IMG/VR virus record: IMGVR_UViG_3300032805_000001
Location: 1-64,000 of that record
DNA from: a virus
DNA: 64,000 nucleotides
Reading direction: 5' to 3' (one strand)
A model generated the notes under the pieces. The model was given only the letters and a program-made list of their open reading frames with translations, had not been told where the DNA came from and searched no databases. This document shows positions 1-64,000 of the stretch, piece by piece. Within the stretch, counting starts at the first letter, position 1. Each line of letters begins with the position of its first letter. A program made the translations under genes and the position numbers.

Positions 1-2
1 TG

Positions 3-1286
3 CGGGATTATCTGTGGCGGGAGATCGCCAAGTGGGCGAACTGTCTCGACTTCGGTAAGATCGGCCGGCCGCCGTTCAATCCTCGTGGCGAGCTTATGAA
101 GACTGGGCTGAGTCTCCGCCATGGTCTCGCTCTGGCTTCGTCACCTGACACTCCCGCCAAGATCGAGGGTGTTCACGGGGATTCGGTGCTGGCGGTCCTC
201 GACGAGGCGAAGATTATCTCCCCGGAGACTTTCGACAGTATCGAGGGTGCGTTCTCCGGTTCCGGGGAAGGGTCTGACCTGGAGGCTTACGCTCTGTGTA
301 TTTCGACTCCGGGTGAGCCGTCGGGGCGTTTCTATGACATTCACAAGCGGGTGCCGGGACTGGAGGACTGGCATATCCGGCATGTCACCCTTGATGAGGC
401 GGTAGCCGCTGGGCGGATGACCCGGACGTGGGTTGAGCAGCGGAAGAAGTTGTGGGGCGAGACTTCCGCCCTGTTCCAGAATCATGTTCTGGGTGAGTTC
501 TGCGCCGACGACGAGGATGCCATCATTCCCCTTTCCTGGGTTGAGGCTGCGGTGACCCGGTGGCGGGAATGGGACGCGGACGGCCGTCCTGACCCGCAGG
601 GGCCCCGCGTCGCCGGTGTCGACGTGGCTACCACAGGCAAGGACCACACCGCCGTCGCCACGCGCTACGGTGACGTGATCATCGGTATCAGGACGTGGGC
701 CAGGGCTGACACGATGGAGACCGCCGGCCGTGTCAGGCAGGTTCTTGACGCAGATCCGGAGATCACCGCGATCGTTGACTCCAGGGGGGTCGGTTCCGGG
801 ACTTACCATCGGCTCCGGGAGATGGGATGCCGGGTTGACCCGTTCGATTCGAGCGCGAAGGCTACCCGGCGGGATCGTACGGGCCAGTTGTCGTTCAAGA
901 ATCTCCGGGCCGCGGCCTGGTGGCATTGCCGGGATCTGCTGGACCCTTCCGCTGGTGCCGCCCTGGCGCTTCCGCCGGATGACGAGCTGATCGGTGACCT
1001 GACGTGTGTGCATAAGAAGATCCTCAGCGACGGGAAGATCCTGGCTGAGCTGAAAGACGACGTGCGGAAGCGGATCGGGCGTTCCACGGACAAAGGTGAC
1101 GCTGTAGTGATGGCCCTGTGGGCGGCGCAGGGGTCATGGATGGACGCTTACCGCACTACGGGGAACTGTGAGCATTGCGGGCTCTGGTTCCGGCCTGACC
1201 TGCCGGACGGGTCGGCGCGGACGCATTGCCCCCGCTGCCGTAAGCGTCTGGAAGTCCCGGGAGACGGCGAAGATGAGGCTGCCTGA
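3..1286 (+). CDS. terL: Terminase large subunit (5' truncated by window edge)
   Basis: The DNA-packaging motor: ATPase plus nuclease that cuts the genome and pumps it into the prohead. The frame is open from base 3, so the first ATG at 96 is internal and the N-terminal ATPase half lies outside the window. Visible are a Walker B-like stretch (VLAVLDEAK, bases 186-212) and the RNase H-fold nuclease with three spaced acidic residues: GVDVAT (Asp codon at 621), AIVDSRG (Asp codon at 777) and KGDAVVMAL (Asp codon at 1098). After the nuclease comes an extra zinc-ribbon-like tail with two CxxC pairs (bases 1167-1238), which is not part of the basic terminase fold. Gene order (terminase, then portal) supports the call. 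Family identity is certain; the role of the Cys tail is unknown. Confidence 0.95.
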   Translation, partial: RDYLWREIAKWANCLDFGKIGRPPFNPRGELMKTGLSLRHGLALASSPDTPAKIEGVHGDSVLAVLDEAKIISPETFDSIEGAFSGSGEGSDLEAYALCISTPGEPSGRFYDIHKRVPGLEDWHIRHVTLDEAVAAGRMTRTWVEQRKKLWGETSALFQNHVLGEFCADDEDAIIPLSWVEAAVTRWREWDADGRPDPQGPRVAGVDVATTGKDHTAVATRYGDVIIGIRTWARADTMETAGRVRQVLDADPEITAIVDSRGVGSGTYHRLREMGCRVDPFDSSAKATRRDRTGQLSFKNLRAAAWWHCRDLLDPSAGAALALPPDDELIGDLTCVHKKILSDGKILAELKDDVRKRIGRSTDKGDAVVMALWAAQGSWMDAYRTTGNCEHCGLWFRPDLPDGSARTHCPRCRKRLEVPGDGEDEAA

Positions 1287-1314
1287 CAGAAAACGTGGTG
1301 CGGTCTAACTTACA

Positions 1315-1980
1315 ATGGCGGGTATGGCTGCCATGTACGGGAAGATGATGAGATGGGAACTGCCGCACCTCATCGCGCAGGTCAGGTCGGTATGTGAGAT
1401 CACCGCGGACGGCTGCTGGCTGTGGCGTTACGGAGCGTGGAAAGACCGGCACCTCATCGGCGAGCGCCCGTACCCGCGGATCATGATCGCTGGCGAGCGT
1501 CATTTCGTCGCGCACTGGGTTCTTGTCGCGAGCGGCCAGCCCCGCCGCGCCGGGATGGAACCATGCCATAGCTGCGACAGGCCACCCTGCTGCTGTCCCG
1601 CTCACCTGCACTGGGGTACCCATCAGGTGAACATGGCGGAGATGGGTACCCGGCGGCGCGCGGGTGCTCAGCGGCACCCGGAGCGGATGCAGCGCGGCGA
1701 TGACCACTGGATGCGGCGCACCCCGGAGCGGAAGGTGTACGGCCCGCGCCCCGGGAACTACGCGCACGGCGACAATCACTGGACCCGCCGGGAACCGGAG
1801 TCGATATCGTGGGCCGGCACCGCCCATCACATGGCGAGGCTTGACGAGGGCAAGGTCCGGATGATCCGGTCCGACGCGGCAGCCGGGAGGAAGCCGGGTG
1901 CCATCGCGGCGGCGCTTGGCGTCGGTGAGACCACCGTCCGGGCTGTCCTGAACGGCCGCACCTGGAAGCATGTGACCTGA
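1315..1980 (+). CDS. HNH homing-type endonuclease with C-terminal HTH
   Basis: 221-residue protein with a Trp-rich lead-in (GCWLWRYG, residues 33-40), an HNH-like core (AHW at 66-68, CHSC at 84-87, a further Cys cluster, PAHLHWGT at 95-102) and two copies of an 11-residue motif (GDDHWMRRTPE at 128-138, GDNHWTRREPE at 152-162) like the DNA-contacting repeats of homing endonucleases. The last 40 residues (178-218) read as a helix-turn-helix of resolvase/transposase type. Such genes sit between structural genes in many actinophages and spread by cutting alleles that lack them. HNH nucleases beside the terminase also assist packaging in some phages, so that role is possible. Start could be 1315 or 1324; no clear Shine-Dalgarno precedes either. 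Confidence 0.75.
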   Translation: MAGMAAMYGKMMRWELPHLIAQVRSVCEITADGCWLWRYGAWKDRHLIGERPYPRIMIAGERHFVAHWVLVASGQPRRAGMEPCHSCDRPPCCCPAHLHWGTHQVNMAEMGTRRRAGAQRHPERMQRGDDHWMRRTPERKVYGPRPGNYAHGDNHWTRREPESISWAGTAHHMARLDEGKVRMIRSDAAAGRKPGAIAAALGVGETTVRAVLNGRTWKHVT

Positions 1981-2026
1981 GCCGGGAAGCGAAGCGGTGT
2001 AACGGCGCTGTGTTACGTTTGGGCTC

Positions 2027-2914
2027 ATGCCGGTCAACATCAGCAATCCGGGGCTTCTGAAGATCGCCCGCCGGATAATGAGCGAGCCGTGGTTCAGTTA
2101 CGATCCCCGGGACATGGAACGCGCGTTCCGCCAGTGGACTGAGGTTACGACACCTGAGCAGCGGGAGATCGCTCAGAGGGTGTTCTTCTATCGGTTGCTG
2201 GAAGACCTGCGTGCGGAAAAGTGGCGCCCCGCTGAGGTCGCCGCGCCCGGACGGCCCAGGATTGTGCCCGGCCGCGTGACGGAAGACAGCACCCCGCCGG
2301 GGCGGGATACTGCGACCCCGCCGCCTGTTGCGGCGCTGAAGTTCAGGAGCCAGTCTTCTGACTGGCCCAAGGAGGAGGAGCCGCCACCCCTGGCCGCGCC
2401 GGCCGCGCCGCAGCAGGCACCTGCGGCGTCTCTGGCACCGGCAGCCGCTGCCAGCACGGGCAGCACGGGCAGCACGGAGTGGCCGGCGGTGAAACGTACG
2501 ATCCCGCCGTCACCTCCCGCCCCCGTGGCCCAGCCGTCCCGTAAGATCGCCGGATATCAGCAGATGTACCCCGAACTTTCCCGGTCGTGGGAAGCCGCTT
2601 CGGGTGAGAGGAAAACGCTCGCGGACTTCGACGAGCGTGACATCCGGTACCGGGACAGGCAGCTCAGCGGGCAGCAGCAGTTGTGGCGGACCGAGAACGC
2701 GGGTGACGAGGAGCGTATCGAGGGCCGTGAGCGCCGCAACGCTCAGGATCGGGTGCGGATCGCGCAGCGGGCGCAGGGTATCCGTGATCTGGAAGCGGAA
2801 AGGGAACGGCTGGCAGCCGCCGGGCAGGAAATGGCTGAGCATGGCTGTGCCACGATCGGTGAGCTTCCCCCTGAGGCTCTCACCGCGTGCGGTTTCCGCA
2901 GGCATGTAGCATGA
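2027..2914 (+). CDS. Hypothetical protein with helical ends and Pro/Ala linker
   Basis: 295 residues, not recognised. Residues 1-70 look helical, residues 75-165 are a low-complexity Pro/Ala/Ser/Thr linker, and residues 170-290 are strongly charged and coiled-coil-like (many Glu/Arg). The gene lies between the HNH endonuclease and the IS110-like gene and overlaps the latter by ATGA (2911-2914), so the two are probably translationally coupled. There is no catalytic motif. By position it could be a packaging accessory or a partner of the IS110-like protein; neither can be shown from sequence. Confidence 0.6.
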   Translation: MPVNISNPGLLKIARRIMSEPWFSYDPRDMERAFRQWTEVTTPEQREIAQRVFFYRLLEDLRAEKWRPAEVAAPGRPRIVPGRVTEDSTPPGRDTATPPPVAALKFRSQSSDWPKEEEPPPLAAPAAPQQAPAASLAPAAAASTGSTGSTEWPAVKRTIPPSPPAPVAQPSRKIAGYQQMYPELSRSWEAASGERKTLADFDERDIRYRDRQLSGQQQLWRTENAGDEERIEGRERRNAQDRVRIAQRAQGIRDLEAERERLAAAGQEMAEHGCATIGELPPEALTACGFRRHVA

Positions 2915-4053
2915 CCGCCGGAGACCCCCTCAGTGACCAAACCGGAAGCGTTGCCCAGTCACCAGTCGTCACTGAGGGTCAGGACTCCCCGCAGGCCACA
3001 GCAGGCGCGGCACCCACTCGCCCGGCGCCTGCGGGGGACAAGACCAGCCGCAGCCAAAGGACATCCGGCACCCAGGCGCCCAACGCTGCGGCTGATGACT
3101 CCTCCGGCGGCCACAAGCATGCCGGCGCCCAGGGATGCCGCGCCGCCGGAGGGCAAGCACCCCCACCCGCCACATCCTCTTCGGTGCTGTCGGCGTGGCC
3201 GGAAGAACTCGGCCGTGACCTCGCCGCCGCCGCCGACACCCTCTGGGACATCGAACGCCTCCGCATCGCGAGCGAGAACCGGCTCCGCCAGTTCACACGC
3301 GGCATCGGCGAAGCCGACAAAGACGGGCGGAAACGGGGATTCGGGTGGGATCTCCGCTCACCAGCCGTGGCCACGCTCGCCGCGATCACCGGGCACATGC
3401 TGTGCGACTCCACCGTCGTCAGGGAAACACTCGGCGACGAGAAACCAGCCAGGCATAAAGGCTGCTGTCTTGAACACGACGCTGAACGGAACCTGACCCG
3501 GGCGCTCCGCGCGCACCCGCTCGGCCCATGGGTACGGGAACGCAAAGGCGCTGGGGAGAAACAAGGCGGCCGGCTCATCGCCGTGATCGGTGACCCGTAC
3601 ATGCGGCCCCCGATCCTCCTCGAGGATGGTTCCTGGGACCCGGCGAGACCGCGTACCGTCGCGGAACTATGGGCCTACTGCGGTCTCAAACCAGGGCAGA
3701 AACGTAAGCGGGGAGAGAAAGCCAACTGGTCCGCCGCCGCCAAAATGCGCGCATGGAATATCGCCGGGTCCATGCTGAAAGCCGGCAACCGTGAACTGTA
3801 CGACAAGCGCAAGGCTGCCACCGAAGGCCGCGCCCACAGCGGGGAATGCGTGCGCTGCGGCCCGTCCGGCAAGCCCGCGCAGCCGGGGACGCCGTGGAGT
3901 GACGGGCACCGGCACGCTGACGCGCTGCGGATAGTGTCCAAGGAAGTCCTGAAAGACTTGTGGCGTGAAGCCCGGCGCATCCACGAGGAAACTCCCGTCA
4001 GTGGCCACGGAGCCGGCGTCTCCCAAAGACGGTGCGCCGCTGACGGGCACTAG
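2911..4053 (+). CDS. IS110 Transposase_20/Nop-like RNA-binding protein (Tas-like), no nuclease domain
   Basis: 380 residues. Residues 1-90 are disordered (Pro/Ala/Ser), 92-200 helical. From about 203 the protein follows the C-terminal domain of IS110-family transposases: a helix-hairpin-helix-like GPW..GAGEKQGGRL ending in IGDP (225-228), then RPRTVAELWAYCGLKPG (246-262), KMRAWNIAGSMLKAGNRELYDKRKA (278-302, quoted as a position range with key residues W282, N283, G292 and Y297), a CxxC (313-316) and DGHRHADALRIVSKEVLKDL (331-350). The DEDD/RuvC-like catalytic domain of real IS110 transposases is absent and no transposon ends are seen, so this is not an insertion sequence. Known family logic: IS110, box C/D Nop and phage Tas proteins share an RNA-binding fold. 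The hairpin array begins inside this gene, and residues 361-380 plus the stop codon are encoded by unit 1. Start 2911 is chosen by ATGA coupling. Domain call fairly sure; Tas assignment is inference. Confidence 0.7.
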   Translation: MTAGDPLSDQTGSVAQSPVVTEGQDSPQATAGAAPTRPAPAGDKTSRSQRTSGTQAPNAAADDSSGGHKHAGAQGCRAAGGQAPPPATSSSVLSAWPEELGRDLAAAADTLWDIERLRIASENRLRQFTRGIGEADKDGRKRGFGWDLRSPAVATLAAITGHMLCDSTVVRETLGDEKPARHKGCCLEHDAERNLTRALRAHPLGPWVRERKGAGEKQGGRLIAVIGDPYMRPPILLEDGSWDPARPRTVAELWAYCGLKPGQKRKRGEKANWSAAAKMRAWNIAGSMLKAGNRELYDKRKAATEGRAHSGECVRCGPSGKPAQPGTPWSDGHRHADALRIVSKEVLKDLWREARRIHEETPVSGHGAGVSQRRCAADGH

Positions 4054-4248
4054 AAGGAATCCCCGTCAGCGGCCAAAGCGTAACCGTCGCCCATGCTCAG
4101 TGCGCCGCTGACGGGGGCTAGAAGAAACTCCCGTCAGCGGCCATGACGCAGGCGCCTCCCACCCAGCGACCGCCGCTGACGGGGACTAGCCGATCCAGCC
4201 CGGCCATCATCGGGGCGTTACTCCAAAGGAAACGCGCCGGGCTGGATC
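3985..4248 (+). repeat. Tandem hairpin array with variable loops (TIGR-like guide RNA array)
   Basis: Three units have an exact 68-nt period. Left arms CCCGTCAGYGGC at 3994-4005, 4062-4073 and 4130-4141 pair with right arms GCCGCTGACGGG at 4036-4047, 4104-4115 and 4172-4183. All pairs form; unit 1 has one G-U pair. Each loop is exactly 30 nt (4006-4035, 4074-4103, 4142-4171). Loops start with CA and share a centre near SCGYCKCCCA (loop positions 11-20), while the about 8-10 nt on each side differ. Linkers of 14 nt carry CTAGAAGRAA; the first CTAG holds the stop codon of the upstream gene. A fourth unit has different 13-bp arms, GATCCAGCCCGGC (4192-4204) and GCCGGGCTGGATC (4236-4248), around a 31-nt loop with a related centre. 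Changed arms that still pair are covariation, which favours a functional RNA. Two variable segments around a conserved loop centre match the outline of dual-spacer tigRNAs. Confidence 0.8.
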
Positions 4249-4285
4249 ACCTTGCGCCCCTCGACGAGCTGGGAAGCGAGGCGGC

Positions 4286-4732
4286 GTGACCCATCCCGGC
4301 GTCCCCACCTCGCCCGGCGTTCCCGTGTTCGAGCACGCCGCCCAGGAGGCTATCCGCCAGGCCCGGTCGCGTGTGGAGGCCTTCACCCGCCCCCGGCCGA
4401 TCCTCACCCCCGAGGAACGCGAGGATGCTCTCAAACGCGCTGAGGAGGGTGAGACCTGCCGGTTCTGCGCGGGGTTTCACCCTGGCGCGTCCACTCCCGC
4501 GTGCCCCCGGCTGGCGACGTTCGAGCTCAACGGCGACGGCCAGGTGGTCAAGGGGTCGTTCTGGCCTGAGGGGATCACGGACGCGGCGGTGGAATTGGAC
4601 GGGGAGGGGGCGGTGCGGGCGGTGACATTCCACCGGAACGACCAGTGGGACACGAGCCAGATCGTGCGGGCCGCCGATGCCGCGGAGGAAGAGGACGGCG
4701 GCTCCGCGGAGGTTTCCGTGGGGCATCCTTGA
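4286..4732 (+). CDS. Small hypothetical protein with Cys cluster
   Basis: 148 residues. An N-terminal helix is followed by a CRFCAGFHPG...ACPRL segment (about residues 58-76) able to bind a metal, then a short beta-rich region (FELNGDGQVVKGSFWPEG) and an acidic tail. Small genes of this form commonly precede portal genes in actinophages; no function is known. It ends four bases before the next start, so the two are probably co-translated. Confidence 0.65.
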   Translation: MTHPGVPTSPGVPVFEHAAQEAIRQARSRVEAFTRPRPILTPEEREDALKRAEEGETCRFCAGFHPGASTPACPRLATFELNGDGQVVKGSFWPEGITDAAVELDGEGAVRAVTFHRNDQWDTSQIVRAADAAEEEDGGSAEVSVGHP

Positions 4733-4735
4733 CCG

Positions 4736-4924
4736 GTGAGCATCGAGGATGGCATCAGGATCGGTGACCCCATCAGGGTCACGATAACCGGGTACGCCGG
4801 TGACGGGTTCAGCGGGACATCAGGCTCGGAAAATGCAGCAGAGAAGTTCATCAGGCTGGACTACGGCCGCGAGAGCGCGTACATCGCCTGCGAGCAGCCT
4901 GGTGTGACAATCACGAAGGTCTGA
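4736..4924 (+). CDS. Small hypothetical beta-rich protein
   Basis: 62 residues from a GTG start placed 3 nt after the previous stop. The sequence alternates charged and hydrophobic residues like a small beta-barrel (IRVTITGYAG, FIRLDYGRES, PGVTITKV). No recognised family. Its position just before the portal suggests a co-transcribed accessory protein. Confidence 0.55.
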   Translation: MSIEDGIRIGDPIRVTITGYAGDGFSGTSGSENAAEKFIRLDYGRESAYIACEQPGVTITKV

Positions 4925-4949
4925 ACCTGCGCGAGGGCGGTGATCCGTC

Positions 4950-7900
4950 ATCGCGAGCCCAGCCGCCATCCTCCGCGCATCGAAAGCGGCCCCTGGCGGC
5001 GCGCGGCCGACGCCTGCCCCGCAGGGTCCGGGTATCGGGCAGATCAGCCCGCTCGCTGCCCAGCTAGCGAACGAGTCTGGTTACGCGAACGCCTACGGCC
5101 CGTTCCTGCCGCGTCCGGCCCGGACGTTCACTGAGGGTGCGTTCGGCCCGTTCAGCCCGATCCTCCCGGTCCCGGTTGATTCGCCGCCGCCGGGTGGTGA
5201 TCTGCCGGATCCGCGGCTGTGGCAGGGTCCGGTCGGCTGGAACCTGCCGACTCAGCCTGGCAGTGAGGGCATCAAGCTGGCGTCGTTCGCCACTTTGAAG
5301 ACTCTCGCTGACACCTACAGTGTGGCCAGGACGTGCATTGAGCGCCGCAAGTATGAGATCGCCGGCCTGGACTGGGACATTGTGCCCACACGTGAGGCCA
5401 GTAAGGCGTATCAGGGTGATCACGATGCGATGCGGGATTTTGGTGAGCGCCGCGCGCAAGCCGTGAAGTTTTTCCGGCAGCCTGACCCGGACTTTTTCTC
5501 CTTCTCCGGGTTCCTGAAGGCCGCGCTTGAGGACGTGTTCGTGTTCGACGCGCTGTCGGTCCTGATGAAGCCGAAGCGGGGCCGGGGTTTGCGGCGGGGG
5601 CTGCTCGGGTCGGATCTGGACTGCCTGAACCTGATCGACGGGCAGACGTGCCGTCCGCTGATCGGTTTGCATGGGGAGGTGCCGCGGCCGCCGGCGCCGT
5701 ACATTCAGCAGTACCTGTTCGGGGTGCCCCGGTCGGATTTCCCGGCGATGATGACGGGCCGTGACATTGAGGAAGCGGGCCTGAAGGGTGCTGAGGCGGG
5801 GTCGTTTTCCGTTGATCAGATGCTGTACCTGCCGATTGTGCCGCGCCGTCAGACACCGTACGGGTTCAGTGCGACGGAACAGGCGCTGATCGTCATCATG
5901 ACGGGTCTGCGGAAGCAGGCGTATCAGCTTGAGTACTACTCCGAGGGCACCGTCCCGGCTGTTTACATCAGTCCCGGGGATGTAAACATCACCCCGAATC
6001 AGGTCCGGGAACTGCAGGATGCGCTGAACGCTTACGCGAATGATCAGGCGTGGCATCACAAGGTGATCGTCCTGCCGCCAGGCTCCCGGGTGGATCCGCA
6101 AAGGCCTCAGGACCTCGCGGACCAGTTCGACGAGATCATCATGACCGAGGTCGCGATGGTCTACGACGTCGACCCGATGAGCCTGGGTATCATCCCGAAG
6201 GTTTCGACGGTCGCGTCGCCGTTCGCGGCCCGGGAGATGGCGCAAGCGTCCCGCACGGTTCATGACCGGACGTCGACGAAACCGCTGCTGAAATTCCTGT
6301 GCGATATTTTCAACACGATCCTGCACCGTGTCTGCGGCCAGGACGACATGAAGTTCACGTTCGCCGGGATGGACGAGGCGCAGGACCAGGCGGCGCAGAC
6401 GGATCTGCTGGTCAAGCAGGTCCAGAACGGTATCCGGTCTGTTGATGAGGCCCGTGAGGAACTGGAGCTGACCCCGTGGGGGCTGCCGGAAACTTCCGGG
6501 CCGGTGGTGTTCACCCAGATGGGTGTGGCGCCGTTCGAGTGGATGCCGGGGGCGGCGATCGAGGAGGCTTCCAGCGGCGGCGCCTACTCCGGTGACGATG
6601 AAACCCCGCAGGATGAGGGGGCCGCGCAAGCGTCGGGGACGGCGACACAGCCGAGGGGTGTGCATCACCCGCCGAGCTCACGTCCGGTCGGCACCCACAA
6701 CCCGCGTCTCGGGCTGCCGTCGGGGGGGACGAGGCTGCACGCGGAAACCCCGCCGGAACGGGCGGGGCGGATGGGCCGCACCCCGGCGCATTCAGCGGCG
6801 GTGGGTGCGCACGGGACGACCCGGCAGGGGAAAGCTGTCAAGGCGGAACTGGAAGCCCTGGCCCGGCATCTGCGGAAAGGCCGGGACATCGGCACGTGGC
6901 GGGCGGAACACATTCCCGGTACGGTCCTCGCTGTCGTCGCGGAGGATCTCACCAAGGGGCTGACCGCTGATGAGGCGGTCGCGTCCGCGATGACGGTGGT
7001 GCTCCCAAAAGCGGCGTACGAGTGGGCGGAGAAGGCTAACCCGCCGCAGCAGGGCAGCAGCCAGCAGCAGCAGTCCGCTCAGCAGGCCCAGCAGCTTGCC
7101 CGCACGTACGCGCAGCGGATCCGGGCCGCGTTCACCGCGGTTGCGAAGGCGGCGCTGCGGCTGATCCGCATGTGGCTGACGGGTGCGCTCGCGGTGACCG
7201 CGCTCGCTTTGGCGGGGATGATCGCGGAACTGATCCGCAAGCATCTCACCCCGGTCCTGGCTGCGTTGTGGCGGGAAGCGTGGCATCTGGGCGCGGCGAC
7301 CGCTGAGGCGGTGATCCGCGACGAGGAACCAGACTGGAAAGGCTGGGAGCCTGGCAGTACCGCCGCGGCGGGCAAGCCGGCGGCGATGGACGCCTGGGTC
7401 GCCTCCCATGGCCGGGACGTGATCGAGGGCATCACCACCACCCGCATCCCGGACCTGGCGGACGCGCTCACCAGGGCCGCAGCGGCGGGGGAGAGCGCGG
7501 AGACGATCGCCGCCACCATCGCGGTCGTGCTCGGGTTCGATCAGCGCGCCGACCTGATCGCGGTGACGGAAACGGAGCGGGGCAAGAACGGCGGCATGAC
7601 CGACACGTACCGGCTCGCCGGGGTCATGCAGAAGCAATGGGTCACCATGCACGACGGCAAGGTGTGCGGCACCTGCCGGGCGAATGAGGCGCAGGGCTGG
7701 ATCGTCTTTGACGCGCCGTTCCAGAGCGGCAACCTTGCCCCCCCTAACCATCCGCGCTGCAGGTGCCATCTGTCCGCCCGGCTGGCCCCGGCCGCCGCGA
7801 AGAAGTACGCCCGCGCTGTCGGTGTGAACGGGCAGGAGTATTGGCCGGCTGACAGCTACGCCCGTGGCACCGCGCCGGGCTCGGGCGGTCCCATGCCCAC

Positions 7901-8981
7901 CATCCACGACGCCGACGGCATCCAGATCGGCATCGCCGGTGGTGTGCCGGGGGCGACGGCTGGCGGGGAACCGCCACGCTGGGACGGGGACGAGGCCCCG
8001 CACATCGTGACCGCCACCCCCCGCAGTGACGCGGAGGGGCGCGGGAACGTCCAGACGTACGGTGGCGGCAGCACCGGCGCCCCATACCGGGACCGCAGCG
8101 GCGAAACCCACGTGGGTGAGCCGCTCGATGCCGACGACGCGGACTGGCCGGAACATCGCGGTATACCGCCGAGGCCGGGACGGGACTGGCCCGCCCCGTA
8201 CATGGACGGCTACTGGCCGGCGGGGGGTCACGGGACCGGGCAGGCACCCGGCAGCCCGGTCGTGGGCGGGGAACGGGGCAGGCCGCCGAACGCGGTCGGG
8301 AAGAACGCCGCCGACCTGTCCGACCCGAACCCGGTCGAGTGGCCTCACGTGCAGGCCCTCATGGAGAAAAACTTCCCCGAGGACGTCCTTACCTGGGTGA
8401 AGGACGCGCACTGGATCGGCCCGGTTGAGGTGCCTCAGGACCGGATCGACACCTCCGATGAAGACTCGTGGGCGGCTTCGCATGAGCCGGAGGCGGTGCG
8501 CCGGTTCGCGCGGGACATCAAACGCGGCACCGGGCACACGCATCCGGTGATCCTTGTCCAGTCCCCGGAGGACAGCAAGGCCGTTGTGATCGACGGGCAT
8601 CACCGGACTCTCGCCTACCGGAAGCTGGGCCGGCCGGTGAAGGCGTACGTCGGGATGGTTGACAAGATCACCCCGGCGATGCTGGAAACGCACACGCGCC
8701 AGATTCATCAGGGTGCCGATCCGGCGAACAAGGCGGCCCGTGGCCGTACCGCTGCGGAAGTGCTCCGCGAGTACTGGACCCATGAAGGGCATCCCGGGCC
8801 GACACGGTACGCGCTCGAGCAGAAAATCCGCTGGGGCCAGCCGGATGACTGGTACCGGTGCGTGGATGAGCTGACGCCCTACGTCGGCGGTGAGGGTGCC
8901 AAGGGGTACTGTAATTTGCGCCACAAAGAGGTACTGGGTTACTACCCGGCGCAACATGCCGAGATGGAACGCGGTAAGTAG
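4950..8981 (+). CDS. Portal protein fused to MuF-like head morphogenesis domain and ParB/Srx-like domain; non-standard start
   Basis: The portal forms the dodecameric DNA entry ring; MuF-like domains belong to minor head proteins. The frame carries portal-like sequence upstream of its first ordinary start (TTG at 5295), including YGPFLPRPARTF and FGPFSPILPVPVD, and is closed by TGA at 4941. No ATG/GTG/TTG lies between, so the likely start is ATC at 4950 (reading M-A-S-P-A-A-I-L) behind AGGGCGGTGATC, a near match to the extended Shine-Dalgarno. About 1343 residues: portal core about 1-540, a low-complexity linker, membrane-like helices near 730-760, a MuF domain about 875-947 with CGTC and PPNHPRCRC, and a ParB/sulfiredoxin-like domain about 1195-1237 (VIDGHHRTLAYRKLG). 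Each domain call is solid; how the fusion works (cleavage, or a head-internal C-terminus) is unknown. Confidence 0.88.
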   Translation: MASPAAILRASKAAPGGARPTPAPQGPGIGQISPLAAQLANESGYANAYGPFLPRPARTFTEGAFGPFSPILPVPVDSPPPGGDLPDPRLWQGPVGWNLPTQPGSEGIKLASFATLKTLADTYSVARTCIERRKYEIAGLDWDIVPTREASKAYQGDHDAMRDFGERRAQAVKFFRQPDPDFFSFSGFLKAALEDVFVFDALSVLMKPKRGRGLRRGLLGSDLDCLNLIDGQTCRPLIGLHGEVPRPPAPYIQQYLFGVPRSDFPAMMTGRDIEEAGLKGAEAGSFSVDQMLYLPIVPRRQTPYGFSATEQALIVIMTGLRKQAYQLEYYSEGTVPAVYISPGDVNITPNQVRELQDALNAYANDQAWHHKVIVLPPGSRVDPQRPQDLADQFDEIIMTEVAMVYDVDPMSLGIIPKVSTVASPFAAREMAQASRTVHDRTSTKPLLKFLCDIFNTILHRVCGQDDMKFTFAGMDEAQDQAAQTDLLVKQVQNGIRSVDEAREELELTPWGLPETSGPVVFTQMGVAPFEWMPGAAIEEASSGGAYSGDDETPQDEGAAQASGTATQPRGVHHPPSSRPVGTHNPRLGLPSGGTRLHAETPPERAGRMGRTPAHSAAVGAHGTTRQGKAVKAELEALARHLRKGRDIGTWRAEHIPGTVLAVVAEDLTKGLTADEAVASAMTVVLPKAAYEWAEKANPPQQGSSQQQQSAQQAQQLARTYAQRIRAAFTAVAKAALRLIRMWLTGALAVTALALAGMIAELIRKHLTPVLAALWREAWHLGAATAEAVIRDEEPDWKGWEPGSTAAAGKPAAMDAWVASHGRDVIEGITTTRIPDLADALTRAAAAGESAETIAATIAVVLGFDQRADLIAVTETERGKNGGMTDTYRLAGVMQKQWVTMHDGKVCGTCRANEAQGWIVFDAPFQSGNLAPPNHPRCRCHLSARLAPAAAKKYARAVGVNGQEYWPADSYARGTAPGSGGPMPTIHDADGIQIGIAGGVPGATAGGEPPRWDGDEAPHIVTATPRSDAEGRGNVQTYGGGSTGAPYRDRSGETHVGEPLDADDADWPEHRGIPPRPGRDWPAPYMDGYWPAGGHGTGQAPGSPVVGGERGRPPNAVGKNAADLSDPNPVEWPHVQALMEKNFPEDVLTWVKDAHWIGPVEVPQDRIDTSDEDSWAASHEPEAVRRFARDIKRGTGHTHPVILVQSPEDSKAVVIDGHHRTLAYRKLGRPVKAYVGMVDKITPAMLETHTRQIHQGADPANKAARGRTAAEVLREYWTHEGHPGPTRYALEQKIRWGQPDDWYRCVDELTPYVGGEGAKGYCNLRHKEVLGYYPAQHAEMERGK

Positions 8982-9002
8982 CGAAGTTCCGGTTTTCCAC
9001 CT

Positions 9003-9024
9003 GCCCGCTCCGGCGGGCTTTTTT
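9003..9024 (+). terminator. Rho-independent terminator
   Basis: GCCCGC/GGCGGGC-type stem with a short CTCC-like loop followed by six T residues (9019-9024), 22 nt after the portal fusion stop and before the strong ribosome site of the next gene. It should partly separate packaging/portal transcription from the decoration block. Confidence 0.8.
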
Positions 9025-9047
9025 CATGCCCACCGAAAGGAAGTCTC

Positions 9048-9539
9048 ATGGCAGGTCGCGTTTACACCGCCACATCCAACCTGGTTCCCTACACCGGCAC
9101 GTCGGCTACCCCGGTTGTGGCCGGGTCGGCGGCTACGACGATGACGATGGACATTCAGGCCATCCGGATCGGCATCTACTCCGGCGGCGGCGTGTCGTAC
9201 CCGAGCAACGGGGCGGTGCTGTGCCAGTTGTCCCGTGTCACCGGCGCCATCACCGGCGGTGCGGCGATGACGTCCCGGATCGCGCCGCACAACTCCGCCG
9301 ACATCGCTTCCAACATCGCCACGATGGCTGACGGTTCCACGGCGATCACCGGCCTGACGCAGGGCGTGAACCTGTGGCAGCAGTCCCTGCCGTTCACCGC
9401 CGGGGCGAACTGGGCGGAATGGGTCACGCCGGGCTCGGAGTGGCGGATTCCCGCCGCGGGTGAGTTCGCGGTCTACCTCACCGCGAGCTCGGCTGGCACG
9501 GCGACGGACTTCGGCGTCGAGCTGGTCTGGACCGAGTAA
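9048..9539 (+). CDS. Putative capsid decoration/structural protein
   Basis: 163 residues, rich in Ala/Thr/Gly/Ser and predicted all-beta, with no charged active-site pattern. It starts at an ATG behind AAGGAAG (9037-9043) right after the terminator. It opens the long block of virion-surface-like genes between portal and protease. A head decoration or fibre protein fits by composition and position; no family is recognised. Confidence 0.6.
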   Translation: MAGRVYTATSNLVPYTGTSATPVVAGSAATTMTMDIQAIRIGIYSGGGVSYPSNGAVLCQLSRVTGAITGGAAMTSRIAPHNSADIASNIATMADGSTAITGLTQGVNLWQQSLPFTAGANWAEWVTPGSEWRIPAAGEFAVYLTASSAGTATDFGVELVWTE

Positions 9540-9567
9540 GTACCGGGCCTGGTGCTGGAGGGGTTCA

Positions 9568-10791
9568 GTGACCAGTTACCGGCTGATGGATGGCGCGGCC
9601 GGGCGGCCCGGGGTCGGGTCGTCCGGCACGCAGCCGCCGTCATCGTCGACCCCGTATTCCGGCACGATCGTGGAAGGTACCGCGTTCCAGGTCACGCAAG
9701 GGGCGATGTACCTGGAGGGGTTCTGGTGGTGGCGGGCTGACACCGCACAGTCGGCTAGCGCACAGTCGTTCTGCCTGTGGCAGGTGACTGGCACCACCCT
9801 GTCGGCGTCTGGTGGCCTGTTCGTGCCCGGCAGCCAGATGACGTCCGGTGCCCTGTCGGTGGGCTGGAATTATGTTCCGCTGCCTGCCCCGTTCGCGCTG
9901 ACCCCTAACACTCCGTACCGGGCGCAAACAGGGCTGAGCAACAATTTCCCGGACACGCAGAACCAGTACGGCGCCTTCCCGCAGCCGTACTCTGCGGGGA
10001 TCACGAACGGGCCGCTGATGGCCTATTCCGATTCTGGGGGGTCCGCGTATTTCCCGGTGTGGACGGGAGGTACGTCCGGCGGGGCGCAAAGCGGTTTCAG
10101 TACGGCGAGCGCTGACCCCACAGCCACCTATGCTGGCGCTTCCTCGAACAGTTTCCTGTGCTGGCTTGATGTGCAGGTCACTGATCAGGCGCCGGCGGGG
10201 GCGTCGTACCGGATCTGGCCGAACTACCCGGCCGGTGGCCCGCTGCGCACCGATGATTCTAACGGGTACACGATCGGCACCGAGTTCACCCTCAGCGAGC
10301 CGTGCACCCTCAACGCGATCTGGTGGTACTCGCCGGCCGGGGCGGCGGACCTGCCGTCCTGGTGCGGGATCTGGGATGTGGGCAGCCAGGCGATCGTCGC
10401 CGGCACCGGTAACAACTCCCCGTCCTGGTCGGGGGCGGCCGGGGCCGGGTGGATCAAAGTCACCTACGACGGGTCGGTGACCCTCGCCGCGAATAAGGCG
10501 TACAAAACCAGCGTGTTTCATGCTGCGCTGTCCAATCACTGGTTCAGCGACGTCGCGGATTACTGGCACACGACTGGCGGTGGCGGGTACCCGGGGGCCA
10601 GCGGGATCACGAACGGGCCGCTGACCGCCCCGTCCGACCCCGCGTCCACCACAGGGCAGAGCAGTGAGCATCTGACCACCTTCGCCTATCCCGGTACCAC
10701 CGACGCCGGGGCGAATGACTGGACCGACGTTGAGGTCACTCCCGTCGTGGCGGCGCCGACCACCCTCTATCAGATGCGGAGTTTCCCGTGA
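9568..10791 (+). CDS. Tandem DUF4082-like beta-sandwich protein
   Basis: 407 residues from GTG at 9568 behind GGAGGGG (9557-9563); the open frame extends upstream to 9460, but that part reads as shadow sequence. Two similar halves are visible, each with a GxxFxxxxxxxLxGxWWW/IWWYSP opening, a CLWxV/CGIWDVGS strand and an LxPNTPYRAQ/LAANKAYKTSV strand, the pattern of DUF4082-type beta sandwiches found in bacterial surface and carbohydrate-linked proteins. Both halves end in a segment containing GITNGPL. Probably a virion surface adhesin. Domain call moderate. Confidence 0.6.
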   Translation: MTSYRLMDGAAGRPGVGSSGTQPPSSSTPYSGTIVEGTAFQVTQGAMYLEGFWWWRADTAQSASAQSFCLWQVTGTTLSASGGLFVPGSQMTSGALSVGWNYVPLPAPFALTPNTPYRAQTGLSNNFPDTQNQYGAFPQPYSAGITNGPLMAYSDSGGSAYFPVWTGGTSGGAQSGFSTASADPTATYAGASSNSFLCWLDVQVTDQAPAGASYRIWPNYPAGGPLRTDDSNGYTIGTEFTLSEPCTLNAIWWYSPAGAADLPSWCGIWDVGSQAIVAGTGNNSPSWSGAAGAGWIKVTYDGSVTLAANKAYKTSVFHAALSNHWFSDVADYWHTTGGGGYPGASGITNGPLTAPSDPASTTGQSSEHLTTFAYPGTTDAGANDWTDVEVTPVVAAPTTLYQMRSFP

Positions 10792-11012
10792 GCGACGAGG
10801 AACGCCTGGCTTTCCGGGAGAAGATCACCTCTGTCGGGTTCGTGCGCGGGCCGGCGCGGCCGAAAGAGTACCGCCGCGATGACGGGGTGCGGGTGAAGGA
10901 AGTCACCGACGACGCGGGAAACATCACCCAGTACAGCAACACCGGGGACACGGAAAGCGTCGGTGTTGAGATACGTCCTTCGACCGTCGTGCAGAAGGTC
11001 ACGCAGCAATGA
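10788..11012 (+). CDS. Small charged hypothetical protein
   Basis: 74 residues, highly charged, with no Cys. GTG start overlaps the previous stop (GTGA) and its own stop overlaps the next start (ATGA at 11009-11012), the mark of a tightly coupled operon. No recognised family. Confidence 0.6.
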   Translation: MSDEERLAFREKITSVGFVRGPARPKEYRRDDGVRVKEVTDDAGNITQYSNTGDTESVGVEIRPSTVVQKVTQQ

Positions 11013-11386
11013 GCTGGCTTGATGACATGAAGGCCGATGCTTTGTGTCTCGCCGCGCCCGGTTTTGTGCTGGGAGAGGGAGATGAGATCCACGTCAAGGT
11101 GCGGTCAAGCGAGGGAGACCGGCTGTCCTCAGTCACCTTCGAGCCGGCATTTTTCGCCATTGACGTTGCGGTCTGGCGGCCGACCGGACGCGAGCTAGGC
11201 GAGTCGCTGCCGGGTCAGATCATATTCAGGTGGATGGCCACCGGGCAGAAGTACTACCACGCGATGTACCGGTGCTACCTAGGTAATGAGGCCCGGGATT
11301 TTCTGGTTGAGCTCATGAATCTGGGAAGCCAGGGTGCTTGTGACCGATCCCGACGGCATGCGGCGGTGAGTGATGGCCTGGGCTAG
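11009..11386 (+). CDS. Hypothetical protein
   Basis: 125 residues, mixed alpha/beta, with FEPAFFAIDVAVWRPTG and GQIIFRWMATGQKYYHAMYRC segments. Coupled by ATGA to the upstream gene and overlapping the start of the next gene. It is less repetitive and more globular than its neighbours, so it may not be a virion surface protein. Unknown function. Confidence 0.55.
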   Translation: MSWLDDMKADALCLAAPGFVLGEGDEIHVKVRSSEGDRLSSVTFEPAFFAIDVAVWRPTGRELGESLPGQIIFRWMATGQKYYHAMYRCYLGNEARDFLVELMNLGSQGACDRSRRHAAVSDGLG

Positions 11387-11855
11387 TTCTTATGTGGTCC
11401 CTTCCACCTTCGTCTCGGGGCTGGAAGCCAACGGCACCCGGATCAACCTTGACCTGTCCTCGGCTAATACGTCCAGTCTTTACATTGCGCTGTTCGACAA
11501 CACCGTCACTCCCAATGTGGACACCGACCCCCAGTCCTACAGTGCCGCCCCGTGGAACACTGGGGAGTCGACGGGAACGAACTGGGCTGCGGGTGGTGTC
11601 GCCCTGAACCTGTCAGGGGCCGGGCTCACCCACCAGTCCGGCGGTAACCTGCTGTTTACCGCGGGAAACGTCTCAGTGGCTAACACCACCCTGTCCGACG
11701 CGGTGTACGGATGCCTTATCTACGCTCAGGGACTATCTCCGAAGGCTGCCGTCTGCGCGGTGTGGTTCGGCGGGTCGGGTTACACGACCAGCGCGGGCCC
11801 GTTCGGGATCACCTGGCCGGCCAGCGGAATCTGGACTACCGCGTTCGTACCCTAG
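11373..11855 (+). CDS. Putative decoration/structural beta protein
   Basis: About 160 residues; starts at ATG 11373, with a GTG directly before it at 11370 as alternative. Begins WASSYVVPSTFVSG, then an INLDLSSANTSSLYIALFDN segment and many Ser/Thr/Gly/Asn strands, typical of phage fibre or capsid-decoration domains. Overlaps the upstream gene. No enzyme motif. Confidence 0.6.
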   Translation: MAWASSYVVPSTFVSGLEANGTRINLDLSSANTSSLYIALFDNTVTPNVDTDPQSYSAAPWNTGESTGTNWAAGGVALNLSGAGLTHQSGGNLLFTAGNVSVANTTLSDAVYGCLIYAQGLSPKAAVCAVWFGGSGYTTSAGPFGITWPASGIWTTAFVP

Positions 11856-11894
11856 GGGCGCCTTTCTGCCTCCTGGCCCTGATAAGGGGGGACT

Positions 11895-12953
11895 ATGGCT
11901 GGCGTCACCATAACCCCGAACACGATCGGCGGCCAGTTCACCCGCCTGATCGCCTACTTCCCGGCGATAGTCGTCACCAGCCAGAATGGGGGGCGTGTCA
12001 CGGTCGCCGGTTTCGCCGGCAGCGGGGCGCCCGTCGCCTTCGACTCGTTTAATACCGACAACGGGTCCACCAGCGGCATTGTGGGTAACTGGGTCGCCCT
12101 GGTCAGCTCCCAGGACCAGAAGATAGATCCCTGGGCGATACTCGGGACCGGTTTTGGTGACTTCGCACTGGGCTCCTGTGATCCGGCTATCGGCGAGGAC
12201 AACTTTTTCGCCCAGGACACTGGGCCCACTCCGCCCTCACCCGCCACGGTTAACTTTGTCGCCTACTACAGCAACGACTTTTTCTCCGGGGAAGTTGGCC
12301 CCTCCCAGAACGCTGTGCGTAACTCCGCGAACTGGACGTGCATTTCCAGTCAGCCGGTCCTCGGCGAAGGGGACCTTGGGTCGGTGAAGTGCTACCCGGC
12401 GAACCAGATATCGTTCAATACGGCCACCTCCGCGATTTCCGCGTTCAAAACGATCCGGGGTTACGCGAACACGACCAGCCCGATGAAACCTGCGAGCGCC
12501 ACCCCCAATATCCATTACGAGGCCGCCTGGGATATTTTCGGGAACGCGCACAACACTGGCGGGATCTCGCTGGAGATCATGTTCTGGACCTACAACCACA
12601 ACCAGGGCCCTTACGGGTTTTATCTCACCGAGACGGGGATTGACCTGTCCGGGGACGGGATGCTGTGGGACCTGTACATGACCGCGGATACTGTCGCGAC
12701 CGGCGGGGCTGCCACCAGCTACTCCTATGCCATCTGGTATTTGCAGGACGCGTACCAGGGTGACATTCAATGGGTGGATATTCTCGCCGGGCTGCGTTAC
12801 GTCTGCATAAATTATGTGGTCACCAGCAACGGCGCCCCCGCTAATCCCCTGGACTGCCCGCTGATCCAGATCACCCGGGGCTGGGAGCTGTGCTCTACGG
12901 AGTACACCCCGATGGAGTTCCGGATGAACGACTACCGCGTGATCATGGAATAG
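11895..12953 (+). CDS. Structural protein with concanavalin/GH12-like beta fold
   Basis: 352 residues from ATG behind GGGGGG. Residues about 130-350 have long beta strands rich in aromatic residues, including HYEAAWDIFGNA and ISLEIMFWTYNHNQG, reminiscent of the YE.M.W strand of GH12-type jelly rolls. The second catalytic Glu of GH12 cannot be placed, so activity is doubtful and a glycan-binding role is equally possible. It sits in the decoration block before another fibre-like protein. Confidence 0.5.
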   Translation: MAGVTITPNTIGGQFTRLIAYFPAIVVTSQNGGRVTVAGFAGSGAPVAFDSFNTDNGSTSGIVGNWVALVSSQDQKIDPWAILGTGFGDFALGSCDPAIGEDNFFAQDTGPTPPSPATVNFVAYYSNDFFSGEVGPSQNAVRNSANWTCISSQPVLGEGDLGSVKCYPANQISFNTATSAISAFKTIRGYANTTSPMKPASATPNIHYEAAWDIFGNAHNTGGISLEIMFWTYNHNQGPYGFYLTETGIDLSGDGMLWDLYMTADTVATGGAATSYSYAIWYLQDAYQGDIQWVDILAGLRYVCINYVVTSNGAPANPLDCPLIQITRGWELCSTEYTPMEFRMNDYRVIME

Positions 12954-12955
12954 CC

Positions 12956-14224
12956 ATGGCAGGCGCGACGGTCACCCCGCTGGCACGGTTCCCGCTTTTC
13001 ACCAGCATAGGCGTCCCGGCGATCACCGCCGGGGGTCTCGTTCTCGGCGTACAGCCCGGATATATGACGTACATGCCCTACCCGGACGGGGAAGGCGACG
13101 TCACCTGGAAAGGTGACCTGTTCGGGCTGACCGCCCCGGCCGGGTCGAATGTCTGGTACATCGCCGTCACCATCACCTACCGGGTGTCCACCCTCGCGGC
13201 TTTCAGCCTGATCACGGCGCAGCTTTACATCGCCGGCAGCCCTGTCGGGTCGCCGGCGTCTTTTACGCCGAGCATAACCCCCGCGACCGGGACGGTTTTC
13301 TATACCGGGGGGGTCACCCCGGCGGATCTGCCCACGCTGGCGGTACAGGTAACGTTTCACCAGACGCGAATTGGACTGGCGTACGTCACTCAGGCGTACG
13401 CGGCAGCGGACTATTCCTCCGCTGATTCGGTGGGGATTTTCACCGTCACCGGGAAAACCTCGAGCGCCGTCCCGGCGCTTCAGGTCTCCTCTCCCGCGAC
13501 GGCCACCCTGGTCGCCCAGGGGGCCGTGGTGCAGACCCTCATACCCTCTTTCGGGCAGCCCACAACGGCGGGGGACCTGCTGATTGGGTGGACGCTGAAC
13601 AACAGCAGCTCCCCCACGTTCGACACCACCTGCAATGATCCGGCCTGGGCGCTTATCGGGTACGCCGGCGGCAGTTACGGGTGGCGTTCCCTGTGGTACA
13701 GGGCCGGGTGCGCCGCGGGTGAGATCGCGCCTGTCTTCAGCGGCGGCGGGGCTTTTTCCATGTCCCAGTTGCTGGAGTTCTCCGGGGTGACGGCCCTCGA
13801 CCAGTCGGGGGCGTTCTACACGGCCAGCCCGGACTTCACCATGTCCGAATCCGCGACGGATACCACCTCCGGGGATCTGGTTGTGGCGGTCACGATATGG
13901 GGGGGCGGGAGCGCGGTCACCCCGATCACCTCATCAGTGACAGGGACAGATTCTTCCGGGGCGGCGCTGGCGCTGACCACGTACACGAACGATTCCACCA
14001 CCGGCCAGGCACCGTACGCCTTCACCTGGGGGCAGGCGGGTATCCCGGTGGGGCCCGGCCTCACCGGGATTTCCGCGACGCTTTCCGCTTACGGCAACAG
14101 CGCCGCCATCCTCGCCACATTCCACCCCGCCACCGCGCCCGCCAGCATCCCCGGGCCTGCCGTGACCTTGCGGGGGCCAGCCCGCCGTGTCATCGCCGTG
14201 CCTTTCTACGCCGGGCGGCGGTGA
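12956..14224 (+). CDS. Two-domain virion beta protein
   Basis: 422 residues from ATG 12956, two bases after the previous stop; the frame is open upstream, but that stretch overlaps the preceding gene in another frame. Residues 1-165 form one all-beta domain. Residues about 175-395 form a second, built as ATATLVAQGAVVQT...AGDLLIGW...LWYRAGCAAGE...LLEFSGV, which recurs in the proteins at 15639, 16462 and 45071. It ends in a Pro/Arg tail. Likely a fibre or decoration protein. Confidence 0.6.
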   Translation: MAGATVTPLARFPLFTSIGVPAITAGGLVLGVQPGYMTYMPYPDGEGDVTWKGDLFGLTAPAGSNVWYIAVTITYRVSTLAAFSLITAQLYIAGSPVGSPASFTPSITPATGTVFYTGGVTPADLPTLAVQVTFHQTRIGLAYVTQAYAAADYSSADSVGIFTVTGKTSSAVPALQVSSPATATLVAQGAVVQTLIPSFGQPTTAGDLLIGWTLNNSSSPTFDTTCNDPAWALIGYAGGSYGWRSLWYRAGCAAGEIAPVFSGGGAFSMSQLLEFSGVTALDQSGAFYTASPDFTMSESATDTTSGDLVVAVTIWGGGSAVTPITSSVTGTDSSGAALALTTYTNDSTTGQAPYAFTWGQAGIPVGPGLTGISATLSAYGNSAAILATFHPATAPASIPGPAVTLRGPARRVIAVPFYAGRR

Positions 14225-14225
14225 A

Positions 14226-15632
14226 GTGACCGCATCATATATTGCTCAGTTCAGCGGTGATGGCACCTATTTCCTGGATCAGAACGGCCAGCCGATTTTC
14301 GTTGTCAATGACGCGATCTGGTGTCTGCTGATCAATGCGGGCCGGTGGAGCAGCGGCAACTGGCAGTCTGAGATCAGCACATACATGGCGTCGCGGGCGG
14401 CGCAGGGCTACAACCTGGCCGAGATCACCGCGTTCAGCTACCCGGCGACCGGAGTCTGGGATTTCGTGTACACCGATGGCCGCCTGTGGGACGGGACCTG
14501 GCCGTTTACCACCCAGATGAACCCCACGACGGGGATGAACAATACCTACTGGCAGCGGCTCGATTACATCATCGACCAGGGCGCCGCCAACGGGATCACG
14601 GTAACGTTCAACGCCACCACCGCAGGGGTAGGGAACACCACCGTACAGGGCTGGAGCACCGCGCAGTGGACCGCGTACGGCACGGCGCTGGGAAACCGGT
14701 ACAAGACCAAGCCGAACCTGCTCTGGAACGCCGGGGACGACTATTTCGGCGGGCAGGACACCGGGATCACGGCGATGCGGGCGGCGATCACCGCAGCGGG
14801 GGACTCCCATCCGCAGACGATCATGGGGTATCAGGAGACGACCAGCCGCACCGATATTTACACGGGGGCACCATACGCCTCGGGAAGTAGCTGGGCGCAG
14901 TACGACTGGGTGTACACCTACAACGTGTCCTACCCGGGGATCATCGTCGCGAACAATGAATCCCCCCGGAACCCGGTCATCTACGCGGACGGGCAGAACT
15001 ACCTGTACTCCGGGATCGACTCCACCGACGCACTGGAACGGCGGATGCTGTGGTGGGCACTGTCATCCGGGGTCGCCGGGATCGGCACCGGCGACTACAA
15101 CGTGTCCGGGTGGGACAGCAGCGGCGTGCAGGCCATCATCAGCAGCACCGGTACGTTCTACATAAACTCGATGCCCATCATCACGACGGCGTTCCGGGCG
15201 CTGACGGGCTGGTGGAAGCTCCGCCCGGACTCTGCCAGCCATCTGGTGACAGGCGGGCGGGGCACCCCCACCCCGCCGATCACCTCCGGCGGCGGCGGCG
15301 CCTATTTCACCGGCGACGCGGACGGTTACGTGACGGCGGCGCTGGCCACGGACGGGTCACTGGCGGTGATCTACTGCGCGCACGCTTTCAGCATCACGAT
15401 CAATGAGGCGAAAGTCGGCGGGCACGGTAATTACACCGCGAAATGGCTGGACCCGCACAGCGGCACGACGTACACGGCGACCACCGGGACCACCTACAAC
15501 TCGGGGGCCGCCGATGGTTCCAAGCCGGTGGGTAACTCTGACACTAACCACCCGGCAGACTGGGCGCTGATACTCCAGGGCATCGAGCAGCCCACCCCGG
15601 TTCTTGTGGGTGCCTCCATGCGGCGGATTTGA
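14226..15632 (+). CDS. DUF4038/GH140-like putative glycoside hydrolase
   Basis: 468 residues from GTG 14226, which follows the previous stop. N-terminal GDGTYFLDQNGQPIFVVNDAIW is the entry of DUF4038 (apiosidase-like TIM barrel); further barrel strands are AAQGYNLAEITAF, RLDYIIDQGAANGITVTF and PNLLWNAGDDYFGG, the place of a catalytic acid. The C-terminal part (about 370-460) with YTAKWLDPHSGTTY matches the small all-beta domain that follows DUF4038 domains. In the family these are extracellular glycosidases; here it could trim host capsule or cell-wall glycan during adsorption. The catalytic pair was not confirmed. Confidence 0.72.
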   Translation: MTASYIAQFSGDGTYFLDQNGQPIFVVNDAIWCLLINAGRWSSGNWQSEISTYMASRAAQGYNLAEITAFSYPATGVWDFVYTDGRLWDGTWPFTTQMNPTTGMNNTYWQRLDYIIDQGAANGITVTFNATTAGVGNTTVQGWSTAQWTAYGTALGNRYKTKPNLLWNAGDDYFGGQDTGITAMRAAITAAGDSHPQTIMGYQETTSRTDIYTGAPYASGSSWAQYDWVYTYNVSYPGIIVANNESPRNPVIYADGQNYLYSGIDSTDALERRMLWWALSSGVAGIGTGDYNVSGWDSSGVQAIISSTGTFYINSMPIITTAFRALTGWWKLRPDSASHLVTGGRGTPTPPITSGGGGAYFTGDADGYVTAALATDGSLAVIYCAHAFSITINEAKVGGHGNYTAKWLDPHSGTTYTATTGTTYNSGAADGSKPVGNSDTNHPADWALILQGIEQPTPVLVGASMRRI

Positions 15633-15638
15633 GGTTCC

Positions 15639-16382
15639 ATGGCTGTCGCGTTTGACGCTGTAGGCCCTGCAGGGGGGGGCGGCACGTCACTAACCACCAG
15701 CCCGGTCACCTGGACTCACACGGTGGGCTCGGTTGCCCTCCCGGTGGTGCTTGTGGGAGTAGCGGTCGGGATGAGTTCCGGGGTGAGCCTCAGTACCACC
15801 AGCGTCACCTACGCAGGCGGGAGCATGACCCCGCTGACCTCGAAGATTCCGTCCAACAATGCGGATTATGGGTACCTGCAGGTGTTCGGCAAGTCGGGGG
15901 TGGCGACAGGGGCCGGCACCATTGTGGCGACCACCAGCGGCGGGGCGGCTGTCCTGTCGGTGAACTGCGGGTCGCTGTCGTTCGCGAACGTGAGCCAGAC
16001 CACCCCGTTCGGCACCGCCGGAACTGCAGCCAGCAATGGGCCAATGACGGTCACGTTGCCGTCCAGCACCATCGGGAACATGGTGGCCGGGATCGTGGGC
16101 GGTGCTCCGATCGGCGCAGTGTCCGGGTCGGGTACCCGCCAGTACCTGGACAACTTTGAAACGGAGTCGGCGTGCGGGAACACGTCGGGGCAGACGCTGA
16201 CGTCCACGGGAAGCTCAATGGCGGTCGGCTGGACGACGTCCGACTGGTTCGCTATCGCCGCGCTTGAAGTGCTGTCGGGGGCTACACCCGGGCCACCGCT
16301 GACAGATGCCCCAGTCCCAGTGAACATGCCTTTTGTGGTGACAGGCCGGGCCGGCCGGCGGAACGCGGGCCACAGCCGCTAA
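15639..16382 (+). CDS. Virion beta protein sharing a domain with neighbours
   Basis: 247 residues from ATG behind GAGGTT. Ala/Gly/Ser/Thr-rich beta strands with a hydrophobic first strand (LPVVLVGVAVGM), a VTYAGGSMTPL strand and a closing WFAIAALEVLSG strand. Same layout as the N-terminal domain of the next gene and the second domain of the gene at 12956. It ends in a short Arg/Gly/His tail. Likely decoration or fibre. Confidence 0.6.
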   Translation: MAVAFDAVGPAGGGGTSLTTSPVTWTHTVGSVALPVVLVGVAVGMSSGVSLSTTSVTYAGGSMTPLTSKIPSNNADYGYLQVFGKSGVATGAGTIVATTSGGAAVLSVNCGSLSFANVSQTTPFGTAGTAASNGPMTVTLPSSTIGNMVAGIVGGAPIGAVSGSGTRQYLDNFETESACGNTSGQTLTSTGSSMAVGWTTSDWFAIAALEVLSGATPGPPLTDAPVPVNMPFVVTGRAGRRNAGHSR

Positions 16383-16461
16383 GGGGAGGTTCCGCAGCCC
16401 GCAGGGAAGGGGAGAGGTTCGCAGTCCGTAAGGGAGGTCACGTAGCCGGCAGGGAGGTCGC
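16383..16461 (+). repeat. Tandem imperfect leader repeats carrying Shine-Dalgarno-like cores
   Basis: Between the stop at 16382 and the GTG at 16462 an approximately 20-27 nt unit recurs about four times. Each copy carries a GGGAGG/GGAGAGG-like core followed by GCAG/GTAGCC/GTGGCC. Only the last copy has an in-frame start codon (GTGGCCGTA). Several purine-rich ribosome-binding cores thus precede one gene; this may raise initiation or be an expansion by slippage. Confidence 0.6.
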
Positions 16462-19400
16462 GTGGCCGTAACCCAGGTTGGCACAGCCCCCGCCACCGTT
16501 TACACCACCACCAACGGTGCCAACACCCCCGCGCTGGCGTGGGGGACTGGGCAGAACCGCACCGCCGGCAACATTCTTGTCCTTACCGTCACCGCCGCCG
16601 CGGTCACCTCCGTCACCGCCCCAGCCACCCCGTCCGGGTGGAACGACGGCCTCGCTTCCGGGAACGCCGCCACCCCGCACGCTTATACGGCGATTTACTG
16701 GAAGGTCGCTACCGGCGGCGACGGGGTGCCGTCGATCACGGTCACCACTTCCGGGACGACCCGCTGCGGGTTCAGCTTGTTTGAGCTGACCGGCGCGGAA
16801 AACGTCTCGTCCCCGGTTGACACGTCCGGCACGTACGCGTCCGGGTCAACCGCGGCGAGTTACACCGGGATCACCGTCACCGGCAGCACGAATGTTGCCT
16901 ACGCGGGTGAGTACGGTATCGCCGCGTTCGCGTTCGAGTACGCCACCGCCAGCACGGCCAGCGCGTTCACGGCGGGCAGCGGCTGGACGAACTTCAGCAA
17001 CGACTCCAGCTCGTCCAGCCGTGACCACAACGCGGTTGATTACGCGACGTCCGCGCCGTCGGTGGGCAGCGCCGCATCTGATGCGGCGTCCGCCACTTCC
17101 AACGGCACCGGGTTCGCGGCTGCGGTGCTGGCCACGTTCGCACCACCGCACGACCCGGGCCCGGTCCTGGTCCCGCCATCGCAGCCGCCCGGGGTGCGGG
17201 TCAGCCTGCAGATGGCCGGGCAGGCGCTCGCCTCAGCGATTCCGCAGGTGGCCGTGACGCCGCCAACCCCGGCACCGCTGTACCCGCTGACCCAGCCAGT
17301 GGACGGGTCGCGGCGCCTGGCGCGGCCACCCCGCGGCATTGTCCGGGGGATCGCCGGGGCGGCGCTCGCCGTGTCCGTGCTCGGCCCGCCGGCCGCCCCG
17401 CTGCATCAGCCCGTCCATCCGCCTGTCCGGGTCCTGCCGCCTGCCGGCCGGGTGATTCACCGGGCGGGCACGTTTTCCGGCACCGGCCCGCCGGTCGTTA
17501 TCAAACGCCGCCCGGTCACCCCGCCGGTGCGGCCCCTGCCACCCGCTGGCAGGGTCATCTCACGGGCCGGCACCTTCAGCGGTACCGGCCCGCCGGTCAC
17601 CCCGCTGCACAAGCCGGTCATCCCAGCGGTCCGGGTCCTGCCGCCACGAGGTGTCAAGCACACCCGGGCCGGCGTTTTCAGCGGGACCGGTCCTGCGGTC
17701 ACCGCGCCGCAGCGGCCGGTGCGGGCGGTCACCGGACGGCTGCCGTCCGGGCGGGCTCTCACCGTCCGCATCACCGCCCCGCCCGCCGCCCCCGCCGCCG
17801 GGCCACCCATCTACCCGCTGCACGCCCCGGTCACCCCTGCGGCCCGCCTCCTGCCGCCACGGGGAACAGTCAGCAGCCGCACCGGGATCCGGTCTGGCCA
17901 AGGCCCCGCAGTCCAGCCGTTGCAGCGGCCGGCGCGTCCCAGTGTGCCGTTCCCGGTCCTGCGGGGCCGGGTGCTGTCTTTCAGGGCCCCGGCGCGGATA
18001 CTTCCCCCCGCCACCCTTCCCCTGCACCAGCCGGTGCGGTCTGCTGTGCCTGCCCCGCACCAGCGGGGTATCACCCTGACCGTTTTGCAGCAGGTGACCA
18101 CAGGCCCCTTCAGCGGGCCGCCGCTCACCCCCCTGCACCAGCCGGTGCGGGCGGCGCTGCCCGCCCCCCGCCAGCGCGGCACTGCCCGCACCGCCAGGGG
18201 CATCTACAGTGGTGAAGGCCCAGCCGCCGCCGCGCTCCGCCAGCCTGTCCGAGCTCGCCGCCCGTTCCCGCCGGCTGGAAACACCCGCACCCGCACGGGC
18301 ACCTTCAGCGGTACCGGCCCGCCGGTCACCCCGCTGCACAAGCCGGTCATCCCAGCGGTCCGGGTCCTGCCGCCACGAGGTGTCAAGCACACCCGGGCCG
18401 GCGTTTTCAGCGGGACCGGTCCCGCGCTCGTCCCGCTGCACGCCCCGGTCCGGGCGCGGCCCGCGAACCTGCTCCGCGGCCATGCCATCACCACCCCGGC
18501 ACCGGTCCGGGTGGCCGCCCCCACCACCGGGCCCGCGCTCGTCCCGCTCCGCCAGCCGGTCCGGGGCCGTCTGCCGCTCCCCGTACCCGGCCGCGCCGCC
18601 ACCATGGCGGCCCTCGAGGTCACCCAGCAAGCTCCCATCCCGGCACCGCTGTACCCGCTGCAGCGCCCAGTTCGCGCACCCATCCCCGCCCCGGCCCGCG
18701 GGGGTTCCGGGTATGGGCTGCGGGGGACCGCGACCGGGATTGGCGTCCCCCTGCCGCCATGGACACAGCCGGCGGCCGTTCAGATAACGTTCCTGCGTAC
18801 CGGGCACGTTCAGGCTTCACCGGTCACTGCCCACCCGTTCATTCCCACCACCGGTCCCGCGTTCACCCCCCTCCGGCAGCCGGTCCGGAGTCGTCTGCCG
18901 CTCCCGCCGGCCGGGGTCAGGTACACCCGGGCGGGTGTGTACTCCGGGACCGGGCCCGTGTTCCGGCTCCCGGCAACCCCGGTCACAGCCGCAGTCCGCG
19001 TATCCCCGTTGCGCGGCCATGCCATCACCACCCCGGCACCGGTCCGGGTGGCCGCCCCCACCACCGGGCCCGCGCTCGTCCCGCTCCGCCAGCCGGTCCG
19101 GGGCCGTCTGCCGCTCCCCGTACCCGGCCGCGCCGCGGCGATGGCAGCGATCCCCATCACCGCCGTCACCCCGGTCGCCGCGCCGATCCCGCCCCGCGCG
19201 CATCCGGTCCGGGCTGTCATCCCCGCCCCCGCCAGAGGCGGCAGCACACGAAACCTCAGCAGAATTTTCTCCGGCACCGGGCCGGCTGTCCGCCTGCCGG
19301 CGGGACCGCCCCGGATCACCCGGCCGCTGCCCCCCGCCGGGCGTGTTCTCGGCATCTACCGTCCTGTCCCCCCCGCACCAGCCCCCACCACCGGTCCCGC

Positions 19401-20256
19401 GTTCATCCCCCTGCACCAGCCGGTCCGGGGCCGTCTGCCGCTCCCCGCCCCGGGCCGCGCCGCGGCGATGGCAGCGCTGGCGGTCACCACCGCCCCCCCC
19501 ACCTCCGGGCCGCCGATCCCGCCCCGGGCAACCCCACTGCGGCCAGCCCTGCCCCGGTTCCCGGTCCTGACCGGCCGGGCCCTGGCCACACCGCGACCCG
19601 TCATCCCCGCCGCCCCGGTCACCGGGCCGCGTATCCCGCCGCGGGCTCAGCCATGGCGGCCGGTCATCCCCGCCGCGGCGCGCGGCGGGTACACCCTCAC
19701 CCGCACCGGTACCTTCAGCGGCACTGGCCCGCCAACCGCCCCCCTGCATCAGCCGGCCGGGGACATGGGCCGCCTGGCACCACCCCCCGCCGGGCGCACC
19801 CGCAGCAGCTACATCCCCCCGGCCCGGCAGATTCCTCTCCCGGCACCCCTGCACACCCCGGTCACCGCACCCCGCACCCCGCCACCCGCCGGGCGTGTCC
19901 TCGGCGTGGTCCGCGTCACCGCACTCCAGCCGACCGCCGGGCCACCCATCCACCCGGCCCGCCAGCCCATCCGGGCCCGCCAGCCGCTCCCGCCACCCGG
20001 CCGCGCCGCAGCGATAGCCGCGATCCCGGCCCCCGTCCCGCCCACCTCCGGGCCGCCGATCCCGCCCCGCGCCCAGCCGTGGCGGCCGGCACTGCCCGCC
20101 CCGCACCAGCACGGCATCGCCACCACGTTCCTCATGCCCATCTACCCGCCGCCCCCGCCGTCGAACGCCCTGTTCACCGCCACCGGCGCCCGGTGGCGAT
20201 GGGACACCACCGGTACCCAGTGGAAATGGGGCGCGGGCGGCGCCCGCAACCAGTGA
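16462..20256 (+). CDS. Giant proline-rich repeat protein with N-terminal beta domain
   Basis: 1264 residues from GTG 16462. Residues 1-225 form the beta domain shared with the proteins at 12956 and 15639. Residues 235-1230 are a proline/arginine repeat region with roughly two dozen units of the pattern PLxxPVRxxxPxPPxGRxxxxxGxxSGTGP. The C-terminus ends in aromatic RWRWDTTGTQWKWG. Exact DNA repeats exist: 17572-17693 equals 18301-18422 (122 bp, offset 729) and 18476-18599 equals 19013-19136 (124 bp, offset 537), both offsets multiples of three, so copies arose by in-frame duplication. No catalytic motif. Likely an extended surface fibre or whisker; function unproven. Confidence 0.75.
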   Translation: MAVTQVGTAPATVYTTTNGANTPALAWGTGQNRTAGNILVLTVTAAAVTSVTAPATPSGWNDGLASGNAATPHAYTAIYWKVATGGDGVPSITVTTSGTTRCGFSLFELTGAENVSSPVDTSGTYASGSTAASYTGITVTGSTNVAYAGEYGIAAFAFEYATASTASAFTAGSGWTNFSNDSSSSSRDHNAVDYATSAPSVGSAASDAASATSNGTGFAAAVLATFAPPHDPGPVLVPPSQPPGVRVSLQMAGQALASAIPQVAVTPPTPAPLYPLTQPVDGSRRLARPPRGIVRGIAGAALAVSVLGPPAAPLHQPVHPPVRVLPPAGRVIHRAGTFSGTGPPVVIKRRPVTPPVRPLPPAGRVISRAGTFSGTGPPVTPLHKPVIPAVRVLPPRGVKHTRAGVFSGTGPAVTAPQRPVRAVTGRLPSGRALTVRITAPPAAPAAGPPIYPLHAPVTPAARLLPPRGTVSSRTGIRSGQGPAVQPLQRPARPSVPFPVLRGRVLSFRAPARILPPATLPLHQPVRSAVPAPHQRGITLTVLQQVTTGPFSGPPLTPLHQPVRAALPAPRQRGTARTARGIYSGEGPAAAALRQPVRARRPFPPAGNTRTRTGTFSGTGPPVTPLHKPVIPAVRVLPPRGVKHTRAGVFSGTGPALVPLHAPVRARPANLLRGHAITTPAPVRVAAPTTGPALVPLRQPVRGRLPLPVPGRAATMAALEVTQQAPIPAPLYPLQRPVRAPIPAPARGGSGYGLRGTATGIGVPLPPWTQPAAVQITFLRTGHVQASPVTAHPFIPTTGPAFTPLRQPVRSRLPLPPAGVRYTRAGVYSGTGPVFRLPATPVTAAVRVSPLRGHAITTPAPVRVAAPTTGPALVPLRQPVRGRLPLPVPGRAAAMAAIPITAVTPVAAPIPPRAHPVRAVIPAPARGGSTRNLSRIFSGTGPAVRLPAGPPRITRPLPPAGRVLGIYRPVPPAPAPTTGPAFIPLHQPVRGRLPLPAPGRAAAMAALAVTTAPPTSGPPIPPRATPLRPALPRFPVLTGRALATPRPVIPAAPVTGPRIPPRAQPWRPVIPAAARGGYTLTRTGTFSGTGPPTAPLHQPAGDMGRLAPPPAGRTRSSYIPPARQIPLPAPLHTPVTAPRTPPPAGRVLGVVRVTALQPTAGPPIHPARQPIRARQPLPPPGRAAAIAAIPAPVPPTSGPPIPPRAQPWRPALPAPHQHGIATTFLMPIYPPPPPSNALFTATGARWRWDTTGTQWKWGAGGARNQ

Positions 20257-20274
20257 CACAGCCCGGGGGGTGAC

Positions 20275-20604
20275 ATGAACACCGTCGCCCAGTCAGTCCT
20301 GTCCACCAACTACCTGCAGGTCCTCATCACCACCAAAGCCCCCGCCGGGTACAACCCGACCGGGGACCCGGTGGCGATGGCGTTCACCCCGCTCACCTAC
20401 CCGCTGACCTCACCGACTGCGGCGTACTGGGTCACCGGGCAGTGGGTGACATTCCCGGGGCCCGCCTACTGGTGTGAGGCGCTCGTCGGCCCCGCGAACG
20501 GCGGCACCGCCCTCACCCTCGGCACCTACCAGGTCTGGGTGAAAATCAGTGATTCCCCGGAAGTTCCGGTACTGCAACCTTGCTTGCTGGAGATCACGCC
20601 GTGA
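20275..20604 (+). CDS. Small structural protein upstream of tailspike
   Basis: 109 residues from ATG behind GGGGGGTGA. All-beta, with YWVTGQWVTFPGPAYWCEAL and LGTYQVWVKISDSPE strands like an immunoglobulin-type fold. Its stop overlaps the GTG of the tailspike gene, so the two are coupled; it could be an adaptor or chaperone for that protein. No family recognised. Confidence 0.55.
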   Translation: MNTVAQSVLSTNYLQVLITTKAPAGYNPTGDPVAMAFTPLTYPLTSPTAAYWVTGQWVTFPGPAYWCEALVGPANGGTALTLGTYQVWVKISDSPEVPVLQPCLLEITP

Positions 20605-22577
20605 CCGTTGAACTGTTCGCCAGCCAGCCGCAGACCACGGTCTCCTCCGGCGGCACCACCGCCCCATCCCCAGGCACCGTCGAAAACTGGACAGTCGCCT
20701 CCTCGGGCGCGTTTCCCGCCGCGTCCTCCACCGCCGTGCCCGCCACCCAATTCCACGTCGCCGACACCAACGCCAGCGCCGACAGCGAAATCATCGCCGT
20801 CACCAACGTGTCCGGCACCACCTGGACCGTCACCCGCGGCGCCGAAGGCAGCACCCCCGTCGCGCACACCTCCGGGTTCACCGTCCGGCAAGTCGTCACC
20901 AAAGGCTGGCTGAACACCGTCCCCGCCTCCGGCGCATCCAGCATCACCACCGTGTACGCCTCCGGCGACACCACCGGCGCGGCCGACACCACCGCCATCC
21001 AGAACGCGCTCAGCGCGCTCCCATCCGGCGGCACCGTCTACCTCGCCTCCTACCTGTACTACACGAACACGCCGATCATCGTCCCCCCCTGCGTCACCCT
21101 CCAGGGCGCCACCTTCACCTACCTGTGGCCCAACGAATACGGCACCCCAAACGGGTCACTCGCCCCCCAGTCGCAGATCATCCCCGTCTCCGCGTTCTCC
21201 GGCGACTCCGTAATCAAAATGATCGACCAGTCAACCGGCGGTTACGCTGCGGCGTCCGGCAACCAGGTGATTAACAACATCACCGTCAACGGGTCAAGCC
21301 TGCCCGGCGGGAACACCGTCAACGGGTTCGAGTGGTACGGGTCGATCATCGGCATGGTCATGAACGAATGCTCAGCCAGCGCCGTCGGCGGCCACGGATA
21401 CGCCGTCGTCTCCCACACCGGCGCCGGGATCGGCTACGGCGACCTTGACCAGCTCGCCGCCACCAACTGTGTCGCCTACGCCTGCGGCGGCGACGGGTTC
21501 CACTTCCTCGGCCTGTCCGACTCGATCTTCGTCGGCTGCCACTCCATCGGGAACACCGGCAACGCCTGGTACTCCTACCTCGGCAACCACAACTACTTCA
21601 CCAACTGCAAGGGGGAATGGTCGGCGATCGGATGGCGGATCGACGTCCCCTCCGGCAACCACACCCTCGCCCGCATGGGCTTCGAGGGCTGCTCCACCGA
21701 CTACAACAACGGTGACGGGTTCTACTTCACCGGCAACCAGACCGGCGGCGTTGTCACCATGACCGGGTGCATCGCCCACGCCGACGGGCACACCGGCGGC
21801 ACTGCCACCGCCGGCTTCCACGTCTCCGGCACCGGCTACCCGATCCTGCTCACCGGCTGCGCCGCCTACACCGACACCACCGACGCCGGCACCAACCCGT
21901 ACGGGCCCGCCTACGGCATCGCCGCCGGATCCACCCCCACCATGCTCGCCGTCAGCGACACCTACGTGCAGGGCTACACCGCGGGCATCAACTACGACCA
22001 GACCGGCACCGTCTACACCGGCACCAACGTCATCTCCGTCACCGGCGGTTCCGGCACCGTCCCCACCACCGGGGTCATCCAGCCCGTCACCGGCTGGGGC
22101 AACACCACCCTCCCCACCCCCACCCCGCCGCATACCTACACCGGCAGCGTCGCCATCCAGAGCGTCCTCCCCGGGCCCACCATCGCCGCGAACGCCGCCG
22201 CCAACGGGCTCACCTACGAGTTCGACTGCTGGGGTGCCGTCACCACCACCGTCGACACGCAGACACTCCAATGGCGGGCCTACTACGGCGGCACCGCCGG
22301 AACCGTCATCCTCGACACCGGCGCACAGGCCCCCAGCGCAAGCACCGCCCTCACCGGCGCTGCGGTCCGGTTCAAAGGCGTCGTCCAGTTCCTGTCCGCA
22401 ACCCAAGCGTCCGCAGCCGCCCAGCTAGACCAGAACTATTACCCGGAGACGGTCGGCCAGCAAACCACCGCCGTCACCTCCACGACCGCCAAGCAACTCA
22501 CCATCGGCATGACCCCCTCCGGGACCGCCGTGTCCCTCACGATCAACGGCGGTTACTGGCGCCGGATCAACCTCTAG
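20601..22577 (+). CDS. Pectate-lyase-like beta-helix tailspike/depolymerase (copy 1)
   Basis: 658 residues from GTG 20601 (the frame is open upstream, but this GTG aligns with the paralogue at 43413). Residues 1-105 are a head-binding/adaptor domain with VTNVSGTTWTVTRGAEG and a HTSGF motif. Residues 115-490 are a right-handed beta helix that opens with DTTAIQNALSAL..GGTVYLASYLYYT, the signature of Pectate_lyase_3-type spikes. The C-terminal 170 residues are a beta sandwich. Such trimeric spikes bind or degrade host surface polysaccharide. The location between portal and protease, rather than in the tail region, is unusual. Confidence 0.8.
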   Translation: MTVELFASQPQTTVSSGGTTAPSPGTVENWTVASSGAFPAASSTAVPATQFHVADTNASADSEIIAVTNVSGTTWTVTRGAEGSTPVAHTSGFTVRQVVTKGWLNTVPASGASSITTVYASGDTTGAADTTAIQNALSALPSGGTVYLASYLYYTNTPIIVPPCVTLQGATFTYLWPNEYGTPNGSLAPQSQIIPVSAFSGDSVIKMIDQSTGGYAAASGNQVINNITVNGSSLPGGNTVNGFEWYGSIIGMVMNECSASAVGGHGYAVVSHTGAGIGYGDLDQLAATNCVAYACGGDGFHFLGLSDSIFVGCHSIGNTGNAWYSYLGNHNYFTNCKGEWSAIGWRIDVPSGNHTLARMGFEGCSTDYNNGDGFYFTGNQTGGVVTMTGCIAHADGHTGGTATAGFHVSGTGYPILLTGCAAYTDTTDAGTNPYGPAYGIAAGSTPTMLAVSDTYVQGYTAGINYDQTGTVYTGTNVISVTGGSGTVPTTGVIQPVTGWGNTTLPTPTPPHTYTGSVAIQSVLPGPTIAANAAANGLTYEFDCWGAVTTTVDTQTLQWRAYYGGTAGTVILDTGAQAPSASTALTGAAVRFKGVVQFLSATQASAAAQLDQNYYPETVGQQTTAVTSTTAKQLTIGMTPSGTAVSLTINGGYWRRINL

Positions 22578-22582
22578 GCCCC

Positions 22583-22783
22583 TTGGCTGACACCAGGCGT
22601 CTCCTCGCCGCCATCGCTGAGGCTATGAACGCGGCCGAACGAGCCGGGCTGGTCATCACCAACCTGCAAGACGGGATCGTGTGGACCCCCGCCGGGTATG
22701 TCGTCCCGTTCGGGGAGGAACGGCTCGGCTGCCGGTGGGTGGTACGGGCGCGGATCGAGTACGTGCCTCAGAGGGAGAGCTAA
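22583..22783 (+). CDS. Small hypothetical protein
   Basis: 66 residues from TTG 22583, five bases after the tailspike stop; the longer open frame upstream is the tailspike read out of frame. An N-terminal helix (TRRLLAAIAEAMNAAERAGL) is followed by three short strands (GIVWTPAGYVV, CRWVVRARIEYV). No family recognised. Overlaps convergently with the opposite-strand gene. Confidence 0.5.
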   Translation: MADTRRLLAAIAEAMNAAERAGLVITNLQDGIVWTPAGYVVPFGEERLGCRWVVRARIEYVPQRES

Positions 22784-23106
22784 CACCCCGGCAACCCGGA
22801 CGTGACGGTGATTGCCGCATCGGGCCCGCGCATGCTGCGTATCCAGTCGGCGTAACTCATTCCCTCCGGGCAGCGGGCGCGAATGAAATGCTCCTCGCCA
22901 TGACCCCGAATGCTGACCAGCATGCGCTCGGCACAGCACGGCCCCACGCCGTAAGAAGTAAACATGTAGCCGCCACTGCGGGGATCGTCCGTCAGGTCCG
23001 TGTCATCAAGGTCGCAGAGCACCGTGCGGCCCACAGGGATTGACACCGGAACCCCAGCGTCCAGCGCATCAGCATATGCCTGGTGAAGCGGGTGCAGCTC
23101 ACTCAC
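22780..23106 (-). CDS. Opposite-strand hypothetical protein
   Basis: 108 residues, acidic, with a CDLDDTDLTDDP stretch and a CC pair (GPCCAERML). Stop overlaps the convergent small gene; start overlaps the upstream minus-strand gene by ATGA (23103-23106), so the two form a two-gene cargo operon inserted against the direction of the structural genes. Function unknown; a lysogenic cargo or regulatory role is possible. Confidence 0.6.
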   Translation of the reverse strand: MSELHPLHQAYADALDAGVPVSIPVGRTVLCDLDDTDLTDDPRSGGYMFTSYGVGPCCAERMLVSIRGHGEEHFIRARCPEGMSYADWIRSMRGPDAAITVTSGLPGC

Positions 23107-23378
23107 AGGACTGCCCCCTCTTCCCTTAGCTGTACGTCCCGGGCGATGTCGGCCTGCTCAATCATCCACATGCCGAGCGCGTTCATCTCCTGCCACGGCA
23201 TGTAGTGCACGCTGCACGTCAGGTCCCCGGTGCAGCACTCGATGTCACCGCCCGCGTCCTGGCAGCGGTCATCCTCGACCCAGAGCAGCGTCTGCCCAGT
23301 CCCATTGATGTACTCCGCGCCAATGCGGGCCCAGACGGGGACGCCCGCCGGCCGTTCCGGCTTCGTGTAGTTGCTCAT
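23103..23378 (-). CDS. Opposite-strand Cys-rich small protein
   Basis: 91 residues from ATG at 23378 (the frame extends further upstream without support). Cysteines in DDRCQDAGGDIECCTGDLTC suggest disulfides or metal binding. First gene of the two-gene minus-strand unit that faces the protease gene head to head; the 47-bp gap to 23426 must hold the ribosome sites of both. Unknown function. Confidence 0.55.
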   Translation of the reverse strand: MSNYTKPERPAGVPVWARIGAEYINGTGQTLLWVEDDRCQDAGGDIECCTGDLTCSVHYMPWQEMNALGMWMIEQADIARDVQLREEGAVL

Positions 23379-23425
23379 CCGCTCATCGTCGCATGCCCTT
23401 AGCCGGGCTTCCTGGAGGTGACCGC

Positions 23426-26400
23426 GTGGGATCTCCTCCCGGCACGGCCCCGGTCCGCGGGCCCGGTGGCCTATTCGCCGGCCGCACCCCCGCATCCGGC
23501 GGGGCATCCGGCGGGTCATCCGGGAGCGGTGACTCCACGGCACCGCAGACAGGCCAGCAGGCGACAGGCACCAGAACCGACACGACCGGAGGTGGCGGCG
23601 GAGGCGGCCACGCCGACGGCCAGCAGCCGCACGACCACCCGCCGCACCTGCCCGCCACCGGCACAACGCAGCAGCCACCCGCCACCGGCACCACGGCACA
23701 GCCACCCGCACAAGCCGCACCCGAACCCCGCGACACCCCGCAAAGCAGGAAACTCGAACAGCAGATCGCCGAACTCCGGGACAAGCTCAAAAACGTCCAG
23801 GACCGTCTCGCCGGCGAAGGCACCCCCGCCACCGAAAGCGGCCTGATCCACCAGCAGGAAACCCTCGATCTCCAGATCAAGGAACTCGAAGCCGCAGCCG
23901 CACACCTGCGCCGGGAAGCCGGAGCAAACCCGGAAACCAAGGCCACCGCCCCGCACATCAGTAAGGAGGCCGGCATGGCCGCGACCGCCACCGCTGAACT
24001 CACCTACGCCACCTTCCCCATCGAGAAGATGGAAGAAGAAGACGGCACGCTCTACGTCTACGGCAAAGCAACAACGCCCGACGTGGACAGCGACGAGCAG
24101 GTGGTCGACTCCTCCTGGAGCGGGTCCGCGATGAAAACCTGGTTCGAGACCGGGCCCAACATCCGCGTCCAGCACAACGGCCAGCGCGACCCCGCCGGCT
24201 CCGGCGTCAAAATCGAAATCGACCGCGACGGCGACGGCGCCCACTGGGTCAAAGCCGCCATCGACGAACCCATCGCCCAGCGGCTTGTCAAAAAAGGCCA
24301 CCTGCGGGCCTTCTCCGTCGGCATCGCCAAACCCGTCATCATCCGCGACGTCACCGGCAAAGCCCGCGGCGGCATCATCAAAGGCGGCGAACTCGCCGAG
24401 ATCAGCCTCGTCGACCGGCCCGCCAACCGGTCCTGCTACGTCGAGCTCGCCAAGGCTGCCGCTGACGGGCACTGCGAGTTCACCGGCAAAACGATCGGCG
24501 CCGACCTGCTCACCAAGGGCGAGGACACGGTGAACGTGGACGTCCCCAAGAGCGCGTCCATCACCTTCTCACCCGGCGACCTCGCCAAACTCCTCGGGCA
24601 CCGCAGGACCGCCGAGGACCGCGAGCAGGCCGCTCTCACCCCGGACGTCGCCAAACGGGACTTCGACCGCAACGTCGGCGGGGGAGTGGACCGGGACAAG
24701 ATCCCCGACGCGGACTTCGCTGGCCGGAACCGGTCATTCCCCATCGTCACCCCCGGCGACGTATCCGACGCCCTCCACTCCATCGGCCGCGCCGGAGCGG
24801 ACAACTACGACGCAAACACGCTGCACGCCAACATCCTGCGCATCGCCCGCCGCAAGGGCTTCCCGGTGCCGGATTCCGCGAAGAAGCCAAAGAAGAAAAA
24901 GGAGAAGTCCATGGGCGAACCGCAGGTCACCGTGGCCGAACCAGAAGAGGTCAAGGGCAGCAAGTGCGCGACCTGCAACGGGACCGGGAAAATCCGCGGC
25001 GGCCACGTGGACTGCCCCGACTGTGACGGCGGGAGCGCCCCGTCTGGCGGCAGCTCAGAGAAAGCGGACCTGTCCGCCTCCGCGCCAGCCGGCACTGAGG
25101 CCACCAAGAGCGACGGCGGGGACGGCGACGCCCCGCAGTTGCACCACGACGACGGTGACGACGACGACACCGACTCCGACGCTGACGCCATGGACAAGGG
25201 CGCCGCGCCGGAGAAGACCGCCGTACCGGACATGGCCAAGAAGCCCAAGATCCCATGCCCCAAGTGCAAGGGCATGAACAAGGCCAAGGCCAAGTTCTGC
25301 GGCAAATGCGGCACCGCCATGGCCGCCGAGAAGGCCAGCAAGCCCACTCCCGGTGACGGGGTGACCGGCGAGCACACCGAACCCGCCCCGCCGCACCGGG
25401 AACCGGACGGGCCCGCGATCGAATCCCTCGAGCACGACGCTGGCCTGCCCACCACCCCCGACTCCAGCGTCAAAGCCGACGAAGCGATGCTCGTCGCCGC
25501 CCGGCACAAGACCGTCGGCGCCGACCGTGAAATGGGCATGCTCCACGACCTCACCTGCGCCGCCTACGACCCCGCCGCCGTCGCCAAGTCCTACGACGGC
25601 GTCGACTTCTCCGCGATCAACGTCGCCACCTGGCTCGACAAAACCCTCACCCTCGCCGCATCCGCCCCCCTGGAGCAGGCACGCGAAGCGGGCAGGCTCG
25701 TCGAGACCGCCGTCACCCTCAAAGCCATCGCCCCCGATCTCGCCGACGAACTCCGCCACGAGGCGCACAAGGCGTTCCGGGACGCCAACCCCGGCCCCGC
25801 CCACGCCCCCACACCCACCGAGATCAGCGCGCAGCGGTTCAACCGGCCCCTCATCACCGACGGCCGCGCCGCCCCATCCCCGGACCAGAAGCCGCCGAAC
25901 AAGGCCCCCATCCACCCCGGCCACATCGCCGCCGCCGACTTCCACCGGGACCTGATCACCGCCGGGCACGCCGCCGACTCCCCGGACAACGACTCCGCGC
26001 GCCCCGAACCCGTCCCCGCACCAGAAGTCCCCGGGGTGCCGTCCCGGGTGTACTACACGCGGGTCCAGCGGCAGAACGCCGCACAGGCCATGCGGTCCAT
26101 GCACGACCACATCGCCGCCACCTTCCCCGACCTGTGCCCCATGCACGGCCCCGGCCGCATGGGCGAGCCGCCCTCGCACGCCCGGCCCGTCCCCGTGGGT
26201 GTCGGCGGGCCCGTCCCGCACGGCGCCACCAAGGCAGCCGAACCGGCCCCGGCCGGGCCGGACGAGTTCGACCGCGCCGAAGCGGAAGCCCGGGCCGCGC
26301 GGAAAGCCGCCAAGAAGCAGCGGCGAGAACTCGGCGACGCGATCCTCAAGGGTGCCATCAGCGTTGAGGATGCCCAGCGCCGGCTCGGCCTCAACCCGGA

Positions 26401-26800
26401 CACCGTGATGGAGCGGGTGCCGGTCACCAAGGCGGCCTCCGTCCAGGGTGAGGTGGTGACCCCGGAAGCCAGCAAGGCGTTCGACCCGGACCTCATCAAG
26501 TCCGCCGTCGCCGAAGCGCAGGCACCGCTCCTGGAACGCCTCGACGCCCAGCAGCGTCTCCTCGACGCCATGGCCGACCAGCCCGACCCCCGCGTCGCCG
26601 CCTACCGCGGCGTCGCCCTCACCAAAACTTCAGCCCCGGCGGGGCTGCTGAACAATCCCGAACGCCCGGCGGGCGTCCAGGACGCGGCCTACAGGGCCAT
26701 GCACGACCAGTGGAAGCACAGCCCCGACCCCGAACTTCGCGAAAACGCCCTCGCGTTCCTCATGAAGCACACGGGCCTAAGCCAGAACACGAAAGCATGA
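23426..26800 (+). CDS. HK97-type prohead protease with scaffold-like C-terminal half and internal starts
   Basis: 1124 residues from GTG 23426 behind GGAGGT. Residues 1-110 are low complexity and 110-165 a coiled coil. Residues 184-345 form the prohead protease: candidate catalytic His250 (VQHNGQ), Ser297 (RAFSVGI) and the family end motif AEISLVDRPANRS. The rest looks scaffold-like: a DnaJ-type CxxCxGxG zinc motif near 514, a second Cys4 ribbon (CPKCKG..FCGKCG) and long helices. Two in-frame internal ATGs have strong ribosome sites: 23975 behind AAGGAGG, which gives protease plus scaffold, and 24911 behind AAAAAGGAG, which gives scaffold alone, as in lambda C/Nu3. In the family the protease cleaves scaffold and capsid during maturation. 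Confidence 0.88.
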   Translation: MGSPPGTAPVRGPGGLFAGRTPASGGASGGSSGSGDSTAPQTGQQATGTRTDTTGGGGGGGHADGQQPHDHPPHLPATGTTQQPPATGTTAQPPAQAAPEPRDTPQSRKLEQQIAELRDKLKNVQDRLAGEGTPATESGLIHQQETLDLQIKELEAAAAHLRREAGANPETKATAPHISKEAGMAATATAELTYATFPIEKMEEEDGTLYVYGKATTPDVDSDEQVVDSSWSGSAMKTWFETGPNIRVQHNGQRDPAGSGVKIEIDRDGDGAHWVKAAIDEPIAQRLVKKGHLRAFSVGIAKPVIIRDVTGKARGGIIKGGELAEISLVDRPANRSCYVELAKAAADGHCEFTGKTIGADLLTKGEDTVNVDVPKSASITFSPGDLAKLLGHRRTAEDREQAALTPDVAKRDFDRNVGGGVDRDKIPDADFAGRNRSFPIVTPGDVSDALHSIGRAGADNYDANTLHANILRIARRKGFPVPDSAKKPKKKKEKSMGEPQVTVAEPEEVKGSKCATCNGTGKIRGGHVDCPDCDGGSAPSGGSSEKADLSASAPAGTEATKSDGGDGDAPQLHHDDGDDDDTDSDADAMDKGAAPEKTAVPDMAKKPKIPCPKCKGMNKAKAKFCGKCGTAMAAEKASKPTPGDGVTGEHTEPAPPHREPDGPAIESLEHDAGLPTTPDSSVKADEAMLVAARHKTVGADREMGMLHDLTCAAYDPAAVAKSYDGVDFSAINVATWLDKTLTLAASAPLEQAREAGRLVETAVTLKAIAPDLADELRHEAHKAFRDANPGPAHAPTPTEISAQRFNRPLITDGRAAPSPDQKPPNKAPIHPGHIAAADFHRDLITAGHAADSPDNDSARPEPVPAPEVPGVPSRVYYTRVQRQNAAQAMRSMHDHIAATFPDLCPMHGPGRMGEPPSHARPVPVGVGGPVPHGATKAAEPAPAGPDEFDRAEAEARAARKAAKKQRRELGDAILKGAISVEDAQRRLGLNPDTVMERVPVTKAASVQGEVVTPEASKAFDPDLIKSAVAEAQAPLLERLDAQQRLLDAMADQPDPRVAAYRGVALTKTSAPAGLLNNPERPAGVQDAAYRAMHDQWKHSPDPELRENALAFLMKHTGLSQNTKA

Positions 26801-26839
26801 CGCCGCCACGCGGCGCACCGCACAGAAAGGAGCCGGCCA

Positions 26840-27565
26840 ATGGCCGACCTCCTCGAAGACATCCGCCCTGACGGCACGCCCCAGGCCCCGGATGCCCTCA
26901 GCAACGCGCTCTACGGACGCGCTGCCCAGCCTGTCGACCAGGCTGACATCGCCCGGTACAACACCACCGGCGACGCCCTCAGGTCCGTGATGCCCGACCT
27001 CGTGAAAGGCGCCGGATTCGCCGCCAAGGGCGGCAACCAGCCCCTGTCCGACCCGGCCGATATCACCCTCCGCGCCTCGATGGCCACCACCGAACTCCGC
27101 AGCGCCGTCTACCAGGGCTTCCACGGCAAATCCAGCGTCGTGAAGTCGTTCAACCCGGGCTTCATGTCCCAGTTCGGGGCTCTCCAGACCGCGCTGTCCG
27201 CGCCGAGCGTGGGGGAGCAGGTCGCCCAGGTCCTCGGGCAGGTCAACCCGGACCTCACCAGGTCGTTTACCGCTGGGAACCTCGGTATCGGCTCGGTGTC
27301 CGGTTTGACCCCTTTCAACCTCCTTGCGCCTTCGAGGTTGGTTTATCCGGTTTACACCGTTTACAGGAACAAGTTTCCCCGGCCGGCAGGCCAGGGCGCG
27401 TCCCTGATCGAGCGGCTGTTCACCGGCATCAGCGGCAGCCAGACCGGCGGCCAGTCCGTCAAGGACATCTCCCTGTCCGAACTCGTCGGCGGCTCCAGCT
27501 TCGGCACGTGGCCGCTGAGCCTGCCCGCTGCGGGCAGCCAGACCGAAACCACCATCAACGTCCCT
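26840..27565 (+). CDS. Major capsid protein, exon 1
   Basis: 242 codons from ATG behind GAAAGGAG up to the predicted 5' splice site after CCT (27563-27565); without splicing the frame stops at TAA 27566-27568. Contains capsid-like stretches (PADITLRASMATTELRSAVYQ, PSRLVYPVYTVYRNKFPRP, here split as position ranges about 75-95 and 163-181). It directly follows protease/scaffold, the standard place of the HK97-fold capsid gene. The spliced protein is about 590 residues. Confidence 0.88.
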
Positions 27566-28340
27566 TAATTTGGTAGGGGCCTCGCATCGTGAGGTGCGAG
27601 TGAAAACCGCGAGAACTGCTGGAAAGCCCGAGCCACCTGCCTAGGCCACAACGTGGGGCGAAAGCCCGAGCGTGACGGCTTGAAAACTTAGGCAGCAGAG
27701 GGGTAATCAGCAGCCGAGCCCGCCTGGGACCTCATCCCTTTCGGGCGCTGCCCCTTGAGGCGTCGCATCTCAAGGAAGTAGCGCTCCCGCATCACCAACT
27801 GCTCTGGAGTGAGAGGCCGGCCGGGGATACGTCCCCCCGCTGTCATGGCGGCCTGGAACTCCATCAGCATGAGAGCTTGCGGCTTCTTGAGGATGAGGTA
27901 AGACACGACCTGCTCCATCAGTTCGGCGGCGATCTTCGCCTGCCAACTGATCCTGTATGCCTGCTTGACCATGTTCGCCGTCGGCTTCTTGATCATTATG
28001 TGACGGTCATAGAGCCTGGCCAGATGCTCGATCGACTCACGTTCCGACATCTGGACCTCAACCTTGGCGAAATAGCGCGGATTACCATTCTTGATGTGAG
28101 GCGCTGGCCGTACTCTCTCGATGGTGATCACGCCATCGGCGTCAAGGATTCCGGCTAGGTAAGCCAGGTCTGTGTCTTTAACTGGATACATGCTCTGAGC
28201 ATATACCATGTAAATCCCGACGGGATGGTTCAGAGAGCATGCACGCGGAATCTCAATGAGATTGTGATGTGCTCCGACCTCACGTGAGAGCGTGAGAGAC
28301 CAGCGGAAACGACTGGTCCCGTCATTCCTTGAATGGATGG
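27566..28340 (+). ncRNA. Group I intron interrupting the major capsid gene
   Basis: The ribozyme core is readable by hand. P1: exon CCCT (27562-27565) with GGGG (27576-27579), including the U-G splice pair. P2: CTCGCA/TGCGAG (27581-27600). P3: CCGCG (27607-27611) with CGCGG (28244-28248). P4: CTGCTG with CAGCAG in the Q-like AATCAGCAGCC. P7: GAGCA (28235-28239) with TGCTC (28270-28274). P8: an AATCTC/GAGATT hairpin. P9-type hairpins: CTCACG/CGTGAG and GACCAG/CTGGTC. The endonuclease gene occupies the peripheral P6 region on the opposite strand. The 3' end at G28340 is chosen because it keeps the capsid frame and ends in G; neighbouring G positions are not excluded. Confidence 0.92.
27688..28191 (-). 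CDS. Single-motif LAGLIDADG homing endonuclease, antisense within the intron
   Basis: 167 residues from ATG 28191 (the frame extends to 28350 without support). LAYLAGILDADGVITI (residues 9-24) is the LAGLIDADG helix; a single copy implies action as a homodimer. It would cut intronless capsid alleles and so spread the intron. It is transcribed opposite to the intron and capsid gene, so it needs its own promoter; a TATGCT-like -10 lies just upstream of the start. Its 3' end (stop at 27688-27690) overlaps the ribozyme Q/P4 strand, so those bases serve both the protein and the RNA. Confidence 0.9.
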   Translation of the reverse strand: MYPVKDTDLAYLAGILDADGVITIERVRPAPHIKNGNPRYFAKVEVQMSERESIEHLARLYDRHIMIKKPTANMVKQAYRISWQAKIAAELMEQVVSYLILKKPQALMLMEFQAAMTAGGRIPGRPLTPEQLVMRERYFLEMRRLKGQRPKGMRSQAGSAADYPSAA

Positions 28341-29387
28341 CGAGTAACAAATGTGTACCGCTTCCTCGGAATCACCGAACAGCTCTCGTGGCTGGCCCAG
28401 TTCTCGGGTCAGGGCTACGAGGACATTTCCGCCCTAGCATCCCTGATAATGCTTCAGGAAATGATGTTGGGGGAAGAATATATGCTCATTGCCGGCAGTT
28501 CTTCCACCCTCACCGCCCCCGCTGCGCCGACTGTCACGCGGCGCACTGCTGGGTCGAATGAGACCTCGGTGGGGGCGAACACCTATTACAAGGTGTTTGT
28601 GACGGCGACGAACTTCTTCGGTGAGACGATCGCGTCTGCCGTGGGGGATGCGAGCGCTACGACGGCCGGTCAGGTTGTGGATGTGACGATCTCGCCGGTT
28701 CAGGGTGCGATGAACTACAACATCTACGTGTCCACGCAGTCGTCTGCGCTGACCGCGAATGAGTATCTCGCGGCGTCTGGTGTGGGCGGCACGAAGTACA
28801 CCTTGCAGGGCACCCCGCCCAGTTCGGGTACTACGCCGCCCGCGGCGGATTCGGGTACGGGGGCGAACACCCGGTTCGAGGGTGTCATCCCCACCCTGTC
28901 CGGGCTGTCCGCTGAGGCGGGCATCTACCCGACCTCGCCGACTCCGTGGCAGGCGGGCTACTACAACAACAACGTCCAGACCCACCTGTCCTACAACGCG
29001 ATTTACACGGCGCTGAAGAACCTGTGGCAGTCGACGTCGACGAACCCGGGTGGTTTCCGGGCTGACCCGGCGGAGATCGTCAGCAGCGGTATCGACATCG
29101 CGAACCTGTCCAACGACGTCATCAACCAGGGCGCCGGCACGAACTACCAGTTGTTCATCCAGCAGGGCAACGTCGGTGATGTGACTGTCGGCGCGGCGGT
29201 GAGCCAGTTCCAGAACCCGCTGACCCGCAGCCTGCTCAAGATGGTCGTGCACCCCTGGTACACCCAGGGTAACGCGACGCTGCTCTCTTATCAGCTTCCT
29301 CAGACGTGGACGAACGTCGCGAACGCCTGGGAAGTGTCGACGGTGCAGGACTACGTGTCCATTGAGGCCCAGTTCTCGCTGAACTAG
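28341..29387 (+). CDS. Major capsid protein, exon 2 (with Ig/FN3-like insertion)
   Basis: 348 codons continuing the capsid frame (RVTNVYRFLGITEQLSWLAQ at the junction). About residues 295-395 of the spliced protein are an inserted fibronectin/Ig-like domain (APTVTRRTAGSNET, YYKVFVTATNFFGET, MNYNIYVSTQSSA), a known decoration of actinophage capsids. The end, VSIEAQFSLN, is followed by TAG 29385-29387. That stop overlaps the predicted 5' splice site of a second group I intron, so the true C-terminus depends on splicing. Confidence 0.88.
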   Translation, partial: RVTNVYRFLGITEQLSWLAQFSGQGYEDISALASLIMLQEMMLGEEYMLIAGSSSTLTAPAAPTVTRRTAGSNETSVGANTYYKVFVTATNFFGETIASAVGDASATTAGQVVDVTISPVQGAMNYNIYVSTQSSALTANEYLAASGVGGTKYTLQGTPPSSGTTPPAADSGTGANTRFEGVIPTLSGLSAEAGIYPTSPTPWQAGYYNNNVQTHLSYNAIYTALKNLWQSTSTNPGGFRADPAEIVSSGIDIANLSNDVINQGAGTNYQLFIQQGNVGDVTVGAAVSQFQNPLTRSLLKMVVHPWYTQGNATLLSYQLPQTWTNVANAWEVSTVQDYVSIEAQFSLN

Positions 29388-29650
29388 GGCAAGGTGGCGC
29401 GGCCGGGTGACCGGTCGTGGAAAACGGCACTGTTCGGGGAACCCCTCCACTACGTGGGGAATCCCGAGCTGCGGCGATGCCTGCCGCAGTGTAGAGACTG
29501 TACGTGCCGGATCTGTGTTATGGACGACCGCGCGAGGCATTGCGTGCGGTCGGCCGCAGATCGTGAGACAGGCCGATCTGCATCGATGGCAAAGATGCAG
29601 AAGCGGGCAGAAATGACCCGCTCGCTCACCGTAACGGTGAGAGGTAACAG
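29386..29650 (+). ncRNA. Second group I intron core at the capsid stop codon (Azoarcus-like)
   Basis: No protein call fits here, but a compact group I fold does. P1: ACT (29383-29385) with GGT (29393-29395). P2: GGCCGG/CCGGTC (29401-29416) closed by a GUGA tetraloop. P3: CGGCAC (29425-29430) with GTGCCG (29504-29509). P4: TCGGG (29434-29438) with CCCGA (29463-29467). P5: CCCC with GGGG (29442-29459). P6: CTGCGGC/GCCGCAG (29469-29489). P7: GACTGT (29496-29501) with ACAGGC (29568-29573), one A-G mismatch. P8: GATCTG/CAGATC (29510-29562). P9 hairpins run to about 29641. The GTGTAGAGACT segment is close to the Azoarcus tRNA intron. The 3' end is uncertain; cutting after G29650 would regenerate TAA as the capsid stop. 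Confidence 0.78.
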
Positions 29651-29781
29651 AATGCGCGTGGCCCGTTATCGACGCAACGTTCAGGTATAGCATCTTTAGT
29701 TACGAAGCGCTAGTGAGCCATGCCCCTTGGTACTCAGCGCAGCTATCTGGGCTCCAGAACAGTGACTCCCCGCCTTATTCG

Positions 29782-29837
29782 TAACACCGAACATCGAGTT
29801 AGTGTTATAGTTTCTCCATGAGCGGGCACCCTGCCCG
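29782..29837 (+). promoter_or_regulatory. Putative promoter/operator and leader hairpin
   Basis: In the gap before 29853 lie an inverted repeat TAACAC (29782-29787)/GTGTTA (29802-29807), a TATAGT-like -10 partly overlapping its right arm, and a small hairpin CGGGCA/TGCCCG (29823-29837) just before the Shine-Dalgarno. This AT-richer patch suggests independent, possibly repressed, transcription of the endonuclease gene. No good -35 box was found. Confidence 0.4.
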
Positions 29838-29852
29838 TGAAAAGGGGAAACG

Positions 29853-31286
29853 ATGGGAAGACGGCCCGACCTTGGACGCCGCCAGGAGCGCCAGCAGGCG
29901 TTCCTAGCGGCGTTCGCCGAAACCGGCATCGCCAGCCTTGCGGCCCAGCGGAGCGGCATCCCCGGACCGCAGCACTACAACTGGCTCAAGCGAGACGCCG
30001 ACTATGCCTCGCGCTTCGCTGAACTGCGAGGCAAGACGAGAGAGATCGCCGATCAGAACGCCAGGCCGCACGGCCCGGCACCCGGCACCCGGCAAGGAGG
30101 CAGGCGGCCAGCAGATCGCCTGCACCGCCAGGAATGCTTTCTTGAAGCGATCAGCCACGGACTCAGCATCATGGCCGCAGCACGTGAAACCGGCATGGGT
30201 GCCCCGACTAGCCACTATCAGTGGATTGCCAGCGACGAGAGTTATGCCGAACGTTTCCGTGACCTGTACGAACGTACGACAGAACTGCGTCGCACCAGCA
30301 TTTCACGGACGCTCAGAGAAGTTGCCGCAGTCACCTGGAGCAAGCCGGCCGCCCGGGACCAGTTCAATGCAGCGCAGCGTCGGCGCCGCACAGCGGAAAG
30401 CGGCGCACTGAATGAAACGCACCGGCAAGGGCCGTTCCTTGCGATCATCAGTCAGGGGATACCCCTTCAGGCTGCTGTGCGCGACGCCGGGATCACCAAG
30501 ACAATCCACCGTCAGTGGCTCGCCAGTGACCCCGCCTACGCTGCTGCGTTTCAGCAGGCATACGAGCAGAGTGCCGGACTGCGCACTCGAGTGATCAGTG
30601 AGATGCACAGCCGGGCGTCAGAAGCTCGCTGGGAAGATCCCGATGCTCGCGCAAAGATGAGAGAGCGGCATCGCGAATACTGGACGCCTGAACGCCGCGA
30701 GGAGTTCGCGCAGCAGATGCGTGAACGGTTCAAGAACGACCCCAGGCGGCGCGAGCAGCTTCTGGCGGCTGCTCGCGCCTGGTGGGACCGCCCCGACTCC
30801 CGTGCCATCAACAGCGAGCGAATGAAACGGCTCTGGGCGGATCCAGAGTACCGGCAGAGGTATCAGGCGGCCATCGACAACCCCGAGCGCCGGGAGCGCC
30901 TCAGTGAGGCGGCCAAGGCACAGTGGGCGGCGCTGACGCCAGAGGAGCAGGAAGCAAAGCTCCGCCACATGCGCCGCGCCTTCAAGGGCGGTCACAAGCT
31001 CACGTCCATCGAGTCGGCAGTCATGCTGGCCCTAAACGACCGTGAACTGCCCTATGTCGTACACAAGCAAATCGGCCGCTACATAGCCGACATTCTCATT
31101 CCATCGCTGCACCTCGTCATCGAATGCGACGGCGCGTGGTTCCACGTGCAGCGCCGTTCCAGCGACGAGGAGCGGGATGCAGAGTTGCGGGCCCTCGGGT
31201 TCGCCACGCTCAGGCTCTCCGAAGAGGAGATCAAGGCTCAGGACTGGAGCCGGCTGGACGAGAAGCTCACTGCACTCGCTCAGTAA
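29853..31286 (+). CDS. EDxHD/DUF559-type homing endonuclease with HTH and NUMOD3-like repeats
   Basis: 477 residues from ATG behind AAAAGGGGAAA. Residues 10-230 contain three similar helix-turn-helix units (AFAETGIASLAAQRSGI, AISHGLSIMAAARETGM, IISQGIPLQAAVRDAGI), each followed by a W..SD..YA..F stretch. Residues 240-375 are charged NUMOD3-like repeats with a W..P..R motif. Residues 385-470 are a Vsr/DUF559-fold nuclease (SIESAVMLAL, GRYIADILIP, LVIECDGAWFH). Nucleases of this EDxHD group are known from phages as free-standing or intron-linked homing enzymes. It lies just downstream of the second group I intron and probably mobilises it. Confidence 0.85.
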   Translation: MGRRPDLGRRQERQQAFLAAFAETGIASLAAQRSGIPGPQHYNWLKRDADYASRFAELRGKTREIADQNARPHGPAPGTRQGGRRPADRLHRQECFLEAISHGLSIMAAARETGMGAPTSHYQWIASDESYAERFRDLYERTTELRRTSISRTLREVAAVTWSKPAARDQFNAAQRRRRTAESGALNETHRQGPFLAIISQGIPLQAAVRDAGITKTIHRQWLASDPAYAAAFQQAYEQSAGLRTRVISEMHSRASEARWEDPDARAKMRERHREYWTPERREEFAQQMRERFKNDPRRREQLLAAARAWWDRPDSRAINSERMKRLWADPEYRQRYQAAIDNPERRERLSEAAKAQWAALTPEEQEAKLRHMRRAFKGGHKLTSIESAVMLALNDRELPYVVHKQIGRYIADILIPSLHLVIECDGAWFHVQRRSSDEERDAELRALGFATLRLSEEEIKAQDWSRLDEKLTALAQ

Positions 31287-31295
31287 GAACCGTTC

Positions 31296-31336
31296 GCGAA
31301 ACCCCCTGGAGGCATCCCGCCGCCGGGGGGTTTCGC
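31296..31336 (+). terminator. Strong hairpin after the endonuclease gene
   Basis: Perfect 11-bp stem GCGAAACCCCC (31296-31306) and GGGGGTTTCGC (31326-31336) with a 19-nt loop, 10 nt after the stop. No T-run follows, so it may act as an RNA stability or processing element rather than a true intrinsic terminator. Confidence 0.55.
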
Positions 31337-31358
31337 ATGCAACCCGGAAGGACCGGCC

Positions 31359-31670
31359 GTGCCCATTTACGATGCTGGCTCTCTTGCATTCCAGGGCCCA
31401 ACATCCGTCACGACGTCTCCGACGTCCATCTTCAGCCTCAGCCCTGGTGGCACGGCCCTGACTTCCCCCCGGGACGTGACCGTCATCAACCAGGGCACGG
31501 TGAACACCATCTACGTCGGCGGCACCGCAGTCACCCAGTACTCGGGTGTGCCGGTCGGCCCCGGTTCGCAGCTCACCGTGCAGGGCACTGCTGTGGCCCT
31601 GTCGGCGTGCACGTCGACGAGCACGAGCAATGTGATCGCGGGGCTCGCTTCCGTCGCTTCGGTGGTCTGA
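31359..31670 (+). CDS. Small decoration-like protein, paralogue 1 of 3
   Basis: 103 residues from GTG 31359 behind GGAAGGA. Core VTVINQGTVNTIYVGGTAVT..GVPVGPGSQLTVQG is a small beta sandwich repeated in the next two genes. The position right after the capsid region and the tandem triplication suggest capsid decoration or cement proteins. Confidence 0.6.
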   Translation: MPIYDAGSLAFQGPTSVTTSPTSIFSLSPGGTALTSPRDVTVINQGTVNTIYVGGTAVTQYSGVPVGPGSQLTVQGTAVALSACTSTSTSNVIAGLASVASVV

Positions 31671-31674
31671 ACCG

Positions 31675-32175
31675 ATGGCGATCACGCCTGTCAGTGCGAC
31701 GATCCCCACCGTCATTTTCGTCCCTCCTACGGCTGGGACACCGCACGCCTTTCTGTATAACAGCGGGCCGTCGCCGGTGTATCTGGGCGGGTCCGGGGTG
31801 TCGACGTCGGTGGGGTTCGCGCTGGCAGCAGGCGACAAGATGAACCTTGCCTATAACGGGGGGACGATCTGGGCGATCTCCGGGTATCAGACGGCTTCCC
31901 CGGCGGGGACGGTGATCACTGCGGCGACGACGCTGGGCGGGACGACGCTGACCACTGCGGGGGGGACGGCTTCGACTAGCCAGTTCACTGCCGGTATGTG
32001 GCTGGTGGTTGAGTCTGGGACGCCACGGCAGGAGATCGCCCAGGTGAACGGTACCAACGCGGGTTCGGTGTTCACGAACGGGCCGCTGACGTATTCCCAT
32101 GGGACGGCGAGCACGTTTTCGCAGATCACGTCCGCGCCGGCAGTGGTGAGGACATCCCAGGTTGGGACGACCTGA
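31675..32175 (+). CDS. Small decoration-like protein, paralogue 2 of 3, with extra module
   Basis: 166 residues. Residues about 20-70 carry the shared core (AFLYNSGPSPVYLGGSGVS, FALAAGDKMNLAYNGGTIWA). Residues 78-160 add the module AATTLGGTTLTT...FTAGMWLVVESG...SHGTAS that is also present in the connector, major tail protein and tailspikes. The stop overlaps the next start (TGATG). Confidence 0.6.
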   Translation: MAITPVSATIPTVIFVPPTAGTPHAFLYNSGPSPVYLGGSGVSTSVGFALAAGDKMNLAYNGGTIWAISGYQTASPAGTVITAATTLGGTTLTTAGGTASTSQFTAGMWLVVESGTPRQEIAQVNGTNAGSVFTNGPLTYSHGTASTFSQITSAPAVVRTSQVGTT

Positions 32176-32450
32176 TGATCGAGCCGCTCGGGGTGAGTGT
32201 CGCCGGGACGGCCCCGGTGCTGCTTGCGACTGTCCCGCCGGGGCCGGCGTCGATCGTGATCACTAACGGTGGTACGGCGGCCCTGTATGTAGGCGCCGGG
32301 ACTGCGGCTACCACGGCGAGTGGTGCCCCGGTCCCGGCGTCGGGGGTGGTGCCTTTGGGGCAGTTCTCGTCGTCGACGGCGACGAAGCTGTGGGGGATCA
32401 CCTCGGGCGGCACGGTTTCGGCGGGCGTGTTCATCTCGACGGGGGCGTGA
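32175..32450 (+). CDS. Small decoration-like protein, paralogue 3 of 3
   Basis: 91 residues consisting almost only of the shared core (IVITNGGTAALYVGAGTAAT, GVVPLGQFSSSTATKLWGIT). Coupled to the gene before by overlap. Probably a third version of the same decoration protein. Confidence 0.6.
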   Translation: MIEPLGVSVAGTAPVLLATVPPGPASIVITNGGTAALYVGAGTAATTASGAPVPASGVVPLGQFSSSTATKLWGITSGGTVSAGVFISTGA

Positions 32451-32451
32451 C

Positions 32452-32802
32452 GTGAGCCGCACCGTAACTCTCCCGCCCGGCTGCGCTGGTTTCACCATGC
32501 AGGACGGCACCCAGTACCGGGGCCGTGAAGGCGGCAGCGTCACCGTCACTGACGAGCACGCCCCGCATATTCAGCGGCAGGTCGGCGGGGATGCGGGCCT
32601 GGTCGGATCGGCGGCGTTCCGCCAGTTCGCGGGGACGCGGGACGGCCGCTGGTGCGAGCCATGCCGGTTCTTGGCTCAGCGCTGGTCGGTGGTCTGCCCG
32701 CGCTGTGGCCGGGACACGATTCCCGAGGCGGAGATGCCAGAGCCGCCGAAGGCGGACATGCCGTCAGACTGCGCGGTGATCGCTATGACCGTGGTCGCGT
32801 GA
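32452..32802 (+). CDS. Zinc-ribbon hypothetical protein
   Basis: 116 residues from GTG 32452, right after the previous stop; the longer frame upstream is shadow sequence. N-terminal beta segment (TVTLPPGCAGFTMQDGTQY), then two Cys pairs CEPC and CPRCGRD about 16 residues apart, a probable zinc ribbon. Proteins of this type occur near actinophage capsid genes. Overlaps the opposite-strand gene by 20 bases. Confidence 0.6.
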   Translation: MSRTVTLPPGCAGFTMQDGTQYRGREGGSVTVTDEHAPHIQRQVGGDAGLVGSAAFRQFAGTRDGRWCEPCRFLAQRWSVVCPRCGRDTIPEAEMPEPPKADMPSDCAVIAMTVVA

Positions 32803-33235
32803 GGTTGGCCACCAGGTTTCCGAGCATCTGCTCCTCGGATGGCCCGGTGACGGTCGCCACCTCGGGCTTGCCGGTGATGACGAGGCCTTCGCCAACTGAG
32901 ATGGTGTTCACGCATTCCTCGGCTTCCCAGTCGCCGCCGCAGTGCACCTTGAGCAGCATCGACGGGGCGATGTGCACGAGGACGCCAAGCGCGTCAGCGA
33001 CGTCCTTGACGGTGTAGTCCCGTTCGGCGAGGTTCCCGCAGCGGTTCATCTGCGGGGCGGGCCATGCACCAAGCCCGAAGAGTGACGGGCGTTCCGTGCT
33101 GAAGCTGAGGCAGGAGTAGGGCTCGCTCCAGCCCGGCCAGTCGAATGCGTCGCCGCGGTCGAGCAGGTCCCGCAGGGCGCGGGCGTGGTCTTCCGTCATC
33201 GTGCCGGTGATGTTCACCGTGCGCCAGTTACCCAT
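32783..33235 (-). CDS. Opposite-strand hypothetical protein
   Basis: 150 residues starting MGNWRTVNITGTMTEDHARAL, then DAFDWPGWSEPYSCLSFS and DYTVKDVADALGVLVHIAP, a regular alpha/beta pattern with conserved-looking Trp and Gly. Convergent overlap with the zinc-ribbon gene and head-to-head with the gene at 33268. Resembles phage accessory proteins of unknown role; likely a moron. Confidence 0.65.
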   Translation of the reverse strand: MGNWRTVNITGTMTEDHARALRDLLDRGDAFDWPGWSEPYSCLSFSTERPSLFGLGAWPAPQMNRCGNLAERDYTVKDVADALGVLVHIAPSMLLKVHCGGDWEAEECVNTISVGEGLVITGKPEVATVTGPSEEQMLGNLVANLTRPRS

Positions 33236-33267
33236 CTACTCATCATCAAGCACAGAAGGAGAATCTC

Positions 33268-33909
33268 TTGACGATTTACGCCAGGTCAGACCTGGCCTTC
33301 GTGTCTATTTCCCAGGCTCACGGAGGCTGCGGCCAGCCGCATCGCCGACCCGTTGAGCGTGGGGCACCGGCCAAGCTCTGGGCCTTGACCTGCGGTGGCG
33401 GCTGCGAGGATCATCTTCGCGGCGACCCGCTGTGGTCCACGACTATCTCTGAGATCCCCGAGACCCATGACGAGAAGAACGTCCGCGAGGACTGGGAGAA
33501 GCGTGGTGCCCAGGACCGGGACGCGATCATGCCTGTTCTGCTGGCGAAGCTCGCCGGTGTGGACGTGAGCCAGCTTCCTGAGTCTCTTACCCGGGCGATT
33601 TCTGGTGCGTCGCTGCACATTCCGGGGGTGCTGGAGTGCCCGAAGGGGCATGCGCAGCCGTCTGGGCAGGATTTTTGCGGGAAGTGCGGGGCGCCGATGC
33701 ATGAGCGGGCGGCGACTGGGGTGCTTCCGGTGGCTGAGGTACGCGAGCCGGCGGCTGAGGTGCGTATCCCGGATGCGCCTAAGCGGGAGCTGGCGGACCT
33801 GCATCCGCAGAAGCTGCGGAAGATGTGCCGGGAGCGAGGCCTGTCTGACTCTGGGACGCGACCGGAGATGATCGCCCGGCTCGAGGCGGCGAAGAGGGTG
33901 GCAGCCTAG
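33268..33909 (+). CDS. Zinc finger and SAP-domain protein
   Basis: 213 residues from TTG 33268 behind AAGGAGA. Early Cys/His residues (GGCGQPHRR, CGGGCEDHL), a second Cys4 set (ECPKGHA...FCGKCGAPM, about residues 127-148) and a C-terminal SAP-like helix-turn-helix (LHPQKLRKMCRERGLSDSGT, about 184-203). SAP domains bind DNA or pack against capsid-linked DNA. Position before the head-tail connector suggests a head protein. Role unknown. Confidence 0.6.
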   Translation: MTIYARSDLAFVSISQAHGGCGQPHRRPVERGAPAKLWALTCGGGCEDHLRGDPLWSTTISEIPETHDEKNVREDWEKRGAQDRDAIMPVLLAKLAGVDVSQLPESLTRAISGASLHIPGVLECPKGHAQPSGQDFCGKCGAPMHERAATGVLPVAEVREPAAEVRIPDAPKRELADLHPQKLRKMCRERGLSDSGTRPEMIARLEAAKRVAA

Positions 33910-33924
33910 CTCGTTCACTGCGGG

Positions 33925-34029
33925 AGGCCGGGCGGGCTTCGATCCCGCAAATGTCCCGATACCAGCCGCGCCTACTCGTGCACGTTTCAGCTTGGCCACA
34001 CGGTGCCCTGCCAATTGGGCTACCGGCCT
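33925..34029 (-). tRNA. tRNA-like element with abnormal anticodon region
   Basis: Read on the minus strand: a 7-bp acceptor-like stem AGGCCGG/CCGGCCT, TA at positions 8-9, a D-arm GCCC-AATTGGCA-GGGC, and a T-arm GCGGG-ATCGAAG-CCCGC placed directly before the 3' acceptor strand, all as in a tRNA. The segment between D- and T-arms is 55 nt instead of about 22 and has no normal 5-bp/7-nt anticodon arm. CCGTG can pair with CGCGG around a 28-nt loop, which could mean an insertion. Outer bases GCGGG/CCCGC lengthen the stem to 12 bp. May be a decayed or intron-bearing tRNA, or a tRNA mimic. No anticodon is assigned. Confidence 0.35.
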
Positions 34030-34065
34030 CCCGCACTACGAGCATAGACAGGGGGCGATCTCCCC

Positions 34066-35010
34066 GTGTCCCTGCTGTATCCGGCCGGGCAAACGCCCTA
34101 TTGCACGCCAAACGAGCTCATAGCCGCCCCCACGGGTATCTCCTGGTCCACGATCCCGCCGTATAAGGGGACGACCCCGGCGCAGAATGTGGCCGAGCAG
34201 CTCAACATGCTGATGCGGGCGACCGCGCAATGCGATTTGTACACGAATCAGGTCCTCCGGGCGACTCTCGACACGGAGCAGATCAGCGGCCCTGACTTCC
34301 GGGTGACGATCCAGACCGGCTCACAGAACGGCCGGGTGATCTTGTCCCGCTGGCCGATCCTGTCGATCACCCAGATCCAGGTCGCGCCGAATAACATGTT
34401 CCCGCGCCAGTGGACGACCCTGCCAGCCGGGTACTACGACATCGAGCATCCGGTGATCGGCGTGTACGGGTCGATTGCCCCTTCGGACTCGGGGGATGGC
34501 GGCCAGTCGATCGTTATCTCACCGGGGTACGTGAACTGGGCGAATGGCCGCAATGGTGTCCTTTTGCGTGTCTCGTACGTCAATGGATGGCCGCACTGTT
34601 CCCTGACCGGGAATGTCGCTGCTGGTGCTATGACTATTCCGGTTGATGACTGCACCGGGTGGGCGATCACCGGGGAGTTCGGGGTTACGGGTGCGGCGGG
34701 GACGATCTATGACAGCGGCCAGCAGGAAGGCGTGCAGGTCACTGCGGCGTCGGCGACGTCGGGGCCGGGGACGCTGACGCTTTCGTCGGCGCTCACGTTC
34801 GGGCATGCCGCGGGGGTGATGGTGACGTCGCTGCCGCAGTCGGTGATCTGGGCGACGATCCTGTTCGCCTCGGCGCAGGCTCTTACCCGTGGTTCCACGT
34901 CGACGACGGTCCACAACATTCCCGGGACGGGGGCGAGCGGGGAGAAAAGCGCCGCGGACCTCATCGGGGACGCTGAGATGCTGCTGCATCCGTTGCGCAG
35001 GACGATCTAG
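34066..35010 (+). CDS. Head-tail connector/adaptor protein
   Basis: 314 residues from GTG 34066. Helical N-terminal part (TPAQNVAEQLNMLMRATAQCD), then strands (FRVTIQTGSQNGRVILSRWPI), an inserted module TIPVDDCTGW...SALTFGHAAGVMVT shared with other virion proteins, and a C-terminal helical stretch (VIWATILFASAQALTRGS). In siphoviruses the gene after the capsid region encodes the adaptor under the portal; layout and fold fit that role. Confidence 0.65.
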   Translation: MSLLYPAGQTPYCTPNELIAAPTGISWSTIPPYKGTTPAQNVAEQLNMLMRATAQCDLYTNQVLRATLDTEQISGPDFRVTIQTGSQNGRVILSRWPILSITQIQVAPNNMFPRQWTTLPAGYYDIEHPVIGVYGSIAPSDSGDGGQSIVISPGYVNWANGRNGVLLRVSYVNGWPHCSLTGNVAAGAMTIPVDDCTGWAITGEFGVTGAAGTIYDSGQQEGVQVTAASATSGPGTLTLSSALTFGHAAGVMVTSLPQSVIWATILFASAQALTRGSTSTTVHNIPGTGASGEKSAADLIGDAEMLLHPLRRTI

Positions 35011-35021
35011 GAGGCGCCGCG

Positions 35022-35204
35022 ATGGCTTCCCGCAGGGCGATGCATAACGCTGGCCGCCGGAACCACTATGCGGCACGCCGCGCCGCGCACATTAAGGCCC
35101 GGCATTCGGCGCCTGGGTGCTGCGGGGCCATGGGTGGCGGCGGCGGGGGCAGCAAGACCGCTGTGCCGCCGGCGGCGGCACAGTCGCCGCAGACAGCCAG
35201 GTAA
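35022..35204 (+). CDS. Small basic Arg/Ala-rich protein
   Basis: 60 residues behind TAGGAGG. The N-terminal half is very basic (MASRRAMHNAGRRNHYAARR) and the rest Gly/Pro-rich with a CC pair. Could be a minor virion or DNA-contacting peptide. No family. Small but with a strong ribosome site and tight packing between neighbours. Confidence 0.5.
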   Translation: MASRRAMHNAGRRNHYAARRAAHIKARHSAPGCCGAMGGGGGGSKTAVPPAAAQSPQTAR

Positions 35205-35208
35205 CACA

Positions 35209-35724
35209 GTGTCTTTGAACACGGCTCAATTGTTCATCCAGTCCTTGCTTGATGACTTGCCGCTGCCCGGTGACGCCACCCCGAACCTGTCCGCCGTCAT
35301 CACCCCTCCGGACCCGAACGTTCAGGCTGAGGCGCCGACCGCCTACATCTGGCCCACCCGCGGTGTTGAGTCCCGTAACCCGGCGCTGGGCGGCACGATC
35401 CCCCGTAACACCGGGCCGGGTACTCCGTCGGGGCTGAAACCGCTCGAGCACAGCCTGGAGATTTTCCTCGTCTACTTCGGGCAGAACGACGACACTGAAG
35501 CGGACACCTTGTTCCCGGGGATCATCGAAGCGGTCATGCAGGCGCTGCGGACGTCCCCGAACCCGGCGCAGCAGCAGGACCCGTACTCGGGTGTGGTGTC
35601 CACATTCGTCGACGTCGGCGAGCAAATGACGTGGGAAGTGGTCATCAACGCTGTCGAGAACCAGGCGTACAACCGGTACGACTGTCTTCTGACCTGCAAG
35701 ATGTTCGAGCTGATCTTCGCCTAG
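35209..35724 (+). CDS. Tail terminator/head-tail joining-like protein
   Basis: 171 residues from GTG 35209, four bases after the previous stop. N-terminal helix LNTAQLFIQSLLDDLPLPG, a YIWPTRGVESR loop, strands HSLEIFLVYFGQ and QMTWEVVINAVENQ, a closing NRYDCLLTCKMFELIF strand and helix FPGIIEAVMQALR: the alpha/beta plan of phage tail terminator or completion proteins that cap the tail tube. Position just before the major tail protein agrees. Confidence 0.6.
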   Translation: MSLNTAQLFIQSLLDDLPLPGDATPNLSAVITPPDPNVQAEAPTAYIWPTRGVESRNPALGGTIPRNTGPGTPSGLKPLEHSLEIFLVYFGQNDDTEADTLFPGIIEAVMQALRTSPNPAQQQDPYSGVVSTFVDVGEQMTWEVVINAVENQAYNRYDCLLTCKMFELIFA

Positions 35725-35730
35725 CGGCCA

Positions 35731-36048
35731 TTATTCAAGCCAGCGGTCGCGATCGGGGAGCGCCACGAACCTCGCGTTTTGCCATCCCTGGTCCGTGCCG
35801 GGTGCATGGAGCGGCTCAACAACCTGCCGGTCACCCTCAATACGGACAAGGCGCCCAATGCTGTCCGGGTCAAAGCGATCCGGCCTCATGCCGCCCCATC
35901 GCGAAACCTCTAGCACGAGGTCACCCGGTTGCGGGTTCCGCATGCGTTCCCCAAGTTCCTTGATGACCGGCGGTGCATTGCCGATCAGCGTGGCCCTGTA
36001 CAACTCGCGCCCGATGATCGCCAGCAGGTAGACATCCTCGCCTGTCAT
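35731..36048 (-). CDS. Opposite-strand hypothetical protein
   Basis: 105 residues from ATG 36048. A VYLLAIIGRELYRATLIGN start, then GDLVLEVSRWG and DSIGRLVRIEGDRQVVEPL, an SH3-like beta pattern. Lies against the structural operon between connector and major tail protein, ending seven bases from the convergent gene. Probably a cargo gene; function unknown. Confidence 0.6.
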   Translation of the reverse strand: MTGEDVYLLAIIGRELYRATLIGNAPPVIKELGERMRNPQPGDLVLEVSRWGGMRPDRFDPDSIGRLVRIEGDRQVVEPLHAPGTDQGWQNARFVALPDRDRWLE

Positions 36049-36077
36049 GCGCTGACCGTACCGAATGTCTCAGACCG

Positions 36078-36099
36078 CCCCGCCCGGTGCGGGGTTTTT
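36078..36099 (+). terminator. Rho-independent terminator
   Basis: CCCCGC (36078-36083) pairs with GCGGGG (36089-36094) around CCGGT, followed by five T (36095-36099). It lies upstream of the 36117 gene, so rightward transcripts from the head genes could end here, giving the tail genes a separate level of expression. Confidence 0.75.
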
Positions 36100-36116
36100 C
36101 ATGCCCGGAGGCGCGC

Positions 36117-36419
36117 ATGCTCTGCACCTACACCGGCAGTGACAGCCGGATGTATCTCGACTACCGGGACGCCTTCACGGGCCGGTCGCTGGAGGCCGCC
36201 CCCGGCGGCACCTACGACATCGAGGTCGCCTCCGGGCAGCCTGGCAGCCTCCCGCTGCCTCCTGGTGACGGCCGCTGGCTTGCCGCAGCCGAGGGCGTGC
36301 CTGGGGCTCCGGCGGCCCCGCCGTGGCCGCCTGCTCCTGTTCCTGCGGCCGAGCCTGAACCGGTCGCGCCTGTCACACCCGAAGAGGCCGGCGACCGCCC
36401 GGCAGATGAGGAGAGCTAA
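36117..36419 (+). CDS. Small Pro-rich hypothetical protein before the major tail protein
   Basis: 100 residues from ATG 36117 behind CCGGAGG. N-terminal beta part (LCTYTGSDSRMYLDYRDAF, YDIEVASGQPG) and a Pro/Ala/Glu-rich tail. Separated by only two bases from the major tail protein. No recognised family. Confidence 0.55.
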   Translation: MLCTYTGSDSRMYLDYRDAFTGRSLEAAPGGTYDIEVASGQPGSLPLPPGDGRWLAAAEGVPGAPAAPPWPPAPVPAAEPEPVAPVTPEEAGDRPADEES

Positions 36420-36421
36420 CC

Positions 36422-37702
36422 ATGGCACTCGGTGGCCCTTCCGTTGCGCCATCCACTAGGTCCTGGCTCGGGGTCGCCCGCGAGCTCACTGTCGGCAAAG
36501 TTGTCGCGCCGACGAACACGATTCCCATGGATCCGAAGTCGTACTCACCGGAGGACACCCCGAAGTTCCTCCCGGATGAGGCGATCCGCGGCAGCATGGC
36601 CATGTTGTACGAGGACATCATCGGCCCTGCTGATGCCACGTTTTCTTTCGGCGGTCCCGCGTTCCTTGACACGCACGGGTTTTTCCTTGACAACATTTTC
36701 GGGGACTTGTCGACGACTGGCACTGTGTCGGCGGGTACGTCGACGTCGTTTTCTGGTTCCCCGGCGGTGGGAGCGACCGCGATCACGGTGGGGAACGGGA
36801 CTGCGTTCACTGTCGGGCAGACCGTGCAGATCGACTCTGGGTCGATCGCTGAGGTGGTGACGCTGGATGCGACAGCTTCCACTGGTCTTGGTTTCGGCAG
36901 TAACCCGCTCCGGTTCGCGCATGGCGCGTCGGGGACTGTGTTCACGGTCGTGGCCCCGTTCACGCACACGTTCGCGCTGCTCAACTCCCAGTTGGGCTAC
37001 GGGGGAGTGCCTGGTGCGCAGCCGCCCACACTGACCCTCACGGACAACACGGGCCTGAACTACGGCGGCACGCCGGGCACGAACACCTCCTATGCACGTG
37101 CCTATCCCAGCGCATGCGTGTCCGCCGTCGACATCAGCGGCAACGTCGAGCAGCTCCTGGATTTCAAGGTGACGGGGAACTCGTGGGTGTCGATCCCGGC
37201 GCCGGCGACCCCGACGAACACGATTTCCAGCGTCATCCCACAGGCGAACTGGAAGTCGCAGCTTTACGTCGGGGGAACCACCCCCTCGAACCTGATCACT
37301 ACGAACGGTGAATGGGCTGTCAACCTGAAGCGCCAGTTGCAGGTGTACTGGACGTCGCAGGGGACGATTTCGCCGTTCGTTATCGCGCGTGGCCCGCTCA
37401 GCGCAACGCTGTCGATGAAGTTCACGGCACCGGCGGATGAGACTCCGCTGAGCTACATGCTGTATCAGGGTCCTCTGTGGGTTCACATCAACCTGAACAG
37501 CGGAAACACGGGCGGTACGAGCTTGTCGATGACGATCGACGCGAACAATGTGCAGTTCACGAAGAGCAAGATCGGCAGGAGTGCCGTGCTGGTCGATTTC
37601 GACGATACGGCCGAATGTATCGCCAACACAGTCAACACGGGTGGCACCGGCGGTCTCGGCCCGGTCCGGGTTCAGCTTGTTAATGCGCAACCCACGTATT
37701 AA
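36422..37702 (+). CDS. Major tail tube protein
   Basis: 426 residues from ATG behind GGAGAG. It fills the slot between the tail terminator and the assembly chaperones. N-terminal region with ELTVGKVVAPTNTIPMDPKSY and FGGPAFLDTHGFFLDNIFGD resembles actinophage tail tube proteins. Residues about 105-165 carry an inserted module (GATAITVGNGTAFTVGQTVQ, then RFAHGASGT) shared with connector and tailspikes. The C-terminal half is regular beta (GPLSATLSMKFTAP, GPLWVHINLNSG). Hexamers stack to form the tail tube. Confidence 0.82.
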   Translation: MALGGPSVAPSTRSWLGVARELTVGKVVAPTNTIPMDPKSYSPEDTPKFLPDEAIRGSMAMLYEDIIGPADATFSFGGPAFLDTHGFFLDNIFGDLSTTGTVSAGTSTSFSGSPAVGATAITVGNGTAFTVGQTVQIDSGSIAEVVTLDATASTGLGFGSNPLRFAHGASGTVFTVVAPFTHTFALLNSQLGYGGVPGAQPPTLTLTDNTGLNYGGTPGTNTSYARAYPSACVSAVDISGNVEQLLDFKVTGNSWVSIPAPATPTNTISSVIPQANWKSQLYVGGTTPSNLITTNGEWAVNLKRQLQVYWTSQGTISPFVIARGPLSATLSMKFTAPADETPLSYMLYQGPLWVHINLNSGNTGGTSLSMTIDANNVQFTKSKIGRSAVLVDFDDTAECIANTVNTGGTGGLGPVRVQLVNAQPTY

Positions 37703-37740
37703 CAAGTTCTGCACGCTTCTATTGAATTGGAGGCCCCTCG

Positions 37741-38139
37741 TTGGGCAATGAATTGACCGGCGACACGTGGCGTATCGAACTGCCGTCCGGTGGATGGGTC
37801 CAGGTCCGTTCCCGGATGACGGTCGAGGATCAGCGTGCGGTGCAGGGCGCCGTCGACGTCGAGGTGCACAGCGATGGGCAGGGCAATAACGTTGCCCGTC
37901 TCCCCGGGGATCATCAGATGGCCCGCCGGGCGGCCCTGCTGCACCGGATCATCACCGGCTGGTCGTATGCGGAGCAGGGCATTCCGGTCCCGTCGCAGAA
38001 CGTCGCGGGCCCGGACACGGTGGAGTCAGTCCTGTCCGACCTGGATGACATGGCCGCGGTCGATGAGGCGATCGCGCCGCTGATGGAGAAGGTGAACCCG
38101 AGCCGCCGCCCAAATTCGACGAGGCCGTCTCCCGCCTGA
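37741..38139 (+). CDS. Tail assembly chaperone, short form (gpG-like)
   Basis: 132 residues from TTG 37741 behind GGAGG. A beta-rich start (WRIELPSGGWVQVRSRMTVED) and helical end, as in tail assembly chaperones that coat the tape measure before tube polymerisation. The zero-frame product ends at TGA 38137-38139. A slippery heptamer in its last codons yields the longer form. It lies directly before the tape-measure region, where such pairs are normal. Confidence 0.8.
   Translation: MGNELTGDTWRIELPSGGWVQVRSRMTVEDQRAVQGAVDVEVHSDGQGNNVARLPGDHQMARRAALLHRIITGWSYAEQGIPVPSQNVAGPDTVESVLSDLDDMAAVDEAIAPLMEKVNPSRRPNSTRPSPA
38109..38115 (+). promoter_or_regulatory. Programmed -1 frameshift site
   Basis: C CCA AAT in the zero frame of the short chaperone is a full X XXY YYZ slippery heptamer. 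Slipping back one base opens an 82-codon frame to TGA 38361-38363. Such a shift is conserved in tail chaperone genes of siphoviruses. Confidence 0.8.
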
Positions 38140-38363
38140 CCGCCTACCTCTACAGCCATGGGAAGACCGGGGCCCCGCCGGAGGGGATGCCGGCGGATGC
38201 GCTGCTGGATGAGTGGTTCGCGGACACGTACGGGTATACGCCGGCGGAGATCGCGGAGATGCCTTTGGAGGCGTATCAGTGGTTCCCGGTGATCCGCCGG
38301 GCGCATAACGAGGCGGCGTCGCTGCGGCACCGGCAGGAGCAGCGGATGCAGGGCCGGGGGTGA
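38115..38363 (+). CDS. Tail assembly chaperone, -1 frameshift extension (gpGT-like)
   Basis: This frame has no good start of its own. It is read after a -1 slip at 38109-38115 and begins FDEAVSRLTAYLYSHGKTG, with a helical rest including LLDEWFADTYGYTPAEIAEM and a basic tail. The full fusion from 37741 is about 207 residues. In the family the extension contacts the tape measure while the short form recruits tail tube subunits. Confidence 0.78.
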   Translation, partial: FDEAVSRLTAYLYSHGKTGAPPEGMPADALLDEWFADTYGYTPAEIAEMPLEAYQWFPVIRRAHNEAASLRHRQEQRMQGRG

Positions 38364-38366
38364 GCG

Positions 38367-38855
38367 GTGACCCCTGATGAACTGCCGGGTTTTCTTGCCG
38401 GGTTCCGGGATCGGGTGATGGCGACGCCGGGGCCGTGCGCTAAGGCGATGGCGGATGAGTATAAGACGCATCTGACGCGGGTGACGTTGCAGCGGTATCA
38501 CTCGGCTCCGGGCCAGTTCGGTACTCCGTCGCCGGCGTTTGAGGGGCCTGTGGCGTCCCGTACGGGGCGGCTGGCCGCGTCGGTGACGGCGTGGGGCGGC
38601 GCGTCGGATGGGGCGGTGGGGACGGCTTTCGTGGCGCCGCACACGATCTATGCGGTGACGCAGGAGTGGGGGGAGGTTCACTTCGCGCGGACCCGTCACC
38701 TCATGCACTGGACGAACTCCGGTGGCTCCTGGTGGAAGAAGCGGGTCGATATCCCGGAACGCCCGTACATGCGTACTGCCACGAAGGAGACCGTCGCGGA
38801 CGGGTCGCTGACGCGGGCGGCGATAGACATGTTTGTCTCGATCGTGGGGTTCTAA
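38367..38855 (+). CDS. Minor tail/neck protein (HK97 gp10-like)
   Basis: 162 residues from GTG 38367, three bases after the frameshift frame. N-terminal helices (ELPGFLAGFRDRVM, CAKAMADEYKTHLTRVTL), then VASRTGRLAASVTAW and YAVTQEWGEVHF, and a C-terminal ERPYMRTATKETVADG segment; the R(T/S)G.L..S pattern and the PERPYM end are typical of the gp10-like family. Normally located before the major tail protein, so its place here between chaperone and tape measure is a small rearrangement. Confidence 0.65.
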   Translation: MTPDELPGFLAGFRDRVMATPGPCAKAMADEYKTHLTRVTLQRYHSAPGQFGTPSPAFEGPVASRTGRLAASVTAWGGASDGAVGTAFVAPHTIYAVTQEWGEVHFARTRHLMHWTNSGGSWWKKRVDIPERPYMRTATKETVADGSLTRAAIDMFVSIVGF

Positions 38856-39844
38856 TGGCGGCGCTCCGCGTAGGCGCGGTTGGAGCAGTTCTTAGAGCAG
38901 TACACGTTCTGGACTGTTCGCGGGACAAACATGGTTCCGCACTGCTTACACGGCGTCGTGCCCTCGCCGTTTTCGAGCGCCTGGACGCGAGCTTGCCTGC
39001 TCAGTTTGTCGTAGCAAGAACTGGAGCAGCACTTTATGTCGGAGCGGCAACCCCGGAATGTAGTGCCGCAGAACTGGCAGGTTAGTTCCCAGGAGTTTTC
39101 GGCCCGGGGTTTCCGGGGCTGCTTCATGCGCTCGCGCACCTCATCCTTGGCTCGCGCGAGGTTGTCGGCGATGCGGCGCAGCCGGCCCGGGTCATCTAGG
39201 GCTATGCCGATGAGGCGGTTGCATTCTTTGCAGGCCAGCCCGCGACGGCATCTCTCGCATGATTTGGCCAGCGGACAGCATGCATGGTCGTGGTCCAGGT
39301 GGATCGCCTTGGGTACGTCTCGCTTCAGGTCGTCGCCACACAGGTAGCACTTGCCGCCCTGAGCTTCCCAGAATGCCCGAAACAGGCTCTCCCAGTTGAT
39401 CCCGTGCTGGTGTAGGTACTTGTTGCCGAGATCCTGAGAGCGCCGTTCCTTGGCGCGCGCTAGGATGCGCTCGCGGTTGTCTCGGTAGTACTGGCGCTTC
39501 TCGGCCCGCCGAGCCGCCGCCCCTTCTGGATCGGCACTGACCTTCGCGTAGCGTTCCCGCTTCTCGGCTCGGACGCGATCACCGTGTTTCGCTTCATAGC
39601 GGCGTTCAATCTCACGGCGGCTGGCGCGATTCTCCCGCGCCCAGCGAGCATGCACCTCGCGCTGCCGATCTTGATTTTCCCGGTTATAGAACCGGCGATG
39701 ACAGTCGCCTGTGCAGAATCGCGCGTCGCTCCTTTTGGCGGTAAACGTCTGCCCGCACTCGGCGCACGTCTTCTCGTATGAAGTTCGCAGGACGTGCGTG
39801 TGACGTCCGCATTTGCATCCTGGGGGGCATCCTCTTCTGGCCAT
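38852..39844 (-). CDS. Endonuclease VII-like HNH nuclease with several zinc fingers
   Basis: 330 residues from ATG 39844 (the open frame upstream lacks support). Residues about 30-55 are a treble-clef finger (CAECGQTFTAKRSDARFCTG), 60-150 a charged coiled coil, and 155-225 the recombination endonuclease VII core (GGKCYLCGDDL, HLDHDHACC, GLACKECNRLIG). Two more Cys4 fingers follow (CQFCGTTF..CCSSSC, CKQCGTMF..YCSKNC). Endonuclease VII cuts branched DNA in T4; phage copies between genes act as homing endonucleases. It is inserted against the tail operon between two tail genes, and only 30 bp separate its start from the tape measure start. Confidence 0.82.
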   Translation of the reverse strand: MARRGCPPGCKCGRHTHVLRTSYEKTCAECGQTFTAKRSDARFCTGDCHRRFYNRENQDRQREVHARWARENRASRREIERRYEAKHGDRVRAEKRERYAKVSADPEGAAARRAEKRQYYRDNRERILARAKERRSQDLGNKYLHQHGINWESLFRAFWEAQGGKCYLCGDDLKRDVPKAIHLDHDHACCPLAKSCERCRRGLACKECNRLIGIALDDPGRLRRIADNLARAKDEVRERMKQPRKPRAENSWELTCQFCGTTFRGCRSDIKCCSSSCYDKLSRQARVQALENGEGTTPCKQCGTMFVPRTVQNVYCSKNCSNRAYAERRH

Positions 39845-39874
39845 CACTAAGTATAGCTGATTGTCAGGAGGAAA

Positions 39875-42800
39875 ATGGAACTTCCTGAGGTCACGCAGCG
39901 CTTCGACGCCGACGTGTCTGGCTACCTGGCCGGCATTGAGGAAATGATCGCCGCGACGGACCAGTTCCGCGAGTCCGTCGACGCGGCCCTCGTGTCTGTC
40001 GAGGCGCTGCACGCGGCTATTGATGACCTGCCCACCGAGAAGACGATCCACATCAACCTGGAGACGTCTGGGGTTCCGGCTGCTGCTGCGGCTGGGGCGG
40101 GCGCTGGTGCCCCGGACACTGCGGGGATGGCCGCTGAGGCGGCTGCTACTGAGGCGGCCGGGGCTGCCGCCGACGACGCGGATGCGAAGTTCCGCGGGCT
40201 ATCGGAGGCGGAGGATGCTGCGGCGGCTGCGGCGGCCCGGGATGCTGCTGCATTGTCCGCGGAGGCGGCTGCGGCCCATGAGGCGGGGGATGCGGCCGAT
40301 GGGACCGCTGCCTCGCTTGGGCGTATAGGTGAAACCGTCGGTGAGGCTACCATTCCCCTCGCCATGGCTGGTGATGCCGCCCGGGAGGTTGGTATCGGCC
40401 TGGAGGAGGCCGGGGGTGATGCTGAGCGGACAGCCGCCGGTTTCGGCTTGCTCGGTGCCGCTGCTGCCGGGATCGTCAACGGGTTTGCCCGGGTTGAGGA
40501 GACCTGGAAGAACACGAATGTCGTGTGGGGCCTGTCGCTGAATGCCCTGCACTGGATCGTCATGGGCTCGATGGAGGTGCTGGCGGTCGCGGTGCCGGCC
40601 CTGGTCGCGTTCGGCGCCGCCTCCCTGGTCGCTATGCAGGGGGTGCAGGAGACCGGGAACCGGCTTGAGGCCAGTTACACCACCACTGAAGCGCTTGGGG
40701 ATGCGTTTAACACGACCGGTGGTGAGGCGCTCGGCCTGAAAGGGAACCTTCAGGCCGCCCAGGATGCCGCTGACCCGCAGATCTGGGAACTGCTCGGGGC
40801 TGGGCTCAGGATTGTCGGAGAGCAGTCCCAGGGTTTCGTCACCATGGGCAGCCAGGTGATCGGTGTCCTGGACCGGTTCGCGGCGGAACTGACCGTGGAG
40901 CTTAACCCGAAGCTGAGCAGTTTTGCTGGCCAGCTTGACGGCATTGCTTCTAAAGGCGTCTCAGATCTGACTGCGTTCGGGCAGGCGTTCGGTAATCTCG
41001 GTCATTTCATCGTGAATCTCGCGTCGGAGATGCCGGGGCTGGCGGAGGTGCTGCTGGGGGCGGTCGCCGGGTTCACGAAGCTGCTGGCGGTCCTGACCAA
41101 CCCGGCGTGGTACAACTTCGGCGGCAATCTTGTCAGCGTCGCGATGGGCATCGAGGAGGCGTGGCGGTGGGGTGGGCTGCTGTCGAATGTGCTGGGTTCG
41201 ATGCTCGGAAAATTTGCCAACCTGGTCATGGGCATCGGGGGTTTCGTCGGGAAGATTGGCGCACTCGGCAGTGCGGGTACGGCTGCTGCCACTGCCATGG
41301 AAACCATGGGTGGTGGTATCGCTACTGCCGCCGAGGCGCTGTCCGGTCCGTGGGGCTGGGTAATCATGGGGGCTGTGGCGGGGCTGGCGCTGCTCACCAT
41401 CAAGCTGGCAACTACCCGGACTGCCGCGCAGCAGTTCGCTGATGGTCTCCAGAATGCCGTCAATTCATCTGATATGACTGATGCGTTCACGAAGATCGGG
41501 GGAGACCTTACCCAGCTTCAGGGCAAGATGCAGCAGACTGGTGTGGCCGCTGACCATACCGCGACGCTGGTGACGGCTTCCGGTTCGTCGTTTAAGGGGC
41601 TCGGCGCCTCGGTCGGCACGGCCATTGAGGCGTATAACGCATATTCAGGTACGTCCAGCACCATGATAAAGCAGTCTGTTGGCTTGATTGATGCTGGGGA
41701 GAAAATCTCAAGTCAGTTCAAGATCAGTCTTCCCGCGGCGTTTGAGGCTGCCGACATGGCTGGCGTCAAGGTCGGCACCATGTTCCAGAAGAACGGGCAG
41801 ATCAGCGCCGTCGCCCTTCAGCAGATCCAGAACTTTATCGACGGCTATAGGGTTATGAGCGGTAATGCCACCGCTCTTGGTAACAATATCAACGCCGTGA
41901 ACGTGCAACTCGGCTTGCAGAACACTAAGGTCGGTCAGCTCAATCAGGCGTGGGATCAGTTCACCGCCAACGCGACCGGCGGTACCTCGGCCTGGGCCGC
42001 CTTTAATAATGATCTTCAGCAGATGGGTGACACTGCTGGTGTTGTCGGCAATAAAATTACGGCTTTCAGTGGTAAGACTGCAATAGGCGTTAAGGAGATA
42101 AGTCAGGCTCTGACGTCATTTAGTGGTACATCAGCGCAGGTGTGGCAGAGCTTTGATGCCTCCATTACGCAGGCGAACACGAACCTGGACTGGTGGCGGA
42201 CTGCGGCGGCGTCGGGGGCGGCAAGCGGGAAACAGCTCACGGAGGCGACCGCTACTACGGCTGGGGCGTTCCTGCCGTACGTCAAGAACAGCCAGTCGGC
42301 GCTTGCGGAAACGATGATGCTCGCGCAGCAGCAAGGCGGCCCAGCTTACAATTCCTCGAAGTCGCTGGCGCAGAACTATCAGGCGCTGAGCGGCTGGGTG
42401 CAGCAAAACAGTGTCTCGCAGAATCAGTACAACGGCATGCTTGCTCAGGCGACCACTGCTTTGTCTAATGTGAATCAGCAGGCGCAGCAGTTCAGCCAGA
42501 CGCTGCGTGGTGATGTGTCTCAGGCTATTATCACGGGTTCCGGTGCGCTTGCCACCGTCACGAAAGACACTCAGAGCTTCAGTACGGCGCTGAAGAATAA
42601 TGTCCCGCAGTCAGATGCTGTCTCAAGTGCTGTTAAAACTCTTACGGGCGATCTGGTGCGGAACGGCTATGATGCGCAATCCGCTGGCTCTATGATCTAT
42701 CAGCTAGGCGTCCAGCAGGGTCTCACGAAGGGCCAGGCGTACACGCTGGAACAGCAGGCTATCCGGACGGCGAATGCGCTGATTCAGACCGGGAATGCGG

Positions 42801-43330
42801 CGACCCAGGCCGGCGGAAAGGCGAATGCGGCCGCAGGTGAGTTCAGCAACAGCGCCGCGCAGCTATGGCGTATGGTTGATGCGGCGAATGCCGCCGCCGG
42901 CGCGATCAACGCGATCCCCACGTCAAAGACAACCAACTACTACGTCAACACCGACTACGCGCATATTGGTGCGGCGGGTGGCTTTTCCTCGGGTGGCCGG
43001 ATTCCTGGCTATGGCGGGGGAGATGTGCATCCGGCTCTGCTGGAAGGCGGGGAGACGGTTGTCCCGAAGGAACTGACCCCGGCGGTGGCGCCACTGATGC
43101 GCGCTCATGGTATTCCTGGGTTTGCTGGCGGCGGGATCATGGGTTCCGATGGTGGTTACGTCAGCCATGCCGGGTTCGGCGGCGGCGGCGGTGCCCAGCC
43201 GTTGCACATTCACCTGGAATTGAACGGTAACGAGATCGCCAGCGCGCTCATACCGTCCCTGACCAGCGCGAGCGGCAAGTATTCGGTGCGTAATTCTGGG
43301 AAGGCCACGGGTATCTGGCGTCCCGTCTGA
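39875..43330 (+). CDS. Tail tape measure protein
   Basis: 1151 residues from ATG behind AGGAGG. N-terminal helix region, an Ala-rich coiled coil (about 55-150), hydrophobic segments (ALHWIVMGSMEVLAVAVPAL, LLGAVAGFTKLLAVL, WVIMGAVAGLALLTI), long Gln/Asn/Ala helices, then a Gly-rich C-terminus with GGRIPGYGGGDVHPALLEGG and TVVPKEL, a frequent tape-measure end. It sets tail length (roughly 1.5 Angstrom per residue in known phages, so about 170 nm here) and is the first tail protein to enter the cell. Follows the chaperone pair apart from one inserted gene. Confidence 0.93.
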   Translation: MELPEVTQRFDADVSGYLAGIEEMIAATDQFRESVDAALVSVEALHAAIDDLPTEKTIHINLETSGVPAAAAAGAGAGAPDTAGMAAEAAATEAAGAAADDADAKFRGLSEAEDAAAAAAARDAAALSAEAAAAHEAGDAADGTAASLGRIGETVGEATIPLAMAGDAAREVGIGLEEAGGDAERTAAGFGLLGAAAAGIVNGFARVEETWKNTNVVWGLSLNALHWIVMGSMEVLAVAVPALVAFGAASLVAMQGVQETGNRLEASYTTTEALGDAFNTTGGEALGLKGNLQAAQDAADPQIWELLGAGLRIVGEQSQGFVTMGSQVIGVLDRFAAELTVELNPKLSSFAGQLDGIASKGVSDLTAFGQAFGNLGHFIVNLASEMPGLAEVLLGAVAGFTKLLAVLTNPAWYNFGGNLVSVAMGIEEAWRWGGLLSNVLGSMLGKFANLVMGIGGFVGKIGALGSAGTAAATAMETMGGGIATAAEALSGPWGWVIMGAVAGLALLTIKLATTRTAAQQFADGLQNAVNSSDMTDAFTKIGGDLTQLQGKMQQTGVAADHTATLVTASGSSFKGLGASVGTAIEAYNAYSGTSSTMIKQSVGLIDAGEKISSQFKISLPAAFEAADMAGVKVGTMFQKNGQISAVALQQIQNFIDGYRVMSGNATALGNNINAVNVQLGLQNTKVGQLNQAWDQFTANATGGTSAWAAFNNDLQQMGDTAGVVGNKITAFSGKTAIGVKEISQALTSFSGTSAQVWQSFDASITQANTNLDWWRTAAASGAASGKQLTEATATTAGAFLPYVKNSQSALAETMMLAQQQGGPAYNSSKSLAQNYQALSGWVQQNSVSQNQYNGMLAQATTALSNVNQQAQQFSQTLRGDVSQAIITGSGALATVTKDTQSFSTALKNNVPQSDAVSSAVKTLTGDLVRNGYDAQSAGSMIYQLGVQQGLTKGQAYTLEQQAIRTANALIQTGNAATQAGGKANAAAGEFSNSAAQLWRMVDAANAAAGAINAIPTSKTTNYYVNTDYAHIGAAGGFSSGGRIPGYGGGDVHPALLEGGETVVPKELTPAVAPLMRAHGIPGFAGGGIMGSDGGYVSHAGFGGGGGAQPLHIHLELNGNEIASALIPSLTSASGKYSVRNSGKATGIWRPV

Positions 43331-43412
43331 TCTGGGCCTGTCCGCGGGAATCTCCCGTCCTCCTCTTGTATGCGGGTTACCTGCCGCACTGTGACCTTCC
43401 CCGGGGGTGTGT

Positions 43413-45008
43413 GTGGCTGTTGAGGTTTTCGCTAACGACGGTGCCGCCACTGTCGCCAGCGGCGGCGCGACTACCCCGGTGGCAGGCACCGTCGAGTCGT
43501 GGACCCTGGGCAGTTCCACCTTGCCGGCGGTGTCCTCGTCGGCGACCCCGCCGACCTGGTGTTACATCACCGATCAGGCGAACGACGCGGAGAAGATGCT
43601 CGTCACGAACATCTCCGGGTCGACGGCGACTGTGACACGCGGCGCGGACGGCACCACGCCTATCGCGCATGCGAGCGGGTTCACGGTCAACCAGGTCGCT
43701 ACCCGCGCGTCGCTGACGGCGCTGCAAAGCCCCGCCTGGCTTAACGCGGCAACGTGGTTCGGTGCGGATCCGGCGGGGGCGGCGGACTCCACCACGGCGA
43801 TCCAGAATGCCCTGAATGCTGCCGGGACCGGCGGGGTCGTCTACCTGCCTGCCGGGACGTATAAGCTCACCGCCGCGCTGACCATGACTTCCGGTGTCAC
43901 CCTGCGCGGCGCCGGGCCGGCTGCGACGATCCTGTATCAGACGGGCACGGCGGCGAACGGCATCACGATCGCCGCGACGACGATCGCTAACGTCACGGTG
44001 CGTGATCTGCGGCTTAATGGCCCCAACACGGGCAGCGGTGTCGGTATCGCCGCGGCGGCGAACGGGGGCGCCAACCCGGTCGTGCAGTTGCTCCTGGACA
44101 ACCTGATCGTCTACCAGTTCGGCTCTCATGGCCTTTACCTGCAGAACACGATCGTCTCGATACTGAGCTGTATCGAGTCCGTCAATAATCTCGGCCGCGG
44201 ATTCTGGCTGAACGAGGGCACTTCCACGTCGCTGATTAGCTGCTACGCCAACACGAACCCGAATGAGCGCGGCTACTACCTGCAGAGCCTGCTTTATTCG
44301 CCGGTGATTGGCTGCGCGTCAGATGGTAACGCCATCGGGTATGAGCTGAACGGGTGCGACAGTGTTTCGGTTGCCGGCTGCGGCGCCGAGGACACCGCGG
44401 CGGGGTCTTCTGGCCTGGATGGTTCATCGTTCAAGCTGACCGGGTGCACGTCCACGTCGGTGCGGAACATCCGGGCGCTGAACAACGCCGCGGTTGGCTG
44501 CTATTTCACCAGCAACAGCACGCAATGTTCCCTGGATGGTTTCACCGAGACCGCGGCGGGCGGGGCGACCGCATCAATCACGGTTGACGCTGGATGCGAT
44601 GTCACGTTGCAGAACTACGTTACCGCCACCGCGCAGACTCTCGCGAGCGGCACCACAACCATCCTGAACAGCTATGGTTACACGTTTCTGCGGACGCTGG
44701 AGGCCGGTGATCCGCTGGTCCTGGACTCTGGCAGCGACACGAGCGGCGTCGCCGCCGCGACCTCGCCGTCTTTCAGCACTAACGTCGCGAAACAGCTTGA
44801 TACCACCCAGGACGTCATGCTTTACATCGCCGTTCAGACGTCCGTGAATCTCACGGTGGCGATCGGGCCGACCTCGACCCCGGCGACGACGGTCATGCCC
44901 ACCAAGTCGTACGCATTGGGTCTTATCTCGCTGCGGATTCCCAAGGCCTGGTGGGTGGTGATCACGGGCACGATCGCCGACCTGACTATCACCCAGATTC
45001 CCTGCTAG
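43413..45008 (+). CDS. Pectate-lyase-like beta-helix tailspike (copy 2)
   Basis: About 531 residues from GTG 43413 (another GTG lies at 43407; 43413 aligns with the start of the paralogue at 20601). Residues 1-95 carry the same adaptor domain as copy 1 (VEVFANDGAATVASGG, VTNISGSTATVTRGADG, AHASGF). The helix starts DSTTAIQNALNAAGTGGVVY with LPAGTYKLTAALTMTSGVTL, and rungs continue to about 400. The C-terminal 120 residues are a beta sandwich. Probably a trimeric receptor-binding or polysaccharide-degrading spike at the tail tip. Confidence 0.82.
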   Translation: MAVEVFANDGAATVASGGATTPVAGTVESWTLGSSTLPAVSSSATPPTWCYITDQANDAEKMLVTNISGSTATVTRGADGTTPIAHASGFTVNQVATRASLTALQSPAWLNAATWFGADPAGAADSTTAIQNALNAAGTGGVVYLPAGTYKLTAALTMTSGVTLRGAGPAATILYQTGTAANGITIAATTIANVTVRDLRLNGPNTGSGVGIAAAANGGANPVVQLLLDNLIVYQFGSHGLYLQNTIVSILSCIESVNNLGRGFWLNEGTSTSLISCYANTNPNERGYYLQSLLYSPVIGCASDGNAIGYELNGCDSVSVAGCGAEDTAAGSSGLDGSSFKLTGCTSTSVRNIRALNNAAVGCYFTSNSTQCSLDGFTETAAGGATASITVDAGCDVTLQNYVTATAQTLASGTTTILNSYGYTFLRTLEAGDPLVLDSGSDTSGVAAATSPSFSTNVAKQLDTTQDVMLYIAVQTSVNLTVAIGPTSTPATTVMPTKSYALGLISLRIPKAWWVVITGTIADLTITQIPC

Positions 45009-45070
45009 GCCCGCGCCGGGGTTAGCCGGGCCTGTTTTCACCGCACCTCACGAAATCCGGGGGGTGCGGC

Positions 45071-48000
45071 GTGCTGTCGTTTTCTTTCGTCCCGGGTGCG
45101 GCGATACCGGGCCGGTCCCGGCCGGGTACTCCCAGCCCGGCCGGGACGAACCCGCTGGTGGTGCAGCAGGTCACCGGGTCGGTGAACTCCGGGTACGGGG
45201 CGGGGACGTCGCTGATCACCACCAGTCTGGGTAACGCGCTGGTGTGTTTCGCTGGCTGGGACACGATCAACACGAACTTGTCCCTGACCGAGCCGCCCAG
45301 CCCGGGTCCGAACGTGCCCGCGGTCAACGTGACGGACAGTGCCGGGAACCTGTGGCAGCAGCTTGGTATCACCGTTTCCAACGGGTACAGCGCGCGGTGC
45401 GCGATCTGGGTCGCGGTCAACGCCGAACCGGTGACCTGGGTGAGCGTGTGCACGACCGGGTATGCGGCGTCAGCGGCGTGGGTGCTCGCGGAGATCAGCA
45501 GCCTGCCGCAGCAGGTCGGCCTCGACTTTTCTTCCAATGACACGACGGCTCCGCTGTCGGTGGACACTTTGTCGCTGGTCGGGGACGCCACCGGCACTGA
45601 TGTCGTGTTCTCGATGCTGGCCATCCCGACGACGGGGACTTTGAACCCGTCGGTGACGGGCGGCCCGGCCGGGTTCACCGCGCTGGACACGGCGGCGACG
45701 GGGGCGTCGCAGGGCAGCGGTATCGCGATCTTCCCGTACTGGCGGGCGGTCACTCCTGCTGGCGGGGTGACGGCCGGGTACACGATCAGCGTCCCGGATG
45801 TGATGGCGGGGATCGTCGCCGGGATTTCCTCGTCCGCGGCGCCGCCGGTGCAGCCGTCGCAGAATTTCCCGCTGGTGATCACGGAGGCCGCGTTCGGGGC
45901 GCAGCCCGGTGACATCACCAAGTCCGTCGACTATCTCGCGGACAACGAGTCGATTTTCTGGACTGATATTTCCGCGCGGGTGCTGGGGGATGCGGGGCAG
46001 GGGCGGATCAGCGTGTCCCGGGGCCGGCAGTACGAATTGGCGCAGGAGGAGGCGGGCGAGCTCACCGCGTTCCTGGACAACCATGATGGGGCGTTCACGC
46101 CCGGTTATCCCGGGTCGCCGTTTTACTCGAACGCGCTGAACGGGAACATGTCGTTTCAGCTTGCGGTGCCGCCGTGGACGCCGGTGGGCGGGGCGTCGCT
46201 GGCGTTGTCGGCCGCGTACGCGTTCGCGTCGGCGGGGAGTGCCACTTCGAGTTTGCAGGTGACACCGCAGGGCGGGGGGACGGTTTCCCCGTTCGCGTTC
46301 GTGCCGAGCGCCGCGCTGCCGGGCTTGATGGTTCCCGGTTATCCGGGGACCGCCTCGTCGGTGACGAACCCGGGTGCGGCTTCGGAGCTGGTGGATATTA
46401 CGACGACGGCGGGGCGGATCGCGTCCCAGCAGGCATCGTCGTCGGTGTTCGCGACGTCGGGGTCGTGGACGGCGCCGGCGGGGATCACGTCGGTGCAGGC
46501 CGAATGCTGGGGCGGCGGCGGCGGCGGGGGCGGCTCGGACGGGACCGCGAACTCCGCTGGCGGCGGCGGCGGGGGCGGGGAGTACGCCCGGGACACGGTT
46601 CCGGTGGTCGCCGGGACTTCGTACCCGTACACGGTCGGCGCTCCCGGGTCGGGGGGCGGCGGGGCGGGCGGCCAGCAGGTCGTCCAGTTGTTCACTTCGT
46701 CGGGGTCGTGGACGGCGCCGGCCGGTGTGACAGCGATCAAGGTGGAGTGCTGGGGCGGCGGCGGCAACGGCGCCGGGGTGTCCGGTACTACCGGTGGTGG
46801 CGGCGGGGGCGGCGGGGAGTACGCCGCTGAGGCGGCTCTTGCGGTCACGCCAGGGTCGATGTACACGGTGACCGTCGGCGGGGTCGCTGCAGCGTCCACG
46901 TTCCCCGGGAACGCGGCGACGGTGACCGCGCACGGGGGGAAGAACGCTTCCGGTGCCAGTGCGGGGGCGGGCGGTTCGGGGTCATCGAACTCTGTTCATC
47001 ACAGCGGCGGCGCGGGCGGCGCCGGGGATTTCAACGTGTCCGGGACCAGCGGCAGCGGGTCCTATACCGGTTCAGCCGGGTCGAACATTGACGGCAGCGA
47101 CGGCACCCAGAACTCCGCGAACATCACGATCCCGCTGACGGCGAACGCGGCCGGGCAGACGATCACCGCGATCACCATCGCCGCGGGTGGCGCGGGGGGT
47201 GGCGGGCAGGGCGGCGGCGCGTTCTCCGACGGCCACGGCGGCGGAGGCGGCGGAGGCGGCGGGTATGCGAGCGGCACGTGCACGGTCACGGCCGGGAATG
47301 CTTACACGCTGTACTACGGCAACGGTGGTGACCCTGACAGCAACGGCTACGGCGGCGGGGCCGGTGCTGATTCTTCGTTCAGCGGGGACTCCGGCACTGT
47401 TACTGCGGGTGGCGGGAAAGGCGGCGGCGGGGCGGGAGCCGGCGGGGCGGGGGGTACCGCGTCCGGTGCGGGCGGCGGGTACGCGATCGGCGGGTCCGGT
47501 GCGGGCGGGGGCGCCCCGGCGGGGGCGAACTATTTCGGTGGCGGCGGTGGTGGTGGCGGCGGTGGCCGGGCCAACGGGGCGGGCGGGAACGCGTCCGGGC
47601 GTGTCCCGGGTAACGGCGGCGGGAACGGTTCCGGCGGCGGGTACGGGAACCTTAACGGGCCCGGCCGCTCGTTCGGCGGCCAGGGCGGCAACGGCACCCC
47701 GTCCGGCGGCCAGGGCGGCGGCGGGGGCGGGGGCGGGGGCGCGACCGGGGCGACAACCGGATGGCATGGCGGCGGCGGCGGATCCGGGTGGATTTCCTAC
47801 TATTACTCCAACATTCTCGACACCCCGGTCGGCGGGGGCGGCGGCGGGTCGGCGGCGCCTACCGGGTCGGGGAACACGGGCGGGGTCAGCACCAGCCTGA
47901 GCGCCGGTGGTGCGGGTGGCGTGGCGCTGGCGAACGGCGGCGGCGGCGGGAACGGCGGGGTGCAGTCCACCCCCGCCCAAGGCGGTTCAGCGCCGGGCGG

Positions 48001-51000
48001 CGGAGGCGGGGGCGGCGTCACGTCGTTCGGCGCCCCAGGCGCGAACGGGCAGGTCCGCGTCACTTACACGACGTCTTCCAGCCCGAGCGCGGGCACCGCG
48101 GGCGGGGACACCACGTTCAACACCTCGAGCGTGGTCGGTCATGGTGGCAGCGGCGGCGGGGTTGGGCTGCTCGGCGCGAAAGGCGCCGGTGGCGCCGGCG
48201 GCGCGGGGTCTTCGGCTACGGCCCATTTCAGCGGCGGCGCCGGCGCGGGCGGTGTGGTCGCCACCGGGTTCGGCGGTGGCGGCGGCGGGTCGGGAGGCAC
48301 CGGGTCGGCGGGGAATGCGGCCAGCGGCGACCAGGGCGCGACCGGGGTCACCGGCGGGGCGCCCGGCGGGAACGGCGCGCTCGTATCCGGCACGGATTTC
48401 CCTGCCACGTCACCGGTGATCGCCGGCGGGGCGGGTGGCGGCGGCGCGGAGAACGCCGGGTTCACGTCGGGAGCATTCGGCGCTTCAGGGCAGATCCGGC
48501 TCACCTACACCCCTAACGGGCTACTGTCCGCGTCGGCGTGGTTTTACTCGCCGTCCGGGTGGGCGCCGGGCATGCAGGTGAACATCGCCTGGTATGACAC
48601 CGCCCAGACGCTGATCTCCACGACCAGCGGGCCTGTGACGGGTGTTCCGGCGTCGGCGTGGACCCTGGTGGAGAACCTGGCCGTCTCCGCGCCCGCCGGG
48701 GCCATGTACGCGCAGGTCATCGCCGAGGCCAACGGGAACCCGCCGGGCCCGTTCTATATTGCTGAGGCGGCGATCGTCGCCGGGCCGACCATGGTCCAGA
48801 CGGGTCTTGTGCGGCTGCTGACCCCGGTGCGGGTGACCGCGTGGTGGAACGGGCGCCGGTACCCGGTGTGGTTCGGGTACATCGAACGGTACCCGCAGGC
48901 GTGGCCGGAACTGCCGCAGTGGGGGTTTTCGCAGATCACCGCGACGGACGCGGTGGCGGTCGCCGCGGTCGCGAACATGCGTTCCGCGGTGCAAGGGGAC
49001 ATTCTCGCTGACCAGCCGTACGCCTACCTGCCGTGCAACGAGCAGTACACGACCGCTTCGCAGGGCCCGACGACCGTGTACACGCCGATCGACGCGAACG
49101 GGCTGATCGCCGTCGACTACGCCACCCCCAACCAGGTGCCGGGCATTTACGGGGACGGGCTGATCGCCGCAGTGAACACGGGCCTGGCGATCAACCTGCT
49201 CGGCGACCAGAACACTGGGATGGGCACGACGGGGTATTCGCAGCAGGACTCCGGTGACCGGGGTGCGGGCCTGTTCTACTACGACGCGAACCTGCCCACT
49301 AATAGCACCGGGTCGGGGCTGACGGCTGAGTTCTGGTTCGGGTACGGCGGTACGGCGCAGACGTGCACGCTGCTGACGATGTGGGGTGCGCCGAGCTCGT
49401 TCAAGGCGCCTACCGGGTCGGGGAACGGGGCGGTAGCGACCGTTTACGCGAATGGGGCGTCGGGGACGATCACGGTGCTCGGGCCGGCGGGGGCCACGCT
49501 GAATTTCCCGTTCACCCCGAACGGGAACACCCCGCAGCACATGGTTCTCACCTTGTCGACGTCGAACGGCCTGTCGGACGTTTACTTCAACGGCACCCTG
49601 CAGGGGCAGGTGACGCTGGGGGTGATGTCTGAGTTCGCGGCGGTCGCGCTTGGCCCGTCCCGGTACACCTATGACTGCGCGAACGCCTCCAACTACCAGA
49701 GTTTCAACTATGTCGCCGCGCATCTGGCCGTCTACTCCTACCAGCTCACACCCGAGCGGATCGCCGCCCACTACACGACCGGTGCGCTCGGCGCATCAGG
49801 AGTGACAGCAGCGGAACGGTTCGCGCAGATCCTGACGTGGGGCGGGCTGGGCCTGAAACGGGGCGTGTACTGGTGGCAGATCGCGACCGGGCAACCGGAG
49901 ATCACCCAGATCGGCCCCGCCTATTCCCTGTCCGGTTCGTCGGCCGCTGACGGGATCAACGCGGTCGCTCAGGAAGAAGGCGGCCGGTCGAACACGCAGG
50001 CCAACGGGTCATACGTGTACACCGAACGGTGGGCGAATTACAACAAGCCGATTGTCGCCGCGTTCGGTGACAACGCGATCGGCGGTCCTGTCGTCCTCGA
50101 CACGTCCCCGTTCCCGCAAGGTTCTCTCGGCGCGTGGACAGCCAGCAACGGCACCTTGTCCCTCAGCCAGGCGCAAGCATACGGGGGCGCCTTCTCGGGA
50201 CTGCTGGTCCCCGCGGGCGGGTCCGGGGCGTGGGTGAGCGGCGACATGGTGACGGTGACCGCCGGGAACGGGTACGTGGCAGGCGCGTGGGTGTACTCGC
50301 CGACCGGGTGGGGAACCGTGGTGATCGGCGCCGACTGGTACGCCCCATCCGGGTATGTGTCGACGTCCGCCGCGACCGTCGGCATCCCCGCCGGCGCGTG
50401 GGTGTACGTGACGTCCGGGGTGGTCACCGCCCCTGCCGGGCAGGGCATCACCTCAGCAACCTTGCATGCCGGGGAAGCGGGGATCAGCGCACCATCGCCA
50501 GCGAACCTGCTGTACATCGGGCTCGCGACCCTGCTCGCCGCCTCCCCGGAGATCCCCGCGCTGCAGGACTCCACGTTTGATTACGACAACACGTACCTGT
50601 ACAACGAGACCACGGTCACCCAGCAGGAAGGACCAAACCAGCTTGTCATCGCCGACGAGCGGGACACCACTTCGGCGGGTGAGTATTTCCGCCGGTCGGC
50701 GCTCACCTACTCCAGCGAGGTTGTCTCCCCGTACGACGTGACGGATCTGGCGTCGTGGTCGCTGGCGAAGTTCGGGCAGCCGGGCCTGCACTTGCAGCAG
50801 CTTGTCGTGGACGCTCATGCATGCCCGCAGATCGCGTTCCCCACCGTCCTCGCCCTGGACATCGGGGACGTCGTACAGGTGACCCGCAGGCCTATCGGCG
50901 GAGCCGTGATCTCCGAAACCGGGATCATCGAACGGGTCCAGCATCAGATCGGCGCGGGCAAGTGGACGGTGACCTACCAGTTGAGCCCGTACACCCCGGA

Positions 51001-51064
51001 GTCGGCGGTCATGACGGTGGACGGGAGCGAGAACGTGCCGGGAGTTGGGGTGCTTGGCTGGTAG
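45071..51064 (+). CDS. Large minor tail protein with glycine-rich domains
   Basis: 1997 residues from GTG behind GGGGGGTG. An N-terminal beta domain of the type shared with 12956 and 15639 (about 30-265). About 275-350 is the actinophage minor-tail motif (FWTDISARVLGDAG, RGRQYELAQEEAGELTAFLD, NHDGAFTP). Several glycine-rich repeats follow (each opening SGSWTAPAGIT or similar, then runs of Gly, about 455-1160), like the Gly-rich adhesin domains of phage fibres. A lectin-like region comes next (about 1300-1600), and a C-terminal tail-tip domain (DIGDVVQVTRRPIGG) ends the protein. Likely the central receptor-binding/baseplate protein. Confidence 0.8.
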   Translation: MLSFSFVPGAAIPGRSRPGTPSPAGTNPLVVQQVTGSVNSGYGAGTSLITTSLGNALVCFAGWDTINTNLSLTEPPSPGPNVPAVNVTDSAGNLWQQLGITVSNGYSARCAIWVAVNAEPVTWVSVCTTGYAASAAWVLAEISSLPQQVGLDFSSNDTTAPLSVDTLSLVGDATGTDVVFSMLAIPTTGTLNPSVTGGPAGFTALDTAATGASQGSGIAIFPYWRAVTPAGGVTAGYTISVPDVMAGIVAGISSSAAPPVQPSQNFPLVITEAAFGAQPGDITKSVDYLADNESIFWTDISARVLGDAGQGRISVSRGRQYELAQEEAGELTAFLDNHDGAFTPGYPGSPFYSNALNGNMSFQLAVPPWTPVGGASLALSAAYAFASAGSATSSLQVTPQGGGTVSPFAFVPSAALPGLMVPGYPGTASSVTNPGAASELVDITTTAGRIASQQASSSVFATSGSWTAPAGITSVQAECWGGGGGGGGSDGTANSAGGGGGGGEYARDTVPVVAGTSYPYTVGAPGSGGGGAGGQQVVQLFTSSGSWTAPAGVTAIKVECWGGGGNGAGVSGTTGGGGGGGGEYAAEAALAVTPGSMYTVTVGGVAAASTFPGNAATVTAHGGKNASGASAGAGGSGSSNSVHHSGGAGGAGDFNVSGTSGSGSYTGSAGSNIDGSDGTQNSANITIPLTANAAGQTITAITIAAGGAGGGGQGGGAFSDGHGGGGGGGGGYASGTCTVTAGNAYTLYYGNGGDPDSNGYGGGAGADSSFSGDSGTVTAGGGKGGGGAGAGGAGGTASGAGGGYAIGGSGAGGGAPAGANYFGGGGGGGGGGRANGAGGNASGRVPGNGGGNGSGGGYGNLNGPGRSFGGQGGNGTPSGGQGGGGGGGGGATGATTGWHGGGGGSGWISYYYSNILDTPVGGGGGGSAAPTGSGNTGGVSTSLSAGGAGGVALANGGGGGNGGVQSTPAQGGSAPGGGGGGGVTSFGAPGANGQVRVTYTTSSSPSAGTAGGDTTFNTSSVVGHGGSGGGVGLLGAKGAGGAGGAGSSATAHFSGGAGAGGVVATGFGGGGGGSGGTGSAGNAASGDQGATGVTGGAPGGNGALVSGTDFPATSPVIAGGAGGGGAENAGFTSGAFGASGQIRLTYTPNGLLSASAWFYSPSGWAPGMQVNIAWYDTAQTLISTTSGPVTGVPASAWTLVENLAVSAPAGAMYAQVIAEANGNPPGPFYIAEAAIVAGPTMVQTGLVRLLTPVRVTAWWNGRRYPVWFGYIERYPQAWPELPQWGFSQITATDAVAVAAVANMRSAVQGDILADQPYAYLPCNEQYTTASQGPTTVYTPIDANGLIAVDYATPNQVPGIYGDGLIAAVNTGLAINLLGDQNTGMGTTGYSQQDSGDRGAGLFYYDANLPTNSTGSGLTAEFWFGYGGTAQTCTLLTMWGAPSSFKAPTGSGNGAVATVYANGASGTITVLGPAGATLNFPFTPNGNTPQHMVLTLSTSNGLSDVYFNGTLQGQVTLGVMSEFAAVALGPSRYTYDCANASNYQSFNYVAAHLAVYSYQLTPERIAAHYTTGALGASGVTAAERFAQILTWGGLGLKRGVYWWQIATGQPEITQIGPAYSLSGSSAADGINAVAQEEGGRSNTQANGSYVYTERWANYNKPIVAAFGDNAIGGPVVLDTSPFPQGSLGAWTASNGTLSLSQAQAYGGAFSGLLVPAGGSGAWVSGDMVTVTAGNGYVAGAWVYSPTGWGTVVIGADWYAPSGYVSTSAATVGIPAGAWVYVTSGVVTAPAGQGITSATLHAGEAGISAPSPANLLYIGLATLLAASPEIPALQDSTFDYDNTYLYNETTVTQQEGPNQLVIADERDTTSAGEYFRRSALTYSSEVVSPYDVTDLASWSLAKFGQPGLHLQQLVVDAHACPQIAFPTVLALDIGDVVQVTRRPIGGAVISETGIIERVQHQIGAGKWTVTYQLSPYTPESAVMTVDGSENVPGVGVLGW

Positions 51065-51068
51065 CCGG

Positions 51069-51452
51069 TCAGCCTTCCCAGCGCCACCCATTATTGTCTT
51101 CGCAGGTGATGGACTTGCCGTCTCCGGCGACACCGGACAGGCCGTGATCTTTCTCCGGGCAGAACTCTCCCGGCTCGTAGCAGTTGCCGCTGCCCGCGGT
51201 GGGATAGCAGCCTGCTTGCGTGGCCGTAGCCGGCGGTGCTGTTTTGCGGGTTTCAGGCGGCGTGGTCTCGCGAGTCTTAGGTGCAGCCGGAGGTGTGGAT
51301 ACCGGTGTGGTGGCCGTCTTCACCGGTGACGCCGACGGCATGGTCGCTGTTGCGCTGGATGAGGTGACCGGGCCCGGAGACGTGCTTCCGCAGCCAGCCA
51401 GGAACAGCGCCAGGAATGCCAGGCCCGCAACGGGCCCGATGGTGGTCTTCAT
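51069..51452 (-). CDS. Phage-encoded lipoprotein on the opposite strand
   Basis: 127 residues from ATG 51452. A short signal peptide, MKTTIGPVAGLAFLALFLAG, is followed by the lipobox Cys (LAGC), then a Ser/Thr/Pro-rich spacer and a C-terminal Cys-containing domain (GCYPTAGSGNCYEPGEFC, CEDNNGWRW). It is a predicted membrane-anchored surface lipoprotein. Set against the tail operon between two minor tail genes, it fits a lysogenic conversion or superinfection-exclusion gene, known as lipoproteins in other siphoviruses; that role is inference. Confidence 0.75.
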   Translation of the reverse strand: MKTTIGPVAGLAFLALFLAGCGSTSPGPVTSSSATATMPSASPVKTATTPVSTPPAAPKTRETTPPETRKTAPPATATQAGCYPTAGSGNCYEPGEFCPEKDHGLSGVAGDGKSITCEDNNGWRWEG

Positions 51453-51516
51453 CGGGATGTCAGCGTAGCAGGAGCAGGACCGGGAACCTGCCTGACGTTG
51501 ATCACAGGCTGCGGGG

Positions 51517-53346
51517 GTGATCAGAATCCCGACGCAGCCTAGCCCCTGGTATCCGGGCCCGCTCTCACCGCAGCAGCTCAACCTGGCCCTCTATAGCTAC
51601 GACGGCTCGGGTTACGGCGCGAACGGCATCCTGTACCACTCTCACCGGGTCATCCTGTCCGAGTCGATGACTCAATGCCGGGCCCTCAGCGTCTCCAGCA
51701 GCGGCACGTGGAGCGTCTTCTCCGGCACCAACACCGACGCGTTCGGCATCTTCGACAACTCCGCCTTGTTCGGGCTCGGCTGCGACGCCCCCGGCGTTCA
51801 CGCCTACTACCATTTCGCTGCCGCCGCGCTCGGCTCCGCTGGAGTTTCCGGCAGCGCGACCACCTCAACCGGCGGCATCTACCTCGGTGTCCATTTCGCT
51901 ACTGCGACCGCTGCGGGTGCGACTCCCGCTGCGGCCGGCGCGGGCATGTACGTTCAGGCGGGAACCGGGGCGACCGTGTTCCACTCTCAGGGTGTCGTCC
52001 AGGCGCAGGGCACCGGGCATGCGGGGGAGTCGTTTTACATCAACCTGCTGGCTTCCGGGGTGCAGACGAACACGTGGCAGCCGGGCGGGTTCTACGCTGA
52101 CGCTTCGCTGTCCACGGAAACCCCGCCGGCGTCGTCGACGGACACGGCCGGGTTCACGCCCCGCCAGTTGTGGGCGTGGTTCGGGGTTGCCGTGTCCGGC
52201 ACCACCGTCACCCAGGTTCCCACTCCGCAAGTGTCGTGGACGGGACCGGTCACGTCCGCTTTGATGAACGGCCCGTCCGGGCCTTACCAGGCGCTCACGT
52301 TGCTGAACAACCCGCCGTCGATGCAGGTGAACCAGGCTCTCACCACGTCGATCAGCAACAACAGTCCGGCAACGGTGCCGTTCACTGCCGCGCCGTCGAT
52401 CGACACGTACTCAAGGTTCGGGACCGCCACCTCCACCTACACGGCCCCGCTGAACGGCCTGTACCTGACGTTCCCCACGATCACGTTCGCTTCTAACGCC
52501 ACCGGCGCGAGGTATGCGGGACTGTCGGTCACCTCAGGTACGGTGACCACCGCGATCCAGGGGCCCGCTTACGCCGCGACCGGGGCGAGCGCGATGTCCG
52601 TCACCGGGCTCCGCGTCCTCGACCTGAACGCCGGTGACACGGTGAAAGCGACCGCGTTCCAGAACTCCGGCGGTAACCTCGCGCTCGGCGGGGCAACGTG
52701 GAACTCCCGGCTCGGCATCCTCTACCTGTGCCCGTATTCCAGCGGCGGCGTGAACTCTTTCACCCCGCCGGTGACCGCGTTCCACTGGACCGCCGGGCTG
52801 CCCGCCGCGTCGATTCCCGCGCTGCTCACCGAACATCTCGGCAACGACCTGAATTTCCTGGTCAACAGGCCGTACTTCACCGGGTATCAGGCCACCGCGC
52901 AGACCGGGCTGACGGTCGGCTCGTGGACTACGGTCACTATCGACACGGTGGCCGGGCTGCTGCACGGCTCACCCGGTGACAGTTACGCCGGCTGGTCGTC
53001 TTACAGCAACAGTTACGCCGCGCCGGCCGCCGGCTGGTATCTGGTCATCTTCGAGGTTTACGCCGCCCTCCCCACCCTCACCACCGGGTACCTGTCGGCG
53101 GGCATCAAAGTCCCCACTTCCGGGGGGATCGCGCCGTCCACGTCCCCGGACTGGTATCAGACCGTGTTCTTCCCGCTCACCTCCCTGCCCGTTCCCGGTG
53201 CCGCCGCGGTCGGCTGCTACTACCTGAATGCGGGGGAGACGGTTCAGCCGGTCGCGCTCACACAGAACTGGTCGAACACCACGTGGAGCACGTCTACGAG
53301 CGCGAGCGCGCGAAGCCAGTTCAGCGTGTTCTGGCTGTGCGAATGA
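51517..53346 (+). CDS. Minor tail protein with C1q/TNF-like beta modules
   Basis: 609 residues from GTG 51517. N-terminal region with IRIPTQPSPWYPGPLSPQQL typical of actinophage minor tail proteins. About 285-420 and 440-605 are two jelly-roll modules (YSRFGTATSTYTAPLNGLYL..SRLGILYLC, and YAAPAAGWYLVIFEVYA..SQFSVFWLCE) of C1q-like plan, usual at trimeric fibre tips. Its stop overlaps the start of the first membrane protein. Likely fibre or receptor-binding component. Confidence 0.7.
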   Translation: MIRIPTQPSPWYPGPLSPQQLNLALYSYDGSGYGANGILYHSHRVILSESMTQCRALSVSSSGTWSVFSGTNTDAFGIFDNSALFGLGCDAPGVHAYYHFAAAALGSAGVSGSATTSTGGIYLGVHFATATAAGATPAAAGAGMYVQAGTGATVFHSQGVVQAQGTGHAGESFYINLLASGVQTNTWQPGGFYADASLSTETPPASSTDTAGFTPRQLWAWFGVAVSGTTVTQVPTPQVSWTGPVTSALMNGPSGPYQALTLLNNPPSMQVNQALTTSISNNSPATVPFTAAPSIDTYSRFGTATSTYTAPLNGLYLTFPTITFASNATGARYAGLSVTSGTVTTAIQGPAYAATGASAMSVTGLRVLDLNAGDTVKATAFQNSGGNLALGGATWNSRLGILYLCPYSSGGVNSFTPPVTAFHWTAGLPAASIPALLTEHLGNDLNFLVNRPYFTGYQATAQTGLTVGSWTTVTIDTVAGLLHGSPGDSYAGWSSYSNSYAAPAAGWYLVIFEVYAALPTLTTGYLSAGIKVPTSGGIAPSTSPDWYQTVFFPLTSLPVPGAAAVGCYYLNAGETVQPVALTQNWSNTTWSTSTSASARSQFSVFWLCE

Positions 53347-53753
53347 ACTTCCCCTTCCCGGCGCTGCGCCGGCTGATATCCCGGGTACACCGCAAAATCG
53401 GCTACCGTGGAATGTTCCTGGCCCTGCTCGGCGCCATCGACATCCTGCTCGGCGCCTACCTGCTAGTTAGCAGGCTGCCCCCCGCCCCGGGTGTCGTTGT
53501 TCTCGGCGAGTCCGCATGGGGCGGTGTCTGGATCGGCGCCGGCCTGTTCCTGTTCACCGGCGCGCCGGCAACCCGGGATCAGTGGCATTTCGCTGCCGCC
53601 GCCCTCCTGAAAACAGCATGGGCAGGCGAATTTGCCCGCCTCGCCATCATCCGCCACGCCGCGAACCACTGGCTGTGGCTCCTGGCAGCCGCCTGGATAC
53701 TGGTCGCCGCGACAGTCCTGCTCATCTCCACCTGGCCTGAGACGCGGAAGTGA
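53343..53753 (+). CDS. Membrane protein, four predicted helices
   Basis: 136 residues from ATG 53343 overlapping the previous stop. Hydrophobic segments MFLALLGAIDILLGAYLLV, GVWIGAGLFLFTG, HFAAAALLKTAW and WLWLLAAAWILVAATVLLI, with a basic N-terminus. First of four small membrane-protein genes before the endolysin, so part of a holin-like lysis cassette; which one is the holin cannot be told. Confidence 0.65.
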   Translation: MNFPFPALRRLISRVHRKIGYRGMFLALLGAIDILLGAYLLVSRLPPAPGVVVLGESAWGGVWIGAGLFLFTGAPATRDQWHFAAAALLKTAWAGEFARLAIIRHAANHWLWLLAAAWILVAATVLLISTWPETRK

Positions 53754-54097
53754 GCATCACCGGGCCCGTTGTTACCACTCTCGTTGTCGGCGTCCCGTCC
53801 GCCGCCGCCGCGGTCGCGTCGTACATCTTCTCGATCCACGCGCACAGGGAAGCCGCCGCCACCAGCAAAAACAAGGTCGACGCGGACGCCTATCTGCGTG
53901 CCAAGGAACTGTATGAGTCGGCGATCAGTGAACTCCGGCTGGAAATCGAACGGCTGAAAACCGAACTGCATGACATGCGGGAACAGATCACCACCCTGGA
54001 AGTCGCCAACGAGGAACTGCAGAAACGTCTCCGCAGGGACGGCGGCTACACGGGCAGCCCCGCGCCCGGCACAGGAAAGGATCCGGGTGAGACGTGA
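53750..54097 (+). CDS. Single-span membrane protein with coiled coil
   Basis: 115 residues from GTG overlapping the previous stop. One N-terminal membrane helix (VVTTLVVGVPSAAAAVASYI), then a long heptad coiled coil (YESAISELRLEIERLKTELH..EQITTLEVANEELQKRL) and a Gly/Pro tail. This topology resembles spanin-type or holin-associated proteins of actinophages. Member of the lysis cassette. Confidence 0.6.
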   Translation: MSITGPVVTTLVVGVPSAAAAVASYIFSIHAHREAAATSKNKVDADAYLRAKELYESAISELRLEIERLKTELHDMREQITTLEVANEELQKRLRRDGGYTGSPAPGTGKDPGET

Positions 54098-54530
54098 TCT
54101 GGCCCGCCCGGCGATCCTGGGCGGTTTCGACGGGGCCGCGAGCCTGCTCGGCGTCATCATCTACCTGCTCGCCACCCACCCGCACCTGATCTTCCCCGCC
54201 GCCTTGTCCGGGGCGATCTCCTCGGCGCTGTCCATGGCCGCCGGCCAGTGGCTTAGCGACGACAATGACTCCGGGTTCGCGGGCGCCTCGATGATGGGCG
54301 CGGCGACGTTCACCGGGGCGCTCGCGCCAGCCCTGCCGTTCGCGTTCCTGTCCGGGCCCGCAGCCGTCGCACTGGCCGTGATCATCGCGGTCGCTATCGG
54401 GGTCGCGGTCGCGGCGCTGCGGCCGAACCGGGGCTTCGGCCGGGCGCTCGCCGAAGTGTTCGGGTTGCTGATCGTCATCGTCGGTGTCTGCTCGCTGCTC
54501 AGCCCGACCTTGCCGGGAGGTGCCGGTTGA
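54087..54530 (+). CDS. VIT1/CCC1-like multi-span membrane protein
   Basis: 147 residues from GTG 54087 behind GAAAGGAT; the frame upstream is shadow of the previous gene. GGFDGAASLLGVIIYLL and GAISSALSMAAGQWLSDDND follow the first two helices of VIT1/CCC1 iron/manganese transporters (family pattern DG..S..GLV and GA.SMA.GE..S), and FGLLIVIVGVCSLLS is a final helix. It is shorter than typical family members (over 200 residues), with the cytoplasmic metal-binding insert missing. In the lysis cassette it may serve as holin-like pore rather than transporter. Confidence 0.5.
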   Translation: MRRDLARPAILGGFDGAASLLGVIIYLLATHPHLIFPAALSGAISSALSMAAGQWLSDDNDSGFAGASMMGAATFTGALAPALPFAFLSGPAAVALAVIIAVAIGVAVAALRPNRGFGRALAEVFGLLIVIVGVCSLLSPTLPGGAG

Positions 54531-55021
54531 GCCTGTACAAGCACACCCCGCATCCGCATCTGGGTCACCGTAAAGCTCACGGCCCGGTCAAGGTCGCCGA
54601 CGTGCGTCCCGGCGGGAACCGTGTCACCCGGTTCAACACCCGCGCTGCTGTCATCATCACGCGGGCCGTGGGTTCCATGTGGGCCGCTTACGCCTTCTGC
54701 GTGCTGGCGTTCTACGGGCTGCCCGCCGGCTTGCACGGCGGGGCGGCCGGGTTCGTGCAGTGGGCCAGTTCGCAGTTCATTCAGCTTGTCCTGCTGCCGA
54801 TCATCCTCGTCGGGTCCGCTGTGCTCGCCGAAGTGTCCGACCGGATGGCCAAACGGCAGTTCGATGACGTTGAGGCGCTGCTGCACGGGCAGGGTGAGCA
54901 GGCCAGCCACCTCGCCGCCCAGGACGAGAAGATCCTCGTGATCCTGGAACGGCTCGAGGCGAACACGGCGCTCACCGAGGAAGTCAGGGCGACTCTAATG
55001 CAACCCCCGAACGTTCGATAG
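54527..55021 (+). CDS. Membrane protein with C-terminal helical domain (holin candidate)
   Basis: 164 residues from TTG 54527 behind GGGAGGT. Basic N-terminus, two membrane helices (MWAAYAFCVLAFYGLPAG, FIQLVLLPIILVGSAVL), then an amphipathic C-terminal helix region (DVEALLHGQGEQASHLAAQ..ILVILERLEANTAL). The SMWAAYAFCVLAFYGL segment resembles membrane proteins of actinophage lysis cassettes related to low-affinity iron permeases. A good holin candidate; not proven. Confidence 0.6.
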   Translation: MSLYKHTPHPHLGHRKAHGPVKVADVRPGGNRVTRFNTRAAVIITRAVGSMWAAYAFCVLAFYGLPAGLHGGAAGFVQWASSQFIQLVLLPIILVGSAVLAEVSDRMAKRQFDDVEALLHGQGEQASHLAAQDEKILVILERLEANTALTEEVRATLMQPPNVR

Positions 55022-55034
55022 ACTGTACGAAAGC

Positions 55035-55066
55035 GCCCCAGCAGGTGGTGGAACACCTACCGGGGC
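55035..55066 (+). repeat. Intergenic stem-loop before the NUMOD4-HNH gene
   Basis: GCCCC (55035-55039)/GGGGC (55062-55066) encloses AGGTG (55043-55047)/CACCT (55054-55058) with a GTGGAA-type loop. There is no T-run, so it is not a clear terminator. It may mark the junction where the homing gene inserted. Confidence 0.55.
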
Positions 55067-55095
55067 TACGCCGAACCTGATTAGGCAGGTCCGAC

Positions 55096-55737
55096 ATGCT
55101 CAATGTTACTGAGCGCTGGCTACCCGTCATCGGATACGAGGGGCTTTACGAGGTCTCCGACCTCGGGCGCGTGCGCAGCATAACCCACACAGATCGCCTG
55201 AACAGGCTGCATCCCGGGAAGGTGCTAAGCCAGTTCAAGATGACTGACGGGTATCTAGCCGTGGGATTCACGAACCGGCCCGGCAATCGCGTTCACCACC
55301 TCGTCCTGGAAGCCTTCCACGACCTGCGTCCCGATGGCACGGAAGCTAGGCACCTCAATGGCAACCACCTCGACAATCGGGCAGCAAACCTGAAGTGGGG
55401 CACCAAGAGCGAGAACAACCGCGACCAGGTGCATCACGGCACTCACCCCAAAGCATCCAGGACGCATTGCCCGCAGGGTCACCCGTACGACGAGGCGAAC
55501 ACCTACATCACCGTCGCAGGCGGTCGACAGTGCCGCGCCTGCGAGCGGGCGCGCGCGGAACGGCGGCGGCATCCGGCGCCACCCAGAACCCACTGCAAGC
55601 GTGGTCACGAGTTCACGCCCGAGAATACCTATGAGCAGGCCGGTGGCTACCGGGGCTGCCTTGAGTGCAAACGGCAGCGTGATCGGGAAGGCGCCCGCCG
55701 CGCACGGCTCCGCAAGGAGCCGGCCACGCGCGGCTAA
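55096..55737 (+). CDS. NUMOD4-HNH homing endonuclease
   Basis: 213 residues. N-terminal NUMOD4 motif (ERWLPVIGYEGLYEVSDLGR, VRSI), HNH core (VHHLVLEAFHDLRPDG, ARHLNGNHLDNRAANLKWGT) about residues 65-105, then two zinc-binding repeats (HCPQGHPYDEANTY..CRACE and HCKRGHEFTPENTY..CLECK). This is a standard free-standing phage homing endonuclease. It sits between the holin-like genes and the endolysin, splitting the lysis cassette. Confidence 0.88.
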   Translation: MLNVTERWLPVIGYEGLYEVSDLGRVRSITHTDRLNRLHPGKVLSQFKMTDGYLAVGFTNRPGNRVHHLVLEAFHDLRPDGTEARHLNGNHLDNRAANLKWGTKSENNRDQVHHGTHPKASRTHCPQGHPYDEANTYITVAGGRQCRACERARAERRRHPAPPRTHCKRGHEFTPENTYEQAGGYRGCLECKRQRDREGARRARLRKEPATRG

Positions 55738-55752
55738 CGGAGGTGCGTTGCA

Positions 55753-56568
55753 ATGAACGAAATCCCCGATCGTCCGGCTACGTTCCGCGCTGGCACCCGG
55801 CCCGGTTCCAGCGCGGCGATTCCGGCGACTACCCCCGAAGCCTCCGGGCCGCGAACATACCTCGCGGACATTTCGGAATTTCAGCCCGATATTGCCGACG
55901 CCGCATACCTCGCATGGAGTAAGGCCATCGTTTTTCGCGCGATGTACGGCAGCGCCCACGACGACGCCGCCTGGTATGGGGGTTCCCGCCGTGCCGCCCT
56001 GCACGCCGGGGGAGCGCGGTTCATCGGCATCTACATGTACCTGGCCGCCGGGCAGGACGGCGCCGCGCAAGCCCGCGCGTTCCACCAGCTTGTCGGCGCG
56101 ATCCAGCCCGGCGAGGTGTTCATCGCCGACTTCGAGGAGGGCAGTCATGGTCTCCTGACCGCCTGGTACAACGAGATGATCGCCTTGTATGGGCAGCAGA
56201 TCGCCCCCCATCTGTGGACCTACACGGGGCTGAACTTCGGGGCGGCGCAGGGTGTGCTGCCGGTTCAGTGGCTCGCCGACTACACCAGCGCCGAGCCGGC
56301 GTCGCCGCACAAACTGTGGCAGTTCACTTCGGCGTACCCGGTGCCCGGGGTCGGGTCCTGTGACTGCTCGGTGTTCCACGGCACTATCGACGAGCTCGCG
56401 GGGCTGGCCTGCCAGCCGGCCGCGGCGTCTTTCCATGTTTCGGTTGCGCCGCCCGGCTGGTGGAGGCCGGGAGGCCCGCTCACCCTGACCGGCCCGGCAC
56501 CGGACGGCAGCATGTGGGAGACGAGCACCGGCGATGGGAAGACGTGGACTGAGCCGGCCAGGCAGTGA
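55753..56568 (+). CDS. Endolysin, GH25-type muramidase
   Basis: 271 residues from ATG behind GGAGGT. GH25 hallmarks: DISEFQPDI (Asp39) and IADFEEG (about 123-129, acidic pair), plus GIYMYLAAGQ, PHLWTYTGLNF and HKLWQFTSAYPVPG strands of the TIM-like barrel. It cleaves the MurNAc-GlcNAc bond of peptidoglycan. The C-terminal 50 residues (FHVSVAPPGWWRPGG) may bind the wall. Preceded by membrane proteins that would release it. Confidence 0.88.
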   Translation: MNEIPDRPATFRAGTRPGSSAAIPATTPEASGPRTYLADISEFQPDIADAAYLAWSKAIVFRAMYGSAHDDAAWYGGSRRAALHAGGARFIGIYMYLAAGQDGAAQARAFHQLVGAIQPGEVFIADFEEGSHGLLTAWYNEMIALYGQQIAPHLWTYTGLNFGAAQGVLPVQWLADYTSAEPASPHKLWQFTSAYPVPGVGSCDCSVFHGTIDELAGLACQPAAASFHVSVAPPGWWRPGGPLTLTGPAPDGSMWETSTGDGKTWTEPARQ

Positions 56569-56638
56569 GGCCTGTGTGGCTGTAGGCTTCCCGATGGCTC
56601 CCTGACACCTCACCAGGCACTCCCAACCCCCGAAGGCG

Positions 56639-57433
56639 ATGATGAAAACTTGGGACACGTTCATGCTCGGCGGTTCCGAGTCCGAGATGGACGTCCTTGA
56701 GTGCAGGCTCCGGGAACTGGAGGGGGTTCCGGATCTGCATCACATCATCACCGAAGCTGAGATCACCCACCGCGGTGATCCGAAGCCGCTGTGGTTCAGG
56801 GAGTTCCGGGAACGGTTCGCCTCGTGGGGGGAGCGGATCACCTACGTGCACGTCCCGGCGACCGCTCTCCCGTCACGGAGAGACAACCCGGACCCGTGGT
56901 CGCGGGAGTACGCGCAGCGGGAGTTCTGCCACGCCGGCCTCGACCAGGCCGACCCCCGCGACATTGTGCTGCACGGCGACCTCGACGAGATCCCCCGGCC
57001 CGGGGCGCTCGCCGCGGTCAGCGCGAAAGAGCTGCCGTTCCCGGCCGTGTTCCAGATGCGGCTGTGCATGTACGCCGTGGACTGGCTGCATCCGCTGCCG
57101 TGGCATGGGACGATCCGCACCCGGGTACGGTCGGCGGGGTCGTTCGCCAGTTTGCGGGGGATGCGGAACGACCTGCCGATGATCATGGAAGGCGGGTCGC
57201 ATCTGTCGTGGATGGGCGGCACCCCCGCGCACGTCGACAAACTGGACACGCACTGTCACCTGGAGATGACCCCCGAGACGGAGACGGCGCTCCGGTCGGG
57301 GGAGTGGCTGCGGGAAGGCCGGCACAGCGACGGGCACACACTCGAGCCTGTTGACGTGGACGACACGTGGCCCCGGTGGGTGTTCGAGCGGAACTGCCCT
57401 AGCACATGGTTCCGGCCGAGAAAGGAAACCTGA
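56639..57433 (+). CDS. Glycosyltransferase, GT17-like
   Basis: 264 residues from ATG 56639 (56642 also possible). TWDTFMLGGSESEMDVLECR, ITEAEITHRGDPKP, VLHGDLDEIPRP and the GG..LSWMGG segment match GT17 N-acetylglucosaminyltransferases; DLDEIP is the divalent-metal/nucleotide-sugar motif. First gene of the sugar cassette. In phages GT17-like enzymes may glycosylate virion proteins or cell-surface glycans; the substrate is unknown. Confidence 0.75.
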   Translation: MMKTWDTFMLGGSESEMDVLECRLRELEGVPDLHHIITEAEITHRGDPKPLWFREFRERFASWGERITYVHVPATALPSRRDNPDPWSREYAQREFCHAGLDQADPRDIVLHGDLDEIPRPGALAAVSAKELPFPAVFQMRLCMYAVDWLHPLPWHGTIRTRVRSAGSFASLRGMRNDLPMIMEGGSHLSWMGGTPAHVDKLDTHCHLEMTPETETALRSGEWLREGRHSDGHTLEPVDVDDTWPRWVFERNCPSTWFRPRKET

Positions 57434-57435
57434 CG

Positions 57436-58083
57436 TTGCTCGTGTCCGTCCTGCTGCCCTCCCGGGGGCGGCCCGGCTCTCTCCACGGAACCATCACCGG
57501 CCTGTTCGAGCTCGCCACCGACCCCGGGCAAGTTGAGATCCTCATCGCCGCCGACCCCGACGACGACGCCACCATCCACGCCCCGCTCCCCGAAGGCAAC
57601 ATCCGCATGTGGGTCGCCCCGGAACGGTACGGCTACCACGGCCTGCACCACTACGTGAACCACCTCGCCACCATGTCCGGCGCGACGTGGCTGATGCTGT
57701 GGAACGACGACGCGAAAATGCTCAGCCGGGGATGGGACGCTATCATCGGCGGCTACGACCCGTCCACCGTCATCTGGCCCACCCACAACGACGCCGCCGC
57801 CTACGGGTGCAACATCTTCCCGATCTGGCCCCGCATCTGGACCGACTGCATGGGCCACGTCGCGCTCAACGCCCACTGCGACTCGTGGATCCAGGACGTC
57901 GGCAACGACCTCGGCCGGACCGGGGAACGGAACACGATCGCGATCATGCACGACCGGTTCGACCTGACCGGCGGTCACAACGACGGAACCTACCGCGACC
58001 GGATCTACACCAAAGACGAATACTTCCAGATGGAAGAAGCCCGCCACGCCGACGCGGACAAGATCCGGGAAAAGCTCCATTAA
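57436..58083 (+). CDS. Glycosyltransferase, GT-A/GT2-like
   Basis: About 215 residues from TTG 57436 behind AAAGGAA; an ATG at 57406 overlaps the previous gene and is less likely. VSVLLPSRGRPGSLHGTITG is the GT2-like start, IADPDDD-like acids follow (IAADPDDDATI), and the WLMLWNDDAKMLSRGWD segment holds the DxD-type metal site. Coupled to the next gene (TAATG). Confidence 0.72.
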   Translation: MLVSVLLPSRGRPGSLHGTITGLFELATDPGQVEILIAADPDDDATIHAPLPEGNIRMWVAPERYGYHGLHHYVNHLATMSGATWLMLWNDDAKMLSRGWDAIIGGYDPSTVIWPTHNDAAAYGCNIFPIWPRIWTDCMGHVALNAHCDSWIQDVGNDLGRTGERNTIAIMHDRFDLTGGHNDGTYRDRIYTKDEYFQMEEARHADADKIREKLH

Positions 58084-58688
58084 TGGGCGGTTCCGCTTAC
58101 ACGTACGCCGCCAGTCTCAGCTACACGCCGGAAGAATGCATCGTCGAGGTTGGCTCGGAACGCGGCGAAGGATCCACCGCATACCTTGCGTTTCTCGCCA
58201 GTGAATGCGGCGTCCCGTTCTTCTCGATCGACGTTGACCCGGACGCTGCGGAACGCGCCCGGAGCATCGGGGGCGTGCAGGTTCTTCTTGGTTACGCCGA
58301 GGATCACCTCGCGAACTGGGATGGGCCGCCGGTCAGGTTCGCCTGGATCGACGGGCACGACTGGCCCTACTCCTGGTGTGCCCGGGAAACCTGGTTCAAA
58401 GATCAGCAAGCACGGTACGCGGCCCGCGGTGACACCGTGACCGAGGAAGCGAGCATGGCGTCCCATCTGGTGATCGCCAGGCTTATTGATCCGCTGACCC
58501 GTTCAGGAACGGTAGTGATGTTCGACGACACCTGGCGTGACAGGAACCGGCGGCGCGGTGAGGGCCGCTGGCGCGGCAAAGGCGGCACGGCGGTCCCGTA
58601 CCTGATCAAGACGGGGGCGTGGCGGCTGACCGGCTGCGTCAACGGCACCGAACCCGATGACGGCTTCGCCCGGCTGGAGAAAATGTGA
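58083..58688 (+). CDS. Class I SAM-dependent methyltransferase (Methyltransf_24-like)
   Basis: 201 residues. IVEVGSERGEGSTAYLAFLA is motif I, FFSIDVDPDAAERARSIGG motif II (acid binding the SAM ribose), FAWIDGHDWPYSW motif IV, and GTVVMFDDTW motif V. Similar enzymes methylate sugars in polysaccharide gene clusters. Both ends overlap neighbours, so it is part of one translationally coupled operon. Confidence 0.75.
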   Translation: MGGSAYTYAASLSYTPEECIVEVGSERGEGSTAYLAFLASECGVPFFSIDVDPDAAERARSIGGVQVLLGYAEDHLANWDGPPVRFAWIDGHDWPYSWCARETWFKDQQARYAARGDTVTEEASMASHLVIARLIDPLTRSGTVVMFDDTWRDRNRRRGEGRWRGKGGTAVPYLIKTGAWRLTGCVNGTEPDDGFARLEKM

Positions 58689-59926
58689 ACGTCGGCTGGA
58701 TTGGCCTGGGCCGTCTCGGGCTGCCGTGCGCGCTGGTCCTCGACGCCGCCGGGCACACCGTCACCGGCTACGACCTGTCCCCGGTACCAGCAGAAATCCT
58801 CACCGGCAAGTGTCCCCCGATGCAGGAAGAACACATCACCGGCCTGCTGGCCTCCTCGTCGCTGAAACTGCTCAGCTCACCCCGTGACGTGGCAGCCACC
58901 TCCGATGTTGTGTTCGTCGCCGTGCAAACCCCTCACGCGCCCGCCTACGGGGGAGAAGTACCCGCACCGGAGGACCGGCGGGACTTCGAGTACGCCTACC
59001 TTGTGCAGGCGTGCCGGGACGTGTGCGCCGCCGCAGCGGCCATGGCGAAACCTGTCACTCTCGTCGTCGTGTCCACGGTCCTGCCCGGCACCGTGAACCG
59101 GCTCATCCGCCCCCTCCTCAACCCGCATGTGCGGCTCATCTACTCCCCGGCGTTCATCGCGATGGGCACCACCATCAGCGACTACCGCAACCCCGAGTTC
59201 GTCACCTGCGGCGTTGACCGGGACGAGGACGCGGAACCGCTACGGGACGTGTTCGGGGCCGTGCACACCCGGCCCCTGTTCGTCACCAGCATCGAAACCG
59301 CCGAACTGATCAAGGTCTTTTACAACTGTTTCATCAGCACCAAAATCGTCCTCGGTAACACGCTGATGGAGATCGCGCATAAGACCGGCGCGGACTGTGA
59401 CGCGGTAATTGACGCCCTGACGCTGGCAACCGACCGGATCATCTCCCCGAAGTACCTGCGCGGCGGCATGGGAGACGGCGGCGGCTGCCACCCCCGCGAC
59501 AACATCGCCATGTCCTGGCTCGCGGAACGCCTCGACCTGTCCTACGACCTGATGGGAGAAGTCACCAGGGCCCGGGAAGCGCAAACCTGGTGGCTCGCCG
59601 ACCTCGCCCGCTCCTACGCCGACCAATCCGGCCTGCCGATCACAATCCTCGGGAAAGCCTACAAACCCGGCTCGGACCTCACCGCAGGCTCACCGGCGCT
59701 GCTGCTCGCCCACCAGTTGCGGGACAGGGAACCAGCCCACTGGGATCCCCACGTGGAACCACGATCAGCCTCACCGCTGCAACGCCCGGCCGTGTTCGTA
59801 GTCGCCACCCGGCACCCCGCCTTCAGCAAGGCCTGCTACCCGGAAGGGTCGATCGTCGTGGACCCGTTCGGGTACGTCCCCGACCATTCACACATCACCG
59901 TCATCAGGGTGGGCCGCAAATCATGA
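58685..59926 (+). CDS. UDP-glucose/GDP-mannose dehydrogenase family protein
   Basis: 413 residues from GTG 58685. Rossmann start WIGLGRLGLPCAL (GxGxxG), VFVAVQTPHAPAYGG and STVLPGTVNRL segments, the central helix ELIKVFYNCFISTKIVLGNTL (given as about residues 208-228), and the catalytic Cys in GGGCHPRDN. These enzymes oxidise NDP-hexoses to uronic acids using NAD. It would supply an activated sugar acid to the neighbouring transferases. It is close to full family length, so likely active. Confidence 0.85.
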   Translation: MNVGWIGLGRLGLPCALVLDAAGHTVTGYDLSPVPAEILTGKCPPMQEEHITGLLASSSLKLLSSPRDVAATSDVVFVAVQTPHAPAYGGEVPAPEDRRDFEYAYLVQACRDVCAAAAAMAKPVTLVVVSTVLPGTVNRLIRPLLNPHVRLIYSPAFIAMGTTISDYRNPEFVTCGVDRDEDAEPLRDVFGAVHTRPLFVTSIETAELIKVFYNCFISTKIVLGNTLMEIAHKTGADCDAVIDALTLATDRIISPKYLRGGMGDGGGCHPRDNIAMSWLAERLDLSYDLMGEVTRAREAQTWWLADLARSYADQSGLPITILGKAYKPGSDLTAGSPALLLAHQLRDREPAHWDPHVEPRSASPLQRPAVFVVATRHPAFSKACYPEGSIVVDPFGYVPDHSHITVIRVGRKS

Positions 59927-60375
59927 GGAAGCTCAACCTGGGCTGCGGCACCCGTCCCCTGCCGTGGCATGTGAACGTCGACATCGTGCAGATGACCGGC
60001 GTCAACGTCGTCTGGGACCTCGACGTAACCCCGTGGGAGCCGTTCAAAGACGAAGAGGCCGACGAGATCGCCGGCTACGACATCTTCGAGCACGTCAACG
60101 ACCCGATCGGGTTCATGTGCGAGTGCGCCCGGATCCTGAAACCCGGCGGCATCCTCAACTTGCACACCAACTACTGGCAGTCCCAGAACGCCTACACCGA
60201 CCCGACCCACAAACGGTTCTGCACTGAGCGGACGTTCGAGTACTGGGTGAAAGGCACCGAGTTCAACGACCGGTACGGCCCCGCCTACGCACGCAACGGG
60301 ATCGTGTTCGAGTACGTATCCGGCTTCCCCTGCCTGGAGGGCACCGAGCTGGCCGTGAAGATGCGGCGGATCTGA
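59923..60375 (+). CDS. SAM-dependent methyltransferase (Methyltransf_11-like)
   Basis: 150 residues from ATG 59923 overlapping the previous stop. KLNLGCGTRPLPWHVNVDI holds motif I and the ribose-binding acid. DEIAGYDIFEHVNDP and ARILKPGGILNLHTNYW follow as the usual EHV and LKPGG motifs. Small, minimal fold. Part of the sugar cassette; probable sugar or glycan methylation. Confidence 0.78.
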   Translation: MRKLNLGCGTRPLPWHVNVDIVQMTGVNVVWDLDVTPWEPFKDEEADEIAGYDIFEHVNDPIGFMCECARILKPGGILNLHTNYWQSQNAYTDPTHKRFCTERTFEYWVKGTEFNDRYGPAYARNGIVFEYVSGFPCLEGTELAVKMRRI

Positions 60376-60584
60376 TGGGCGGCTACAAGCTACTGCTGGT
60401 GCCAGTTGACGAGATAGACCCGTCATGGCCTGGATCGCCGCTAGAGGCCTTGGTGAGGGCCGAGCGCGGCGTTAGCCCGCTCAGGGCTGGCCCGTTCGAG
60501 GTGATCGCGGACGTGGGCGAGGACAAGCGCATCAGGATGTCCCGCGCGCTCTACGACGAGATTGAGGTAGTGGACCCCCAGTGA
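60375..60584 (+). CDS. Small hypothetical protein in the sugar cassette
   Basis: 69 residues, start overlapping the previous stop (TGATG) and stop overlapping the next GTG. Two strands and a helix (YKLLLVPVDEIDPSWPGSPL, FEVIADVGEDKRIRMS). Not recognised; coupling suggests it is a true gene of this operon. Confidence 0.55.
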   Translation: MGGYKLLLVPVDEIDPSWPGSPLEALVRAERGVSPLRAGPFEVIADVGEDKRIRMSRALYDEIEVVDPQ

Positions 60585-61375
60585 ACCTCTCCCGTACCGC
60601 CATCATGATGACAGGCTGGCGCCGCCCCCAGTACCTGCGCCGCACCCTCGCCTCCTGGGCACGCGTCGACGGCGTGCACGACGTGGCCGCGTTCACCATC
60701 TGCCTCGACCCGTCCGACCGCACCACCGCCATGCTCCAGGTCGTCCACGAAGCACAAGACGCCGGGATGCCCGTCACCGCCCACGTCAACCCGGTCCACC
60801 TCGGCGTGTCCATCAACCCCGTCGAATCCGGCACCGCAATCCTCAAAGAATACGAGGACGTGGACTACCTCGTCCTCGCCGAAGAAGACCTTGTGGTCGC
60901 CGACGACGTGCTCCGCTACCTCACCTGGGCCGATGAGACGTTCCGGGGCAACCCGGAGGTGCTCATCGCCTGCGCGCACTCACCGGACAACCCCACTGCA
61001 GACGCCGACCCGGCCGCGGTCGTACTCCAGCGCCGGTTCCGGTGCTGGATCTGGGGAACCTGGCGGGACCGCTGGTTCGGCACGCTCGAACCGACATGGG
61101 ATCGGGCGTACTACACGGGAAACCAGGAAACAGGACAGCAAGCCGGGTTCGACTGGCACCTCGACCTGCGGGTCATCCGCGGCAAAGACCCGCACACCAA
61201 AGGCCGGCAGTACCTGTGCGCCCTGCCGCTCGCATCCCGCAGCCAGAATATCGGCCGGTTCGAGGGCGTGCACGCCGACCCGACCGCCTTTCCCGCAACG
61301 CTCAACCCGTCGTTCCGGGAAACGTTCGGCGAAGTGGAGTACAAGGTTCGGTTCGGCCTGCAGGCGCCAGCCTGA
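60581..61375 (+). CDS. Glycosyltransferase, GT-A fold
   Basis: 264 residues from GTG 60581. TAIMMTGWRRPQYLRRTLAS is a GT2-like entry, YLVLAEEDLVVADDVLRYL carries acidic metal-binding residues, and the RRFRCWIWGTWRDRW stretch is like GT13-type enzymes. It is the last gene of the rightward sugar operon and converges on the GT4 gene. Confidence 0.7.
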   Translation: MNLSRTAIMMTGWRRPQYLRRTLASWARVDGVHDVAAFTICLDPSDRTTAMLQVVHEAQDAGMPVTAHVNPVHLGVSINPVESGTAILKEYEDVDYLVLAEEDLVVADDVLRYLTWADETFRGNPEVLIACAHSPDNPTADADPAAVVLQRRFRCWIWGTWRDRWFGTLEPTWDRAYYTGNQETGQQAGFDWHLDLRVIRGKDPHTKGRQYLCALPLASRSQNIGRFEGVHADPTAFPATLNPSFRETFGEVEYKVRFGLQAPA

Positions 61376-61395
61376 TCACCGGGAAGAACGGGCCG

Positions 61396-62622
61396 TTACA
61401 TCTCCTCGAGCTCTTTGAGTACCGGGACCAGGTGGTTGGCGAGCACAAGATCCGCGTCGTACGACTCAGCGAACGTCCGGGCCCGCTTCCGCCGCATCAC
61501 CGCCGCCTCAGTGCCCTTCTCCTGGTAGGCCTCCTCGTACGCCGCGGCGATCTCACCGGCGTACGGGGCCTTCCACCAGGCGTTGTGCCCGGTGATGTGA
61601 CCGAGCTGGCCGTTCCAGTACGGCTCACCGTCCACCAGCCACCCGGCCCCGCACAGTTCCGTCATCGCCGAATGATCAGTGACAACCGCCGGCGTGCCAC
61701 CCGCGGCAGCCTCAACGATCGGCAACCCGAACCCTTCACCATGCGAAGCGTTCGACAGCAGGTCAAGGACCCCGTACCAGGCAGCGAGATTCACCGGCTT
61801 GATCGCCCCGGTCACATACGTGTACCAGTCGCTGAACCGCACATGCTGATCCAGGTCCAGCGCCGACACGATGGCCTGCAAGTCCAGGGCACCCGGGGAG
61901 CGGGGGAGCGCGTGAATCAGCAGCAGCGCGTCATCATGCCGTTTACGGAACTCCGCGAACGCCCGCAACTGCGCCGGGTACGACTTGCGGATCGTGTCCT
62001 TGTTCGCCCCGTTGATCCCGATCAGGAATGCGTCCTCGGGCAAGCCGAGCTCGCGGCGGTTCTGCGCCGGGTCCGCGAGCGGCCGGTACACCTTCTGCGT
62101 CTCGATCCCGTGCGGGACATACAGCGGGGAGAACCCCGCCTTCCGCAGCTCCTGCTCGCCGTACCGGGACATCGCGATCGGCACTGCCCCGGACCGCTGC
62201 AAAGCCTGCCGGTCCATGATCCCCATCGGCTGGCAGTCGACCGGCATCCAGTTGGCCACCTTCAGGCCCTGCAACTGGCCCGGGTCGAGCACCCACTGAT
62301 CCATCAAGGTGATCACAAAGTCCGCGTTGGTGCGGAGAGCATGCTCGCGGAGGATGTCGTTGCCGTACGGGTCGACCGCGCCGGGCAGGACTGGGACACC
62401 GCCCCAGTCGATCGACATGCCCTGGATGCCGTAGTAGGCGGAAACGATCATCTCGTGGCCGAGAGCTTGCAGGCGGGGAATCCAGACCTGAGTCTGCTGC
62501 CCGTACCCAGTTATCGTGGGGCCGTTGGAGTGCCAGAGGATGCGGGCTACCGGAACCACCCCCGCGGGGTGGTCGTGATCGTCATGAGGTAAGGGTAACG
62601 GGAACTGCCGCATGTAGCACAT
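61396..62622 (-). CDS. Glycosyltransferase, GT4-like (GT-B fold)
   Basis: 408 residues from ATG 62622; a start at the following Met or at a Val before ARILWHSNGPTITGYG is also possible. IPRLQALGHEMIVSAY is the N-terminal Rossmann part; YVPHGIETQKVYRP, IGINGANKDTIRKSYP and NASHGEGFGLPIVEAAAGGT give the GT4 pattern with the EX7E-like end (E..GLPIVEA). Only sugar gene on the minus strand, so it is expressed separately and perhaps in lysogeny, next to the integrase. Confidence 0.82.
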   Translation of the reverse strand: MCYMRQFPLPLPHDDHDHPAGVVPVARILWHSNGPTITGYGQQTQVWIPRLQALGHEMIVSAYYGIQGMSIDWGGVPVLPGAVDPYGNDILREHALRTNADFVITLMDQWVLDPGQLQGLKVANWMPVDCQPMGIMDRQALQRSGAVPIAMSRYGEQELRKAGFSPLYVPHGIETQKVYRPLADPAQNRRELGLPEDAFLIGINGANKDTIRKSYPAQLRAFAEFRKRHDDALLLIHALPRSPGALDLQAIVSALDLDQHVRFSDWYTYVTGAIKPVNLAAWYGVLDLLSNASHGEGFGLPIVEAAAGGTPAVVTDHSAMTELCGAGWLVDGEPYWNGQLGHITGHNAWWKAPYAGEIAAAYEEAYQEKGTEAAVMRRKRARTFAESYDADLVLANHLVPVLKELEEM

Positions 62623-62718
62623 GGTGGATATGGGGTTCCTTGCATGCTTCTGGGCTACTCCCCCGCTCTGAAATTTTAGAGCGCGAGAAGACGGCTTCTC
62701 ACGAATTGATCATGTATC

Positions 62719-63783
62719 ATGGGGGACATGACCATAACCCCGATCGAGCGGATCATCCTCCCGCCCGGCGACGGCCGGCCCGACTGGCTCCCCGTCGCCG
62801 TCAGCGGCACACCCGCCCCGCCACCCGGCATCGACCCGCACGCCGCCTACATCGCCCGGCTCAAGAGCCCGCAATCCAAGCGCGTCATGAACGGCTGCCT
62901 GAACAACCTCGCCCGCATGATCGCCAGCGACGCCCTCGGCGCCGAACCCGAACTTGACGACAACCCCGGCAAGGCCTTCCCGTGGTGGCTGCTCCGCTAC
63001 CAGCACACCTCCCGCCTCACAGCCCTCCTCGACAGCCACCAGCCGCCCTACGCAGCGTCCTACATCAACAAGCACCTCGCGGCGCTGCGCGGCATCCTTG
63101 AGGAATGCTGGAAACTTGAGCTGATGAGCGGCGACGACTACACCCGCGCCAGGCGCATCGAGGACGTCAAGTTTCACCGCGAGCCCGCCGGCCGGCTCAT
63201 CCACGACGACGACATGGCCAGGCTGCTCGCCGTCTGCTCGGACGGCATCATCGGAATCCGGGACACCGCGCTGCTCGCCACGCTGTACTGCACCGGTATC
63301 CGCTGCGAAGAAGCCGCCACCGCGCTCATCGAGCACTACGACGGCCGCGAGCGGACCCTGCGTGTCCTCGGCAAGGGAAACAAGGAACGCACTGTCCCCA
63401 TCCACCCGGCCGGGATCCCCCACCTTGAAACGTGGCTCGCCCTGCTCGGCGACCAGCGCGGGCCGCTGTTCCGCACCGTCGACAAGCACAACCGGATCGG
63501 CGGCGCGGTCAGCCCTGGTGCCATCCAGCGGCGGATCAGCCAGCGTTACCAGCAGGCCGGCATACGCAGGCTCACGGCACACGACTTCCGCCGGACGTTC
63601 CTCAGCGAGTTCCTCGATTCTGGTGCCGACGCGATGCAGGCACGAAAGGTCGCCGGGCACGCGAGCGTCGCCACGACCCAGCTTTACGACCTTCGCGAGG
63701 ACCGCGGCATCCGCGAAGCCGTGAGCCGGATGAAGATCGCCCTCCCTGCCCCGCCGTCAGTGGATGCCGTCTCTCCTTCCTGA
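62719..63783 (+). CDS. int: Tyrosine recombinase/integrase
   Basis: 354 residues. N-terminal SAM-like core-binding domain (about 85-135: YINKHLAALRGILEECWKLE) and a catalytic domain with Arg195 (TGIRCEE), Lys222 or 219 (LGKGNKERTV), His288 and Arg291 (LTAHDFRRTF), His314 (AGHASVATT) and Tyr323 (LYDLRED). All residues of the family are present, so it should be active. It would integrate the phage genome at an attachment site; none is visible beside the gene. ATG 62719 or 62728 could be the start; an AT-rich patch with GAGAAG/CTTCTC symmetry lies upstream and may be a promoter/operator. Confidence 0.92.
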   Translation: MGDMTITPIERIILPPGDGRPDWLPVAVSGTPAPPPGIDPHAAYIARLKSPQSKRVMNGCLNNLARMIASDALGAEPELDDNPGKAFPWWLLRYQHTSRLTALLDSHQPPYAASYINKHLAALRGILEECWKLELMSGDDYTRARRIEDVKFHREPAGRLIHDDDMARLLAVCSDGIIGIRDTALLATLYCTGIRCEEAATALIEHYDGRERTLRVLGKGNKERTVPIHPAGIPHLETWLALLGDQRGPLFRTVDKHNRIGGAVSPGAIQRRISQRYQQAGIRRLTAHDFRRTFLSEFLDSGADAMQARKVAGHASVATTQLYDLREDRGIREAVSRMKIALPAPPSVDAVSPS

Positions 63784-63794
63784 CCTCTCCCCCC

Positions 63795-63826
63795 GAAAGC
63801 CCCCCGGCCTCCTCCGGGGGGCTTTC
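63795..63826 (+). terminator. Strong terminator hairpin after integrase
   Basis: Perfect 13-bp stem GAAAGCCCCCCGG (63795-63807) and CCGGGGGGCTTTC (63814-63826) with a 6-nt loop, 11 nt after the integrase stop and followed by a short T-containing tail. The A/T-symmetric ends mean it can act in both directions. Confidence 0.75.
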
Positions 63827-63844
63827 CTTATACCTGGAGGCAGC

Positions 63845-64000
63845 GTGACCGTTCCCGCCCGTGTCCCCGGTTTGCGTGGCCGTCTCCCGGTCAAGCCGCC
63901 GGGTGAAAGGTTTGCTCTCCGGTTTGTCCACGAGTACGTCGTCGAGCCGCTTCCGGCACCGTCGTACCCGGTCGACGTGACCGGCGGGATCGGCGACCAG
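63845..64000 (+). CDS. Partial gene running off the window (unknown protein)
   Basis: 52 codons from GTG 63845 behind CTGGAGG, open to the end of the window. Begins TVPARVPGLRGRLPVKPPGE, then FALRFVHEYVVEPLPAPSYP and VDVTGGIGD. The strong ribosome site and codon use support a real gene. Family not recognised with certainty. Confidence 0.6.
   Translation, partial: MTVPARVPGLRGRLPVKPPGERFALRFVHEYVVEPLPAPSYPVDVTGGIGDQ

What the first reader, a model, noticed from the sequence alone, without database searches (positions are those of the whole stretch)
2911..4248. Candidate TIGR-Tas-like system: IS110/Nop-like protein followed by a hairpin guide array in a phage packaging module
Seen: a protein with the IS110 Transposase_20 domain but no nuclease domain, followed by three units of exact 68-nt period with constant pairing arms and 30-nt loops, plus a fourth unit with different but still pairing arms. 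In each loop a conserved centre separates two short variable segments. Known: TIGR-Tas systems of phages and parasitic bacteria combine a Nop-domain Tas protein related to IS110 with arrays processed into 36-nt RNAs carrying two spacers. Inference: this is a nuclease-less (TasA-like) member that could bind, and perhaps silence or mark, DNA rather than cut it. Placement between terminase and portal of an actinophage would be unusual.
Basis: partly seen in the sequence, partly recalled or inferred. Interest (0 to 1): 0.95.

Follow-up and report, generated by a model that had tools for sequence, protein, structure and literature searches.

The report
Guide RNAs inside a phage gene
A phage of soil bacteria carries an RNA-guided DNA-binding system of the recently described TIGR-TasA kind, and in it and many relatives part of the guide-RNA array is written inside the protein-coding sequence of the very protein that uses the guides, next to an uncharacterised partner gene.

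Summary
The window carries a TIGR-TasA system. The protein (2911-4053) passes NCBI's curated TIGR-Tas model (195 bits, cut-off 100), and its predicted fold matches TasR and TasH best. The hairpins are guide units of exact TIGR build: palindromic arm, CCA, 9-nt spacer A, CG-N4/5-CCA, 9-nt spacer B, CG, arm. There are eight units, not four. Four lie inside the 5' part of the tasA reading frame, one crosses its end, three follow. In 71 distinct homologous loci, 376 such units flank tasA, almost all on its strand. In dozens of loci units sit inside the tasA CDS, in an N-terminal extension, one internal loop or the C-terminal tail. They are locked to the reading frame there (p about 1e-12 after correcting for stop codons) and not outside the ORF, so they are dual coding. 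A second gene (PHROG 4604, unknown function; window 2027-2914) precedes tasA in 69 of 71 loci. Spacers turn over while arms stay fixed. No DNA targets were found. Membership in TIGR-TasA is secure and the kind is known. In-CDS guides and the partner are new variants, not mentioned in the founding paper's main text. Processing and function are inferred.

The parts
2027..2914 (+). Partner gene (295 aa), divergent member of the PHROG 4604 family; its stop overlaps the tasA start (ATGA)
   Evidence: hmmsearch of the partner profile E 3.6e-6 with the window left out of the profile; hhalign probability 92.7; 4-nt overlap at 2911
2911..4053 (+). tasA, 380 aa, nuclease-less Tas protein; ordered core about residues 97-360
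   Evidence: NCBIfam NF052498 TIGR_Tas_endo E 1.7e-57, 194.8 bits against cut-off 100; phmmer to TasR 9mty and TasH 21kl; Foldseek top ten all TasR/TasH; core pLDDT above 90, residues 1-96 and 361-380 disordered
2927..2978 (+). tigRNA unit 1, inside tasA CDS: spacers AACCGGAAG / GTCACCAGT
2986..3037 (+). tigRNA unit 2, inside tasA CDS: spacers CAGCAGGCG / CTCGCCCGG
3044..3095 (+). tigRNA unit 3, inside tasA CDS: spacers AAGGACATC / GGCGCCCAA
3100..3153 (+). tigRNA unit 4, inside tasA CDS: spacers CAAGCATGC / GGGATGCCG
3993..4048 (+). tigRNA unit 5, encodes the C-terminal tail of tasA: spacers CGGAGCCGG / AAGACGGTG
4059..4118 (+). tigRNA unit 6, after tasA: spacers AAGCGTAAC / TGCTCAGTG
4128..4185 (+). 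tigRNA unit 7, after tasA: spacers TGACGCAGG / CCCAGCGAC
4192..4248 (+). tigRNA unit 8, other arms, after tasA: spacers TCATCGGGG / AAGGAAACG, loop repeat one base longer

Best explanation
This is a phage-borne TIGR-TasA system of the stem-loop-array type. SHOWN: a nuclease-less Tas protein; eight strand-specific guide units, each with two 9-nt spacers between matching boxes C (CCA) and D (CG) on a palindromic stem; and, across the family, units placed inside the tasA coding sequence, locked to its reading frame, beside a conserved partner gene. INFERRED: one operon transcript serves as mRNA for the partner and TasA and as precursor of the guides. A TasA dimer binds boxes C and D of a unit, host RNase cuts the linkers, and the RNP binds an 18-bp DNA site, spacer A pairing with one strand and spacer B with the other. 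Lacking a nuclease, it acts by occupying and bending DNA, most likely to silence or destabilise a competing element. Freeing an embedded guide destroys the tasA message, so guide supply and protein supply limit each other. The partner probably acts with the RNP; how is unknown.
For: Protein. Array: 376 units near tasA in 66 of 71 distinct loci. The full set of 76 loci, duplicates included, gives 407 near on the sense strand, 11 sense far, 4 antisense. Spacers are 9 nt in 96-99% of units. Without requiring arms, 335 of 412 near motifs have 8 or more of 10 arm positions paired, all four Watson-Crick types occur at each position, and antisense motifs do not pair. L076 uses other boxes (GCACA, CTCGC) that match between edge and loop, as the TIGR paper says boxes do. 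Spacers A and B share one positional composition profile. Spacers turn over (35-45% identity) while arms stay 93-100% identical between close relatives. In-CDS placement: units inside the ORF are in phase 0/1/2 = 9/69/92 (N-terminal) and 0/2/34 (internal), against 36/24/27 and 7/8/8 outside. Stop-codon risk does not explain this, p about 1e-12. The internal units split the conserved domain, so they must be translated. In about 25 loci tasA starts at an ATGA-type overlap upstream of the units, and alternative starts behind the array mostly lack a Shine-Dalgarno, while the non-embedded Fromanvirus genes have AAGGAGG. Partner: 69 of 71 loci.
Against: No RNA data: neither expression nor processing of any unit is shown, least of all of embedded ones. 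No target was found in four own genomes, in about 0.9 Mb of held phage DNA, in two host genomes, in 301 related genomes (three exact matches, about what chance gives) or in phage collections for the few guides tested. Three loci (L078, L079, L083) have the protein without an evident array. The competing-element role is by analogy.
Confidence: 0.83

Rival explanations
1. An ordinary stem-loop TIGR-TasA locus in which the units called 'inside the CDS' are really a non-coding 5' array, the start codon being further downstream, the frame open only because the DNA is GC-rich.
For: The frame is open by chance through a single unit 59-70% of the time. In the Fromanvirus mycobacteriophages the array is non-coding and the start has a strong AAGGAGG just behind it. 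The window itself has a GTG at 3184 behind the units.
Against: Reading-frame phase of N-terminal units is strongly biased and that of units outside the ORF is not. 36 internal units split the conserved domain. Starts at ATGA-type overlaps with the partner gene lie upstream of the units in about 25 loci. The 3184 GTG has no Shine-Dalgarno.
Confidence: 0.12
2. The units are not guides but palindromic binding sites or selfish in-frame palindromes (as with Rickettsia palindromic elements) that spread near and within tasA.
For: Palindromes inserted in frame in genes are known in Rickettsia (own knowledge). No targets were found for the spacers.
Against: Units are confined to the neighbourhood and strand of tasA (407 against 11 and 4). 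Arms change by compensatory substitution. Spacer length is fixed at 9 and boxes match between edge and loop. Orthologous units keep arms and replace spacers. The build is that of sequenced tigRNAs (PMC12045711).
Confidence: 0.04
3. A decayed IS110-family transposase that lost its nuclease and has no RNA-guided role.
For: PHROG 4285 is annotated 'transposase'; IS621 is the next fold match after Tas proteins.
Against: The IS110 NCBIfam model scores far below its cut-off in the homologue that hits it and is not hit by the window protein. The core is conserved across 71 loci with array and partner.
Confidence: 0.02
4. Same system, other purpose: TasA guides act on the phage's own or host regulatory sites (replication, partition, integration) rather than on competing elements.
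For: TIGR authors suggest integrase help and name a ParB-like partner in other TasA operons (PMC12045711). The cassette often sits beside repressor, excisionase and integrase genes.
Against: No self-targets in four complete phage genomes, where the best matches equal mixed-pair controls. The fast spacer turnover fits changing foreign targets better than fixed own sites.
Confidence: 0.3

Closest known systems
TIGR-TasA with stem-loop arrays (Peromyscus gut contig; Faure et al. 2025, PMC12045711)
   Same: Nuclease-less Nop-domain protein; two short spacers between boxes C and D; variable palindromes in place of edge repeats; a constant loop sequence in some arrays
   Different: There the array lies in intergenic sub-arrays. 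Here many units lie inside the tasA CDS, and a PHROG 4604 gene precedes tasA
TIGR-TasH of Salicola phage CGphi29
   Same: Homologous Nop domain; paired spacers; CCA-type box C
   Different: HNH nuclease; dual-repeat array of 36-nt period lying wholly behind the gene (L014 4475-4876, CDS 3518-4447)
IS110/IS621 transposase with bridge RNA
   Same: Distant Nop-like fold
   Different: No DEDD nuclease, no transposon ends, many small dual-spacer units instead of one bridge RNA
TnpB and its omega RNA (PMC10278001)
   Same: One transcript serves as effector mRNA and guide precursor
   Different: One RNA made from the end of the transcript; here several guides sit in the start, middle and end of the CDS
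TasA-TasParB operons (PMC12045711)
   Same: tasA with an operon partner
   Different: The partner here is an apparently unrelated mostly helical family without a PDB fold match, and arrays are stem-loop rather than dual-repeat

Membership tests
TIGR-Tas | Tas protein with Nop domain | tested here: met
   NCBIfam NF052498 194.8 bits against 100; Foldseek best matches TasR/TasH
TIGR-Tas | Array of units with two short spacers (8-12 nt) | tested here: met
   9-nt spacers A and B in all eight window units; 96-99% of 376 family units
TIGR-Tas | Boxes C and D flank both spacers and agree between edge and loop | tested here: met
   CCA and CG on both sides; alternative but again matching boxes in L076
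TIGR-Tas, stem-loop type | Variable palindromes in place of edge repeats | tested here: met
   Arms pair, covary and differ between units
TasA | No nuclease domain | tested here: met
   No Pfam hit; residues 1-96 disordered
TIGR-Tas | Array transcribed and processed into tigRNAs | not testable with these tools
   No RNA data
TIGR-Tas | RNA-guided binding of DNA, one spacer per strand | not testable with these tools
   Needs biochemistry; no natural target found
IS110 transposon | N-terminal DEDD/RuvC-like nuclease domain | tested here: not met
IS110 transposon | Single bridge RNA with target and donor loops | tested here: not met
   Eight separate one-hairpin units
Box C/D snoRNP | Kink-turn RNA with L7Ae and fibrillarin | not tested
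   Only the fold was compared: archaeal Nop5 3id5 is a weak match, E 3.2
CRISPR array | Near-identical repeats separated by unique spacers of similar length | tested here: not met
   Arms differ from unit to unit; no 25-36 nt constant repeat

The most novel reading that the evidence does not exclude
In this actinophage family the effector's messenger RNA is itself the guide precursor. Guide units are embedded, in a preferred reading phase, in the start, an internal loop and the end of the tasA coding sequence, so each transcript yields either effector or guides. The system also has an obligate, so far unnamed second protein (PHROG 4604 family).
Probability: 0.6. Interest if true: 0.87.

Novelty: new variant of a known kind. 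Interest (0 to 1): 0.8.

Why it matters
What TasA does in nature, what its guides aim at and how arrays grow are open questions (PMC12045711). The same system sits in about 75 sequenced phages of Mycobacterium smegmatis, a laboratory host, with orthologous arrays whose spacers differ between close relatives, so these questions can be tested with phages already isolated. A guide array inside the coding sequence of its own effector would be a new way to pack and perhaps to self-regulate an RNA-guided system. The phase rule shows how protein and RNA constraints are reconciled. The conserved partner gene is a new component to test.

Tried and rejected
Self-targets: 32 guides against four complete own genomes, best matches 3-5 mismatches of 18 as in mixed-pair controls. 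The one 17/18 match lies in the unit itself (G000 about 3017-3034), because its spacer A resembles the arm. Eight orientations and gaps 0-12 over 0.93 Mb of held phage DNA: no enrichment of any geometry. Actinomadura and Nocardia host genomes: nothing convincing. 301 genomes of the Nocardia family with 32 guides: three exact matches, about chance. Phage records by BLAST: none for six guides; the positive control shows an 18-mer is detectable at E = 8 for a 78-nt query. The four-guide Rich query was too long to be informative. Gapped patterns in IMG/VR for three guides: 0, 2 and 2 matches, not examined further. Partner fold against PDB: nothing. Rfam: nothing. PADLOC: nothing for TasA, weak unconvincing partner hits. 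Promoter scan: nothing. Clustering of the embedded state on the tree: none, at least 5 changes forced by supported branches and 16 by parsimony, so it is not one clade's quirk.

Full report
WHAT IS THERE. The window is the first 64 kb of a 120-kb virus record. Behind the large terminase gene (96-1286; PHROG 2) and an HNH gene (1315-1980) come a 295-aa ORF (2027-2914), the 380-aa ORF of the finding (2911-4053) and hairpins up to about 4250, before the portal gene (5295-8981). The reported hairpins exist. A strict pattern (CCA, 9 nt, YG, 3-8 nt, CCA, 9 nt, YG, flanked by 8 or more arm pairs) finds eight units in the window, all on the plus strand, where a Markov control expects 0.025. Four are the reported ones. 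Four more lie at 2927-3153, inside the 5' part of the 380-aa ORF. No further unit lies in the remaining 56 kb.

WHAT THE PROTEIN IS. NCBI's curated equivalog TIGR_Tas_endo matches residues 105-355 at 194.8 bits against a cut-off of 100. phmmer finds TasR (9mty, 6e-8) and TasH (21kl, 3e-6) in the PDB. The AlphaFold model has a confident core and disordered residues 1-96 and 361-380, and its ten best Foldseek matches are all TasR or TasH, with IS621 eleventh at E 0.035. There is no nuclease domain, hence TasA.

WHAT THE HAIRPINS ARE. In the TIGR paper (PMC12045711) a unit is edge, spacer A, loop, spacer B, with box C (CCA) before and box D (UG) after each spacer, the boxes agreeing between edge and loop because the Tas dimer is symmetric. 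In the stem-loop type palindromes replace the edges. The window units read CCA-N9-CG-N4/5-CCA-N9-CG inside palindromic arms. In 76 homologous loci (phage records, IMG/VR, three bacterial genomes) there are 407 such units near tasA on its strand, 11 farther off in as much DNA and 4 on the other strand. Leaving duplicates out, that is 376 units in 66 of 71 loci. Two further loci have arrays that the CCA pattern misses. L076 has twelve units with boxes GCACA and CTCGC, again the same in edge and loop, and L085 has four. Three loci lack an evident array. Arms pair and covary. Spacers A and B show the same positional preferences, p about 0.016 in units outside the ORF and stronger but coding-confounded inside. 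In closely related Mycobacterium phages (Fromanvirus) orthologous units keep arms (93-100% identity) but differ in spacers (35-45%), the mark of a fixed scaffold with exchangeable guides.

GUIDES INSIDE THE CODING SEQUENCE. Units lie within the tasA ORF in three places: an N-terminal extension, one internal loop between the WAYCG and K/R-G-NW motifs, and the C-terminal tail. The internal units split the conserved domain and so must be translated. For the N-terminal units three tests agree. First, tasA starts at an ATGA-type overlap with the upstream gene, ahead of the units, in about 25 loci including the window. Second, the tasA frame is open through the whole upstream array in 39 of 60 loci, against 13 and 6 for the other frames. 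Third, the phase of the unit relative to the codons is 9/69/92 inside the ORF and 36/24/27 outside upstream, 7/8/8 downstream; internal units are 0/2/34. Using units outside the ORF to measure how often each phase would be stop-free, the bias remains (p about 1e-12). The favoured phase is the one with fewest unconstrained codons, so spacers can change with least risk of a stop (inference). These p-values treat loci as independent, which related loci are not, but the loci span a deep tree on which the embedded state changes many times. [quoted passage not shown] Its supplement could not be read.

PARTNER. The upstream gene belongs to one family, PHROG 4604, unknown function. A profile finds it ahead of tasA in 69 of 71 loci, the window's own copy included at E 3.6e-6 although it was not in the profile (hhalign 92.7%). 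Among phage records the mycobacteriophage partner is found in 76 records, essentially the same phages that carry the TasA homologue. It is mostly helical, without a PDB fold match. In phage Rich two units lie in the N-terminal part of the partner gene too.

HOW IT MOST LIKELY WORKS. Shown: protein family, unit anatomy, strand and gene linkage, dual coding, partner linkage, spacer turnover. From the TIGR work: a Tas dimer holds one guide and opens an 18-bp site, one spacer per strand, bending DNA by about 180 degrees; stem-loop arrays with TasA are processed at linkers. Inferred: the operon transcript is both message and guide precursor; cutting out embedded guides ends that message, giving a built-in balance; without nuclease the complex acts as a block or bend on a competing element. 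Targets were sought in several ways and not found, which matches the TIGR authors' experience and leaves the biological role open.

VERDICT. A genuine TIGR-TasA system, so the kind is known. The in-CDS guides and the near-universal partner are new variant features as far as could be checked, and about 75 laboratory phages of M. smegmatis make them testable.

Noticed in passing
L074:3512-4987: Nine units at exactly 45-nt (15-codon) period in which neighbouring units share one palindromic edge, all inside the tasA ORF, plus six more units in the same ORF; looks intermediate between dual-repeat and stem-loop arrays. L027 has a 42-nt period.
   Followed up: partly
L076:3440-5290: Twelve-unit stem-loop array with different boxes (GCACA and CTCGC), identical in edge and loop, with about 10-nt spacers.
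   Followed up: partly
L006:3118-3210 and L011:2528-2679: Guide units inside CDSs of other genes: the N-terminal part of the partner gene in phage Rich, and gene 57 upstream in BENtherdunthat.
   Followed up: partly
L040-L050 and L008, unit at about 3860: The same spacer A (TATCTCCGG) occurs with different spacers B in related mycobacteriophages, so the two halves may be exchanged independently; other pairs differ by a few substitutions as if tracking a varying target.
   Followed up: no
window:2986-3037: Spacer A of unit 2 resembles its own arm, so spacer B plus the adjoining arm match the predicted target at 17 of 18 positions within the unit itself.
   Followed up: partly
window:5295-8981: Portal and Mu-F domains fused in one 1228-aa ORF; its C-terminal part contains a DGHHRTLA stretch that looks ParB/sulfiredoxin-like by eye, but Pfam gives no hit for that part.
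   Followed up: partly
window:1315-1980: HNH endonuclease gene directly behind the large terminase gene (PHROG 1872).
   Followed up: no

Follow-up and report, generated by a model that had tools for sequence, protein, structure and literature searches.

A putative capsid gene in three exons

The window analysed here, a stretch of 64,000 nucleotides that is part of a 120,103-base IMG/VR virus record, carries on its plus strand a putative major capsid gene divided by two group I introns and followed by a free-standing nuclease reading frame. Exon 1 (26840-27565) was placed by a tblastn chain with the intronless L009 protein and exon 2 (28356-29362) by comparison with relatives, while exon 3 (29655-29784), whose first codon is shared with exon 2, supplies the last 43 codons and the stop. 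The spliced frame, 26840-27565 + 28356-29362 + 29655-29784, encodes 620 residues with a single, terminal stop (TAA 29782-29784, the true stop of the gene), and its product is 64% identical to an intronless relative of 609 residues.

We infer the capsid identity of the gene from gene order. The nearest named phages have terminase, portal, one other head-region gene and then a homologue of the putative capsid gene, and the window ORF that precedes exon 1 contains a region that weakly matches HK97-type prohead proteases. PDB and Pfam profile searches with the capsid-type family returned nothing meaningful, and no family model confirms the capsid identity. AlphaFold gave the capsid-type protein a pLDDT of 43 and no confident overall fold to confirm a capsid; because this model is unreliable, neither the fold nor the function of the C-terminus was judged from it. 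For the L009 protein, an inserted all-beta segment (residues ~290-400) is confidently predicted within an otherwise poor model. Neither a host nor a prophage turned up when bacterial genomes were scanned with the capsid protein, and no named phage matched 24 kb of sequence in megablast.

Intron 1 (27566-28355, plus strand, 790 nt) is a group I intron supported by empty-site comparison with relatives. It is preceded by a U and ends in a G, and the protein continues across the junction as NVP^Y (carets mark junctions). On the opposite strand it contains an endonuclease-like ORF (27688-28350) of LAGLIDADG-like type, with a match to phrog_5046 and a DLAYLAGILDADG motif. Models of the intron 2 family do not match intron 1, which is arranged like the capsid-gene intron of mycobacteriophage LittleE. 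The earlier note's proposal that two introns of different type interrupt one capsid gene is thus borne out, intron 1 being of another subtype than intron 2.

Ends and insertion site of intron 2

Intron 2 (29363-29654, plus strand) is a group I intron of 292 nt without an ORF of its own. It was delimited by aligning it with the empty sites of L004-L007 and some 60 further relatives, collected by searches with the exon-2 protein, by homologues at the same codon and by covariation. The closest relatives, L004-L007 (86-88%), have no insert at the site, and 68 of the 74 relatives with a readable 3' end are uninterrupted there. Exact comparison with the empty site demonstrates the insertion and both its ends: the 5' splice site lies after T29362 and the 3' splice site after the omega-G, G29654, 43 codons ahead of the true gene end. 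We take 29363-29654 as the intron because only the junction T29362/C29655 gives the relatives' protein in frame, an exon-final U and an intron-final G. Excision ending at G29654 restores the host gene, the spliced protein matching those of intronless relatives, with the predicted junction GTGTCCAT^CGCGTGG.

The sequence behind the insert is coding. In about 68 intronless relatives, reading of the capsid gene continues for 43 codons beyond the stop that had been supposed to end it; the junction region reads DYVSIAWP or a close variant in all of them, and the 43-residue C-terminus, DYVSIAWPVIDATFRYSIF...PYS-stop or a close variant, is present in every intronless relative examined. The same C-terminus follows the insert in the window (C29655 GCG TGG CCC GTT ATC GAC ... 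TAT TCG TAA29784). Between L004 and the window, 23 codon changes in exon 3 are synonymous and only 2 are nonsynonymous; exon 3 is thus translated and under purifying selection.

The TAG at 29385-29387 corresponds to intron nucleotides 23-25, inside the P1 loop, and unspliced mRNA therefore gives a truncated protein. As read from the sequence, this protein would lack the conserved C-terminus and carry a few intron-coded residues. The proposal that spliced and unspliced messages give the same protein, making the insertion nearly cost-free, accordingly has to be abandoned, since the conserved C-terminus is encoded downstream of the intron and would be lost without splicing. An in-frame stop occurs within the first 40 intron nucleotides in 10 of the 12 related introns studied here, and such stops have been interpreted as a ribosome-stalling device that lets the intron fold (PMC3984707). 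The earlier note had held that ordinary intergenic sequence at this place in relatives would speak against an intron. The outcome was the opposite: relatives show uninterrupted coding sequence, and the reading as an ordinary intergenic segment was rejected. An intein was likewise rejected, because the insert has an in-frame stop.

Fold, guide pairing and the P7 mismatch

The last four bases of exon 2, CCAT (29359-29362), pair with the internal guide sequence GTGG (29394-29397), CCAU docking on GUGG with a U.G at the splice site. Exon and guide co-vary between introns, and all four base pairs form in 11 of the 12. The pair is CCAT/GTGG in the window, L027, L026 and the L164 intron at residue 592, CGCT/GGCG in L155, CCGT/GCGG in L207 and, at 174, in L155, L027 and L217, and CCCT/GGGG in L162 and L186. 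Within the P1 loop, a hairpin (GCCCAGTTC/GAACTAGGGC, 29367-29390) holds the TAG at 29385-29387.

The same intron might alternatively, or on occasion, be cut after T29380 (TCGCT^GAACTAG, guide GGCG), a site that is in frame, ends in U, allows a 4-bp P1 and, as TCGCT^GAACTA, resembles the L155 junction ACGCT^CAACTA. However, the capsid protein would then gain six residues (EAQFSL) that occur in no relative, J1/2 would be reduced to 0 nt compared to 2-3 nt in the other introns at this site, and L027 and L026, which share the CCAT/GTGG pair, have their splice site at the earlier position, a long P1 loop being present in L026 too. We therefore consider cleavage after T29380 unlikely and retain T29362.

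The fold was examined on a covariation alignment of 12 introns from at least four sites of the same gene, with a hand-drawn P2-P9.2 structure in which P7 is treated as a pseudoknot. Pairing was found in 95.0% of 781 cells, with 155 double changes, compared to 74.8% and 51 double changes in shuffle controls (0 of 500 shuffles as high) and 35-43% in controls where the partner was slid by 1-3 columns. The fold z is -5.6, and RNAalifold, unaided, recovers most of the same nested helices. In the window, the 5' strand of P3 (CGGCAC, 29425-29430) pairs with 29504-29509, with double changes in four of the six pairs, and the alignment places the strands of P7 at 29496-29501 (GACTGT, the guanosine site) and 29568-29573 (ACAGGC). 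Covariation across the 12 introns supports a conserved P3-P8 core with the P7 guanosine site, the window copy having one mismatch in P7. These results demonstrate a group I fold far beyond chance and uphold the earlier description of such a core with a single P7 mismatch, which we locate at A29497.G29572.

This mismatch adjoins the guanosine-binding pair, and the A.G could weaken splicing. A canonical A-U occupies the position in 10 of the 12 introns, the mismatch being common only to the window and L155, whose intron is 81% identical to that of the window. Because it persists through the divergence from L155 while the other helices are kept by compensatory changes, the mismatch appears to be tolerated. 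Its place beside the guanosine-binding pair and the canonical pair in 10 of 12 introns would also suit a decayed intron, in which splicing has been abolished and the phage makes do with a truncated capsid protein. Yet the other helices are all intact, and in L155 the same mismatch has persisted alongside compensatory changes in other places. The protein sequence of exon 3 is conserved, its codon changes being mostly synonymous, and conservation of the C-terminus across the family is good; we thus judge decay very improbable and favour a functional intron.

We give practically no credence to the placement in the earlier note, a silently spliced insertion in the capsid stop codon with its 5' site in TAG29385 and its 3' site after G29650: the core does start close by and T+AA would recreate a stop, but the guide pairs with CCAT at 29359-29362, the empty site puts the ends after T29362 and G29654, and relatives encode 43 further conserved residues, maintained by selection, before the real stop at 29782-29784. 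The segment assigned to that insertion, 29383-29853, starts 20 nt inside the intron and covers 130 nt of 3' exon as well.

Kinship with known introns

The Rfam model RF00028 does not match intron 2 of the window at gathering or permissive thresholds, a miss that is uninformative because the controls, a betaproteobacterial Azoarcus-type intron and the BAKA and LittleE introns, also fall below its cut-off. A covariance model of the phage cores recognizes the introns of the Cluster J mycobacteriophages BAKA (NC_042316; 48 bits, E 6e-11) and LittleE (NC_042322; 41 bits, E 7e-9), as well as two alphaproteobacterial introns (4e-7 and 1e-6), with most bacterial introns at E 0.006-0.8 and most of the betaproteobacterial ones near 0.01-0.8. 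This demonstrates homology to introns with proven splicing: RT-PCR and N-terminal sequencing established it for the LittleE capsid-gene intron and RT-PCR for the BAKA tail-gene intron (PMC3706429). These two introns are the nearest experimental anchor for intron 2. As in the window, they reside in virion structural genes of large phage genomes (about 110-120 kb) and have U^...G^ ends, and their P9/P9.1 segment is ~90-93% identical over 42 nt; the BAKA intron is also ORF-less and of similar size (265 nt). They differ in host gene sequence and insertion site, one intron per gene being reported (PMC3706429), and the LittleE nuclease is encoded inside the intron, whereas that of the window lies outside intron 2.

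The resemblance to the Azoarcus tRNA intron that the earlier note had pointed out holds for the P7/P3' motif (GUGUAGAGACU..ACG), which is shared, and for the overall layout, but not as closest kinship, the BAKA and LittleE introns matching better. Core similarity to most bacterial introns is weak, and unlike Azoarcus-type introns, the window intron resides in an mRNA and has extra P8a and P9.1/P9.2 helices. We take the Azoarcus-type tRNA introns of Beta- and Alphaproteobacteria to be subgroup IC3. In several Polynucleobacter genomes (L257, L259, L291, L294), the Azoarcus-type P7/P3' motif is present many times, with four copies in one contig. A wider DNA pattern with 14 fixed bases gave mostly chance matches in viral contigs, almost none of which nhmmer confirmed.

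An intron family within one gene

Homologous introns occupy the window codon in L155, L027, L207 and L026; L164 has them five bases upstream of the window site and ~13 codons downstream of it, and others lie near residues 150-174 in L155, L027, L162, L186, L217 and L013. When relatives were mapped on the intronless protein, introns were found at at least nine sites of the capsid-type gene, with up to four per copy (L164, L026), while 57 of the 85 loci had none at all. Each of the 12 introns splits its codon between the second and third bases. Another phage gene with several group I introns is nrdE of Twort, which has two (cited in PMC3984707), in contrast to the at least nine sites, and up to four introns per gene, of the present family.

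In a tree of the introns, with high support for the split between two groups and weak support at inner nodes, the sequences group by insertion site with two exceptions, both in L164. Its intron at residue 592 clusters with introns of the 579 site and has the identical target TCCAT^C, and its intron at 577 clusters with those of the 174 site. These exceptions and the identical target suggest movement within the gene by guide pairing. It is possible, and we propose it only tentatively, that one ribozyme lineage has settled again and again in a single capsid-type gene family, moving within the gene by guide-directed reverse splicing, while homing to intronless genomes depends on exchangeable free-standing nucleases that retain related HTH modules but differ in catalytic domain (DUF559/Vsr or LAGLIDADG).

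Several loci of the same capsid-type gene have further arrangements. In L164 (4870-5502), two introns surround a 45-nt exon; L155 (698-1292) apparently has two successive introns separated by a mini-exon of ~25 nt, near residues 160-175 of the protein; and L004 (2424-3760) carries, at another codon, an intron with an internal nuclease ORF that is EDxHD/Vsr-like and contains the motif EADGAHHH.

The downstream nuclease

The ORF at 29853-31286 (plus strand, 477 aa) starts 69 bases past the true capsid stop and 198 bases past intron 2. It combines HTH repeats, with similarity to the Sf6_terminase-like (small terminase) HTH (E 2.9e-7), with an EDxHD-like C-terminal domain of DUF559/Vsr type (PF04480, E 1.9e-11); among PDB entries, sequence comparison ranks 3hrl first (E 0.0013). 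The EDxHD endonuclease that had been announced some 200 bp downstream is therefore present.

A nuclease ORF follows the gene at four of five independent loci with an intron at the 577/579 site and at four of 68 without it (Fisher p 3e-4; 74 relatives with a readable 3' end), counts that come from few loci and are not phylogenetically independent. L004-L007 have neither intron 2 nor the nuclease. A free-standing nuclease beside an intron-bearing gene, with both absent from intronless alleles, is what these loci show, with exceptions both ways; in G001 (L155/L185), for example, no nuclease accompanies the intron. In further phages that carry an intron at the site, L027 and L207 among them, a LAGLIDADG nuclease takes the place of that of the window, and the L027 protein joins the N-terminal HTH module seen in the window (38% identity, E 7e-27) to a LAGLIDADG domain. 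The presence of LAGLIDADG nucleases in the same place, once with the same N-terminus, suggests collaborative homing. As far as sequence comparison can tell, the pattern of introns and nucleases fits either collaborative homing, described for cyanophage S-PM2 (PMC6083498), or nuclease turnover, proposed elsewhere (PMC10448857).

Nuclease ORFs also occur in other settings. L008 (5177-6277) and L209 (5347-6450) have a free-standing LAGLIDADG ORF right after the gene and no 577/579-site intron, and L176 and L219 have an EDxHD-like nuclease ORF right after the capsid stop, again with no intron at that site. In L003 (5498-6923), a near-identical phage whose exon-2 protein is 100% identical, the nuclease ORF is frameshifted relative to the window copy; the downstream nuclease ORF of L164 is frameshifted as well.

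Discussion

Our preferred reading is that intron 2 excises itself, joining the exons, and that the neighbouring nuclease homes both the intron and itself; we put the probability of this joint reading at about 0.93. In such a scheme, intron 2 would fold, the 5' exon end CCAU would dock on the guide GUGG with a U.G at the cut, and, with guanosine bound in P7, the intron would release itself and join U29362 to C29655, restoring the C-terminus DYVSIAWPVIDATFRYSIF...PPYS. The in-frame stop in the P1 loop may keep ribosomes off the ribozyme core. The downstream nuclease would most likely cut intronless alleles at or near the site, which would lead to joint copying of the intron and the nuclease gene. 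Splicing in vivo, the nuclease target and the joint mobility are what we infer from the comparisons described above.

The closest parallel for such joint mobility is the psbA intron of S-PM2 with F-CphI, where an ORF-less intron is likewise accompanied by a free-standing nuclease next to the host gene, and intronless alleles lack the nuclease. The two systems differ in that cleavage by F-CphI has been measured (PMC6083498; PMC3984707), whereas the target of the window nuclease is predicted, and in that the nucleases here are DUF559/Vsr-like and LAGLIDADG enzymes, exchangeable on similar HTH modules.

Recognizing intron 2 changes how a virion gene is annotated: standard gene callers would overlook the intron beyond which its C-terminus is encoded. 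A further gain is a family of compact introns from uncultured phages, backed by covariation and kin to two with proven splicing, and the naturally mismatched P7 of the window copy provides a useful test of the tolerance of the guanosine site. Finally, the relatives form a natural allele series at one codon (empty, intron only, nuclease only, and both), on which both collaborative homing and the transposition of introns inside a gene can be tested directly.
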